Positions 1 to 42,244 of a DNA stretch of 42,244 nucleotides are shown here, piece after piece. Numbering within the stretch: the first letter of the stretch is position 1; every line of letters starts with the position of its first letter. The stretch lies in contig JAPLZY010000025.1 in NCBI GenBank assembly GCA_026394775.1, forward strand, positions 1 through 42,244. Direction: 5' to 3'. The stretch comes from Candidatus Zambryskiibacteriota bacterium. Its GTDB lineage: Bacteria > Patescibacteriota > Minisyncoccia > Phycocordibacterales > DATDWN01. A program made the translations under genes and the position numbers. The notes under the pieces were generated by a model that did not search any database, was not told the DNA's origin, and saw nothing but the letters and a program-made list of their open reading frames with translations.

Positions 1-1
1 A

Positions 2-76
2 GGTAACTGGTCTATCGTAGAGAGATACGTCAAGAACCAAGGGAAACACAATGAAAAGACGCTTACATTGTGGTAA
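2..76 (+). CDS. C-terminal fragment of an ORF cut by the window edge; possibly an IS200/REP-associated Y1 transposase
   Basis: Open frame GNWSIVERYVKNQGKHNEKTLTLW* from base 2; the Y-[IV]-x-N-Q pattern resembles the C-terminal catalytic helix of Y1 transposases. Followed by hairpin ACCCTGCGG/CCGCAGGGT. Confidence 0.35.
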   Translation, partial: GNWSIVERYVKNQGKHNEKTLTLW

Positions 77-108
77 CATTGAAATACAAGTGGCATGAGG
101 CATGCAAT

Positions 109-135
109 ACCCTGCGGTCTCTGCCGCAGGGTTGT
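109..135 (+). terminator. hairpin terminator after the left-edge ORF
   Basis: ACCCTGCGGTCTCTGCCGCAGGGTTGTTT. Confidence 0.55.
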
Positions 136-146
136 TTATTGAATGC

Positions 147-782
147 ATGAACATCACAAAATATGGACATTGTTGTTTGTTGATAGATATAGATGGAGTC
201 AGAATTCTAACTGATCCTGGATCATATTCGACACTGCAGTCAGAGGCGACTGATGTGGATGTGGTTTTGATCACACACGAACATCCAGACCACTTGCATG
301 TCGACTCGCTGAAAGATGTCCTTTCTAGAAACTCAAATGCTCAAGTTGTCACAAATGCGAGTGTAGGGAAAATTTTAGGTGCAGAAGGGATCGAATATCA
401 CAATGTGTCACATGGAGAGAAAATAGATATAAAAGGGATTGTGATTGAAGGATTTGGAGAAAAGCATGAAGAGATTTACAAAGATTTTGGACAAGTAGAA
501 AATACCGGATACTTCATTGGCGGTAAACTTTTTTATCCTGGTGATGCGTTCTACAATCCAGAACGACCAGTCGATGTTTTGGCACTTCCTGTATCAGGAC
601 CATGGTGCACAATCGCAGATGCAGTCGAGTATGCACTTACGATTAAACCAAGAGTTGCATTTCCTGTACACGACGGCTTTACACCACTTCCAGGCTCAGT
701 GCACGGTATCCCAAAAAAATATCTTCCTGAAGCGGGGATTGAATTTGTAGTTATTGGAATTGGAGAAACAAAAGAATTTTAG
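147..782 (+). CDS. MBL-fold metal-dependent hydrolase (UlaG-like)
   Basis: ORF 102..782, more likely start at ATG 147 (MNITKYGHCCLLI); HEHPDHLH metal-binding motif, later HDG. Confidence 0.85.
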   Translation: MNITKYGHCCLLIDIDGVRILTDPGSYSTLQSEATDVDVVLITHEHPDHLHVDSLKDVLSRNSNAQVVTNASVGKILGAEGIEYHNVSHGEKIDIKGIVIEGFGEKHEEIYKDFGQVENTGYFIGGKLFYPGDAFYNPERPVDVLALPVSGPWCTIADAVEYALTIKPRVAFPVHDGFTPLPGSVHGIPKKYLPEAGIEFVVIGIGETKEF

Positions 783-793
783 TATAAAAAAGT

Positions 794-818
794 TTCCCCT
801 AGGGTGGCCTTAGGGGAA
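794..818. repeat. 25-bp TTCCCC-N13-GGGGAA palindrome
   Basis: TTCCCCTAGGGTGGCCTTAGGGGAA, downstream of the MBL gene; same length and ends as the two palindromes in uppP. Confidence 0.6.
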
Positions 819-837
819 GTGATAGGTTAAAGGAGCC

Positions 838-1101
838 TTATGAGGGCTCCTTTGGTTTCGGTTTTTTGATTTTTAGATTCAGGTCGTTTGCGTGGTCGGC
901 GCATACGCAAAGATACGCTTGCCCAAAAATACTCATGACGATGCTCCTGTAGTATCTAGCGGGAGTACCACAGTAGCTGACCGCTTCATGCAGTTCCTGC
1001 GGACCTCGTGGTACTTGTATTCCACAGGGCATCTCACCCCATTCCTTTGGAATGAGACTAAACAATCTACTAAAGAACTTTGGGTTACAAAAAACTATCA
1101 T
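838..1101 (-). CDS. small uncharacterised protein
   Basis: 87-aa ORF; on the minus strand TTGACA-17-TAGATT lies upstream and GGAGCCCTCATAAGGCTCC hairpin plus T-run overlaps the stop. Confidence 0.4.
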   Translation of the reverse strand: MIVFCNPKFFSRLFSLIPKEWGEMPCGIQVPRGPQELHEAVSYCGTPARYYRSIVMSIFGQAYLCVCADHANDLNLKIKKPKPKEPS

Positions 1102-1181
1102 ATGGTACCTGAATTTAATCTAGTAAGTTATAACCCACCTGTCAACCACAAATCTTTCGACCACATGATACAATAGTCTTT

Positions 1182-2852
1182 ATGACGCAAAAAGATGCAC
1201 TCGATATTTTGAAAATGGGGCACAATGTTTTTCTCACAGGGGCTGCCGGGAGTGGGAAGACTTTTGTGCTCAATCAATATATTTCATATTTAAAACAGTC
1301 GGGTGTGGAGGTGGCTATTACCGCATCGACAGGTATTGCATCCACTCATATAAACGGCATGACGATACATGCATGGTCTGGACTTGGTATTAAAAATAGT
1401 CTCTCTGACCACGATCTTGAAGCAATGATGGACAAGCAGTATCTTTTTAAGCGATTTGAAAAAACCCAGGTGCTGGTTATCGACGAGATCTCGATGCTCT
1501 CTGGGCGACAACTGACGATGGTGGAGTGGATCTGCCGGACGTTTAAAAGAAACGATCGACCGTTTGGAGGTCTTCAGGTTATTTTATGTGGAGACTTTTT
1601 TCAACTTCCGCCGATTACTCGCTTTGGAGACTCTGTTGAAGAAGGGCGTTCTAAAAATGATTTTGCATATGAGTCTGATGTATGGAAGTTTGCACAGTTT
1701 ACGATCTGCTACCTTTCAGAACAGCATCGACAGAAAGACAACGACTATCTCACCGTGCTAAACCAGATCAGGTCCAACACCGTAAGCAAAGAGACTATCG
1801 CTCTCCTGCAGTCTCGAGAACATGCAGAGTCAGATGTCGATGTTCCTCCAACCAAGCTCTACACTCACAATGCCGATGTGGATACGATAAACCACGAACA
1901 TCTTGAGACCCTGACCACGCACACCAAAGAGTTTGTTATGTCTTCTAAAGGTAAAGATTTTTTAATTGAAGGACTGAAGCGTTCGTGTCTTGCACCAGAG
2001 CGACTGCGTCTTAAAGAAGGTGCACGAGTGATGTTTGTAAAGAACAACTATGAAGTAGGTTTTGTAAACGGAACACTTGGAGTGATTACTGGCTTTAACA
2101 CCTTTGGCGAGCCTTTGGTGCGGACAGTTGGTGGAAGACTGATCTCTGTTACAAAAATGTCGTGGAGTATTGAAGAAGAAGGGAAGGTAAAAGCTGAGAT
2201 CACTCAGTTGCCTTTGCGTCTCGCATGGGCTATCACGGTACATAAAAGCCAGGGGATGAGCTTGGATGCGATGGAGGTGGATTTGCGAAAGTCTTTTGTA
2301 AAAGGTATGGGCTATGTGGCGCTCTCTCGAGTGCGTTCTTTGGGTGGAATGAAGTTACTTGGGTTTAATCCACTGTCCCTGGAAGTAGATCCTGATGTAT
2401 TAGAATTTGACCAAAATCTTAAAGAGCTTTCTTTTGATGCAGTGGAGGATTTGAGAAATATGTCTTTAGGTGAAAGAGGGAAGATACAAGAAGAATTTTT
2501 GTTTCGTGTCGCGCCACCAAAAGAACAAAAAGAAAAGAAAGAGCCAAAAAAGTCTGCACGAGAGATCACGAGAGAGATGCTTGCCGAGGGGATGTCTTTA
2601 GGGGAAGTGGCGGATGTTCGAGGAGTAAAACAGGATACCATAGTGTCACATATTGAAGAGTTGGTTGAGGATGGAATAGATATTGATATTGATCATTTAA
2701 AAAAAGAGTTTGCATATAAAGAGCTCGACACAATCATCGATGCGTTTGATACATGTGACACTACCACTCTTTCTCCGGTGTATAATTATTTGTCGAAGCT
2801 GAAGAAAAAGCCAACATATTTGAAGCTAAGAATTGCGAGGTTGTTTCTTTAA
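1182..2852 (+). CDS. PIF1-family DNA helicase with C-terminal HTH domain
   Basis: Walker A GAAGSGKT, VLVIDEISML, VHKSQGMSLD, C-terminal MSLGEVADVRGVKQDTIVSHIEEL (HTH_40/RQC-like). Confidence 0.88.
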   Translation: MTQKDALDILKMGHNVFLTGAAGSGKTFVLNQYISYLKQSGVEVAITASTGIASTHINGMTIHAWSGLGIKNSLSDHDLEAMMDKQYLFKRFEKTQVLVIDEISMLSGRQLTMVEWICRTFKRNDRPFGGLQVILCGDFFQLPPITRFGDSVEEGRSKNDFAYESDVWKFAQFTICYLSEQHRQKDNDYLTVLNQIRSNTVSKETIALLQSREHAESDVDVPPTKLYTHNADVDTINHEHLETLTTHTKEFVMSSKGKDFLIEGLKRSCLAPERLRLKEGARVMFVKNNYEVGFVNGTLGVITGFNTFGEPLVRTVGGRLISVTKMSWSIEEEGKVKAEITQLPLRLAWAITVHKSQGMSLDAMEVDLRKSFVKGMGYVALSRVRSLGGMKLLGFNPLSLEVDPDVLEFDQNLKELSFDAVEDLRNMSLGERGKIQEEFLFRVAPPKEQKEKKEPKKSAREITREMLAEGMSLGEVADVRGVKQDTIVSHIEELVEDGIDIDIDHLKKEFAYKELDTIIDAFDTCDTTTLSPVYNYLSKLKKKPTYLKLRIARLFL

Positions 2853-3009
2853 AAATCTTATCTCACCACAACTTTTCCATGGCAACCTATCTAGCCCTGG
2901 TGGGCTAGCGGACTGCTCGCCCTTCAAGAGACTAATCAACGGAGTACCGTTGTTATTCTCTAAGGGCTGTGCAAGGCCCTGGAAAAGTTATGCTGAGCAA
3001 GATTTTTTG
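2851..3009. repeat. terminal-inverted-repeat hairpin element, family 1 (inverted orientation)
   Basis: Arms AAAAATCTTATCTCACCACAACTTTTCCATGGC / GGCCCTGGAAAAGTTATGCTGAGCAAGATTTTTT; reverse complement matches both ends of 5519-5718. Confidence 0.8.
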
Positions 3010-3023
3010 TATAATATAGCATT

Positions 3024-3293
3024 ATGAAAACATTCACCGAAAAAGTTCATGACGTTGTAAAAAAAATTCCTCGGGGAAAAGTTTTGACATACACACAAGT
3101 GGCGGCGAAGGCGGGGAATCCAAAAGCAGTGCGAGCAGTGGGGACTATTATGAGTAAAAATTTCAATCCAGATATACCGTGTCATCGGGTTATACGTACC
3201 GATGGGAAGATTGGGGAGTACAACAGAGGGGGACCGAAAGCCAAAGAAGAGATTTTGCGTCTCGAGGGGTTTCGTCCTATACTTAAGTCATAG
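3024..3293 (+). CDS. MGMT/alkyltransferase-like single-domain protein
   Basis: PCHRVI active-site motif, VRAVGTIMSKN; only the DNA-binding/catalytic domain (89 aa). Confidence 0.9.
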   Translation: MKTFTEKVHDVVKKIPRGKVLTYTQVAAKAGNPKAVRAVGTIMSKNFNPDIPCHRVIRTDGKIGEYNRGGPKAKEEILRLEGFRPILKS

Positions 3294-3313
3294 TTATAAT
3301 TTAATTTCATTAT

Positions 3314-3745
3314 ATGAATATTACAGAAGTACTTGTGAGTCTTACTCGACCAGCTCTTATCGGAGGTATTGCTCTTTTTGTGTTTGGATATTTGTGGTAT
3401 TCGGTAGTTTTCAAAAATTTCTTCATGAAGCTTCGAGAAGGAGAAGGTAAAAACGGCATGGGAACCACAGGGAAAGAGATGGCTAAAACTCTCGGTGTTA
3501 AGTTTGTTCTCGATGTGCTCACCGCAGCATCATTTACACTCGTTGCGTATCCAACAGCACCATATCGTCTGACACTTTTGATCTCTTCTATCATCTGGAT
3601 CGGATTTACACTTCCTCAGATCATGAGTGCATATCTCTGGGACAATCGATCTTTAAAATACACAGCATTTGAAATTGTATTTAGCCTCGCATCATTTGCT
3701 GTTTTGATGTATGTAATACGAATGGTGCTGACCTATTTAGTGTAA
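3314..3745 (+). CDS. DUF1761-like membrane protein
   Basis: Four hydrophobic segments, FGYLWYSVVF motif near N-terminus. Confidence 0.65.
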   Translation: MNITEVLVSLTRPALIGGIALFVFGYLWYSVVFKNFFMKLREGEGKNGMGTTGKEMAKTLGVKFVLDVLTAASFTLVAYPTAPYRLTLLISSIIWIGFTLPQIMSAYLWDNRSLKYTAFEIVFSLASFAVLMYVIRMVLTYLV

Positions 3746-4191
3746 TGCGTTACTGGCTGATAAAAAGTGAACCAGATTGCTACTCGATAGCAGATCTAAA
3801 ACAAGACAAGAAAACTTCGTGGACAGGAGTGAGAAATTACCAAGCACGTAATTTTATCAAGACAATGTCTCAAGGAGATCTTGTCTTGTTTTATCATTCC
3901 GGAGCAAACCCACCTGCAGTTGCGGGTATCTGCAAAGTAGCAAGTAGTCCGTATGGAGATGCTACAGCCCTTGATTCAAAAAACGAGCACTTTGATCCGA
4001 AAGCGAGCAAAGAGAATCCAATCTGGTCTGCAGTTGATATGCAGTATGTCAGTACACTCAAAGAGCCTGTAACTTTGCCGCAGATAAAAATCAATCCTAA
4101 ACTCTCTGACATGCTCGTTGCTCAGCAAGGAAATAGACTTTCAATAATGCCTGTGAGTGAAAAGCATTTTAAGCTTGTTTCTGGACTTTAA
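3745..4191 (+). CDS. EVE domain-containing protein
   Basis: MRYWLIKSEPDCYSIADL...WTGVRNYQARNF...GDLVLFYHS. Confidence 0.92.
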   Translation: MRYWLIKSEPDCYSIADLKQDKKTSWTGVRNYQARNFIKTMSQGDLVLFYHSGANPPAVAGICKVASSPYGDATALDSKNEHFDPKASKENPIWSAVDMQYVSTLKEPVTLPQIKINPKLSDMLVAQQGNRLSIMPVSEKHFKLVSGL

Positions 4192-4199
4192 TTCACTAA

Positions 4200-4229
4200 T
4201 TGACGAATATGTGTATAGTGTGGTATAGT
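4200..4229 (+). promoter_or_regulatory. sigma70-type promoter
   Basis: TTGACG-18-TATAGT upstream of 4304. Confidence 0.65.
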
Positions 4230-4303
4230 TTTGTCGTAGTCCTTTGAGTACCTCTGGCGAGAGGCTGTAAATACGTCAAATATAGAACAAGAGGAGTAAC
4301 CTG

Positions 4304-4861
4304 ATGCGCGAAACGATTTTTCTCACCATCACAAAGTGGTGGTGCAAATCTCTCGATCTCTGCTTTGAGATCATAACTCGTCCTTGGAAGCCCGAGGAGT
4401 TCCACTATCGCCGGATGCTCTGTACGGTCTTCGGACAGGAATGGAAGCTTCCGCAGAGCTTTTCCGAAATCAAGCAGGACGAGATCCCTCAAACCTTCAA
4501 GGGCTTGCGGGAGAGTCTTCATAATCACACGCGGATGTGGCTGAATGGTAGCTTCATCGATAAGAACATGACGCCCAGGTGGCCCGATGGCAGCGTAGAA
4601 TATCTAGAGGAGACTTTCTCCATTTTAGTCTCGCGGATCACGACAAATGAAGTGACGTGGCAGGCCTTCCGCCTGATGAATGGGATTGGCGACAAGCACG
4701 TTCCAAAGAGACTCTTGGCAGAAAAGTTGGGAGTCGACAAGGAGCTGTTGTACCAGAATCTCGGTCGTCTTGAGAGACAGCTACGAAGTTGGAAGAATGC
4801 TCCTCAGCTTCTCCCTTTCGCTAGTCGGGGTCGATCTGCCTCAATCGAGCAGATTATTTAA
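4304..4861 (+). CDS. uncharacterised protein with sigma region 4-like HTH
   Basis: RBS AGAGGAG; C-terminal RLMNGIGDKHVPKRLLAEKLGVDKELLYQNLGRLERQLR resembles a sigma-4 HTH. Confidence 0.6.
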   Translation: MRETIFLTITKWWCKSLDLCFEIITRPWKPEEFHYRRMLCTVFGQEWKLPQSFSEIKQDEIPQTFKGLRESLHNHTRMWLNGSFIDKNMTPRWPDGSVEYLEETFSILVSRITTNEVTWQAFRLMNGIGDKHVPKRLLAEKLGVDKELLYQNLGRLERQLRSWKNAPQLLPFASRGRSASIEQII

Positions 4862-4882
4862 GACTGGAGGGAAAACAAGAAG

Positions 4883-5155
4883 ATGTTGGCATGGCAGATC
4901 GCAGGTGAGGGGATTTCGTTCGAAATCGCCAGTAGGAACGTCGAGGAATTGGAGCTCAGTGTCAGGACGTACAACTTTCTCAAGAATGCTGGCGTTCAGA
5001 TTATCGGCGATCTGTTCAGTAAAAGTGAGGATGAATTTAGAAGGTGCGGAATGGGCAACAAGTCCTCCAACGAGCTCAAGGAAGCTTTGTCCGCAGCCGA
5101 TCCGAAGTTGGGAGAGATTTTTAGCTCTCGGCTGAAGAATCCGCTCTCCGAGTAA
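4883..5155 (+). CDS. standalone RNA polymerase alpha-CTD-like protein
   Basis: VEELELSVRTYNFLKNAGVQIIGDLFSKSEDEFRRCGMGNKSSNELKEAL closely matches the alpha-CTD signature; no alpha-NTD. Confidence 0.8.
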   Translation: MLAWQIAGEGISFEIASRNVEELELSVRTYNFLKNAGVQIIGDLFSKSEDEFRRCGMGNKSSNELKEALSAADPKLGEIFSSRLKNPLSE

Positions 5156-5163
5156 TTCTATAT

Positions 5164-5195
5164 TTGGGCGAACCAAGTCGTTCGCCCTTCTATCA
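5164..5195 (+). terminator. hairpin terminator
   Basis: GGGCGAACCAAGTCGTTCGCCCTT. Confidence 0.65.
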
Positions 5196-5262
5196 AAGTA
5201 TTTTTTAGAAGAATATTTTGATGGGAGTAAAATCTCAGATGTTCTTTTAGAGGAGAAGCTTT

Positions 5263-5469
5263 ATGATGCTTGATATCTTTGAAGGCTCTATCCATGGAAA
5301 GCGGGTCGGGTTGTTTAATTATAACAGTCCTGAACCACCCAACATTGGGTTAACAATGACATTGAAAATGGAGATAGGTGTTAGTTGGAAGGTCATAACC
5401 TGTGTTCAGCAAAGACACGGCGGTCAACCAGTCAACAGTTACACTGTCTGCGTCAAAAGAAAGAAGTGA
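5263..5469 (+). CDS. small uncharacterised protein
   Basis: 68-aa ORF with AGAGGAG RBS; hairpin and T-run downstream. Confidence 0.5.
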   Translation: MMLDIFEGSIHGKRVGLFNYNSPEPPNIGLTMTLKMEIGVSWKVITCVQQRHGGQPVNSYTVCVKRKK

Positions 5470-5518
5470 CCGAATTACCGTCAACAACGAAATCCGTTGG
5501 AGGGCGGTTTTCTTTTAC

Positions 5519-5718
5519 AAAATCTTGTCTCAGCATAACTTTTCCAGGGCCTTGCACAGTGAATGGCGAGTGAGAAGACGTGTTACGTCTTCGCAAGACC
5601 TTGCCCAGGCTTTTGTACTCAAAGGACTGACAAGGTGTACAGCTCCTGTAAGGAGGTTCGCTAGCCCAACAGGGCTAGATAGGTTGCCCGGGAAAAGTTG
5701 TGGTGAGTAAAAGATTTT
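5519..5718. repeat. terminal-inverted-repeat hairpin element, family 1, containing structured motif copy A
   Basis: AAAATCTTGTCTCAGCATAACTTTTCCAGGGCC...GGTTGCCCGGGAAAAGTTGTGGTGAGTAAAAGATTTT; shares arms with 2851-3009. Confidence 0.8.
5574..5655 (+). other. structured motif copy A
   Basis: GAAGACG-TGTTA-CGTCTTC GCAAGACCTTGCCCAGGCTTTTGTACTCAAAGGACTGACAAGGTGTACAG CTCC-TGTAA-GGAG. Confidence 0.75.
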
Positions 5719-5862
5719 GATCCTGTGGATCTGTGGATAACCCGCTTGACGACTGGGGGTTAAAATAAGCAGTTTTTTTGGTGTAGGGGATTGTGGTTGA
5801 GCCATTTTATAACAAAAAAAGATATACACAGCTTTTCTTGACTTTTGGGCCTGTATTTGAAT

Positions 5863-5892
5863 TTGACACGAGGCAGGGAGGTGACGTATACT
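5863..5892 (+). promoter_or_regulatory. sigma70-type promoter
   Basis: TTGACA (5863-5868), 18-nt spacer, TATACT (5887-5892). Confidence 0.75.
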
Positions 5893-5898
5893 AGTCTC

Positions 5899-6045
5899 AA
5901 CTTCGGCAAAAGCGATGATTGAGTTATGGCCATGTCGCGAAGGGGCATTACAAAACAAAGTCTCTTTACTATTTTGCACACTAGCAAATAACAGTTTAAT
6001 GATTTAGCAAGAACGAACCTTGGGGAAGGCTCGTTTTTGCCATTT
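5899..6045 (+). ncRNA. candidate small RNA (~145 nt)
   Basis: Promoter just upstream; GCAAGAACGA/TCGTTTTTGC hairpin at 6007-6040 then T-rich tract; no convincing ORF. Confidence 0.55.
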
Positions 6046-6137
6046 TGTAATTTTTAATAATGTGAGGGTAAGTTTTGTCAGCTATTATTAGGTTTTCACA
6101 ACTTAAGAATGTTTGTTTTTAAAACAACATTGCACAG

Positions 6138-6272
6138 TTAATTAGAGAATACACACGGTTCCCTTGGTAATCCAAGGGAAGACAGCGTAGCCTGAAGCAC
6201 TGTTTGACGCAGTCGTACTCGACAAGGAGTTTGCGAGAAGGCAGCTGTCAGACGTGTAGTATTCTCTTGATT
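6138..6272 (+). promoter_or_regulatory. branched structured leader upstream of rpoB
   Basis: Closing stem TTAATTAGAGAATACACACG/CGTGTAGTATTCTCTTGATTAA; hairpin TTCCCTTGGTAATCCAAGGGAA; GACAGC/GCTGTC arm. Confidence 0.65.
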
Positions 6273-6342
6273 AACGAGCATAACAAAATCGTACCAACGA
6301 TTTATGTGTGTTGTTTTAATAAACTGAACATTCTGTACACAT

Positions 6343-9300
6343 ATGTCGCAACATACACAAACGCACGTGAGAAAAGGTCCTCGACCTCAAAAGTTTTTCG
6401 GACGGTTCAAAAAACCGCTTATTGAGACACCAAACTTTGTCGAGCCACAACTCGACTCTTTTAAGTGGTTGGTAGAAGAAGGTCTTAAGGAAGTGTTTAA
6501 AGAATTTTCTTCTATTAAAGACTACTCTGAAAAGAAATTTCAGCTTGATTTTACAGGCTTTGAATTGGCGCTACCTAAGTATGATGAATATCATGCAAAG
6601 GAAAACAAACTTTCGTATGACGCACCATTGAAAGTAAAAGTGAAGCTCAAGAACCATATTATGGGTTCTGAAAAGGAGCAGGAGATTTTCATGGCGGATT
6701 TCCCGCTCATGACTTCTCATGGAACTTTTATTATCTCAGGTATTGAGCGTGTTATCGTGCCTCAGCTTGCACGTTCTTACGGTGTATTCTTTACTGCAAA
6801 CGAAGTGCGAGGACGAAGACTCTTTGGAGCAAAGGTAATCCCAGGACGAGGTGCATGGGTAGAGATCGAATCTGATGCAGACGGAGTGATGTATGTACGT
6901 ATCGACCGAAAGCGAAAGTTTCCTATCGCTACACTTCTTCGTGTACTTGGAGCACCAACAGACAAGGAAATCAACAAACTCTTCGAAGGAGATGAATTTG
7001 CTAAAAACTCTATTATAAAGACAATCGCAAAGGATACTGCAAAGACTATCGAGGATGCATATATTGAAATCCACAAGCGACTTCGAGATGGAGACCTTGC
7101 AACTGCAGAGAATGCAAAGGAATTTGTGGATGCGCTCTTCAACGAAGAGCGATACGACCTTTCACCTGTTGGACGTTTCCGATTTAACCAGAGATTCTCT
7201 AAAAAACTAGACGAAAAAGAAAAAAATCGAAAGACTATCTCTATTGACGATATTGCGACTATCGTCACTCATATTGCCCACCTCAACAACACCCCAAATG
7301 CACAGCCAGATGATATAGACCACCTAGGATCAAGACGAGTACGTTTTGTTGGAGAACTCTTCCAGCAGAAGATCCGTGTTGGTATGGCTCAGATCAAGCG
7401 AAATATCCAAAACAGAATGTCGACTATCGATACTGATGTGACACTTCCTGTACAGTTTATTTCCCCAAAGCCACTCCAGGCTCGTATTAAAGAATTCTTT
7501 ACGACAAACCAGCTCTCACAGTTTATGCTTCAGGAAAACCCATTGGCTGAAGTAGAACACCTCCGAACACTCTCAGCGCTTGGTCCAGGAGGACTCAACC
7601 GTGCACGAGCAGGTTTTGAAGTGCGAGACGTGCACCCTTCTCACTACGGAAGACTCTGTCCGATCCACACACCAGAAGGTCCAAACATCGGTCTCGTTCT
7701 TCGACTTGCAGTGTATGCTCGATTGAACCACTTTGGAATGATTGAAACTCCATATGCAAAAGTAAAAGATGGAAAAATAACAGGAGAAATCGTTCACTTG
7801 AACGCTTCTGAAGAAGAAAACTTTGCTATTGCACATGCTGCAACACGATATGATAAAGACGGAAAGATTATTGATGGCGTAGTAGAAGTACGTATCAACG
7901 GTGAGCCAAGTACAATCGAAAATACAAAGGTGGACTACATGGACGTGGCAACAAACCAAGCATTTTCTATTGCTACAAACATGATTCCGTTTGTAAACAA
8001 TGACGACTCAACTCGAGCGCTCATGGGTTCTAACATGCAGAAACAAGCAACACCATGTGTGGTTGCTGAAGCACCACTCGTGGGAACAGGTATTGAAACT
8101 TCAGCGGTTAAAGATACAGGACGACTTGTACTCGCATCTGAAGAAGGTACTGTCTCATATGTAGACGGAGGTAAAGTGAAAGTAAAAAATTCAAAAGGAA
8201 AAGAAACAGAGTACAAGCTTGTGAAGTTTTCACGAACAAACGGATTTACCGCATTTCACCAGAGACCGTCTGTTGATGTAGGAGATGTTGTGAAAAAAGG
8301 AGCAGTGCTTGCAGATACATCTGCATCAGAACACGGACAAATGGCAATCGGTCAAAACATTTTGATCGCCTTTATGTCATGGAGTGGGTCAAACTACGAA
8401 GACGCGATTATTCTTTCAGAAAAGCTCGTAAAGAAATCTAAATTTACATCGATTCATATTGAAGAGTTTGTGGTCAACGTACGAGATACAAAGCTCGGAC
8501 CAGAAGTTACTACATGCGATATTCCAAACGTGGGAGAAGGTAAACTCAAAAACTTGGCAGAAGACGGTATTGTACGTGTTGGTGCTGAAGTGCGACCAGG
8601 AGATATCTTGGTAGGTAAGATCACACCAAAAGGTGAGACACAGCTAACTCCAGAAGAGCGACTTTTGAGATCTCTCTTTGGTGAAAAAGCTCGTGATGTA
8701 AAAGATACATCAAAACGAATGGAAGGAGGTAAACGAGGTCGCGTAATCAACGTACAGGTATTCTCACGAGAAAAAGGGGACAAACTTGACTCAGGTATTA
8801 TCAAGCGAATCCATATTGAAGTAGCAGAACTTCGAAATGTATCTGTAGGAGACAAACTCGCGGGACGACACGGAAACAAAGGTGTTATTTCTCGAATCCT
8901 TCCTGAAGAAGATATGCCATACATGGCAGATGGAACTCCGATCGACATGATCCTTACACCACTTGGTGTGCCATCACGTATGAACCTCGGACAAATTCTT
9001 GAGTTGCACCTTGGGCTTGCTGCACACACACTCGACTATCAGGCTATCGTACCTCCATTTGCAGGTGCGACAGATACTGAAATTAAAGATGAGCTTGTAA
9101 AAGCAGGTTTCCCGAAAAATGGAAAGATTCCATTGTACGATGGACGAACAGGAGAAAAATTTGAACAAGATATTGCGGTTGGGTATATGTACATCTTGAA
9201 GCTGCACCACATGGTGGAGGACAAGATCCATATGCGATCGATCGGGCCATACTCTCTTATCACACAACAACCACTCGGAGGAAAAGCTCAGAGTGGAGGA

Positions 9301-9543
9301 CAGCGATTTGGAGAAATGGAAGTGTGGGCACTTCTCGGACACGGTGCAGCTCACACCCTACAAGAAATCCTTACTATTAAATCAGACGATATTACTGGTC
9401 GATCGGCTGCATTTGATGCGATTGTGAAAGGTGAGCCGATCACACAGCTCGGCACCCCAGCGTCGTTTAACGTACTACTCAATAACCTTCGAGGTCTCTC
9501 TCTTGATGTGGATGTACAGCAGGGGCCAGAAGAAGTGAAATAA
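6343..9543 (+). CDS. rpoB: DNA-directed RNA polymerase subunit beta
   Basis: Full-length RpoB; HTPEGPNIGL, GRHGNKGV, GQRFGEMEVWAL motifs. Confidence 0.99.
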   Translation: MSQHTQTHVRKGPRPQKFFGRFKKPLIETPNFVEPQLDSFKWLVEEGLKEVFKEFSSIKDYSEKKFQLDFTGFELALPKYDEYHAKENKLSYDAPLKVKVKLKNHIMGSEKEQEIFMADFPLMTSHGTFIISGIERVIVPQLARSYGVFFTANEVRGRRLFGAKVIPGRGAWVEIESDADGVMYVRIDRKRKFPIATLLRVLGAPTDKEINKLFEGDEFAKNSIIKTIAKDTAKTIEDAYIEIHKRLRDGDLATAENAKEFVDALFNEERYDLSPVGRFRFNQRFSKKLDEKEKNRKTISIDDIATIVTHIAHLNNTPNAQPDDIDHLGSRRVRFVGELFQQKIRVGMAQIKRNIQNRMSTIDTDVTLPVQFISPKPLQARIKEFFTTNQLSQFMLQENPLAEVEHLRTLSALGPGGLNRARAGFEVRDVHPSHYGRLCPIHTPEGPNIGLVLRLAVYARLNHFGMIETPYAKVKDGKITGEIVHLNASEEENFAIAHAATRYDKDGKIIDGVVEVRINGEPSTIENTKVDYMDVATNQAFSIATNMIPFVNNDDSTRALMGSNMQKQATPCVVAEAPLVGTGIETSAVKDTGRLVLASEEGTVSYVDGGKVKVKNSKGKETEYKLVKFSRTNGFTAFHQRPSVDVGDVVKKGAVLADTSASEHGQMAIGQNILIAFMSWSGSNYEDAIILSEKLVKKSKFTSIHIEEFVVNVRDTKLGPEVTTCDIPNVGEGKLKNLAEDGIVRVGAEVRPGDILVGKITPKGETQLTPEERLLRSLFGEKARDVKDTSKRMEGGKRGRVINVQVFSREKGDKLDSGIIKRIHIEVAELRNVSVGDKLAGRHGNKGVISRILPEEDMPYMADGTPIDMILTPLGVPSRMNLGQILELHLGLAAHTLDYQAIVPPFAGATDTEIKDELVKAGFPKNGKIPLYDGRTGEKFEQDIAVGYMYILKLHHMVEDKIHMRSIGPYSLITQQPLGGKAQSGGQRFGEMEVWALLGHGAAHTLQEILTIKSDDITGRSAAFDAIVKGEPITQLGTPASFNVLLNNLRGLSLDVDVQQGPEEVK

Positions 9544-9571
9544 TTGGTCGATGTAACTTCAAAAAATATCT

Positions 9572-12500
9572 ATGAAAACACAACCTAAAACAAATTCAAC
9601 AAACTTCGACATGATCACTCTACGACTTGCGTCGCCAGAGAGAATACTTGAGTGGTCATTTGGTGAAATCACAAAGCCAGAAACAATCAACTATCGAACA
9701 CAGCGTTCAGAAAAGAACGGACTCTTTGACGAGAAGATCTTTGGACCAGACAAAGACTACGAGTGTTACTGTGGTAAATACCGTGGTATCAGATACAAGG
9801 GAATTGTCTGTGAAAAATGTGGAGTGGAAATCACTCGCTCTATTGTACGTCGAGAGCGAATGGGACATATCGAGCTTGCGACACCGGTCTCACATATTTG
9901 GTTTCTCAAATCAATGCCTTCACGTATTGCAATGATTTTGGGTATCCCTACTATGGATATCGAAAAAGTAATCTACTTTGCAGGATATATTGTCACATCA
10001 GTAACCGAAGAAGAACGACAGCGATACCTCAAAGATTTGGATTCTGAATACAAGTCTAAAGTAAAGTCTCTTCAAGACGAGAAAACAAAAGAGGCTGTCA
10101 AAGAAATGTATTTGACGACAAAGCGTGATATTGAAAGTATCAACGAAGGTAAAGTGCTCGACGAAGTGGAATACCACAACTTTGGTATGAAATACGGCAC
10201 TATGTTTGAAGCAGGTATTGGTGCTGAAGCGATCTTTAATATTTTCAAACGACTCGACCTTTCTAAACTCTTGGTATCACTCCATGCAGAAGTAGAAAAA
10301 GCTCCTGCACTCGAGATTGGAAAGATCAACAAACGCATCAGTACTATCTCCGCAATGGTAAACTCTGGTGTACGACCTGAATGGATGTTCATGACTCATA
10401 TTCCTGTTATCCCACCAGCACTCCGACCAATGGTCCCACTAGACGGAGGACGATATGCAACATCAGACGTAAACGACCTCTACCGACGAGTGATCAACCG
10501 AAACAACCGTCTCAAGAAACTCAAAGAGATTCACGCACCAGATGTGATCTTGCGAAACGAAAAGCGTATCTTGCAAGAAGCGGTGGATGCATTGATCGAC
10601 AACTCTATTCGACATGGAGGCACTTCAGGTGCAACATCTCTCGCACAGCGACGAGCGCTTAAGTCAATCGCTGACAACCTAAAAGGAAAGCGTGGAATCT
10701 TCCGACAGAACCTTTTGGGTAAACGTGTTGACTACTCAGGACGTTCAGTGATTGTGGTAGGACCAGAGCTCAATATCAACCAGTGTGGTTTGCCAAAACA
10801 CATGGCACTTGAACTCTTCAAACCATTTGTTATCTCACAGCTTTTGAAACGAGAGCTTGCATACAATATTCGAGGTGCAAGTAAACTGATCGAAGACGGT
10901 ATTGCAGAAGTGTGGGCAATCTTGGAAGAAGTTACAAAAAACAAATATGTACTCTTAAACCGAGCACCGACTCTCCACCGTCTTGGTATTCAGGCCTTTC
11001 AGCCTGTATTGATCGAAGGAAATGCGATCCAGCTTCACCCGCTCGTATGTTCTGCGTTTAACGCGGACTTCGACGGAGACCAGATGGCAGTCCACGTACC
11101 ACTTTCTGATGAGGCGCAAGCTGAAGCACGAGAGATCATGGCTGCGGATAAAAATATTTTGAAACCAGGATCAGGAGATCCGACAGTGTCAGCAAAAATG
11201 CTTGATATTGTGCTTGGTGTGTACTGGATGACAAAAGAAATGACTGGTGAAAAAGGAGAAGGAATGATATTCCAGAGCCCAAACAGTGCTATTACTGCAT
11301 ATGACTTTGACGCGGTTACATTCCGTGCAAAGATCAAAGTGCTTCCAACAGATACTCCAAAGTACGCACAGTTTGAAGGAAAGATTTTTGAAACAACTGT
11401 TGGAAAACTTTTGTTCAACAACGTGCTTCCAAAAGACTATCCGTATGTAAATACTGAGATGGTACAAAAGAAGATCACTGCGCTTATTGACGATTTGATT
11501 GAACGATACGGTATTGAAAATGTACCTGCTATCATCGACAAGATGAAAAAGTTTGGTTTCAAGTACGCAACACATTCTGGTGTAACATGGGGAATTGACG
11601 ATGTGATGATTCCTGAAGGTAAAAACGCGATCGTGGAAGCTGCACAAAAGGAAATCGACACAATGATGGAGCACTTTAACGATGGTCTTATCTCTAAAGA
11701 AGAGCGTCTCCGAAAAGCGACAGAAGTATGGCACAAAGCAAAAGACGATGTAGGAAAGCTTATTCCTGCATCAGTGCCTGCAAACGGTCCAGTATCTGAC
11801 ATGGTGCTCTCAGGAGCTCGAGGTTCATGGGGTAACATTACTCAGATGGCAGGTATGAAAGGTTTGATCACGAACACTTCTGGTGAGACTATTGAATTTC
11901 CGATTAAGTCTTGTATGAAAGAGGGTCTTACTCCGATTGAATACTTTACGACTACTCACGGATCACGAAAAGGTCTTACTGACACAGCGCTTAACACAGC
12001 GAAAGCAGGATACCTTACTCGAAAACTTTTCGTAGTGGCACAAGATATTGTGGTTACTGAAGAAGATTGTGGAACCACAGAGGGTATTGTGATGGGTGAA
12101 GAGTCAGGTGCTATTGATCTTTCTTTGGCAAAACATATTAAAGGACGTTTTGTTGCAAAAGATGTTGTTGGAACAGATGGTAAAGTAATCTTTGCTAAAG
12201 ACCACCTTCTTTCAAAGAAAGATGCGCAGAGTCTCGAAACTCTCGGTATTAAAAATGTAACTGTACGGTCACCGCTCTCTTGTAAGACACTCGATGGTGT
12301 GTGTGTAAAATGTTACGGAACAGACCTAGGTAAAAACAAAGTGATTGAGATTGGTGAAGCAGTGGGAACAGTGGCAGGACAAGCGATCGGAGAGCCAGGA
12401 ACACAGCTTACTATGCGTACATTCCACTCTGGAGGTACTGCGTCAGTGGGAGGAGATATTACCTCAGGTTTGCCTCGTGTTGAAGAAATCTTTGAAAAAC

Positions 12501-13237
12501 GAAAACCTAAAAACCCAGCGATTGTTTCGACTATCGCAGGTACGGTTTCTGATATCAAGATTTCAAACAAAGAAAAACTTGTCACTATTATTCCTGATCT
12601 TGAATACAAAACAAAGATTAAGGGAGATGTTGAATACAATGTAAGTCTCAACCGAATGATCTTGGTAAAGGTGGGAGATCGAGTAGAAAAAGGAGATATT
12701 ATTACTGACGGTTCTGCTGATATTGATGAGCTCTTCCGATACGCAGGAAAAGACAAGACCGTAAACTATATTATTTCTGAAATCAACAAACCATACGACC
12801 TTCAAGGTGCAGCGGTATCTCGAAAACACATTGAATTGATCGTGCGACAAATGTTTGCACGAAAACGAATCAAGGATGCAGGAGATACGCTCTTTACTCG
12901 AGGTGACTTGGTGGACAATGCATTCCTCTCTGAAGAAAATACACGAATGCGCGCAGACGGAACTACAGAAGCAAAAGCTGACTCAGTGGTTATGGGTATT
13001 TCAGATGTGTCACTTTCACGAAAGAGTTTCCTTGCGGCAGCTTCGTTCCAACACACAACACGTATCTTGATCACAAGCTCTATTAAAGGTACGACAGACA
13101 AGCTCGCTGGTCTTATGGAAAATGTGATTATTGGAAAATTGATCCCTGCAGGTACTGGATTTAAAGGAAGTAGAAAAGCACAGATGATCAAAGATGTGCG
13201 TGAGGTACGAGATGCAGAAAGAGGTGAGCTTGGGTAG
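9572..13237 (+). CDS. rpoC: DNA-directed RNA polymerase subunit beta'
   Basis: NADFDGDQMAVH catalytic motif, zinc motif CYCGKYRGIRYKGIVCEKCGVE. Confidence 0.99.
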   Translation: MKTQPKTNSTNFDMITLRLASPERILEWSFGEITKPETINYRTQRSEKNGLFDEKIFGPDKDYECYCGKYRGIRYKGIVCEKCGVEITRSIVRRERMGHIELATPVSHIWFLKSMPSRIAMILGIPTMDIEKVIYFAGYIVTSVTEEERQRYLKDLDSEYKSKVKSLQDEKTKEAVKEMYLTTKRDIESINEGKVLDEVEYHNFGMKYGTMFEAGIGAEAIFNIFKRLDLSKLLVSLHAEVEKAPALEIGKINKRISTISAMVNSGVRPEWMFMTHIPVIPPALRPMVPLDGGRYATSDVNDLYRRVINRNNRLKKLKEIHAPDVILRNEKRILQEAVDALIDNSIRHGGTSGATSLAQRRALKSIADNLKGKRGIFRQNLLGKRVDYSGRSVIVVGPELNINQCGLPKHMALELFKPFVISQLLKRELAYNIRGASKLIEDGIAEVWAILEEVTKNKYVLLNRAPTLHRLGIQAFQPVLIEGNAIQLHPLVCSAFNADFDGDQMAVHVPLSDEAQAEAREIMAADKNILKPGSGDPTVSAKMLDIVLGVYWMTKEMTGEKGEGMIFQSPNSAITAYDFDAVTFRAKIKVLPTDTPKYAQFEGKIFETTVGKLLFNNVLPKDYPYVNTEMVQKKITALIDDLIERYGIENVPAIIDKMKKFGFKYATHSGVTWGIDDVMIPEGKNAIVEAAQKEIDTMMEHFNDGLISKEERLRKATEVWHKAKDDVGKLIPASVPANGPVSDMVLSGARGSWGNITQMAGMKGLITNTSGETIEFPIKSCMKEGLTPIEYFTTTHGSRKGLTDTALNTAKAGYLTRKLFVVAQDIVVTEEDCGTTEGIVMGEESGAIDLSLAKHIKGRFVAKDVVGTDGKVIFAKDHLLSKKDAQSLETLGIKNVTVRSPLSCKTLDGVCVKCYGTDLGKNKVIEIGEAVGTVAGQAIGEPGTQLTMRTFHSGGTASVGGDITSGLPRVEEIFEKRKPKNPAIVSTIAGTVSDIKISNKEKLVTIIPDLEYKTKIKGDVEYNVSLNRMILVKVGDRVEKGDIITDGSADIDELFRYAGKDKTVNYIISEINKPYDLQGAAVSRKHIELIVRQMFARKRIKDAGDTLFTRGDLVDNAFLSEENTRMRADGTTEAKADSVVMGISDVSLSRKSFLAAASFQHTTRILITSSIKGTTDKLAGLMENVIIGKLIPAGTGFKGSRKAQMIKDVREVRDAERGELG

Positions 13238-13310
13238 GGACCCAAGTGCAAGACCTTGCCTAGGCTTTTGTACTCAAAAGACTGACAAGGTGTACTGCTC
13301 CTGTAAGGAG
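13229..13310 (+). other. structured motif copy B
   Basis: CTTGGG-TAGGGA-CCCAAG hairpin spanning the rpoC stop, then GCAAGACCTTGCCTAGGCTTTTGTACTCAAAAGACTGACAAGGTGTACTG CTCC-TGTAA-GGAG. Confidence 0.75.
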
Positions 13311-13332
13311 TCCAGGGAGAGTAAGGGGTGTT

Positions 13333-13497
13333 AATTTCAAATTTTTAATTTCAAATTTAAAAGGAATTTGAGATTTCAAAGATATTGTATTTTCAGGCAG
13401 GTTACAAAGAGTATTCGTTTTAAAGATGAATTATTAACTCATTGGAAATTGTTAGAAACTGTTTTGAAACTTAAAATTTTAAATTTGAAATTTATCC
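13333..13497. repeat. AT-rich inverted-repeat intergenic segment
   Basis: AATTTCAAATTTTTAATTTCAAATTTAAAAG ... CTTAAAATTTTAAATTTGAAATTTA. Confidence 0.6.
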
Positions 13498-13498
13498 C

Positions 13499-15247
13499 AT
13501 GAGTTCATCTGTTGATCAAATAAAGGCTCGACTCGACATTGTTTCTCTCGTAGGGACGTATATTAAACTTGAAAAAACGGGGGGGAATTTTAAGGGACGT
13601 TGTCCGTTCCATAACGAAAAGACCCCTTCTTTTTTCGTATCTCCTGACCGAGATTCGTACTATTGTTTTGGATGTCACGCCAAAGGGGATATCTTCACTT
13701 TTGTTCAAGAGTTCGAAGGTCTTGATTTTGTCGGTGCGCTTAAGGTCTTGGCTGAACGTACGGGGGTGACACTGGAATCTATAAATCCTCAGTCAAAAAC
13801 AGAAAAAGACGAGCTCTATCATGCTCTTGAAGTTGCTACGTTTTATTTCGAGAAAAATTTGGGAAATGAAAAGATGCCCTTTGACTATTTGTTGCATCGA
13901 GGTCTGCTCAAAGAAACAGCCACTTCGTGGAGACTTGGGTATGCATATCCAGAATGGAGAGGGCTCTATGAGTTTATGTTGTCAAAACAAATCACAGTAG
14001 AAACAATGCAGAAGGTGGGTGTGATAAAAAAGAAAGATACGGCAGGGATAGCGGGTGCGGGCACTGGCACAGAAACATTTTACGATACCTTCAGGGGGCG
14101 TATCATGTTTCCTATCTCTGATTCATCGGGGAGAGTGGTTGGTTTTTCGGGTCGTATTGTAGTGGACGACGGCAAGTCGCCAAAATATCTAAACTCTCCG
14201 GAAACAGAGCTTTTTAACAAATCAGAAGTGCTCTATGGTCTGCATAAAGCTAAGCTTGCTATTCGAGAGAGGGACTATACGATCCTTGTTGAAGGACAGA
14301 TGGACCTTGTTATGTTGCATCAGGCTGGGTTTACAAACACAGTAGCATCTTCAGGTACTGCACTGGGAGAAGCACACCTTACGCGACTTTCTAGACTTTC
14401 AAACCGCATCATCATTGCTTTCGATGGAGACTCTGCAGGTATTGCGGCAGTCTATCGTGCATCAAAGATTGCACTTTCACTTGGTATGGAGGTAAAAGTG
14501 GCGACAATGCCAGACGGTCTTGACCCAGCAGATCTTGCTAAAGATTCACCTGAAGTTCTTACAGCTTCGATAAAGCAGGCGCAACATATTATTTTGTTTG
14601 TGCTCGCTACGGTCTTAAAGTCGACAGATGATCATCAGATCATTTCTCGGAAAGTGGTTTCTGATGTGTTGCCTTTTGTGGCATATGTCAAAAGCTCATC
14701 TGAGCAATCTCACTTTATTGCTGAGATATCGGCTAAAACGAGGATTAAAGAAGAAGCTTTGTGGGGTGACTTGCGACAAGTTTCTCTTGCACAGTCGGGT
14801 GTAATAAAACACGATGCTCCGCGGAAGGTACAAGGTCAGACTGACCGGCGTCTCGTGATCGCACGCAAGATTATCGGTATTATGCTCTGGCAGAAAAATT
14901 CAAAAGACCCAAAGCTTCGTGCAGAGGATATAGAAAAACAACTCTGTGATATTTTAGGAGTTGATACGTCTACTGTTATAGAGAAAGTAGAAAGTGACAA
15001 CAAGGAAGCATTGCTCTTTGAGACCGAAAGCTATTATAATAATCATGATTCACTTTCGACTGATGTGACAGAGCTTCTCACTTCGCTTCTTGAAGAAGAT
15101 CTGAAAGGAAAGCTCATTCGCACAATGGCAGAATTGCATAGCGCAGAAAGTATACACGATAAAGATAAAGCACAGCTTTTGCTCGCAGAATGCCAAAGGC
15201 TTTCACGTAAAATCAACGAACTAAAACATCCACATGAAAAAAAATAA
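13499..15247 (+). CDS. dnaG: DNA primase
   Basis: [25 protein letters not shown] zinc finger, [16 protein letters not shown]. Confidence 0.97.
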
Positions 15248-16508
15248 AACTACAAACAAACCAATCAAAAAAGCACCAATAAAAAAGGTGGCCAAAAAAG
15301 CAGTTTCAAAAACTGTTAAAAAGTCGTCTCGAGTTATGTTGCCGAAAAGTAAGACAAAGAAAAAAGCAAAACCTATTGCAGCATTGCGGTCTTTCAAAGA
15401 TGATTCAGGTAAAAAAGTAAACAAGGCGGACAAGATGGAGCAGGCGGTCCAGCGTCTTTTAGGTAAAGGAAAAGAACGCGGTTTTGTGACCTATGATTTT
15501 ATTTTGAAAGAATTCCCAACAATCGAAGATGATATTATCTTCCTTGAAGACCTCTATGACAGACTTCAGTCTGCAGGTATCGATGTATTGGAAGGAGGAG
15601 GACTTTTGCAGAACCCAGCCGAAGACCCTGACTTGATGGGTAAAAAATACGGATACAACGGAAAGTCAGATGCATCGTATGATTCGATCCAGATGTACTT
15701 GAAAGAAATCGGACAGTACCCACTTATTTCAGGTTCTATGGAAAAAGAACTCGCTCGACGTATCGAAGCGGGGGATATTGAAGCTAAAAATCTTTTGGCT
15801 AGAGCCAACTTGCGTCTCGTGGTTTCGATTGCAAAAAAATACGTTGGACGTTCGGCTGACCTCACGCTCTTGGACCTTATCCAAGAAGGAAACCTCGGTC
15901 TCTTTAAAGCGGTAGATAAATTTGATTGGACTAAGGGCTACAAGTTTTCAACTTATGCAACATGGTGGATCAGACAAGCTATCACTCGTGCACTTGCAGA
16001 CCAGTCTCGAACAATCCGTGTGCCCGTGCACATGGTGGAAACTATCGCCAAGTACAAGCAAGTGGTTCGCAGACTCTCACAAGACCTTGGGCGAGACCCA
16101 CTTCCAGAAGAGATTGCAACAGAAATGAATCTCGATGTTGATAAGATTTATACAATTGAAAAGATTGACCAGAGTACTGTCTCTCTCGAAGCACCGATTG
16201 GTGAAGAAGATGATGGTAAAAGTAAGCTCGGAGACTTTTTGGCTGATGACAAGATCCTTTCTCCAGACCAAGAGTCTTCACGACGTATTATTGGAGACCA
16301 GGTGAGAGAGATATTGGATGACCTTCCAGAAAAAGAAAGACGAATTTTGGAAATGCGTCATGGTCTTATAGATGGTGTCACACATACACTCGAAGAAGTA
16401 GGGAAGGAGTTTGGAGTGACTCGTGAACGTATTCGACAGATTGAAGCGAAGGCGCATGAAAAGATTCGTCAGCATGACAAAATTAATCGGTTAAGGAACT
16501 ACTACTAA
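15234..16508 (+). CDS. rpoD: RNA polymerase primary sigma factor, Lys-rich N-terminus
   Basis: Regions 2 and 4 ([58 protein letters not shown]); overlaps the dnaG end. Confidence 0.97.
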
Positions 16509-16514
16509 TTGATG

Positions 16515-16634
16515 CTCTGGTCTTTTTCACCAATCTCATCTTCTAAAATTATAAAAAGGTTCTCACCGTACCAGTAAGTACGCCTCCGATCCTTTTTAAA
16601 TTTTATAAACGACCTTGGCGAAAAATCCTCAGAG
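16515..16634. repeat. nested-hairpin element family 2, copy 1
   Basis: CTCTGGTCTTTTTCACCAATCTCATC ... GTACCAGTAAGTAC ... CGACCTTGGCGAAAAATCCTCAGAG. Confidence 0.75.
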
Positions 16635-16664
16635 TGTGATTATTGGAATTAGATTTTAGATACG

Positions 16665-16705
16665 AAAGAGCCCCGCCGGAAATGCCAGCAGGGCTTTTGG
16701 CTCGT
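16665..16705 (-). terminator. hairpin terminator for 16705-17277
   Basis: Minus strand AGCCCTGCTGGCATTTCCGGCGGGGCTCTTT. Confidence 0.65.
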
Positions 16706-17277
16706 TAGAGCACGAATTCTTCGTACAGGTCTTCAACTGTTAGTCTCTTGTTGTAGACCCTTAATTGCTTTTCGAGGTAAGGAGTGTCGCCGGCGAACGG
16801 GACAAACAGCCGTCGATCTTTCTTCATAATGATATCTTCAAGGAGCCTCACGTCGCATCCTCGTGCCTTCCAGTACTGAATAGGTTGTCCGGTGTATTTT
16901 AATACAACGCGGGCCAGGATGATCTCCAGTTCTCTCTTCGTTCCCGTGTGCATCACTCTTCGTTGATCTTCTTGAAGAAAGAAAGTGTATGTATCCGCTA
17001 TCCAGATTTTTACCTCTTGTGCAGATTCAGGAGTGCCAACTTGGATTAGCGACATCCTGTTAGCTAGTCCTATGGTAAAAGCTCTGTTACTGCAGAGAGC
17101 TAGCACATTCGACTGACTGTTGCCCCGGAATACCGGTTCAACGAAAATTTTCAATAGCCGCTGAATTGCTTTCTTGCGCACGTAGGGCTTATATACCCTA
17201 TTGTAGAAGGTATTGCTGGCCACTAAGGCAGTGGCGAGCAGGGTTATCTTAATGAAAATTTCTAACTGAATTGGCAT
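16705..17277 (-). CDS. uncharacterised protein with N-terminal TM segment
   Basis: 190-aa ORF; minus-strand promoter TTGACA-17-TATAGT upstream, terminator downstream. Confidence 0.65.
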   Translation of the reverse strand: MPIQLEIFIKITLLATALVASNTFYNRVYKPYVRKKAIQRLLKIFVEPVFRGNSQSNVLALCSNRAFTIGLANRMSLIQVGTPESAQEVKIWIADTYTFFLQEDQRRVMHTGTKRELEIILARVVLKYTGQPIQYWKARGCDVRLLEDIIMKKDRRLFVPFAGDTPYLEKQLRVYNKRLTVEDLYEEFVL

Positions 17278-17417
17278 AACACACTCCGTATCCTATACTC
17301 CGCATCCTCCAGTCCTTTTGAGATCTGTGGTGGGTTATGGATTTCTGTATATACTATACACATTTATATCATATATGTCAAGTAATTCGAATATGACTAA
17401 AATGCTATTCTTAACCT

Positions 17418-20351
17418 ATGAAATTTGAAGAACGTTATAAAAAACTCAACGCTGAGCAGAAAAAGGCAGTGGATACCATTGAAGGGCCGGTGTTGGTGGT
17501 GGCGGGGCCGGGGACGGGGAAGACTGAGATTTTGACTTTGCGCATTGCACGTATCTTGCAGGATACTCAGACTGCACCTGAAAATATTTTGGCATTGACC
17601 TTTACTGAAGCGGGAGCTGCCAATATGCGAAAGCGCCTGGCTTCGCTTATCGGCTCTCCAGCATATCGTGTAGTGATCCAAACATTTCACTCTTTTTGTA
17701 ATAGTGTTATCCAGACATACCCTGAATTTTTCCCAAACATTATCGGCTCTGGCACTATTACTGAAGTAGAAAGTGTGGCTCTCATTGAAGAGCTTATTCT
17801 TACACTCCCGCTTTCTGTGCTTCGTCCGTGGGGCGAGCAGTTCCACTATGTCCGTGATATTGTAAGTAAAATCAGTGAGCTCAAACGAGAAGGTCTTTCG
17901 GCGACTGATTTTGCGAAACTAGTAATTGATGAAGAAAAGAAATTTGGTGCTCGAGAGGATTTGATACATGAAAAAGGTGCTCACAAAGGAAAAATGAAAA
18001 GTGAGTTTAAAAAGCTCGAACGTAAAATACAAAAAAATAAAGAGCTCTCAGATATTTACACCGCATACCAGGAAGCAGTGCATACCAAAAGACTCTACGA
18101 CTGGAGTGACATGATTATGGAAGTGCTCCGAGCCCTCCGGGAAGTGCCGGATCTCAAACTCCAGCTTCAGGAAAATCATCAGTATATACTGGTGGACGAA
18201 CATCAGGATACCAACAATGCTCAAAATGCGATTCTTGAAATCCTCTGTGATTTCCATCAGAGCCCAAATATTTTTATTGTAGGAGATACCAAGCAGGCTA
18301 TCTTTCGCTTTCAAGGTGCATCGATTGGAAACTTCCTTCACTTCAAGACACTCTACAAAAACGCAATCACTATTGAGCTTTCACAAAACTATCGCTCAGG
18401 GCAAACTATTCTCGATGGTGCTCACTCTCTCATGTCTTCGAGTACTCCGCTTGTTGCGGGAGGTCCTGTGGATACCGCACATATCCTGTACGCACAGTTT
18501 GCTCGGAGTGAATACGAGCTTGCGTATGTGAGTCAGGAAATTAAAAAACATATCGATGCAGGCACTCCAGGGCATGAGATTGCGGTGCTGTATCGCTCTA
18601 ACAAAGATGCATTTGGGATCAGCCACGCACTCTCTCAAGACGGGATTCCTCATACTATTGAATCTGATGAGGATTTGTTTGGAGATGTGTATGTCAAAAA
18701 AATTCTCGCTATCTTTGACTGCCTTCACAACTATGGTGATGATGCCTGCCTCTCTCTTGTACTTCATATGGAAGAGTGGGGAGTCGAGCCTATCAAAGCC
18801 TACCGACTGATAAAAGAAGCAAGTGCAACGAGAACTCCACTGTACGATGTGTTGAAAAAATCTGAAGACCCGAAGGTGACTCTCCTCTACGAGCAGATGG
18901 AAAAATGGGTAAAGGAAAGTCGACAGGAACACCTTCTTCAGTTTCTTGAAAAAGTCTTGCGTGAGTCAGGTCTGCTACAGTCTCTGATTGCAAGCAAAGA
19001 TGCGAGTGCGTTTTTAGGTATTGAACGCTTGTTTGAAGAAGCAAAACGAATGTCGGCAAACCGACCGGGCGTTTCTTTTGCTGACTTTATGCAGTACATA
19101 GAGACGATCAAAGAACATAAGCTTTTTATCAAACGACCAAAACAGCAGAGAACAGGGCTCGTGCGTTTTATGACGGTGCACAAGTCAAAAGGACTTGAGT
19201 TTGAACATGTCTACATAATACACGCGACAGAACATGCCTTTGGTCCAAAAAGCGACAGAGACCATTTGCCACTTTTAGATGCAGTGTATCGTCTTTCTGA
19301 TACAGAAGAAGATGAAGAAGTGCTCAGTACTGAAGATGAGCGTCGACTTTTTTATGTAGCACTCACTCGTGCTAAAAAATCTGTCTCTATTTCACATGCA
19401 CAAACGGACCTCTCTGGCCGTGACCTCTTACCTTCACCTTTTATACTTGAGCTTCGTCCTGACAGAGTCACAACGCTTGATGTATCTTCATTTGAAGAAA
19501 CATTGAAAAACAATCCAGCACATGCGTATCGAGAAGTGCAAAAAAATACAGCCACAGTGCTCGATGCGGATTTTGTGAAAGAACTTTTTTACGCACATCC
19601 GCTTTCTGTTACCGCACTCAACAACTATCTCTCATGCCCATGGAAATATTTTTATAGAAATCTTTTGCGTATTCCCTCTACTCCTGCACGACATCAGATC
19701 TACGGGACCGCGATGCATCATGCGGTAGAAGAAATGTTTAAAGCGTTTAAAGAAAGGGGGATGGATAAAAAGTTTTTGCTTGATTCATATACCCGACATT
19801 TGACGGCAGTTGGGATTTTGCGTGAACATGAATATGAAGAAGCTCTTGTACGTGGAAAAGAAGCGCTTTCGGGCTGGTTTGACCAGATAGAAGAGCCGAG
19901 CGTACCTATTGTGACTGAATATTCAATCCCTCATGTGAGTACGGCTTCTGGTATTGAACTTGCCGGTAAGCTTGATAAGGTGGAGTTTGTAAATGACGGG
20001 CATGTGTGGGTGACTGACTATAAAACCGGCAAACCAAAAAGTAGAAATGTAATAGAAGGGAAGACGAAAGAAGGGAACGCGGATATTAAACGCCAGCTTG
20101 TGTTCTATTCGCTTATACTTGGACTTCACAACCAAACAGAAATGGATAAAGGTATTATTGAATTTCTGGAACCAAATGATAGTGGGAAATATGTGAAAGA
20201 AGAATTTGTGGTCACCACAGATGAGGTAAGTGAGCTTGAGCAGACAATAGAAAAAGTGGCTGAAGAAATTACAACTTTGGCTTTTTGGGATAAAAGTTGT
20301 GATGACAAGGAGTGTGAGTATTGCGGGTACAGGAAACTTATCACAAGGTAA
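17418..20351 (+). CDS. UvrD/PcrA-like helicase with C-terminal PD-(D/E)XK nuclease and Fe-S-type cysteines
   Basis: AGPGTGKTEIL, VDEHQDTN, ALTRAKKSV; C-terminal LSCPWKYFYRN, VTDYKTGK, CDDKECEYCGYRK (AddB-like). Confidence 0.92.
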   Translation: MKFEERYKKLNAEQKKAVDTIEGPVLVVAGPGTGKTEILTLRIARILQDTQTAPENILALTFTEAGAANMRKRLASLIGSPAYRVVIQTFHSFCNSVIQTYPEFFPNIIGSGTITEVESVALIEELILTLPLSVLRPWGEQFHYVRDIVSKISELKREGLSATDFAKLVIDEEKKFGAREDLIHEKGAHKGKMKSEFKKLERKIQKNKELSDIYTAYQEAVHTKRLYDWSDMIMEVLRALREVPDLKLQLQENHQYILVDEHQDTNNAQNAILEILCDFHQSPNIFIVGDTKQAIFRFQGASIGNFLHFKTLYKNAITIELSQNYRSGQTILDGAHSLMSSSTPLVAGGPVDTAHILYAQFARSEYELAYVSQEIKKHIDAGTPGHEIAVLYRSNKDAFGISHALSQDGIPHTIESDEDLFGDVYVKKILAIFDCLHNYGDDACLSLVLHMEEWGVEPIKAYRLIKEASATRTPLYDVLKKSEDPKVTLLYEQMEKWVKESRQEHLLQFLEKVLRESGLLQSLIASKDASAFLGIERLFEEAKRMSANRPGVSFADFMQYIETIKEHKLFIKRPKQQRTGLVRFMTVHKSKGLEFEHVYIIHATEHAFGPKSDRDHLPLLDAVYRLSDTEEDEEVLSTEDERRLFYVALTRAKKSVSISHAQTDLSGRDLLPSPFILELRPDRVTTLDVSSFEETLKNNPAHAYREVQKNTATVLDADFVKELFYAHPLSVTALNNYLSCPWKYFYRNLLRIPSTPARHQIYGTAMHHAVEEMFKAFKERGMDKKFLLDSYTRHLTAVGILREHEYEEALVRGKEALSGWFDQIEEPSVPIVTEYSIPHVSTASGIELAGKLDKVEFVNDGHVWVTDYKTGKPKSRNVIEGKTKEGNADIKRQLVFYSLILGLHNQTEMDKGIIEFLEPNDSGKYVKEEFVVTTDEVSELEQTIEKVAEEITTLAFWDKSCDDKECEYCGYRKLITR

Positions 20352-20522
20352 AAATAATTTTCTAAAACCGTCCTCGCCTTTTATCAAACAAAGCGCAATT
20401 TTCTCTGCCTTGCCGCAGACTCCCTCTGGTCGGTCCTGAGTACAGGACTTAGTGCTCACGGCTAGAAAAAATTGCTGTTGTTTGAATTAAAAGTCTGCGA
20501 ATGCTTTTAGAAAATTGTTTTT
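20350..20522. repeat. long nested-hairpin element
   Basis: AAAAATAATTTTCTAAAA/TTTTAGAAAATTGTTTTT outer arms; CAAACAAAGCGCAATTTTCTC/GAAAAAATTGCTGTTGTTTG inner arms. Confidence 0.7.
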
Positions 20523-20615
20523 ACTCACTCAGGTCGTCTGTTTTTAAAACATTATCCTGAAAACCCTTTATTTAGATCCAAATTTTTGACTCATAGTTTT
20601 CTTAATGAAAAGTGC

Positions 20616-20643
20616 TTGACAATATTTTTAGGTGTGCTATATT
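20616..20643 (+). promoter_or_regulatory. sigma70-type promoter
   Basis: TTGACA-16-TATATT. Confidence 0.8.
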
Positions 20644-20649
20644 GTTGTA

Positions 20650-21140
20650 GTCAGGGACCTGGATTCCAGGCCAGTCGACTAGGTTAAATCCTATCGGTAA
20701 CCATTCCGTAAACCGTATAACGCCAGCTTTTATTTGCTAGTTTCTGGCTAGGTGTGGTGGAGTGAAATGGATTGATCATCCGTCTTGCTACTGCAGAACA
20801 TTACAACCGAAAGGGAAGTTTCCTCAAGGAGAGGTTACCTACTGAATATTGATCAGGCGAGTCCATGGCTCGCTGTAACCGGCGCCTTCGGGCACTCCCC
20901 ACATGCCCTTAGGGTGTCTGCGGCGATGCGGCCTGCGTAAGGTTGCCGGTTAAGTGCCGCTCTCGCTTCTCCCGCGCCTCTTTCGAGGCTATGAGAGCGA
21001 CGGCACTCGTTGCTCCTCGTTAGAGGAGCATGGTGGGGCGGCCACGCGTCTAACAACGCTAACCGCCCTCGACCAGAAAAATGTTCTTATAATAAAAAAA
21101 ACAAAAGCGGTACCCCTGAAGTTTAGGGTGCCGCTTTTTT
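20650..21140 (+). ncRNA. unassigned ~490-nt structured RNA
   Basis: Promoter plus intrinsic terminator; GC-rich, many stable hairpins (AACCGGC/GCCGGTT; GTGCCGCTCTC/GAGAGCGACGGCAC; GCTCCTC/GAGGAGC; GGGCGG/CCGCCC); no convincing ORF. Confidence 0.75.
21103..21140 (+). terminator. intrinsic terminator
   Basis: AAAAGCGGTACCCCTGAAGTTTAGGGTGCCGCTTTTTT. Confidence 0.85.
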
Positions 21141-21176
21141 CGCACTAATTTTTATTCAAAAAAATATAAAACAAAA

Positions 21177-21235
21177 ACCCCAAGGTCGGGTCTTGGGGAA
21201 ATAAAAAAACTCACACCAGGTGTGAGTTTTTTTTA
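21177..21235 (-). terminator. two consecutive hairpin terminators for the DsbA-like gene
   Basis: CTCACACCTGGTGTGAGTTTTTTT and CCCCAAGACCCGACCTTGGGGTTTTT on minus. Confidence 0.8.
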
Positions 21236-21238
21236 TTG

Positions 21239-21940
21239 TTATTTCAGAAGGAGATCAATCGTCCCTTTCAAATTTTCATATGGCTGAGCGCCGTTGATTG
21301 GAACTTTTGAACCATCTTTCTTGCTGATGATGATGCTGTAAGGTGTGCCTCGTGCACCTGCTTTTACACCGTCTTGGTAGTGAGCTTCTACAATCGCTGC
21401 TTTTCTTCCACTTGAGAGACATTCGTTAAACGCTGCGACATCGAGGCCGACATCTTTGGCGATAATTGGAAGTTGTTTGTCATCAAGACCATTGTTTGAT
21501 GGTGTTCTTTCGTAGAGAGTGTTTGTATATGCCCAAAATTTGTCAGGCCCTCCGAGTTCCTGTGCACATTCTGTTGCTTCGGCTTGCTTGCGAGCTTTTG
21601 AGTGAAGTTGGTCGATAGGGAAATGTCGGTATACCCACGCCACCTTACCGTCTTTGCCATACGTATCCATAACTTTTCTCATAGTAGAGTGGAACTGCTT
21701 ACAGAACGGACATTCAGTGTCTGAATATTCTACAATGACCAACTCTGCATTTGGGCTACCTACAATGTGGTCAGTGTCATCTACTTCTCGCATACCTGAA
21801 GCTGTTACGGTGTCAGGTGCAGGTTGGGCTGGGACAGTTGTTTTGCTTCCAGAGAAATATAAAGCTGCTGCGATCAGTCCACCTGCTACGACAATAGCGA
21901 GAGGAACTCCGAGTTTCTGAATTGTATTTTGTGTATCCAT
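21239..21940 (-). CDS. DsbA-like membrane-anchored thiol:disulfide oxidoreductase
   Basis: N-terminal TM; ECPFCKQFH CxxC motif; cis-Pro GTPYSIII. Confidence 0.93.
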   Translation of the reverse strand: MDTQNTIQKLGVPLAIVVAGGLIAAALYFSGSKTTVPAQPAPDTVTASGMREVDDTDHIVGSPNAELVIVEYSDTECPFCKQFHSTMRKVMDTYGKDGKVAWVYRHFPIDQLHSKARKQAEATECAQELGGPDKFWAYTNTLYERTPSNNGLDDKQLPIIAKDVGLDVAAFNECLSSGRKAAIVEAHYQDGVKAGARGTPYSIIISKKDGSKVPINGAQPYENLKGTIDLLLK

Positions 21941-21986
21941 GAGTAAAAATTTATTGATTATATAATAAGTGCTATGATTATATCTT

Positions 21987-22835
21987 ATGGGCTATATAGA
22001 CGCAATTATACTTGGAGCAGTTCAAGGTCTCACTGAATTTTTACCAGTCTCTTCTTCGGGGCATTTGTTGATAGCAAGAGCATTTCTCAATCTTCCACTT
22101 GCAGGGACACTGACGTTTGATGCAGTACTTCAGTGTGCAACAGTGCTTGCTGTTTTAATATATTTTTCTCGCGACCTATGGGGGATCGTGCTTTCTGGTA
22201 TTCGTTTTGTCTTACAAAAACCAATTTCTCATACAGAAAAAACATATCTGTGGGCGATTGTTCTTGGTACAATTCCTGCAATTGTTTTTGGCCTTCTTCT
22301 TGAATCAAAGATGGATAGTATGTTTCGAAATATACATTTGGTAGCAGCTGCACTTTTAGCAGGTAGTGCCCTAATGTATGCGGCACAAAAATACGCAGAA
22401 GAAACTTCCCCAAGGGGTACCCTTGGGGAAACCACTTCCCCTATGTCCGACATAGGGGAAAATCAAGGGCTGACCGTTAAAAAGGGAATTATTATTGGTT
22501 TCTTTCAGAGTCTTGCATTAGTGCCCGGGATCTCACGTTCGGGAGCCACTATTTCAGGAGGACTCTTTGCAGGGCTCAGTCGTGAAGAAGCCACTCGTTT
22601 TAGCTTTTTACTCTCAGTACCCATACTTGTCGGTTCAGGGCTAAAAAAGCTTCTGGAGGTCAATTTTGGGGCTCCAGACGCGCTTTTAGGGCCACTTTTC
22701 CTAGGCTCACTCGTCTCTTTTATCATTGGCCTTCTGGCTATCCACTATTTCATCAAATACCTTAAAAACCACACCCTCACCGCCTTCATTTGGTATCGAA
22801 TAATACTGGCAGTTGCTCTATTCATATTTATGTGA
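21987..22835 (+). CDS. uppP: undecaprenyl-diphosphatase
   Basis: GAVQGLTEFLPVSSSGHLLI and PGISRSGATI motifs. Confidence 0.97.
   Translation: MGYIDAIILGAVQGLTEFLPVSSSGHLLIARAFLNLPLAGTLTFDAVLQCATVLAVLIYFSRDLWGIVLSGIRFVLQKPISHTEKTYLWAIVLGTIPAIVFGLLLESKMDSMFRNIHLVAAALLAGSALMYAAQKYAEETSPRGTLGETTSPMSDIGENQGLTVKKGIIIGFFQSLALVPGISRSGATISGGLFAGLSREEATRFSFLLSVPILVGSGLKKLLEVNFGAPDALLGPLFLGSLVSFIIGLLAIHYFIKYLKNHTLTAFIWYRIILAVALFIFM
22404..22463 (+). repeat. tandem 30-bp palindromic units inside uppP
   Basis: ACTTCCCCAAGGGGTACCCTTGGGGAAACC + ACTTCCCCTATGTCCGACATAGGGGAAAAT, encoding TSPRGTLGET TSPMSDIGEN in frame. Confidence 0.85.
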
Positions 22836-22861
22836 TTTAATGTTTAAGGAGATCCAATTGA

Positions 22862-23026
22862 ATGGAAAATAAAAAAGGTAAAAATTTCCCTGGAATAATT
22901 AAGGTGTTGGGGTGGGTTATTGTTGGTACAGCCTTTGTGTACTATTTAACACAGATGATGCCACCTCCAGGCAAACTTGGACCGCAACGAAAAGTCCTGC
23001 AAGAAGCACCGAAGGATGGGTTATGA
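22862..23026 (+). CDS. 54-aa single-TM protein
   Basis: MENKKGKNFPGIIKVLGWVIVGTAFVYYLTQMMPPPGKLGPQRKVLQEAPKDGL*; stop overlaps the next start (ATGA). Below the size cut-off of the supplied track. Confidence 0.6.
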   Translation: MENKKGKNFPGIIKVLGWVIVGTAFVYYLTQMMPPPGKLGPQRKVLQEAPKDGL

Positions 23027-23163
23027 TAAGAAAAGTTGTTTGGGTCCTTACGGCTGCATGGGTGCTCGCTTTGTTACTCCTTGTTTCTCGGAAGAATAAG
23101 CCGGAGATTCCGATCATTCCCCAGACCCTTACCCCGGAAAAAGTTTCGTGGGGAAAAATCTAG
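23023..23163 (+). CDS. 46-aa single-TM protein
   Basis: MIRKVVWVLTAAWVLALLLLVSRKNKPEIPIIPQTLTPEKVSWGKI*; followed by TCCGCAGG/CCTGCGGA hairpin. Confidence 0.6.
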   Translation: MIRKVVWVLTAAWVLALLLLVSRKNKPEIPIIPQTLTPEKVSWGKI

Positions 23164-23224
23164 TCCGCAGGAGATCCCTGCGGATTTCCTATATATATTT
23201 GAAAATTAAATTTTACGTAATTTT

Positions 23225-23346
23225 GGATTTTCAGATTTGAGGCAAGGTCGCACAAAAAATTAAAAAAAGAATCGGAGGCATACTTGCTGGTATGATGAGA
23301 ATATTTTTTTAATTTTTTGTGATGAGATTGTCCAAATATGAGAATC
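23225..23346. repeat. nested-hairpin element family 2, copy 2 (inverted)
   Basis: Reverse complement GGATTCTCATATTTGGACAATCTCATC...CATACCAGCAAGTATGCCTCCGATTCTTTTT...GCGACCTTG. Confidence 0.75.
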
Positions 23347-23358
23347 CTGTTTTTAGAA

Positions 23359-23943
23359 TCATCCAAAAAGTGATTGAGTCTTGATCTCTTCCACAAGCTC
23401 CCAATGTTTCGTATCCAATTTTATTTCCTTGTTAAACGGACCTTCTTTAAAAATTAGTTTTTTGTTTTTGAGTGCATACTCATACACGTCTTTTGTAATC
23501 TTCACGTCATCGAGACAGTATTTCCGTATTTTTTCAATTTCACCAGTTCTCCACCACGCCACCGCCTCCAGTCCATTTCCACTTTTGTGTACTCCAAAAG
23601 TTCCTTCGGCCACTTGGTCGAGCTTCATACGCCTTCCGTATGCATTACGAATCTCTTTTAGAATATCGAGACTTTTTATGGTACTCAAATCTCCACGACC
23701 TTCTTTTTTAAAATATTTATTAAGCAAAGGAATATCAAAATGATCTCCGTTGTAAGTGATCAACTGATCTGCTTTTTCAAACAAAGGCCACATGAGCTCA
23801 AACTCTTCTTGGACGTATGAAGTGTAGAGACCTGTTTCGTAGTCGTACACTCCCACGAGCGAAATATCCAAATCGGCTGGATTTTGAGATCCAACATCAC
23901 TAAAAATATTCCTGGTTTCAATATCGAAAACAATCTTACGCAT
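23359..23943 (-). CDS. predicted DEDD 3'-5' exonuclease (RNase H-like)
   Basis: VFDIETRN, LITYNGDHFDIPLL, YCLDDVKITKDVYEYA. Confidence 0.85.
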   Translation of the reverse strand: MRKIVFDIETRNIFSDVGSQNPADLDISLVGVYDYETGLYTSYVQEEFELMWPLFEKADQLITYNGDHFDIPLLNKYFKKEGRGDLSTIKSLDILKEIRNAYGRRMKLDQVAEGTFGVHKSGNGLEAVAWWRTGEIEKIRKYCLDDVKITKDVYEYALKNKKLIFKEGPFNKEIKLDTKHWELVEEIKTQSLFG

Positions 23944-25225
23944 GAGACTTCGAGAGTAACTGTATGATTTCTTCCGCTTTTAACTTCTGCTCTTCACCAG
24001 TATCTAAGTTTTTAATACTGTAGATTTGAGATTTTACTTCATCTTCTCCGATAATAATTACAAAAGGGATGTGCTGTTTTGATGCAAGCTTGAGTTGGTC
24101 ACCTACTTTCTTCCCTGAAATATCTACCGATACATTGAGGCCATCTGCTCGGAGTGTATCAGCGAGACTAAATGCTGACGGTCTTTGGAGTGTGGTAAGG
24201 GTGCAAATATGTACTTGTGCAGAGTGAGTGTATGCAGGGAGGAGTGAGTGTGTTTCTAGAAAATCTTTCACTGATACATCACCCATACCAAAACCAACTG
24301 CAGGTATCTTTTGTGCACCGAAAATATCCAAGAGGTCGTTGTAGCGTCCACCACCAAAAAGAGAGCGTCTGTTGTCGGGGTGTGTGTCGAACACTTCAAA
24401 TACAATCCCGGTGTAGTAGTCGAAACCACGCATCAGGGTGGGACTAAATTCGACATTGGTAACACCCCTTTGACTTAAGAGTTCGATGAGGTCCACGATT
24501 TCTTTTGCAGCAGCATTATCTAGACCAAGGTGTGCAAGGAGACGTTCGTTTGAAGAAAGGATGCGTTCAAGCTCGGTTGCTTTATCTTCACCTATTATCT
24601 CACCGAGTGCCTGTGTATATACTTCTTGTGTAACTTTGTTTTTTTTGTCGATCAGTTTTGATGTTCTGTAGCGTTCATCTTCGGTCAGGGCAAAGTGCTC
24701 ATAGAGTGCATCTATGATTTTTCTGTTGTTGATTTTGACAACAAACATATCTTCGGTTGCTCCAAAATCTCTCAAAATTTTGTGAGCAATAGAGATGACT
24801 TCTGTATCTGCTTCATTTGACTCAACGCCAAAGAGGTCGACATTGAGTTGCCAGTGTTCTCGAAGGCGTCCACGTTGAGGTTTTTCGTATCGAAAAAGGT
24901 TGGGGACTGAGTACCAACGCAAAGGGAAGACCAGCTCTTTTTGACGTGCTGCGATCATGCGGGCGATAGTCGGAGTCATTTCTGGTCGCAATGTAACTTC
25001 TCGGTCACCTCGGTCTGTGAAAGTGTAGGTTTGTTCATTGACTATCTCTTCACCAGATTTTGCTTTGTAAAGCTCTGCTGATTCGAGAATAGAGGCGTCG
25101 TATTCAACATACCCAAAGAGTTCGACGCTCTGGCGGATCTTTTTAAAAATATAATTTTGGACGAATTTGTCTTCGGGATAAAAATCGCGGACGCCTTTGT
25201 AACTTTCTGTAGATATTTTAGTCAT
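23936..25225 (-). CDS. hisS: histidyl-tRNA synthetase
   Basis: LRPEMTPTIARM, FSPTLMRGFDYYTGIVFE, GGGRYNDL motifs. Confidence 0.96.
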   Translation of the reverse strand: MTKISTESYKGVRDFYPEDKFVQNYIFKKIRQSVELFGYVEYDASILESAELYKAKSGEEIVNEQTYTFTDRGDREVTLRPEMTPTIARMIAARQKELVFPLRWYSVPNLFRYEKPQRGRLREHWQLNVDLFGVESNEADTEVISIAHKILRDFGATEDMFVVKINNRKIIDALYEHFALTEDERYRTSKLIDKKNKVTQEVYTQALGEIIGEDKATELERILSSNERLLAHLGLDNAAAKEIVDLIELLSQRGVTNVEFSPTLMRGFDYYTGIVFEVFDTHPDNRRSLFGGGRYNDLLDIFGAQKIPAVGFGMGDVSVKDFLETHSLLPAYTHSAQVHICTLTTLQRPSAFSLADTLRADGLNVSVDISGKKVGDQLKLASKQHIPFVIIIGEDEVKSQIYSIKNLDTGEEQKLKAEEIIQLLSKSHA

Positions 25226-25255
25226 GATGGTATTCTAGCAAATAAATTGAAAGTT

Positions 25256-25378
25256 TAAAAACTTTAACGAAACATAACTTTTTTGGAGCACGGATATTTT
25301 TCTGCTGAAAAATTCCTCAAGTCTCGGCTACCCGCCTTGCGAAGTCTCCAAAAAAGTTATGATTTCGCTGAGTTTTTA
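25256..25378. repeat. long inverted-repeat element, possibly a diverged family 1 member
   Basis: CATAACTTTTTTGGAG (25273-25288) / CTCCAAAAAAGTTATG (25346-25361), 16 bp perfect; CTCAGC...CATAACTTTT shared with family 1. Confidence 0.65.
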
Positions 25379-25406
25379 GTAAGTGATTTTATGGTATTGT
25401 GAGTAT

Positions 25407-26168
25407 ATGCCTGTAATTACAATCTACAAAAAAATAGGAGAAACTCCACTTGAGGCTCTGACTCGTCTTCGTGAAAGTGTGTCTGAATACAAGGATGAGA
25501 CTTTGTCATATGCGGGGCGTTTGGACCCAATGGCAGCAGGTGTGATGCTCGTGCTTGCGGGAGAGGCGAATAAAGAAAGAGAAAAATATTTAAATCTTGA
25601 AAAAGACTACTCTACAGAAATCCTGTTCGGTATTGGAACTGATACATATGACACCCTCGGCCTCATCACCGAAGTGTCAAGGACTGTCCTTGACATTGGG
25701 GAGTTTGAAGAGCGCTTGAGGGAGAAGGTGGGTGAAATGAAGGGGACGTTCAGTCAAAAGTATCCGGAGTATTCTTCAAAGCCGGTCGACGGTCAACCTC
25801 TTTTTATGCATGCGAGAGCTGGTAAGCGAGTGGCAGTACCAAGTCACGATGTTACGCTTTCTGTTTCGGATCTAACGTCCGTTAAAATGATCAGTAGGGT
25901 AGAGCTCCTTACTCGGATCGAAAGTCAGGTCAATGTAGTGAAGGGTGATTTTCGACAGGAGCAAATTATTGTGATGTGGAAGCAAAAACTTGAAGAGTCA
26001 GAAATACAAGAATTTGTGCTTGCAGAAGTAGACCTTTCAGTTTCTTCTGGTTTCTATGTCCGCCAGTATGCTCACGACCTGGGAGAGATGCTCGGGGTGC
26101 CTGCATGCGCGCTTTCAATATTGAGGACGAGGGTGGGTGAGTGGGGGGTGGGGGATTGTGTAATGTAA
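25407..26168 (+). CDS. truB: tRNA pseudouridine55 synthase-like protein
   Basis: SYAGRLDPMAAGVMLVLAG, EKDYSTEILFGIGTDTYDTLG; likely start MPVITIYK. Confidence 0.85.
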   Translation: MPVITIYKKIGETPLEALTRLRESVSEYKDETLSYAGRLDPMAAGVMLVLAGEANKEREKYLNLEKDYSTEILFGIGTDTYDTLGLITEVSRTVLDIGEFEERLREKVGEMKGTFSQKYPEYSSKPVDGQPLFMHARAGKRVAVPSHDVTLSVSDLTSVKMISRVELLTRIESQVNVVKGDFRQEQIIVMWKQKLEESEIQEFVLAEVDLSVSSGFYVRQYAHDLGEMLGVPACALSILRTRVGEWGVGDCVM

Positions 26169-26235
26169 TTAATGCTTGTTGTAATATTACATTAGTAATG
26201 ATTCAATATTAGCAGAAAGGAGGTCGTTTTTTTTA

Positions 26236-26559
26236 ATGAACGATCAAAAGAAAAAAGTATCTGAGCTCCTTGGATTGAGAATTAAAGACGAGAGATCGAG
26301 GTTAAGGATGAACCGCGGAGTATTTGCGGAGCATGCCGGTGTCTCCGTTGGCTGTGTTGCGAGTATTGAGCACGGCGAGGTCGATATTGAAAACCCAACT
26401 CATATGAAGGTCCTTCGTGTGTTGGGTCTTACTATAAAGGCAGCAACACTTCCGCACACTAAGAGACGAAAGTGGAAATGGTTTAAGTTGTATTCCTGTT
26501 TTTCCGTTCGTACGCGTAAACTCCCTCCTCGCAATGTTTGCCAGAGTCTTCATCGGTGA
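26236..26559 (+). CDS. XRE-type HTH protein
   Basis: RBS AAAGGAGG; RIKDERSRLRMNRGVFAEHAGVSVGCVASIEHGEVDIENPTHMKVLRVLGL. Confidence 0.75.
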   Translation: MNDQKKKVSELLGLRIKDERSRLRMNRGVFAEHAGVSVGCVASIEHGEVDIENPTHMKVLRVLGLTIKAATLPHTKRRKWKWFKLYSCFSVRTRKLPPRNVCQSLHR

Positions 26560-26566
26560 AATTTGT

Positions 26567-26602
26567 TGTCCCGGGTACATAACTTGTACCCGGGATTTCC
26601 TT
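26567..26602 (+). terminator. hairpin terminator
   Basis: CCCGGGTACATAACTTGTACCCGGG. Confidence 0.6.
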
Positions 26603-26668
26603 GCAATTTTATTTGGGTATGGTTAAATAGTGCTTATAGCTGTTCCCTTTTTAAGGAAATAAGAAAAA

Positions 26669-26869
26669 ATGACCACGATGCATCTGGCCGCTCTTGGAGC
26701 GGCGATTCCTGAGTCCGTGTTTGACCGTAGTCAGCACGAAACTCATTTTAATTTTCGTCAGGAGGAGACTCCTGGCTTGAAAAAACCGAACCGGCATCGC
26801 AAGTGGTTCGATAGCGCCACGCAGCGGCGTGGTCGGCGTGGGTCGTCTTTCTCTCGTACTCGTCGCTAA
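26669..26869 (+). CDS. small basic uncharacterised protein
   Basis: 66-aa ORF ending RRGRRGSSFSRTRR, followed by terminator CCCGGATGCTACATGTATCCGGGTCTTTTC. Confidence 0.5.
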   Translation: MTTMHLAALGAAIPESVFDRSQHETHFNFRQEETPGLKKPNRHRKWFDSATQRRGRRGSSFSRTRR

Positions 26870-26980
26870 TTGCGACAAAAGGCCCGGATGCTACATGTAT
26901 CCGGGTCTTTTCTTGCTTTATTTTTTAAAAATGATTAAATTGCATCAGTAGTTAATTCCCTCCGAGAGGTGTGCTCTTTC

Positions 26981-27268
26981 ATGGATATTGTAAAGCGGGC
27001 CAAGCGTAAGCTTGGTAAATTAATTAAGACTCTGCGATTAGCTGCAAAACTCAGCATTGGAGATTTAGCAGAAATGTGCGGTGTCGAAGATTATGTTGTC
27101 TTTCGTCTACAATGCGCTACAGGTAAAAATGATGAACATTTAGTCATCTGGAAGATTCTGGATGTGCTTGGGGTTACCTGTCAGGAAGTTCGACTAATGG
27201 TACATGGGTATCTCAAAACGATCACCGAGCCTCCGCGTAAAATGAATATTCGGTCAGAAATGGCTTAA
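26981..27268 (+). CDS. small HTH-like protein
   Basis: GKLIKTLRLAAKLSIGDLAEMCGVEDYVVFRLQ; terminator GGGCGTTCCGATTTTGTCGGAACGCCCTTT. Confidence 0.6.
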   Translation: MDIVKRAKRKLGKLIKTLRLAAKLSIGDLAEMCGVEDYVVFRLQCATGKNDEHLVIWKILDVLGVTCQEVRLMVHGYLKTITEPPRKMNIRSEMA

Positions 27269-27411
27269 TCACCAAAGGGCGTTCCGATTTTGTCGGAACG
27301 CCCTTTCTCTTGTATTCTTCTTACTTCAAACTTCTGATATCTAGCTTCTACCCCCTAAGACTTTGAGTACAAAGTCCGGGCGACCCCATGAGACGAAGTC
27401 TCGTCTGGGGT

Positions 27412-29163
27412 TTAGCCCTTATACTGCTTCTTTCGCAGTCTCGTTGAAATTGGAGTGATTTCAATGTATTCATCACCCTGCATGATTTCCATCGCTCGTT
27501 CGATATCGAGTTTGTATGCAGGAGCGAGGTATACTGTTCCGTCAGAGCCAGATGCACGCATGTTGGTGAGTTGCTTTCCTTTGGTTGGGTTTACAAACAA
27601 GTCTTCACCCTTTGAAGAGTTTCCGATCACTTGTCCTTCATATACCTCAAAACCTGGTTCTACATAGAGCACTCCTCGCTGTTGGAGGTTGTCGAGTGAG
27701 AAAGCGAGACACTTTCCTTTAGTCATTGAAACCATTGCGCCGAGGTGAGTTTTCTGGATTTCTCCTACGTATGCCTGGAAGTTGATAAATCGAGAAGAAA
27801 GAATGCCGAGACCTTTTGTATCGATAACGAACTGTCCACGGTATCCAAGAAGTCCACGTGTCGGTGCTTCGAAAATCAAACGCTGATTTCCGTCACCTTG
27901 TTTGATATTCATAAGAGTTGCTCGACGTGCAGAAAGTTTGGCGATCACACTACTTGCAGACTCGTCTGGTACGTCAATCACTACTTCTTCAAATGGCTCG
28001 CTCTGTACTCCGTCAATATCTTTGATAAGTGCCTGAGGCTGAGATACCTGGAGCTCGTAGCCTTCGCGTCGCATGTTTTCCAAAAGCACTGCGATATGAA
28101 GTTCACCACGTCCAAATACATTCATGCGGTCACCCGTAAAGTCTACTTTAAGACCCACGTTTACTTCGAGTTCTTTTTCGAGTCGTTCTCGGATTTGTCG
28201 TGAAGTAACAAATTTTCCTTCTCGTCCTGCAAACGGTGAGTCGTTTACCAAAAATTCAAGAGAGATAGTTGGCTCGTCGATGTTGATCGAAGGAAGGGGT
28301 GTAACTTCTGGGTCGGTAGAGACAGTATCTCCGATATAAATCTCAGGAATACCAGCGATCATCACAATGTCTCCAGATGTTGCTTGAGCTTCTTCTTTTT
28401 TCGCCATTCCTTCAAAAGTGTAGAGTTTGGTTAGTTTTCCGGTCAGTGTCTGTCCGTCTGCTTTTTTTACAAATACGTTTGCGTTTGCTTGGAGTGTACC
28501 TTGGTACATTCGGCAGATCGCCATACGTCCGAGGAAGTTGTCGTATGCAAGGTTGAATACTTGGAGTTTTGCAGGGCCTTCATCTTGCGTCGAAGCTGGG
28601 GGAACCAAATTCAAAATGGTATCGAGTAGAGGGTTGAGGTTAGTAGCAGTATCCGTAAGATTCATTTTTGCTACACCTTCTCGGCCAATAGCGTACACAG
28701 TCGTAAAGTTGAGTTGTTCGTCATTTGCACCGAGGTCCATGAAAAGCTCAAGTACCATTTCGTGTACTTCATCTGGTCGAGCCGCTGGTTTGTCGATCTT
28801 GTTGATCACGACAATTGGCTTGAGACCAAGTTCAAGTGACTTTTTGAGTACAAAGCGTGTCTGTGGCATCGGACCTTCCTGGGCGTCCACCACTAAAAGC
28901 ACTGTGTCGATAGAACGAAGCACTCGCTCTACTTCAGAACCGAAGTCGGAGTGGCCTGGTGTGTCCACAATGTTGATCTTTGTGTCTTTGTAGAAAAGGG
29001 AAGTGTTTTTAGCGTAGATAGTAATACCACGCTCTTTTTCAATAGAGTTTGAGTCCATACTTGCACCTTCTTCGGTCATGCCGTTTTGACGAAGTAACGC
29101 ATCTGTGAGAGTCGTTTTTCCGTGGTCCACGTGGGCGATTATCGCGATGTTTCTAATTTCCAT
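27412..29163 (-). CDS. typA: GTP-binding protein TypA/BipA
   Basis: AHVDHGKTTLTDALL, DTPGHSDF, full BipA architecture. Confidence 0.97.
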   Translation of the reverse strand: MEIRNIAIIAHVDHGKTTLTDALLRQNGMTEEGASMDSNSIEKERGITIYAKNTSLFYKDTKINIVDTPGHSDFGSEVERVLRSIDTVLLVVDAQEGPMPQTRFVLKKSLELGLKPIVVINKIDKPAARPDEVHEMVLELFMDLGANDEQLNFTTVYAIGREGVAKMNLTDTATNLNPLLDTILNLVPPASTQDEGPAKLQVFNLAYDNFLGRMAICRMYQGTLQANANVFVKKADGQTLTGKLTKLYTFEGMAKKEEAQATSGDIVMIAGIPEIYIGDTVSTDPEVTPLPSINIDEPTISLEFLVNDSPFAGREGKFVTSRQIRERLEKELEVNVGLKVDFTGDRMNVFGRGELHIAVLLENMRREGYELQVSQPQALIKDIDGVQSEPFEEVVIDVPDESASSVIAKLSARRATLMNIKQGDGNQRLIFEAPTRGLLGYRGQFVIDTKGLGILSSRFINFQAYVGEIQKTHLGAMVSMTKGKCLAFSLDNLQQRGVLYVEPGFEVYEGQVIGNSSKGEDLFVNPTKGKQLTNMRASGSDGTVYLAPAYKLDIERAMEIMQGDEYIEITPISTRLRKKQYKG

Positions 29164-29172
29164 ATATGTTAC

Positions 29173-29293
29173 GTCAGGTCTTTTTAACCAATTTCATCGT
29201 CTAAATTTCAAAAAATATTCTTCGCCGTGCGTACAGTATGCATGCGAATATTTTCTAAAATTTATACGCGACCTTGGTCAAAAATCCTCTGAC
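29173..29293. repeat. nested-hairpin element family 2, copy 3
   Basis: GTCAGGTCTTTTTAACCAATTTCATCG ... GCGTACAGTATGCATGC ... GCGACCTTGGTCAAAAATCCTCTGAC. Confidence 0.75.
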
Positions 29294-29408
29294 TTGTGAA
29301 TTAATGATTAATTGGCTACTTTCCTAAAAAGAGAGCTAATTAAAGCATGTTTTGAGGGATGTTGTCAAAGGTTTGCATATAAGTGTGGTGTGGAGGTATT
29401 ATTTGTAT

Positions 29409-29678
29409 ATGAGAAATATTTTTGAAAGTTTTTTAGGAACTCCGGCACCTAAAGAGTCTGCCGATGGGGCGGGACTTATGGCAGTGCCAGAGCGTGGGAT
29501 GGATCAAGGGGATGTAAATTTTGAAGGTAGTAATCTTGAAAATGAGATTGCTCTACTTGAAGACAAGATTAAAAGGTATAAAGATGGAGAAGACGTAGAC
29601 GGAGTTGATGAGGGTAATGTAAGTGATCTTGAAACAAAGCTTGAAAACCTTAAGGCGCAATTAGAAGAAAATAATTAA
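29409..29678 (+). CDS. small acidic coiled-coil protein
   Basis: MRNIFESFLGTPAPKES...LENEIALLEDKIKRYKDGE...LETKLENLKAQLEENN; terminator-like hairpin at 29684-29717. Confidence 0.6.
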   Translation: MRNIFESFLGTPAPKESADGAGLMAVPERGMDQGDVNFEGSNLENEIALLEDKIKRYKDGEDVDGVDEGNVSDLETKLENLKAQLEENN

Positions 29679-29721
29679 AAAAATTTCCCTGAGGTGTCAC
29701 CTCTGGGAGATTTTTGTATAG

Positions 29722-30213
29722 TTAAGCTGTTCCTTTTTTCTTCCCAACTAGATGAAGGAGTTCACTTGCTTTTTCGAGCATCCGGTGGTGTCTGTGTAGG
29801 CCAGTCTCTGCGAGAGTGATAAGGTCTTTATCTTCCTTTGCTTCTGCAGCACCTTTCACAAGAGCCCAGTGCACAGTAGCTGCTCCTTCAAAAAAGCCAG
29901 ACCATTCCAAAAGCTCAGTTGGGTTGTCCCACTGATCTCCGACATAAAGGTCTCGCATTGCGCGGAGTTTGGCACCTGTGCCATCGAGCTTTTTTTGTAC
30001 AATATCGAGAGTTCCTTCATCTGTGGCAATCTTTCGGATACTGCTTGCGTGCATTTCAGACTCTTCGATCAAGCTTTCAAGCATGTCCGCTCCGAGTACA
30101 GAGGTAAGAGCATCTCTTCCTTTTTCAAATGTCTCAATCCCTACTTCGGCAAATGCGAGCACTTCCCCTAGTTTTTTTGCGGTAAATTCATTCATATATT
30201 TTTTGTTAAACAA
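29722..30213 (-). CDS. uncharacterised helical protein
   Basis: 163-aa ORF, likely internal start MNEFTAKKLGEVL. Confidence 0.6.
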   Translation of the reverse strand: MFNKKYMNEFTAKKLGEVLAFAEVGIETFEKGRDALTSVLGADMLESLIEESEMHASSIRKIATDEGTLDIVQKKLDGTGAKLRAMRDLYVGDQWDNPTELLEWSGFFEGAATVHWALVKGAAEAKEDKDLITLAETGLHRHHRMLEKASELLHLVGKKKGTA

Positions 30214-30321
30214 GTTTGTTAGTAGCTACATCTTATCAAATCTAGTGTTTAAAGAAAGGGTTATGAATATTTTTCTTTTTTAAACCACTCGTGATAGAAT
30301 AGCCTCGTTGTTTAAAATTAA

Positions 30322-31623
<1,302 letters not shown>

Positions 31624-31635
31624 TTTGATACAGAG

Positions 31636-31669
31636 AAAGGGTAACGCGACGCGTTACCCTTTTTTGTTT
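31636..31669 (+). terminator. terminator after eno (bidirectional)
   Basis: AAAGGGTAACGCGACGCGTTACCCTTTTTT. Confidence 0.8.
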
Positions 31670-32022
31670 TTCCATTGGCGAAGGATCTGCCCAAGCCTGA
31701 CATGGTTGATCGGCAGATTTAGTTCTTCTACCAGTTTGCGCAGACTCTTGTCATGACTATTCATCCGGGCGACTTCTTCGATACAATAGCCCCCGAGGTT
31801 GTTTTGGGTTACTTTTTGATTCCGCCTCGTCACTTTGTACGGGTCTGTTCGGGACCCGGGGTTTTTCCTGAAGCACTTTATGCTTCTTCGAATGTTAAGT
31901 ATAGTCCGTAGTGGACACATGAATTCTCGCGCTATCTCCTCGTCGCTTTGAGTGAGATGTTTTGGGATGTACGTCATAATTTCTCGGCGTACAACTTTCG
32001 GCACTACCTGACCTTTTGGCAT
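31654..32022 (-). CDS. uncharacterised protein, possibly HTH-containing
   Basis: 122-aa ORF; minus-strand TTGACT-17-TATAAA and AGGGAGGA RBS upstream. Confidence 0.65.
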   Translation of the reverse strand: MPKGQVVPKVVRREIMTYIPKHLTQSDEEIAREFMCPLRTILNIRRSIKCFRKNPGSRTDPYKVTRRNQKVTQNNLGGYCIEEVARMNSHDKSLRKLVEELNLPINHVRLGQILRQWKNKKG

Positions 32023-32116
32023 AAATCCTCCCTATTTTACTTTATATCATCTGTTTGACAAAAAGTCAATTTAACGTGCTCGCATGAGAAATGATTTTGC
32101 ATTATAATAATCATCT

Positions 32117-33625
32117 ATGAAAAACTACACACAGGTTGCTTTAATAGTATTAGATGGTTGGGGACATCGAGAAGATACAAAAAACAATGCGGTTGCTTCG
32201 GCAAAAACTCCAAATTTTAACAAGTATTGGGATATGTACCCTCATTCACTTCTTGAAGCCAGTGGACTTGCAGTGGGTTTGCCTGAAGGTCAGATGGGAA
32301 ACTCTGAAATAGGACACACGACTATCGGCGCAGGTAAAGTGCTCGATACTGACTTGGTGCGTATTGCTAAATCTATTGCAAATGGAGAGTTTGAACAAAA
32401 CCCAACATTTCTCAAACTTTTTTCTCATGTAAAAGAAAACAACTCGGTGCTTCATATAAAAGGTATTGTGGGTACAGGTGGAGTACATGGTCACCAGGAC
32501 CACCTCATTGCATTTATTCGTGCCGCAAAAAAACATGGAGTAGAAAAGATTGCAATTCATGCTTTTACTGACGGTAGAGACAGTGCTCCGAAAAGTGCGA
32601 GTGCATTTTTGAAAGAAATTGAAGAGGTCTTGGAAGAAGTGGGTATCGGGCATATTGCCACCATGTCAGGGCGTTTTTATGCAATGGATCGAGACAACAA
32701 TTGGGATCGTATAGAAAAAGCAACAAATGCAATGTTTAAAGCCGAAGGGAAGTCTTCTCTACTTAAACCTTCAGAAATGGCGCTTCAGCTGTATACAGAA
32801 GGACATATAGATGAACATTTTGAGCCTGTGGTGTTTCTTGATGCAAAAGGGCAGACTGCACCGCTTCGAGAAAACGATGCAATCTTTTTCTTCAACTTCA
32901 GAGCAGACCGCACGAGACAGATTAGTAAAAAAATCCTGGAAGAAATTGAAGGGAAAAATATTTTGTTTGCAACATTGACCGAATATCACAAAGACTTCAA
33001 GTGTGAGATCGCATTTCCTGTTGTTTCGCTTGAGACTGTGCTTGCAAAAGAAATAGCAGATGCAGGTTTGAGCCAGGCTCATATTGCAGAAACAGAAAAA
33101 TTCCCACATGCTACTTTTTTTCTCAATGGTGGTAAAAATGAACCTCATACAGGGGAGCGACATATTATGCTCGACAGTCGCAAAGATGTCCTGACGCATG
33201 ACCTTGCTCCAAAGATGCGAGCGGAGGGTATTGCGGATGCTGCTATCAAAGAGGTGGAAGCGGGTACCAATTTTATTTTCATCAACTTTGCAAATCCAGA
33301 TATGGTGGGACACACTGCAAATGTGCCTGCGATTATTGAAGCGGTGGAAGAAGTGGACACTCAATTTACTCGAGTAGTGGAGGCGATGCAGAAAGCAGGA
33401 GGAGTGGTGTTTTTTACGGCAGATCATGGAAATGCAGAAGTAAATGTCGACCCAGAGACGGGAGAAAAACATACCTCTCATACGATAAACCCAGTGCCTG
33501 CAGTGCTCACAGATGCGAATTTAGGGCTCCGAGGGGGCACTCTGGCAGACATTGCTCCTACAGTGCTTACGTTGTTTGGGCTTCACATACCTGAATCGAT
33601 GACAGGGAAGAGTTTGGTGAGTTAG
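32117..33625 (+). CDS. gpmI: 2,3-bisphosphoglycerate-independent phosphoglycerate mutase
   Basis: VALIVLDGWGHREDTKNNAVASAKTPNF, GQMGNSEIGHTTIGAG, TADHGNAE. Confidence 0.98.
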   Translation: MKNYTQVALIVLDGWGHREDTKNNAVASAKTPNFNKYWDMYPHSLLEASGLAVGLPEGQMGNSEIGHTTIGAGKVLDTDLVRIAKSIANGEFEQNPTFLKLFSHVKENNSVLHIKGIVGTGGVHGHQDHLIAFIRAAKKHGVEKIAIHAFTDGRDSAPKSASAFLKEIEEVLEEVGIGHIATMSGRFYAMDRDNNWDRIEKATNAMFKAEGKSSLLKPSEMALQLYTEGHIDEHFEPVVFLDAKGQTAPLRENDAIFFFNFRADRTRQISKKILEEIEGKNILFATLTEYHKDFKCEIAFPVVSLETVLAKEIADAGLSQAHIAETEKFPHATFFLNGGKNEPHTGERHIMLDSRKDVLTHDLAPKMRAEGIADAAIKEVEAGTNFIFINFANPDMVGHTANVPAIIEAVEEVDTQFTRVVEAMQKAGGVVFFTADHGNAEVNVDPETGEKHTSHTINPVPAVLTDANLGLRGGTLADIAPTVLTLFGLHIPESMTGKSLVS

Positions 33626-33626
33626 T

Positions 33627-33789
33627 CTAAAGAAGCATAATACAAAATATCTTTTTCTTGCTTCCCTCAAATCCCCCTGCGGGGTTTTCGGCTGTCCTCG
33701 GCCCAAACCTGTCAAGAGCGGGGTGCCTTGACAGGACTATGCTTTGGGCCTGTGGAGGCGCGAAAAAGATATTTTGTATTTGGCTTTAG
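33627..33789. repeat. perfect-arm hairpin element downstream of gpmI
   Basis: AATACAAAATATCTTTTTC (33639-33657) / GAAAAAGATATTTTGTATT (33762-33780); inner GGCCCAAA/TTTGGGCC and CCTGTCAAG/CTTGACAGG. Confidence 0.75.
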
Positions 33790-33865
33790 TGGTTATGTTG
33801 ACATAGGTCTGTTTTCTTGTATCATATTTCGGGTACGAAGAAATTGTTCCTTGGAGGGTTGTAAA

Positions 33866-34411
33866 ATGAGAGCCTTTTTTCTAATTGGTTTACAAGGTTC
33901 CGGTAAGGGTGTTCAGGGTACGCTTTTGACACAAATTGGTTTCAAACAACTTGTTGCCTCAAAAGCTTTGGAATCTGCACCCACAGATGTTAAAGATGAA
34001 ATTACTTCATTAGTAAGTGCTGGACAATTAGTTCCAGATGAGATTACTGTCAGGGCCCTTACGGAATATTTGGAAGATAAAACAACTCCGTCAGACGACA
34101 TTGTTCTTGATGGTTACATGAGGACTCCTGGGCAAACTGATGCGATGCTTACGTATCTTGAAAAAATGGGATACGACATAACCGTTTTCGTACTTGTCCT
34201 TCCGGACGAAATTGCAGTTCGTCGGGCACTTCTGCGGAATCGTGCCGATGATACCCCTGAGAAATTAAAAGTTCGTTTTAAGGGATACTACGACCATATC
34301 GGCTCAGTGTTGGCGACAGTGGTGCGTAGGGGCTACAGTGTTCACACTGTTGATACTTCAGGATATCCAGAACACATTTTTCAATCTATTTGCAAGATCG
34401 CAAGACTTTGA
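33866..34411 (+). CDS. adenylate kinase-like P-loop protein
   Basis: FLIGLQGSGKGVQGTLL, VLDGYMRTPGQ; promoter TTGACA-16-TATCAT near 33799; terminator GCTCCGATATCGGAGC. Confidence 0.75.
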   Translation: MRAFFLIGLQGSGKGVQGTLLTQIGFKQLVASKALESAPTDVKDEITSLVSAGQLVPDEITVRALTEYLEDKTTPSDDIVLDGYMRTPGQTDAMLTYLEKMGYDITVFVLVLPDEIAVRRALLRNRADDTPEKLKVRFKGYYDHIGSVLATVVRRGYSVHTVDTSGYPEHIFQSICKIARL

Positions 34412-34492
34412 AACAAGAGCAGAAACGGTGTCTACAAAGGGCGCTCCGATATCGGAGCGCTCTATTTTTAATTCCAAATTTTTAAAATAGAT

Positions 34493-34903
34493 TTAATGCT
34501 GATCAACAGGTGTCGCGCAGTGTGCACATCGACGAGCTTCTTTTGGTATTTCAGAAATACATTCAGGACATTTTTTTGTTGTCGGTTCTATTGGGTTTTC
34601 AGATTTTTTTGAGTACAACATTAGTTTGTTGAGAGGTGTTACGACAAAGAAATATATTGAAGAGGCAACAATGATAAATGAGATCAATGCATTGAAGAAA
34701 TTGCCGTACATAAACTTACTTTCATTGATGGTGAAAAAGAGTCCTGAAAAGTCAGGTGCATGAAAGATTGCCGAGATGAGGGGAGTCATGATATCTGCTA
34801 CAAGTGAATTTACCACTGCGCCAAATGCACCTCCGATTACCACACCCACAGCTAGGTCCACTACATTGCCTCGTAAAATAAATTGTTTAAATCCTTGTAA
34901 CAT
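34493..34903 (-). CDS. mscL: large-conductance mechanosensitive channel with C-terminal zinc ribbon
   Basis: FILRGNVVDLAVGVVIGGAFGAVVNSLVADIMTPL plus CPECISEIPKEARRCAHC. Confidence 0.95.
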   Translation of the reverse strand: MLQGFKQFILRGNVVDLAVGVVIGGAFGAVVNSLVADIMTPLISAIFHAPDFSGLFFTINESKFMYGNFFNALISFIIVASSIYFFVVTPLNKLMLYSKKSENPIEPTTKKCPECISEIPKEARRCAHCATPVDQH

Positions 34904-34948
34904 ACGTTTATGTTTTTATGACTAATCCGTATAGTATAGCATAACTTT

Positions 34949-35191
34949 CTAGTAAGCAAGCGATCCAGGGGTAGATGAAGGGGTGGGACCCGTTTCTTCG
35001 TTTACAGGGTATGTGTCTGTGCTAAAGATTTTGTTTTCCGATGTAAATTCATTGTTGTTCCGGAGTAAGGGTAAGGCGTAGATAAAAAACAAACCAAAAA
35101 TAACGAGCATAAGCATAACCCCAATAATTAAACTTGTTGATGAGTCAGATTCTTGGTTTAGTCTTCGGTTGTGATGGATCATGGTGTTCAT
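34949..35191 (-). CDS. small single-TM protein downstream of the sigma factor
   Basis: 80-aa ORF with TM SLIIGVMLMLVIFGLFFIYALPLL. Confidence 0.6.
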   Translation of the reverse strand: MNTMIHHNRRLNQESDSSTSLIIGVMLMLVIFGLFFIYALPLLRNNNEFTSENKIFSTDTYPVNEETGPTPSSTPGSLAY

Positions 35192-35217
35192 ATAGTTGTT
35201 GTATTAGTAATTAATTT

Positions 35218-35742
35218 TTAAGATAGGTGTGACTGAGGACAGTCGCACAGGAGCTTGAGTTTAAAGAGACCTCGATGTATTTGTACCGCAATGGTATTTT
35301 TAGGTTGGTTTGTAATATCTGATATTTCCCCGAGGGATAAGTCGAGAATAAATCGCATTTTAATCACTTCTCTGTATTTCTCAGGAAGTTTTGATATGAG
35401 AATAATTGCTTTTTTTCCATCGAATACATTGGAAAGTCGGCCTTCGTCGTCGATGCTCGGCTCAAAACCTTTTTCAAGAAGAGCGTCGAGGGACGCGGTT
35501 TTCCGTTTTCTGTATTCATCGATTATAAGATGGTTGAGTACATGGTAGAGAAACGCTTTCATTGCCTCTATCTTTCCTCCTTTCACGAGGTAAAGCCATG
35601 TTTTCATAAAAGTATTTTGTACCAAGTCTTGGCTGATATTTTGGTCGTGTACTTTATAATACGCATGTGCACGTAATGCTTTTTCATATGTATCATGTGC
35701 TTCAGTAAGAAGTACGTGATATTTTTTTTGTTTGTGAGTCAT
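35218..35742 (-). CDS. ECF-type RNA polymerase sigma factor
   Basis: ISQDLVQNTFMKTWLYL (region 2), LPEKYREVIKMRFILDLSLGEISDITNQPKNTIAVQIHRGLFKLK (region 4). Confidence 0.85.
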   Translation of the reverse strand: MTHKQKKYHVLLTEAHDTYEKALRAHAYYKVHDQNISQDLVQNTFMKTWLYLVKGGKIEAMKAFLYHVLNHLIIDEYRKRKTASLDALLEKGFEPSIDDEGRLSNVFDGKKAIILISKLPEKYREVIKMRFILDLSLGEISDITNQPKNTIAVQIHRGLFKLKLLCDCPQSHLS

Positions 35743-35933
35743 ATAGTTTGGTCTATTTTTCCAGGCTCACTCGGGTGATCAAGAATATAAGAGATAAATT
35801 TAATGTTAACTTAATTATTGTATTTTGATAAAGTATGTAAGTCAAGAGAAAATGCACTATGACCTGTGTATAACTTAATGTAAAGTTAATATATATTTTT
35901 GCAAATAACCATGGCAGGTGATATAAATAAAGT

Positions 35934-36614
35934 ATGATAATCTTAATTATTGAAGATGAGAAAAAACTTTCCGATATTTTAAAAACCGTCCTTAAAAGCG
36001 AGCGGTATTCTGTTGATGTGGCCTATACAGGAAAAGATGGTTTGGATAAGGCGATGAAAAACAAGTATTCGCTTATATTGTTAGATATTATGCTTCCTCT
36101 CAAAGATGGTTTTACGGTCTGCAAAGAACTCCGAGAACACCAGATCCATACGCCTATCATTATGTTGACCGCGAGAGGTTCTGTGGATGATCGAGTGACA
36201 GGACTTGATACGGGAGCCGATGATTATCTCGTGAAGCCTTTTGGTATGAACGAACTTTTTGCGCGTATCAGAGCTGTGCTTCGACGCAGAAAAACTACAG
36301 ACTCAGATATAGTAAAAATCGCAAACTTGGTAATGGATAAAAAGAAACACGAAGTAACCCGAGCAGGAAAAGTCGTGGCCCTCACTCCTAAAGAATATAA
36401 ACTTTTAGATACATTACTAACTCACCCAGGTGAAGCTATCAACAGACGTACACTGATAGACAATGCATGGGGGCCTGACTTTGTAGAAGCAAATAATGAG
36501 TTAAATGTGCATATAAAGTACCTTCGAAGTAAGATAGATGGAGATATGGGTAAAGCAAAACATAAACCACTCATACACACGATTCGAGGAGTGGGTTTTG
36601 TATTGAAAGAGTAG
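35934..36614 (+). CDS. OmpR/PhoB-family response regulator
   Basis: Receiver LLDIMLPLKDGF, KPFGMNELFARIRAVLRRR, winged-helix C-terminus. Confidence 0.95.
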   Translation: MIILIIEDEKKLSDILKTVLKSERYSVDVAYTGKDGLDKAMKNKYSLILLDIMLPLKDGFTVCKELREHQIHTPIIMLTARGSVDDRVTGLDTGADDYLVKPFGMNELFARIRAVLRRRKTTDSDIVKIANLVMDKKKHEVTRAGKVVALTPKEYKLLDTLLTHPGEAINRRTLIDNAWGPDFVEANNELNVHIKYLRSKIDGDMGKAKHKPLIHTIRGVGFVLKE

Positions 36615-36685
36615 GTCTTCTCAAGCCATCTTGACTTGTTTCATTAAAAGTAGTTGTGTGATACTCTGGTCATTGAGGTCCGGAG

Positions 36686-37504
36686 ATGGAACTAAGTATT
36701 AATATTAATACAGTAGTCTCGTTGGGTCTCAGTCAGCGATACCAAGGGATACTTGAAAGAAAGTGGAGTGCAACTGTTTCAGATCCTTTTGCGTTCACCC
36801 CTCATGAGAAAAAAGGGGTGGTGACGCTAGAGGATGTGTTGCGTGAAAACAACGCTCTCGGTGATTTTTCATCACAACAAATGAGGAATGTCTTTGGAGC
36901 GAGTACAATTAATGATCGGCTCAACCGAATGAGAGCTGGTAAAAAGATTGTGGCTGTTGGGTTTGGTCGAAATTACGATGCATGCTGGCTTGCTGAAGCT
37001 ATTTTGGCAGGCTATGAGGTTTGGTGGCTCGATGTCTCGTCCGCTGCTTGTGAAATGGCGTTCGCCAGCATGCGCGCTCAATTAGAAAAATTGAAAGCTC
37101 ACCACATCCACTTTCCCAAACCTAGAGTTGTACAAGGAGAAATACGATCTGTCCTCGCCAACCCGACTTCAATCGGACTTGATCTCGAAACGGTAGAGAT
37201 TTGGTATTTCTGTCGAACGTTGACGTGTATGTCTACACGCTCAATGATGTTTGTTCTGAAGTGGATTGGTGAATCATCTTTTTCTGAAGCAGTTGATCCG
37301 GACAAAAAGAAAATGATCCAGATAGTGGTTGCGACAAGGGATTATAACATTACTCGAGTGGAAGAAACGAGTAAGCTCTACACGTTAAAACAGCTCTTGG
37401 CTCCACTAGAGCGAGGAGCAGGACGTAAAATGACGGTAACCAGTGCTCCGTTGCATATGTACTTTGACCAGAAGTATAGTGCACTCAGTATAAGAGCACG
37501 CTAA
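36686..37504 (+). CDS. uncharacterised Rossmann/SAM-methyltransferase-like protein
   Basis: KIVAVGFGRNYDACWLAEAILAGYEVWWLDVSSAACEMA; terminator at 37503-37545. Confidence 0.55.
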   Translation: MELSININTVVSLGLSQRYQGILERKWSATVSDPFAFTPHEKKGVVTLEDVLRENNALGDFSSQQMRNVFGASTINDRLNRMRAGKKIVAVGFGRNYDACWLAEAILAGYEVWWLDVSSAACEMAFASMRAQLEKLKAHHIHFPKPRVVQGEIRSVLANPTSIGLDLETVEIWYFCRTLTCMSTRSMMFVLKWIGESSFSEAVDPDKKKMIQIVVATRDYNITRVEETSKLYTLKQLLAPLERGAGRKMTVTSAPLHMYFDQKYSALSIRAR

Positions 37505-37552
37505 TGTGGCGGTGGGGAGCAGTGTCTTCTCCCGCCCATTTTTTTAAATTTT

Positions 37553-39151
37553 ATGATTGAAAATCAACTTACATTATTAAATGAAACAACACTTGAGAGT
37601 CTAAACGAAACCGACGAAATCAAGATTGTTAAAAATTTTACCGAGGTAGGTCTCAAGGTTCTTGGGGCTGATTTTGGTTTTGTGTGGCTCAACTCTTCTT
37701 TTTCCAGAGATTTAAAATTAGTTTATAAAAGTGCTCATGTTCCGTTTACTCCAAACATTCCGCGAAAAGGTGGTCGAAATTATACCGCTATAGAAAATTC
37801 TACACCAGATTTTATTACTGAAACAGAAAACACACCTGACGCTCACTACGTAAGTAAACATGTCAAAAGTTTTGCTATTATCCCGCTTGTATACAAAGAA
37901 GCTGTGTATGGCAGTATTGTTTTTTGTTTCAAAAAACGAGAAGTATTTCATCAAGAAAAAAAGATCCTCTCTACTTTTATTGGGACAAGTGTCGCTCAAA
38001 GTATCACAATCAGCAGGTTGATTATGAGTGAACGTGATGCACGTATTTTTTCAGAAAAACAAGAAGCTCATTTTAGAGGGTTGATAGAAAATAGTTATGA
38101 AATAATTGCTCATATACATAAGTCAGGCAAGATCTTGTTTATAAGTAAGTCTGTAGAAAGAATACTCGGATTCAGTATTGATGACATTATCGGTAAAAAC
38201 ATAAATGAATTTACCTATACCCTCGATTGCAAAAGAAAATTAAATTATATGGCTAAAATTTCTCGAAATCCCGGAATGAACCATGTTGTAGAGTTTTGTT
38301 CTAAACACAAAGACGGTTCGGTGTTACAGCTTGAATCAATATCGAGTAGCAAGATTGGAGATAAAACTATGGGAGGTATAGTAGTCAATATACGAGATGT
38401 AACAGAGCGAAAGAAATTTGAATTGATAAAAGAAACTAAGAGATTGCTTGAGGAAGAAAGACTTAAAATAGAATCGATTGCTGATGCGACACATGAACTT
38501 CGTACTCCACTTGCGATCATAAAAGGTAATGTGGATTTGGCTCTGCTTAAGACGAGTAAACGCCTCAAGTCGCCACAGAGTGCTTTTCGTGCTATTGATC
38601 ATGAAATAAAACACCTTTCAAATATTCTTGCCGACCTGACATTGATAACTTCTAAAAAAGAAGAATCTAAACACAAGGTTGTGTATGAGAAAGTAGATAT
38701 TGGAAGTTTAGTAAAAAAAGTGGTGCAGAGATTTAAGGTGTTGAGTGCTAAGAAAAATATCACTATTTCAGTTTTAAAGATGCCTCGCATGTCTGTCGTG
38801 GGGGACACTTTTTATCTCGAGAAAATGCTCGCAAATCTAATTAAAAATTCAATCACCTATGGAAACAGAAATGGCCACACATGTATTGAAGTTAATTCTT
38901 CACAGGGATTTGCTGTGTTTACAGTCAGTGATGATGGGGTGGGTATAAAAGAAGCAGATTTACCTCATGTATTTGAGAGATTTTATAAAGGAGACAAGTC
39001 GCATAAGTCAGATGGTCAAAGTACTGGCCTTGGACTTGCTATCGTAAAATGGATTGCAGAAATTCATGGCGGAACAGTGAGTGTAAAAAGAAGGAAAGAA
39101 AAAGGCACAGTTTTTACTGTTTCTTTACCCATTCAAAAAGTGGTGAAGTAA
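37553..39151 (+). CDS. GAF-PAS sensor histidine kinase
   Basis: PAS segment, H-box DATHELRTPLAIIKGN, GIKEADLPHVFERFYKGD, GLGLAIVKWIAEIHGG. Confidence 0.93.
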   Translation: MIENQLTLLNETTLESLNETDEIKIVKNFTEVGLKVLGADFGFVWLNSSFSRDLKLVYKSAHVPFTPNIPRKGGRNYTAIENSTPDFITETENTPDAHYVSKHVKSFAIIPLVYKEAVYGSIVFCFKKREVFHQEKKILSTFIGTSVAQSITISRLIMSERDARIFSEKQEAHFRGLIENSYEIIAHIHKSGKILFISKSVERILGFSIDDIIGKNINEFTYTLDCKRKLNYMAKISRNPGMNHVVEFCSKHKDGSVLQLESISSSKIGDKTMGGIVVNIRDVTERKKFELIKETKRLLEEERLKIESIADATHELRTPLAIIKGNVDLALLKTSKRLKSPQSAFRAIDHEIKHLSNILADLTLITSKKEESKHKVVYEKVDIGSLVKKVVQRFKVLSAKKNITISVLKMPRMSVVGDTFYLEKMLANLIKNSITYGNRNGHTCIEVNSSQGFAVFTVSDDGVGIKEADLPHVFERFYKGDKSHKSDGQSTGLGLAIVKWIAEIHGGTVSVKRRKEKGTVFTVSLPIQKVVK

Positions 39152-39270
39152 TTTTCTTTTTTTGTCATCATGTGCTCAGTCTAACGGCATTGTGTCCAAG
39201 GAGGGTTCAATCTTTTGTCTAAGGCAGACCCTTTTGGTGGTTTAATATTTAATACTAATTAATTTTGTAT

Positions 39271-39420
39271 ATGTTAACAACAATCGCAATTATACTCATT
39301 GTTCTTTGGCTCTTGGGGATTATAACTTCTTACACAATTGGTGGGTTTATTCATGTTCTCCTTGTGATTGGAATCATCATGATCTTGGTACGTCTGATAC
39401 GTGGTGAAAAAATTGTATAA
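39271..39420 (+). CDS. lmo0937-family small membrane protein
   Basis: MLTTIAIILIVLWLLGIITSYTIGGFIHVLLVIGIIMILVRLIRGEKIV* (49 aa; below the supplied track's size cut-off). Confidence 0.85.
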   Translation: MLTTIAIILIVLWLLGIITSYTIGGFIHVLLVIGIIMILVRLIRGEKIV

Positions 39421-39439
39421 ATAGCGATAACCTTTTGTT

Positions 39440-40360
39440 TTAATTAAAAATCTTTGAGAGATACTTATTGATTGTTCGTTGGTCAAAATCATAAAAGTTC
39501 TTATTTTCGACATGTAGTCGTGTTGCTAATTCTACGCCAACAAATCTCCAGTGCCATGGTTCAAATTGGTAAAATGTATTGCCTTTAGGATAAGAAAGTA
39601 TAAAGCCATAGCGGTGAGCATTTTCAAGTAGCCATATGTATGATGGTGTTTTTTCAAACTTACCTAATGACTCACCATTTGATGGGGTGGTAAAATCGAC
39701 CGTGCTACCGAGCTGGTGTTCCGAGTATCCTTGATCTGCGGAAAATTTGTTTGCAGCAGTGCTCCCATATTGGACTTTGTAGCCAGTTTTTAAAGATACC
39801 TGGGTGTTAAAAGAACGGTAGGCAGAAAGAACGGTGAGTGGTATAGAGGCTTCGTTTGCACTTCGTACCATCGCTTCAAGATAAGGTTTAACTGCTGTGT
39901 GGATTTTCTCCACTTTTTCTTTTCGTTGTAAGTAGTTTGTGTCTATATCAGCAAGTGATGAGGGGATATAGTTTTCATTTAAAAAGTACACCGAAGAATA
40001 TTTTTGTAAGAGCTCTTTGTCTGTTTGACTGAGCTTGTAAAGCTCTCCTACAGTGCTGGAAATAATTTCAATCTGCTGTGCGTAAGAGTTGTTTTTAATT
40101 TGCTCATTTTGCAAACCTTTTTGTAAATCTGTATTTTGAGTTTGAGCTAAAGAAAGATTTTCTTCTAAGGTTTTAATATTTCCACGTAAGGTGACGGTGG
40201 TAGAGGCGAGTTCATCTTGAGTGTTTTTTAGCAGTGTATTGAGTGTTTTGTATTGATAGGTGCCATAGCCAAGTAAACCAAGAGCAATAACCAAGACAGT
40301 AATCCATCCGTATGCAAGTGGAAAGAGAGAATGAGATCCATGGGAGCTGTGTTTTGTCAT
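39440..40360 (-). CDS. VanY/LAS-type D-alanyl-D-alanine carboxypeptidase
   Basis: SAYRSFNTQ, SEHQLGSTVDF, PWHWRFVG; N-terminal TM and coiled coil. Confidence 0.92.
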   Translation of the reverse strand: MTKHSSHGSHSLFPLAYGWITVLVIALGLLGYGTYQYKTLNTLLKNTQDELASTTVTLRGNIKTLEENLSLAQTQNTDLQKGLQNEQIKNNSYAQQIEIISSTVGELYKLSQTDKELLQKYSSVYFLNENYIPSSLADIDTNYLQRKEKVEKIHTAVKPYLEAMVRSANEASIPLTVLSAYRSFNTQVSLKTGYKVQYGSTAANKFSADQGYSEHQLGSTVDFTTPSNGESLGKFEKTPSYIWLLENAHRYGFILSYPKGNTFYQFEPWHWRFVGVELATRLHVENKNFYDFDQRTINKYLSKIFN

Positions 40361-40489
40361 AGCTACATTCTACCATAATGGGGTAGATACATGCTTTTTG
40401 ACTTACAGCTTTTTGTACAAGAATGCACGGAATTTTTTGTCTTGAAAATAGTCAGTGTCTCGATTGTCTCTGTGCTACTATAGGTATAT

Positions 40490-40807
40490 ATGGAATCAGG
40501 ATTTAAAAAAGAAATTTCTGGCGGTACTGCACACAAGCTTCCTATGGATTTGCAAAATACACTTCTTTCTTCTCCAAAAGCTCTTTTGCTCTGGGAAGAC
40601 ATTACGCCGCTTGCTCGCAATGAGTGGATTTGTTGGGTGGAGTCGGTCAAAAGAGAAGATACGAGGGGGGAACATCTCGAGAGAGTTGTTCCTGAGTTAA
40701 TAGGGGGAAAACGGCGTCCCTGTTGTTGGATTGGATGTGTTCATCGAAAGGATAAGGTAATGAGCGCTTCGCAGAAGTATATATTAGGAAAGAAAGGGAA
40801 AAAATAA
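40490..40807 (+). CDS. YdeI/OmdA-like protein
   Basis: LWEDITPLARNEWICWVESVKREDTRGEHLERVVPELIGGKRRPCCW. Confidence 0.7.
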   Translation: MESGFKKEISGGTAHKLPMDLQNTLLSSPKALLLWEDITPLARNEWICWVESVKREDTRGEHLERVVPELIGGKRRPCCWIGCVHRKDKVMSASQKYILGKKGKK

Positions 40808-40877
40808 GGAGAGTTGTTTAAGTTTTATATAAAGAAACCACCCGCGAAGCGATGGCTTCTGCGGGTGAGTGATTAAG

Positions 40878-41162
40878 TTAGTAATCAAAATTAATTGAGG
40901 TAGCTTCACCGAAGACAGCTTTCAGTCCGTTTGATATTGCTTTCATAAGATTATGGCTTATCCGATTGAGCTTGACTTGAGAAAGATTGCGAACCTTCCG
41001 TGTATCAACTGTCAGGAATAATCCATCAGCTCGAGTCGTTTCTTTAGGATGCGCAAGGATTACTGTAAGCCATAGATGAGTTTGTTCTATTTCTGGTTTC
41101 CGGTACCAGCTGGCTAGCACAGCCTCGTCAATACTTTTCTGGGTTCTTTTGTCTATTTTCAT
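40878..41162 (-). CDS. uncharacterised small protein
   Basis: 94-aa ORF; TTGACA upstream and CCCGCAGAAGC/GCTTCGCGGG terminator downstream on minus. Confidence 0.6.
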   Translation of the reverse strand: MKIDKRTQKSIDEAVLASWYRKPEIEQTHLWLTVILAHPKETTRADGLFLTVDTRKVRNLSQVKLNRISHNLMKAISNGLKAVFGEATSINFDY

Positions 41163-41269
41163 TTAGTTCCTTTGTTACCATAACATCTATAGTTAAATTG
41201 TCAAAAAATTCGTAATATTCCAATAGCTTTGAAATATTCATTTAACCTTGTTTGCAATCTGCCTAATTT

Positions 41270-41297
41270 TTGATAGTATTTCTGTATCGGATATAGG
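41270..41297 (+). promoter_or_regulatory. candidate promoter for the tRNA-Asn locus
   Basis: TTGATA-16-TATAGG. Confidence 0.45.
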
Positions 41298-41308
41298 TCC
41301 GTACCACA

Positions 41309-41448
41309 TTCCGCGGTACTCTGTGGTGGAGTGAGAGCTGATATTATCAGCTCGCAAGACCTTGCCAGAGCTTTTGTAAATTTAGTAATTTCAAAAGATC
41401 GACAAGGTGTACAGTCTCTGTAAGAGAAGCGACTGTTCTGTCGTTTGC
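41309..41448 (+). pseudogene. tRNA-Asn-like 5' half interrupted by structured motif copy C
   Basis: ATTCCGCGGTACTCTGTGGTGGAGTG and AAGCGACTGTTCTGTCGTTTG align to ATTCCGCGGTAGCTCAGTGGTAGAGC and AAGCGACTGTTAATCGCTTGG of the adjacent tRNA-Asn. Confidence 0.55.
41335..41427 (+). other. structured motif copy C
   Basis: GAGCTGA-TATTA-TCAGCTC GCAAGACCTTGCC..CTTTTG..CAAAAG..GACAAGGTGTACAG TCTC-TGTAA-GAGA. Confidence 0.75.
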
Positions 41449-41501
41449 AAACTTCATTTTGGTCACTAAGATTTAGTGGTCAAATAGAGTTTACAAACCA
41501 T

Positions 41502-41810
41502 TCCGCGGTAGCTCAGTGGTAGAGCAAGCGACTGTAAAATTGCAGCTTCCAAGAGAAATCTTGGTTGACAAATGAGGTGAATTCGGGGAAACCCCACGGT
41601 TGTAAAGACCAGGACAATCCCGAGCCAAGCCTTGAAAGAAATTTCAAGGAAGGTGTAGAGACTATCTCGCAAGAGAGTACTCGGTGTAACAGCCCAGGAA
41701 GCGCCTCACTCCTAAGTCCGAAAGGATATGGAGATGATATAGTCCATGCTTTCAGTAATGAAAGGAGCCATGTAATCGCTTGGTCGTAGGTTCGATCCCT
41801 ACCCGCGGAG
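41502..41810 (+). tRNA. tRNA-Asn(GUU) interrupted by a group I intron
   Basis: Spliced: TCCGCGGTAGCTCAGTGGTAGAGCAAGCGACTGTTAATCGCTTGGTCGTAGGTTCGATCCCTACCCGCGGAG; full cloverleaf, anticodon loop CTGTTAA; CCA not fully encoded. Confidence 0.9.
41536..41772 (+). other. group I intron (tRNA-type, IC3-like), no ORF
   Basis: P1 CUGU/GCAG with U.G at the 5' splice site; terminal G at 41772; GACAATCCCGAGCCAAGC, AAGGTGTAGAGACTAT and GATATAGTCC core segments; P7 GACTAT/ATAGTC. Confidence 0.9.
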
Positions 41811-41854
41811 CAGTAGAAAATCTTAAATCCCCGAAAGGGGATTTTTGATTTTCC

Positions 41855-41995
41855 TGCTCCGCGGGAGAAATCAGATGTTATCTGATTTCGCTAGGGATCG
41901 AAAACCTGTGATAGTTTTTTTGTGAGTTAATACGAAACAAAAAACAGAACAGGTGTACCGTTCATGTAATGAAAGATCACCCTACCCGCGGAGCA
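41855..41995 (+). other. structured motif copy D enclosed by inverted tRNA-Asn 3'-end sequence
   Basis: TGCTCCGCGGG/CCCGCGGAGCA closing arms; GAAATCAGA-TGTTA-TCTGATTTC; ACCTG..GTTTTTTTGT..AACAAAAAAC..CAGGTGTACCG TTCA-TGTAA-TGAA. Confidence 0.7.
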
Positions 41996-42163
41996 AGACA
42001 AACCCCGAAAGGGTTTTATTAACAAAAATAATTTTTGAACTTTTGTATAAAATAGTAGTTGACATACATTTTTATTTGTTCTATTGTGTTGTTTAGGAGG
42101 AAGGGCACCCACAACTCTCAATTCGAATTTAAATACAAACTAATTTCTCCACAGAAGGAAGCG

Positions 42164-42244
42164 TCACAGCTTCTTTTTTCGTCTCCGATGTTGTTTGAGT
42201 ACTTCTCCAGGAGTCTTGTAATCAAGACATTTCATGATCCTCCG
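42164..42244 (-). mobile_element. C-terminus of an IS30-family-like transposase, cut by the window edge
   Basis: Minus frame RRIMKCLDYKTPGEVLKQHRRRKKKL*; the CLxYKTPxEV motif is typical of IS30 transposase C-termini. Confidence 0.65.

Follow-up and report, generated by a model that had tools for sequence, protein, structure and literature searches.

The window, meaning the whole stretch of 42,244 nucleotides that was analysed, is contig C32 of the 753-kb, 99.7%-complete genome of an ultra-small (CPR) bacterium, assembled in 32 contigs. A homology search with the DsbA protein of the window returned nearest homologues from Zambryskibacteria and other Parcubacteria/Patescibacteria. Many contigs of this genome have common identical ends of 140-141 bp, as are left where an assembler run at k=141 breaks its contigs at repeats. 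The candidate RNA unit described here is adjoined by housekeeping genes (dnaG, a UvrD helicase with a PD-(D/E)XK nuclease domain, and genes for a DsbA-like and a BacA family protein) and lies, together with a palindromic repeat, in the 887 bp gap between uvrD and dsbA (Table 1). The repeat is an imperfect palindrome with three genome copies (the one in Table 1, C20:1638-1793 and C1:21699-21945), one of which carries an extra insert of ~80 bp. Several families of interspersed repeats (~60-160 bp, often palindromic) occupy many intergenic regions of the genome, with examples in the window at 2853-3005, 5519-5717, 13252-13310, 23230-23337 and 29183-29282; some adjoin tRNA genes and contain apparent tRNA 3' sequence.

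Table 1. Coordinates of the candidate RNA unit, its predicted elements and its neighbours (window positions).
Feature	Position	Strand	Remarks
UvrD-family helicase, C-terminal PD-(D/E)XK nuclease domain	17418-20351	+	upstream neighbour of the candidate RNA
Palindromic interspersed repeat, ~170 bp	20348-20524		directly upstream, outside the candidate RNA; overlaps the uvrD stop codon
Sigma-70-type promoter TTGACA-16-TATATT, extended -10 (TGc)	20616-20643	+	11/12 consensus match
Predicted RNA transcription unit	20650-21138	+	putative start 6-7 nt past the -10 element; end at the terminator
5' half	20650-20875	+	small hairpins and a possible domain; fold no better than chance
5'-half small hairpins	20658-20670, 20680-20693, 20767-20783, 20842-20856, 20857-20873	+	predicted fold
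Possible 5' domain closed by GGUAACC/GGUUACC	20696-20702/20833-20839	+	predicted fold
Domain closed by GUAACCGGC/GCCGGUUA	20875-20952	+	predicted fold
Long hairpin AGUGCCG...CGGCACU	20953-21007	+	predicted fold
8-bp hairpin UGCUCCUC-GUUA-GAGGAGCA	21011-21030	+	predicted fold
Hairpin UGGUGGGGCGG...CCGCCCUCGACCA	21031-21075	+	on the opposite strand the stem is more continuous, with G-U pairs
Strong intrinsic terminator, hairpin AAAAGCGGTACCC/GGGTGCCGCTTTT, then T run	21103-21138	+	U-rich tract on both strands
DsbA/thioredoxin_4 protein	21239-21940	-	downstream neighbour, convergent; own terminators at 21174-21233

Both the consensus promoter and the strong intrinsic terminator claimed in an earlier sequence-only reading of this DNA were found in place. 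Sites that match the promoter consensus at 11 of 12 positions occur only four times in the 42-kb window, both strands counted, and among these the TGn extension is present only at the candidate; genome-wide there are 49 such sites, 13 of them with TGn. Promoter and terminator bracket a non-coding segment in the same orientation and at suitable spacing, the arrangement of a free-standing, intrinsically terminated ncRNA gene, and transcription would be of the sigma-70 type on the plus strand. With a terminator of its own and a convergent gene next to it, the candidate is not a leader of that gene; the same two features suggest that it would act in trans, probably as a stable RNA that binds protein or forms an RNP.

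The non-coding body between promoter and terminator (~440 nt) is GC-rich, as had been proposed. Positions 20651-21075 form the GC maximum of the window among stretches of 425 nt (55% versus 42%) and rank 41st of 29,589 windows genome-wide. No coding signal was detected, in agreement with the earlier description of the segment as non-coding, and the two longest open frames of the unit gave no Pfam match. In AT-rich genomes, structured RNA genes are known to show up as long intergenic regions rich in GC (PMC8632094). The candidates of the GC-IGR pipeline share this diagnostic, a long intergenic region with a GC content well above that of the genome, but rest on comparative sequence analysis (PMC8632094), whereas for the present candidate no homologue was found in the genomes searched.

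Fold stability was compared with that of shuffled sequences. A z score of -7.1 was obtained over 20647-21140 with the terminator included, and one of -4.5, beyond all shuffles, over 20650-21090 with the terminator excluded. The 3' half (z = -4.9) would fold into four adjacent, well-defined hairpin domains; the 5' half (z = -1.6) is ordinary, 10 of 200 shuffles being as stable, and its fold is uncertain because GGUAACC has two possible partners, GGUUACC (20833) and GGUUGCC (20941). The proposed AACCGGC/GCCGGTT domain stem is present (20876-20883/20945-20952), and the proposed minimum of five hairpins was borne out in the predicted folds. The description "highly structured" calls for qualification: the statistical support for folding comes from the 3' half and the terminator and does not extend to the 5' half, and much of the z score of -7.1 is due to the terminator. 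A weakly structured 5' half behind its own promoter and ahead of its own terminator would also suit a base-pairing regulatory sRNA, in which the hairpins protect short unpaired seed regions of the 5' half; the candidate is, however, very long for such RNAs and has no homologues in the genomes searched, and this reading is considered improbable.

The reverse complement is equally stable (z = -5.3; its 3' half, -6.9), so the strand is not fixed by folding. A structured transcript of the minus strand, arising by read-through from dsbA or as an independent RNA, would account for the better folding there of the 3' half and of the hairpin at 21031-21075, in which G-U pairs replace the A-C mismatches of the plus strand. 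The 5' half, on the other hand, folds better on the plus strand, no promoter-like site was found on the minus strand within 20300-21400, and both the dsbA terminators and the two-sided terminator of the candidate stand between; a minus-strand origin is judged very improbable. In a genome-wide scan of non-coding windows of 300 nt, the best window of the locus ranked 20th of 378. The 19 other intergenic windows that beat their shuffles by more make stability alone unremarkable in this genome; those inspected contained palindromic repeats, tRNA regions, RNase P RNA and tmRNA. The locus stands out because a stable fold, a promoter, a terminator, high GC content and uniqueness occur together.

Another reading considered was that the candidate belongs, in divergent form, to a known kind of RNA (RNase P RNA, tmRNA, SRP RNA, a group I/II intron, or ROOL, GOLLD, OLE or HEARO). 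Rfam gave no match to the candidate at the gathering threshold or at E<=10 on either strand, save low-scoring terminator noise. This agrees with the sequence-only reading, in which no RNase P, tmRNA, SRP or group II signature had been seen; a match to rnpB, ssrA, ffs or another Rfam family, which would speak against an orphan RNA, was sought and not found. The candidate had no covariance-model match to RNase P RNA (RF00010 and related; conserved P4 core) or to tmRNA (RF00023; tRNA-like domain, tag frame), and the true copies lie elsewhere in the genome, at C26:10164-10630 (109.6 bits) and C21:35680-36090 (75.1 bits), respectively. These two are likewise single-copy structured RNA genes of a length similar to that of the candidate, which has a GC content of 52% versus 47% for RNase P RNA and 43% for tmRNA. 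Group I and group II introns (catalytic core P3-P8 or domain V) gave nothing in the candidate at E<=10; the same library finds a group I intron (RF00028, 68 bits) at 41526-41765, near the contig end. None of the Rfam covariance models of ROOL, GOLLD, OLE, HEARO and raiA matched, and the attC-like letters GTTAGAG and GTCTAAC were read in the wrong order for an integron attC site.

For SRP RNA (RF00169, RF01854) the candidate was again without match, and manual reading disclosed no helix-8 motif (GNRA-type tetraloop, symmetric/asymmetric loops). The one point in favour of a divergent known RNA is that SRP RNA was not recognised elsewhere in the source genome (both models); nor was it recognised in 61 genomes of the order (RF00169), most controls being positive. 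This gap does not point to the candidate, because relatives that lack the candidate share it and because no DTAGR motif or Ffh/FtsY-type P-loop (G-domain) motif was seen in the source genome. The source organism and its relatives may have lost the SRP pathway or have a very divergent one. Membership of a known family is disfavoured as highly improbable.

The candidate is single-copy in its own genome by BLAST and by covariance models. Among 99 relatives and 384 genomes of the class, BLAST found no DNA homologue, and none turned up in phages, plasmids or E. coli. Two single-sequence covariance models, R1 (3' half) and R2 (5' half), were run against relatives, the class, DsbA neighbourhoods and the own genome; no relative was found with R1 in 397 relatives or with R2 in 384 class genomes, and an R1 match in G491 (15.7 bits) sits within a coding frame. 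Exact-motif scans of IMG/VR viral contigs with seven motifs gave no homologue, the matches being limited to 16-26 nt or to one 45-nt stretch of 80% identity within a phage gene. The best match, at 1314-1339 (minus strand) of L118 and identical to window positions 20797-20822 at 25 of 26 nt, lies in a phage-type gene, shows no further similarity and is probably due to chance. Homologues had also been sought at the same place in relatives, and the candidate was absent from every one checked. Several relatives keep the convergent uvrD-dsbA pair with gaps of mostly -8 to 60 bp, as against 887 bp here. In UBA910, of the same genus, the gap is 51 bp and holds only a terminator; L018, also with a longer gap, has unrelated sequence there. 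The genome collections searched sample about half of the known species, so close homologues may exist among the remainder or in metagenome assemblies.

These results bear on the main rival, namely that hairpin-rich DNA without RNA function, a foreign or repeat remnant with chance promoter- and terminator-like sites, was inserted between uvrD and dsbA. It would explain why the gap is occupied in this species only and why there is no conservation in the genomes searched; an interspersed palindromic repeat directly adjoins, and stable palindromic intergenic repeats abound in the genome. The candidate itself, however, is unique and no repeat, consists of several domains and not of a single palindrome, and combines a near-consensus extended -10 promoter with a terminator in matching orientation. 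Inserted DNA of this kind is rated as unlikely, though with appreciable weight.

An orphan non-coding transcription unit of ~490 nt remains the best reading of the anatomy. Promoter and terminator match, GC maximum, a fold beyond shuffles, the missing coding signal, the short gaps of relatives and uniqueness argue for an RNA gene; the lack of a homologue in the genomes searched, and hence of any sign of selection, the chance-level 5' half, the unfixed strand and the commonness of stable intergenic hairpins argue against one. The case is weaker than first suggested, since the strongest z score is due in part to the terminator and no homologue is available for a conservation or covariation test. 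Judged from the sequence, the segment likely merits the term "gene", whereas "functional structured RNA" would go too far. An even chance is given to the fuller proposal of a single-copy, free-standing ncRNA gene, inserted or newly evolved in the uvrD/dsbA gap of this Zambryskibacteria-like genome. Recent acquisition or fast evolution would be the best reading of its history.

Like OLE, ROOL and GOLLD, the candidate is several hundred nt long, multi-hairpin and free-standing (PMC12286853). Those families have many members, whereas the candidate is without conservation in the genomes searched and without an Rfam match to them. ROOL and GOLLD are encoded in prophages and phages, and the function of GOLLD is unknown (PMC12286853); unlike them, the candidate was not found in the searches made of phage records and IMG/VR. 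A more far-reaching reading, that the candidate stands for a new class of large, ornate RNAs (a ribozyme, an RNP scaffold or an assembly of RNA alone) which is confined to a small group of Patescibacteria and reached a neutral intergenic site by horizontal spread, appears rather improbable. If transcribed, the unit would add a large, unexplained structured RNA to a genome reduced to 0.75 Mb, where keeping nearly 500 nt for a private RNA gene comes at a notable cost, and it would offer a concrete case in which to study the origin of new structured RNAs in CPR bacteria.

What the first reader, a model, noticed from the sequence alone, without database searches (positions are those of the whole stretch)
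41855..41995. Motif copy D is enclosed by inverted copies of the tRNA-Asn 3' end
TGCTCCGCGGG + 25-nt hairpin + TAGGGATCGAAAACCT reads as antisense tRNA-Asn 3' end (TGCTCCGCGGGTAGGGATCGAACCT) split by the variable hairpin. The right edge CCCTACCCGCGGAGCA is a direct copy of the same tRNA end. The arms pair to form a tRNA-like acceptor stem (TCCGCGG/CCGCGGA + GCA) around the motif.
Basis: partly seen in the sequence, partly recalled or inferred. Interest (0 to 1): 0.72.

Follow-up and report, generated by a model that had tools for sequence, protein, structure and literature searches.

The report
Structured elements copying adjacent tRNA ends
Behind a tRNA gene in a tiny uncultured bacterium lies a folded DNA/RNA element framed by a backward and a forward copy of that tRNA's own tail; the same kind of element, matched each time to its own tRNA, follows tRNA genes in many related bacteria and looks like an undescribed, probably mobile, repeat family.

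Summary
At 41855-41995 copy D is enclosed by an antisense copy of the tRNA-Asn 3' end (split by a hairpin) and a sense copy. It is not a one-off. A covariance model of D-type copies finds them in 44 of 61 relatives, up to 36 per genome. Of 105 copies inspected, 87 follow a same-strand tRNA gene within 400 nt. In relative G038, 24 of 40 tRNA genes carry one, all downstream on the same strand. The antisense T-arm matches the adjacent tRNA in 61 of 75 loci, against 57 of 1500 non-cognate pairings. The core covaries strongly and is absent from Rfam 15 where tested. Sibling copies sit inside partial duplications of tRNA, 5S rRNA and mRNA 5' ends, once between perfect 70-bp repeats. At tRNA-Asn the element is patchy: 13 of 38 readable loci. 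Best reading: a non-autonomous, insertion-type structured repeat of Patescibacteria that targets tRNA T-loops and spares the tRNA by duplicating its 3' end. A cis-acting RNA is the main rival. The tRNA-like acceptor-stem/RNase P reading is not supported as a family feature.

The parts
41502..41811 (+). intact tRNA-Asn(GUU) gene, anticodon loop split by a group I intron
   Evidence: ARAGORN with introns allowed, L167:1111-1420 = these coordinates; exon matches 41502-41538 and 41773-41811; Rfam RF00028 at 41526-41765
41816..41853 (+). terminator-like hairpin between tRNA and element
   Evidence: inverted repeat I5, 17-nt arms, 88% complementary
41855..41865 (+). antisense copy of the tRNA-Asn acceptor 3' strand (left arm of P1a)
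41867..41889 (+). P2 hairpin that splits the antisense copy
   Evidence: fold; same place in other D-type loci
41892..41902 (+). antisense copy of the tRNA-Asn T-arm 3' strand and T-loop (left arm of P1b)
   Evidence: I21, 11 nt, 100%; cognate test
41904..41954 (+). core helices P3 (ACCTGT/ACAGGT) and P3b
   Evidence: fold; covariation of the family
41955..41973 (+). conserved GTAC plus P4 hairpin with GTA triloop
41975..41995 (+). sense copy of the tRNA-Asn 3' end, from T-loop G57 to the discriminator (right arms of P1b and P1a)
42000..42020 (+). second terminator-like hairpin, after the sense copy
   Evidence: direct repeat family D5
41325..41428 (+). motif copy C, inside a degenerate partial copy of tRNA-Asn (5' half from 41309, anticodon-arm copy to about 41445)
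   Evidence: model R1, 94.2 bits; sequence; repeat D16
5564..5656 (+). motif copy A (same core family), upstream of the rpoB-like ORF at 6343
   Evidence: ORF list; ORF identity by eye
13218..13311 (+). motif copy B (same core family), across the end of the rpoC-like ORF and before the dnaG-like ORF
   Evidence: ORF list; ORF identity by eye

Best explanation
D is one member of a structured repeat family (core P2-P3-P3b-GTAC-P4, roughly 90-110 nt) of Patescibacteria that behaves like a non-autonomous inserting element. At tRNA genes the element lies at the T-loop. The intact tRNA stays upstream and the 3' end of the target, from the T-loop on, is repeated after the element, so the tRNA stays functional. 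In the D-type the element also carries an antisense copy of the same tRNA end (T-arm, often acceptor and trailer), giving sense-antisense-sense. That copy closes the folded element (P1) and may be made by fold-back copying of the tRNA trailer hairpin or by pairing with the target at insertion. Other copies lie in loops of duplicated tRNA, 5S rRNA, terminator and mRNA-start segments. Shown: architecture, recurrence, cognate match, covariation, repeats, patchiness. Inferred: that it moves, the order of events, and the fold-back step. No enzyme was identified.
For: Copies flanked by direct repeats that leave the gene whole: perfect 70-bp repeats around a 91-bp insert at a gene start that looks like msrA (L094); right flank repeated upstream in 55 of 105 D-type loci, control 0; left flank repeated downstream in 21 of 140 core copies, control 1 of 140. 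Insertions in duplicated tRNA-Pro, tRNA-Ile, tRNA-Ala, tRNA-Glu and 5S segments beside the intact gene, with 1-3 target bases lost in the cases aligned by eye. Tandem D-type copies (L178, L204, L237). tRNA-Asn: element in 13 of 38 readable loci, including present (G002, G008) and absent (G006, G011) within one genus with the same upstream protein. Copy number 0 to 36 per genome.
Against: No mobilising gene found. Y1_Tnp is only weakly associated (32 of 45 element-bearing against 6 of 16 element-free genomes, p 0.033) and 1 of 20 Y1 loci holds an element. RVT_1 is not associated. IS110 transposase is in 4 of 61. No exact D-type match in viral contigs. Strict same-strand placement and cognate antisense sequence look like function. 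At tRNA-Asn the four family-f1 copies share one core subtype (4 of 4, against 16 of 40 overall), which hints at inheritance in place. Most core copies (of 140) show neither direct nor inverted flanking repeats at the threshold used.
Confidence: 0.5

Rival explanations
1. A cis-acting RNA in tRNA trailers. The antisense segment can pair either with the tRNA 3' half upstream (1:2) or with the sense copy downstream (2:3), like an attenuator. It could check tRNA folding, read-through transcription or 3' processing.
For: 24 of 40 tRNA genes of G038 have one, 23 of them at 50-86 nt, none on the opposite strand. Cognate antisense T-arm 61/75 vs 57/1500, antisense acceptor 41/75 vs 51/1500. All 24 pairs covary, 94.6% of cells paired. 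In 25 of 75 loci the antisense acceptor is kept while the sense acceptor is lost.
Against: Absent from 16 of 61 relatives with either model and from 24 of 38 readable tRNA-Asn loci. The same core occurs far from tRNAs: 102 of 140 core copies have no ARAGORN tRNA within 300 nt. 25 of 75 loci have lost the antisense acceptor.
Confidence: 0.3
2. Neutral fold-back scar: template switching at the tRNA terminator hairpin makes palindromes of the tRNA end, and the core is only a frequent passenger.
For: In several loci the trailer hairpin, acceptor and T-arm form one near-perfect palindrome (L158, L183, L186).
Against: Core sequence and structure are conserved across families; a scar should not carry the same covarying core.
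Confidence: 0.1
3. Left-over attL/attR of a tyrosine-recombinase element, with the element itself reduced to its ends.
For: Sense copy runs from the T-loop to the tRNA end, the usual identity block of such sites (recalled).
Against: A cognate antisense copy and a conserved core at 19 tRNA labels are not expected; sibling copies lie in 5S rRNA, terminators and mRNA starts.
Confidence: 0.06
4. One reading: a tRNA-like RNA whose acceptor stem is cut by RNase P and RNase Z.
For: The window copy has an 11-bp closing stem of acceptor sequence ending in GCA.
Against: Two 3' strands, no 5' acceptor strand; both acceptor arms kept in only 16 of 75 loci.
Confidence: 0.04

Closest known systems
REP/RAYT (Y1_Tnp) palindromic repeats and MITEs
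   Same: short, structured, dispersed, many copies per genome, no genes inside
   Different: R1/R2 elements lie at only 1 of 20 Y1 loci tested; one such locus examined for repeats carries other palindromes of its own; no cognate tRNA copies are known for REPs (recalled)
Integrative elements at tRNA 3' ends (attL/attR)
   Same: target tRNA kept whole, 3' end from the T-loop repeated beyond the element
   Different: the stretch between tRNA and repeat is about 100-180 bp and holds no gene in the 74 loci printed; it has an antisense copy of each cognate tRNA and a conserved folded core
TIGR arrays / tigRNA (seen: passages of PMC12045711)
   Same: guide-RNA systems reported in phages and parasitic bacteria; the paper's text names Patescibacteria
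   Different: tandem arrays of two short spacers beside Nop-domain genes, giving 36-nt RNAs; here single dispersed copies with tRNA-derived arms
IS110 bridge RNA
   Same: structured non-coding end tied to insertion (recalled)
   Different: IS110 transposase in only 4 of 61 genomes
Bacterial tRNA group I introns
   Same: one lies in the same tRNA-Asn gene (RF00028)
   Different: the motif itself has no Rfam match and lies outside the intact gene

Membership tests
REP/RAYT system | repeat flanks a Y1_Tnp (RAYT) gene | tested here: not met
   1 of 20 Y1 loci holds an R1/R2 match over 20 bits
REP/RAYT system | Y1_Tnp present wherever the repeat is abundant | tested here: not met
   13 of 45 element-bearing genomes lack it, including G026 and G047 with 15-24 copies per model
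Retroelement (RT-driven) | reverse transcriptase in element-bearing genomes | tested here: not met
   22 of 45 with element, 6 of 16 without, p 0.56
IS110 / bridge RNA | DEDD transposase in the genome | tested here: not met
   4 of 61
tRNA-targeting integrative element | direct repeat of tRNA 3' end at the far end of the element | tested here: met
   55 of 105 upstream repeats, control 0; sense acceptor 41/75 vs 27/1500
tRNA-targeting integrative element | own integrase, autonomous or as satellite | not tested
   no integrase search was made; the phage integrase family was judged too common to discriminate
tRNA-like RNA | 5' and 3' acceptor strands paired, conserved | tested here: not met
   two copies of the 3' strand; both kept in 16 of 75
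Known Rfam family | match at gathering score | tested here: not met
   window, copy A at E<=10, 12 of the relatives' loci
Self-splicing intron | interrupts a gene that has no other intact copy | tested here: not met
   intact tRNA, 5S or gene start adjacent in the cases read
Self-cleaving ribozyme | cleavage activity | not testable with these tools
   needs in vitro transcription

The most novel reading that the evidence does not exclude
A Patescibacteria-specific class of tRNA-companion RNA: most tRNA genes of some genomes are followed by a folded element that carries the antisense and a second sense copy of that very tRNA's 3' end, forming a three-segment switch that senses or controls the tRNA's own folding, read-through or processing, and that can be copied from tRNA to tRNA with its guide rewritten each time.
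Probability: 0.25. Interest if true: 0.9.

Novelty: new variant of a known kind. Interest (0 to 1): 0.74.

Why it matters
A structured element that rewrites its arms to match each tRNA it follows has no described counterpart in the searches made. If it moves, it is an insertion mechanism with self-made, target-matched arms in bacteria with very small genomes. If it acts in cis, it is a new way to control tRNA genes. Either reading can be tested now: models R1/R2 locate copies, and present/absent pairs exist within one genus.

Tried and rejected
tRNA-like acceptor stem as the family feature: rejected, both arms kept in 16 of 75. Group I intron fragment: the AAGGTGTA similarity between motif C and a stretch of the intron (D14) does not extend and the core has no Rfam match. 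RAYT, reverse transcriptase and IS110 as mobilisers: not supported. Viral carriage of the D-type: exact pattern absent in viral contigs. Simple self-splicing: an intact copy is adjacent in the cases read. TIGR arrays: different layout. Papers: seven listings read as listings only, plus passages of PMC12045711; no preprints are held.

Rows dropped before counts: from the 57 matches I used 49 (two duplicates and six weak or odd ones left out); from the 94; from the 117 (four duplicates from overlapping loci, and eight low-scoring ones of at most 54 bits). One search covers only the D-type loci fetched. Seven of the 105 were training loci of R2, chosen mostly because they lie beside tRNAs; without them 81 of 98 follow a tRNA within 400 nt and 71 of 98 within 150 nt (counted by hand). 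The alignments counted were fitted to the models, which favours those structures.

Full report
What is in the window. The tRNA-Asn(GUU) gene at 41502-41811 is interrupted by a group I intron. After a terminator-like hairpin come an antisense copy of the acceptor 3' strand (41855-41865), a hairpin P2, an antisense copy of the T-arm (41892-41902), a folded core ending in GTAC and the P4 hairpin, and a sense copy of the tRNA 3' end (41975-41995). The stretch folds far better than shuffles (z -7.05).

The core is a family. Motifs A, B, C and D share it. Fourteen copies gave model R1. It matches 19 places in this 753-kb genome at E<=1, 15 of them at E<=2e-6, and 43 of 61 genomes (this one and 60 relatives) at E<=0.01. 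On 94 relatives' copies 93.0% of pair cells are paired, all 28 pairs change on both sides somewhere, and no shuffle comes near.

D is a subtype tied to tRNA genes. Eight D-like copies gave model R2, which matches 44 of the same 61 genomes at E<=0.001, up to 36 per genome. Of 105 copies inspected, 87 follow a same-strand tRNA within 400 nt and 77 within 150 nt, next to 19 ARAGORN tRNA labels (18 amino-acid identities and one 'tRNA-Stop'); without seven training loci the numbers are 81 and 71 of 98. In G038, a genome that gave no training copy, 24 of 40 Rfam tRNAs have one downstream on the same strand, 23 of these at 50-86 nt, none on the other strand; 31 of 40 R2 matches are so placed. By simple arithmetic fewer than one would be expected by chance.

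The arms are cognate. In 75 loci with a readable T-loop the antisense T-arm matches its own tRNA at 8/9 or better in 61, against 57 of 1500 non-cognate pairings; antisense acceptor 41/75 against 51/1500; sense T-arm 42/75 against 68/1500; sense acceptor 41/75 against 27/1500. Both acceptor copies survive in 16, antisense only in 25, sense only in 25, neither in 9. On 112 distinct R2 copies 94.6% of cells are paired, covariation 0.645 against 0.172 shuffled. The alignments were fitted to the models, which favours them, but slid structures fall to about 40-56%.

Signs of insertion. Core copies sit in partial duplications next to intact genes. Examples are tRNA-Pro, tRNA-Ile and 5S rRNA in this genome, tRNA-Glu and tRNA-Ala in relatives, a terminator hairpin (L128) and 5S with two copies (L086), and the start of a gene that looks like msrA, with perfect 70-bp repeats around a 91-bp insert. 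Over 140 core copies, 21 have the left flank repeated downstream (control 1) and 30 have inverted arms (control 2) at the same score. Most copies show neither. 38 of 140 have a tRNA within 300 nt.

Patchiness at tRNA-Asn. Of 43 tRNA-Asn loci examined (42 in relatives plus this one), 4 are cut by a contig end and 1 is ambiguous. Of the other 38, 13 have a D-type element, 1 has similar tRNA flanks with a different core (L347), and 24 have none. G002 and G008 have it while G006 and G011 of the same genus do not, with the same protein encoded upstream (57% over 273 aa for G002/G006). Within family f1 the four tRNA-Asn copies share one core subtype (4 of 4, against 16 of 40 overall), so inheritance with loss is as possible as repeated gain.

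Range. An exact D-type pattern hits 38 stretches in named genome contigs. Most are titled Patescibacteria or member groups (Taylor-, Zambryski-, Kaiser-, Nomura-, Vogelbacteria, Paceibacterota, Parcubacteria); some bear only 'bacterium' or 'uncultured bacterium', one is titled Gottesmanbacteria and one Elulimicrobium; bins may be mixed. There was none in viral contigs.

Search for a machine. Y1_Tnp shows a weak association (p 0.033) but 19 of 20 of its loci hold no element, and one of two loci examined for repeats has clear palindromes of its own. RVT_1 shows no association. IS110 is rare. Integrases were not searched.

Judgement. Insertion at the T-loop with duplication of the tRNA 3' end explains the strand, the spacing, the sense copy, tandem copies and patchiness. 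It does not by itself explain the cognate antisense copy; fold-back copying of the trailer hairpin or pairing at insertion are conjectures. A cis-acting three-segment RNA explains the antisense copy but not the many copies away from tRNAs or the many tRNAs without it. I give 0.5 to the first and 0.3 to the second.

Print. Seven searches of the held library listed nothing that describes this family; no preprints are held.

Noticed in passing
window 41526-41765: Group I intron in the anticodon loop of tRNA-Asn; split tRNA-Asn matches also occur in several relatives, e.g. G001, G012, G030, G060.
   Followed up: partly
L002:1500-1610: A degenerate D-type copy of tRNA-Asn arms on another contig (C29:12844-12866, reverse strand) without a tRNA detected in the locus and without the AGGTGTAC core.
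   Followed up: partly
L094:743-973: 91-bp insert between perfect 70-bp repeats spanning a gene start that looks like msrA; the repeat includes the 3' strand of the element's P4 hairpin.
   Followed up: partly
L047: An element between two copies of an N-terminus (LQITFWG by eye) whose DNA differs mainly at synonymous positions.
   Followed up: no
L016 upstream piece and L045: A second subtype: GTGAG-hairpin-CGCAAGRCCGGAG...CCGACGGG...GAGG, next to the main core.
   Followed up: no
L314: A Y1_Tnp (RAYT-like) gene locus with its own palindromic repeats CGCGAGGTTCAACCTCGCG.
   Followed up: no
window 41427-41445: After motif C a near-copy of the tRNA-Asn anticodon arm (AAGCGACTGTTCTGTCGTT), so C lies between the two halves of a degenerate tRNA-Asn copy.
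   Followed up: partly
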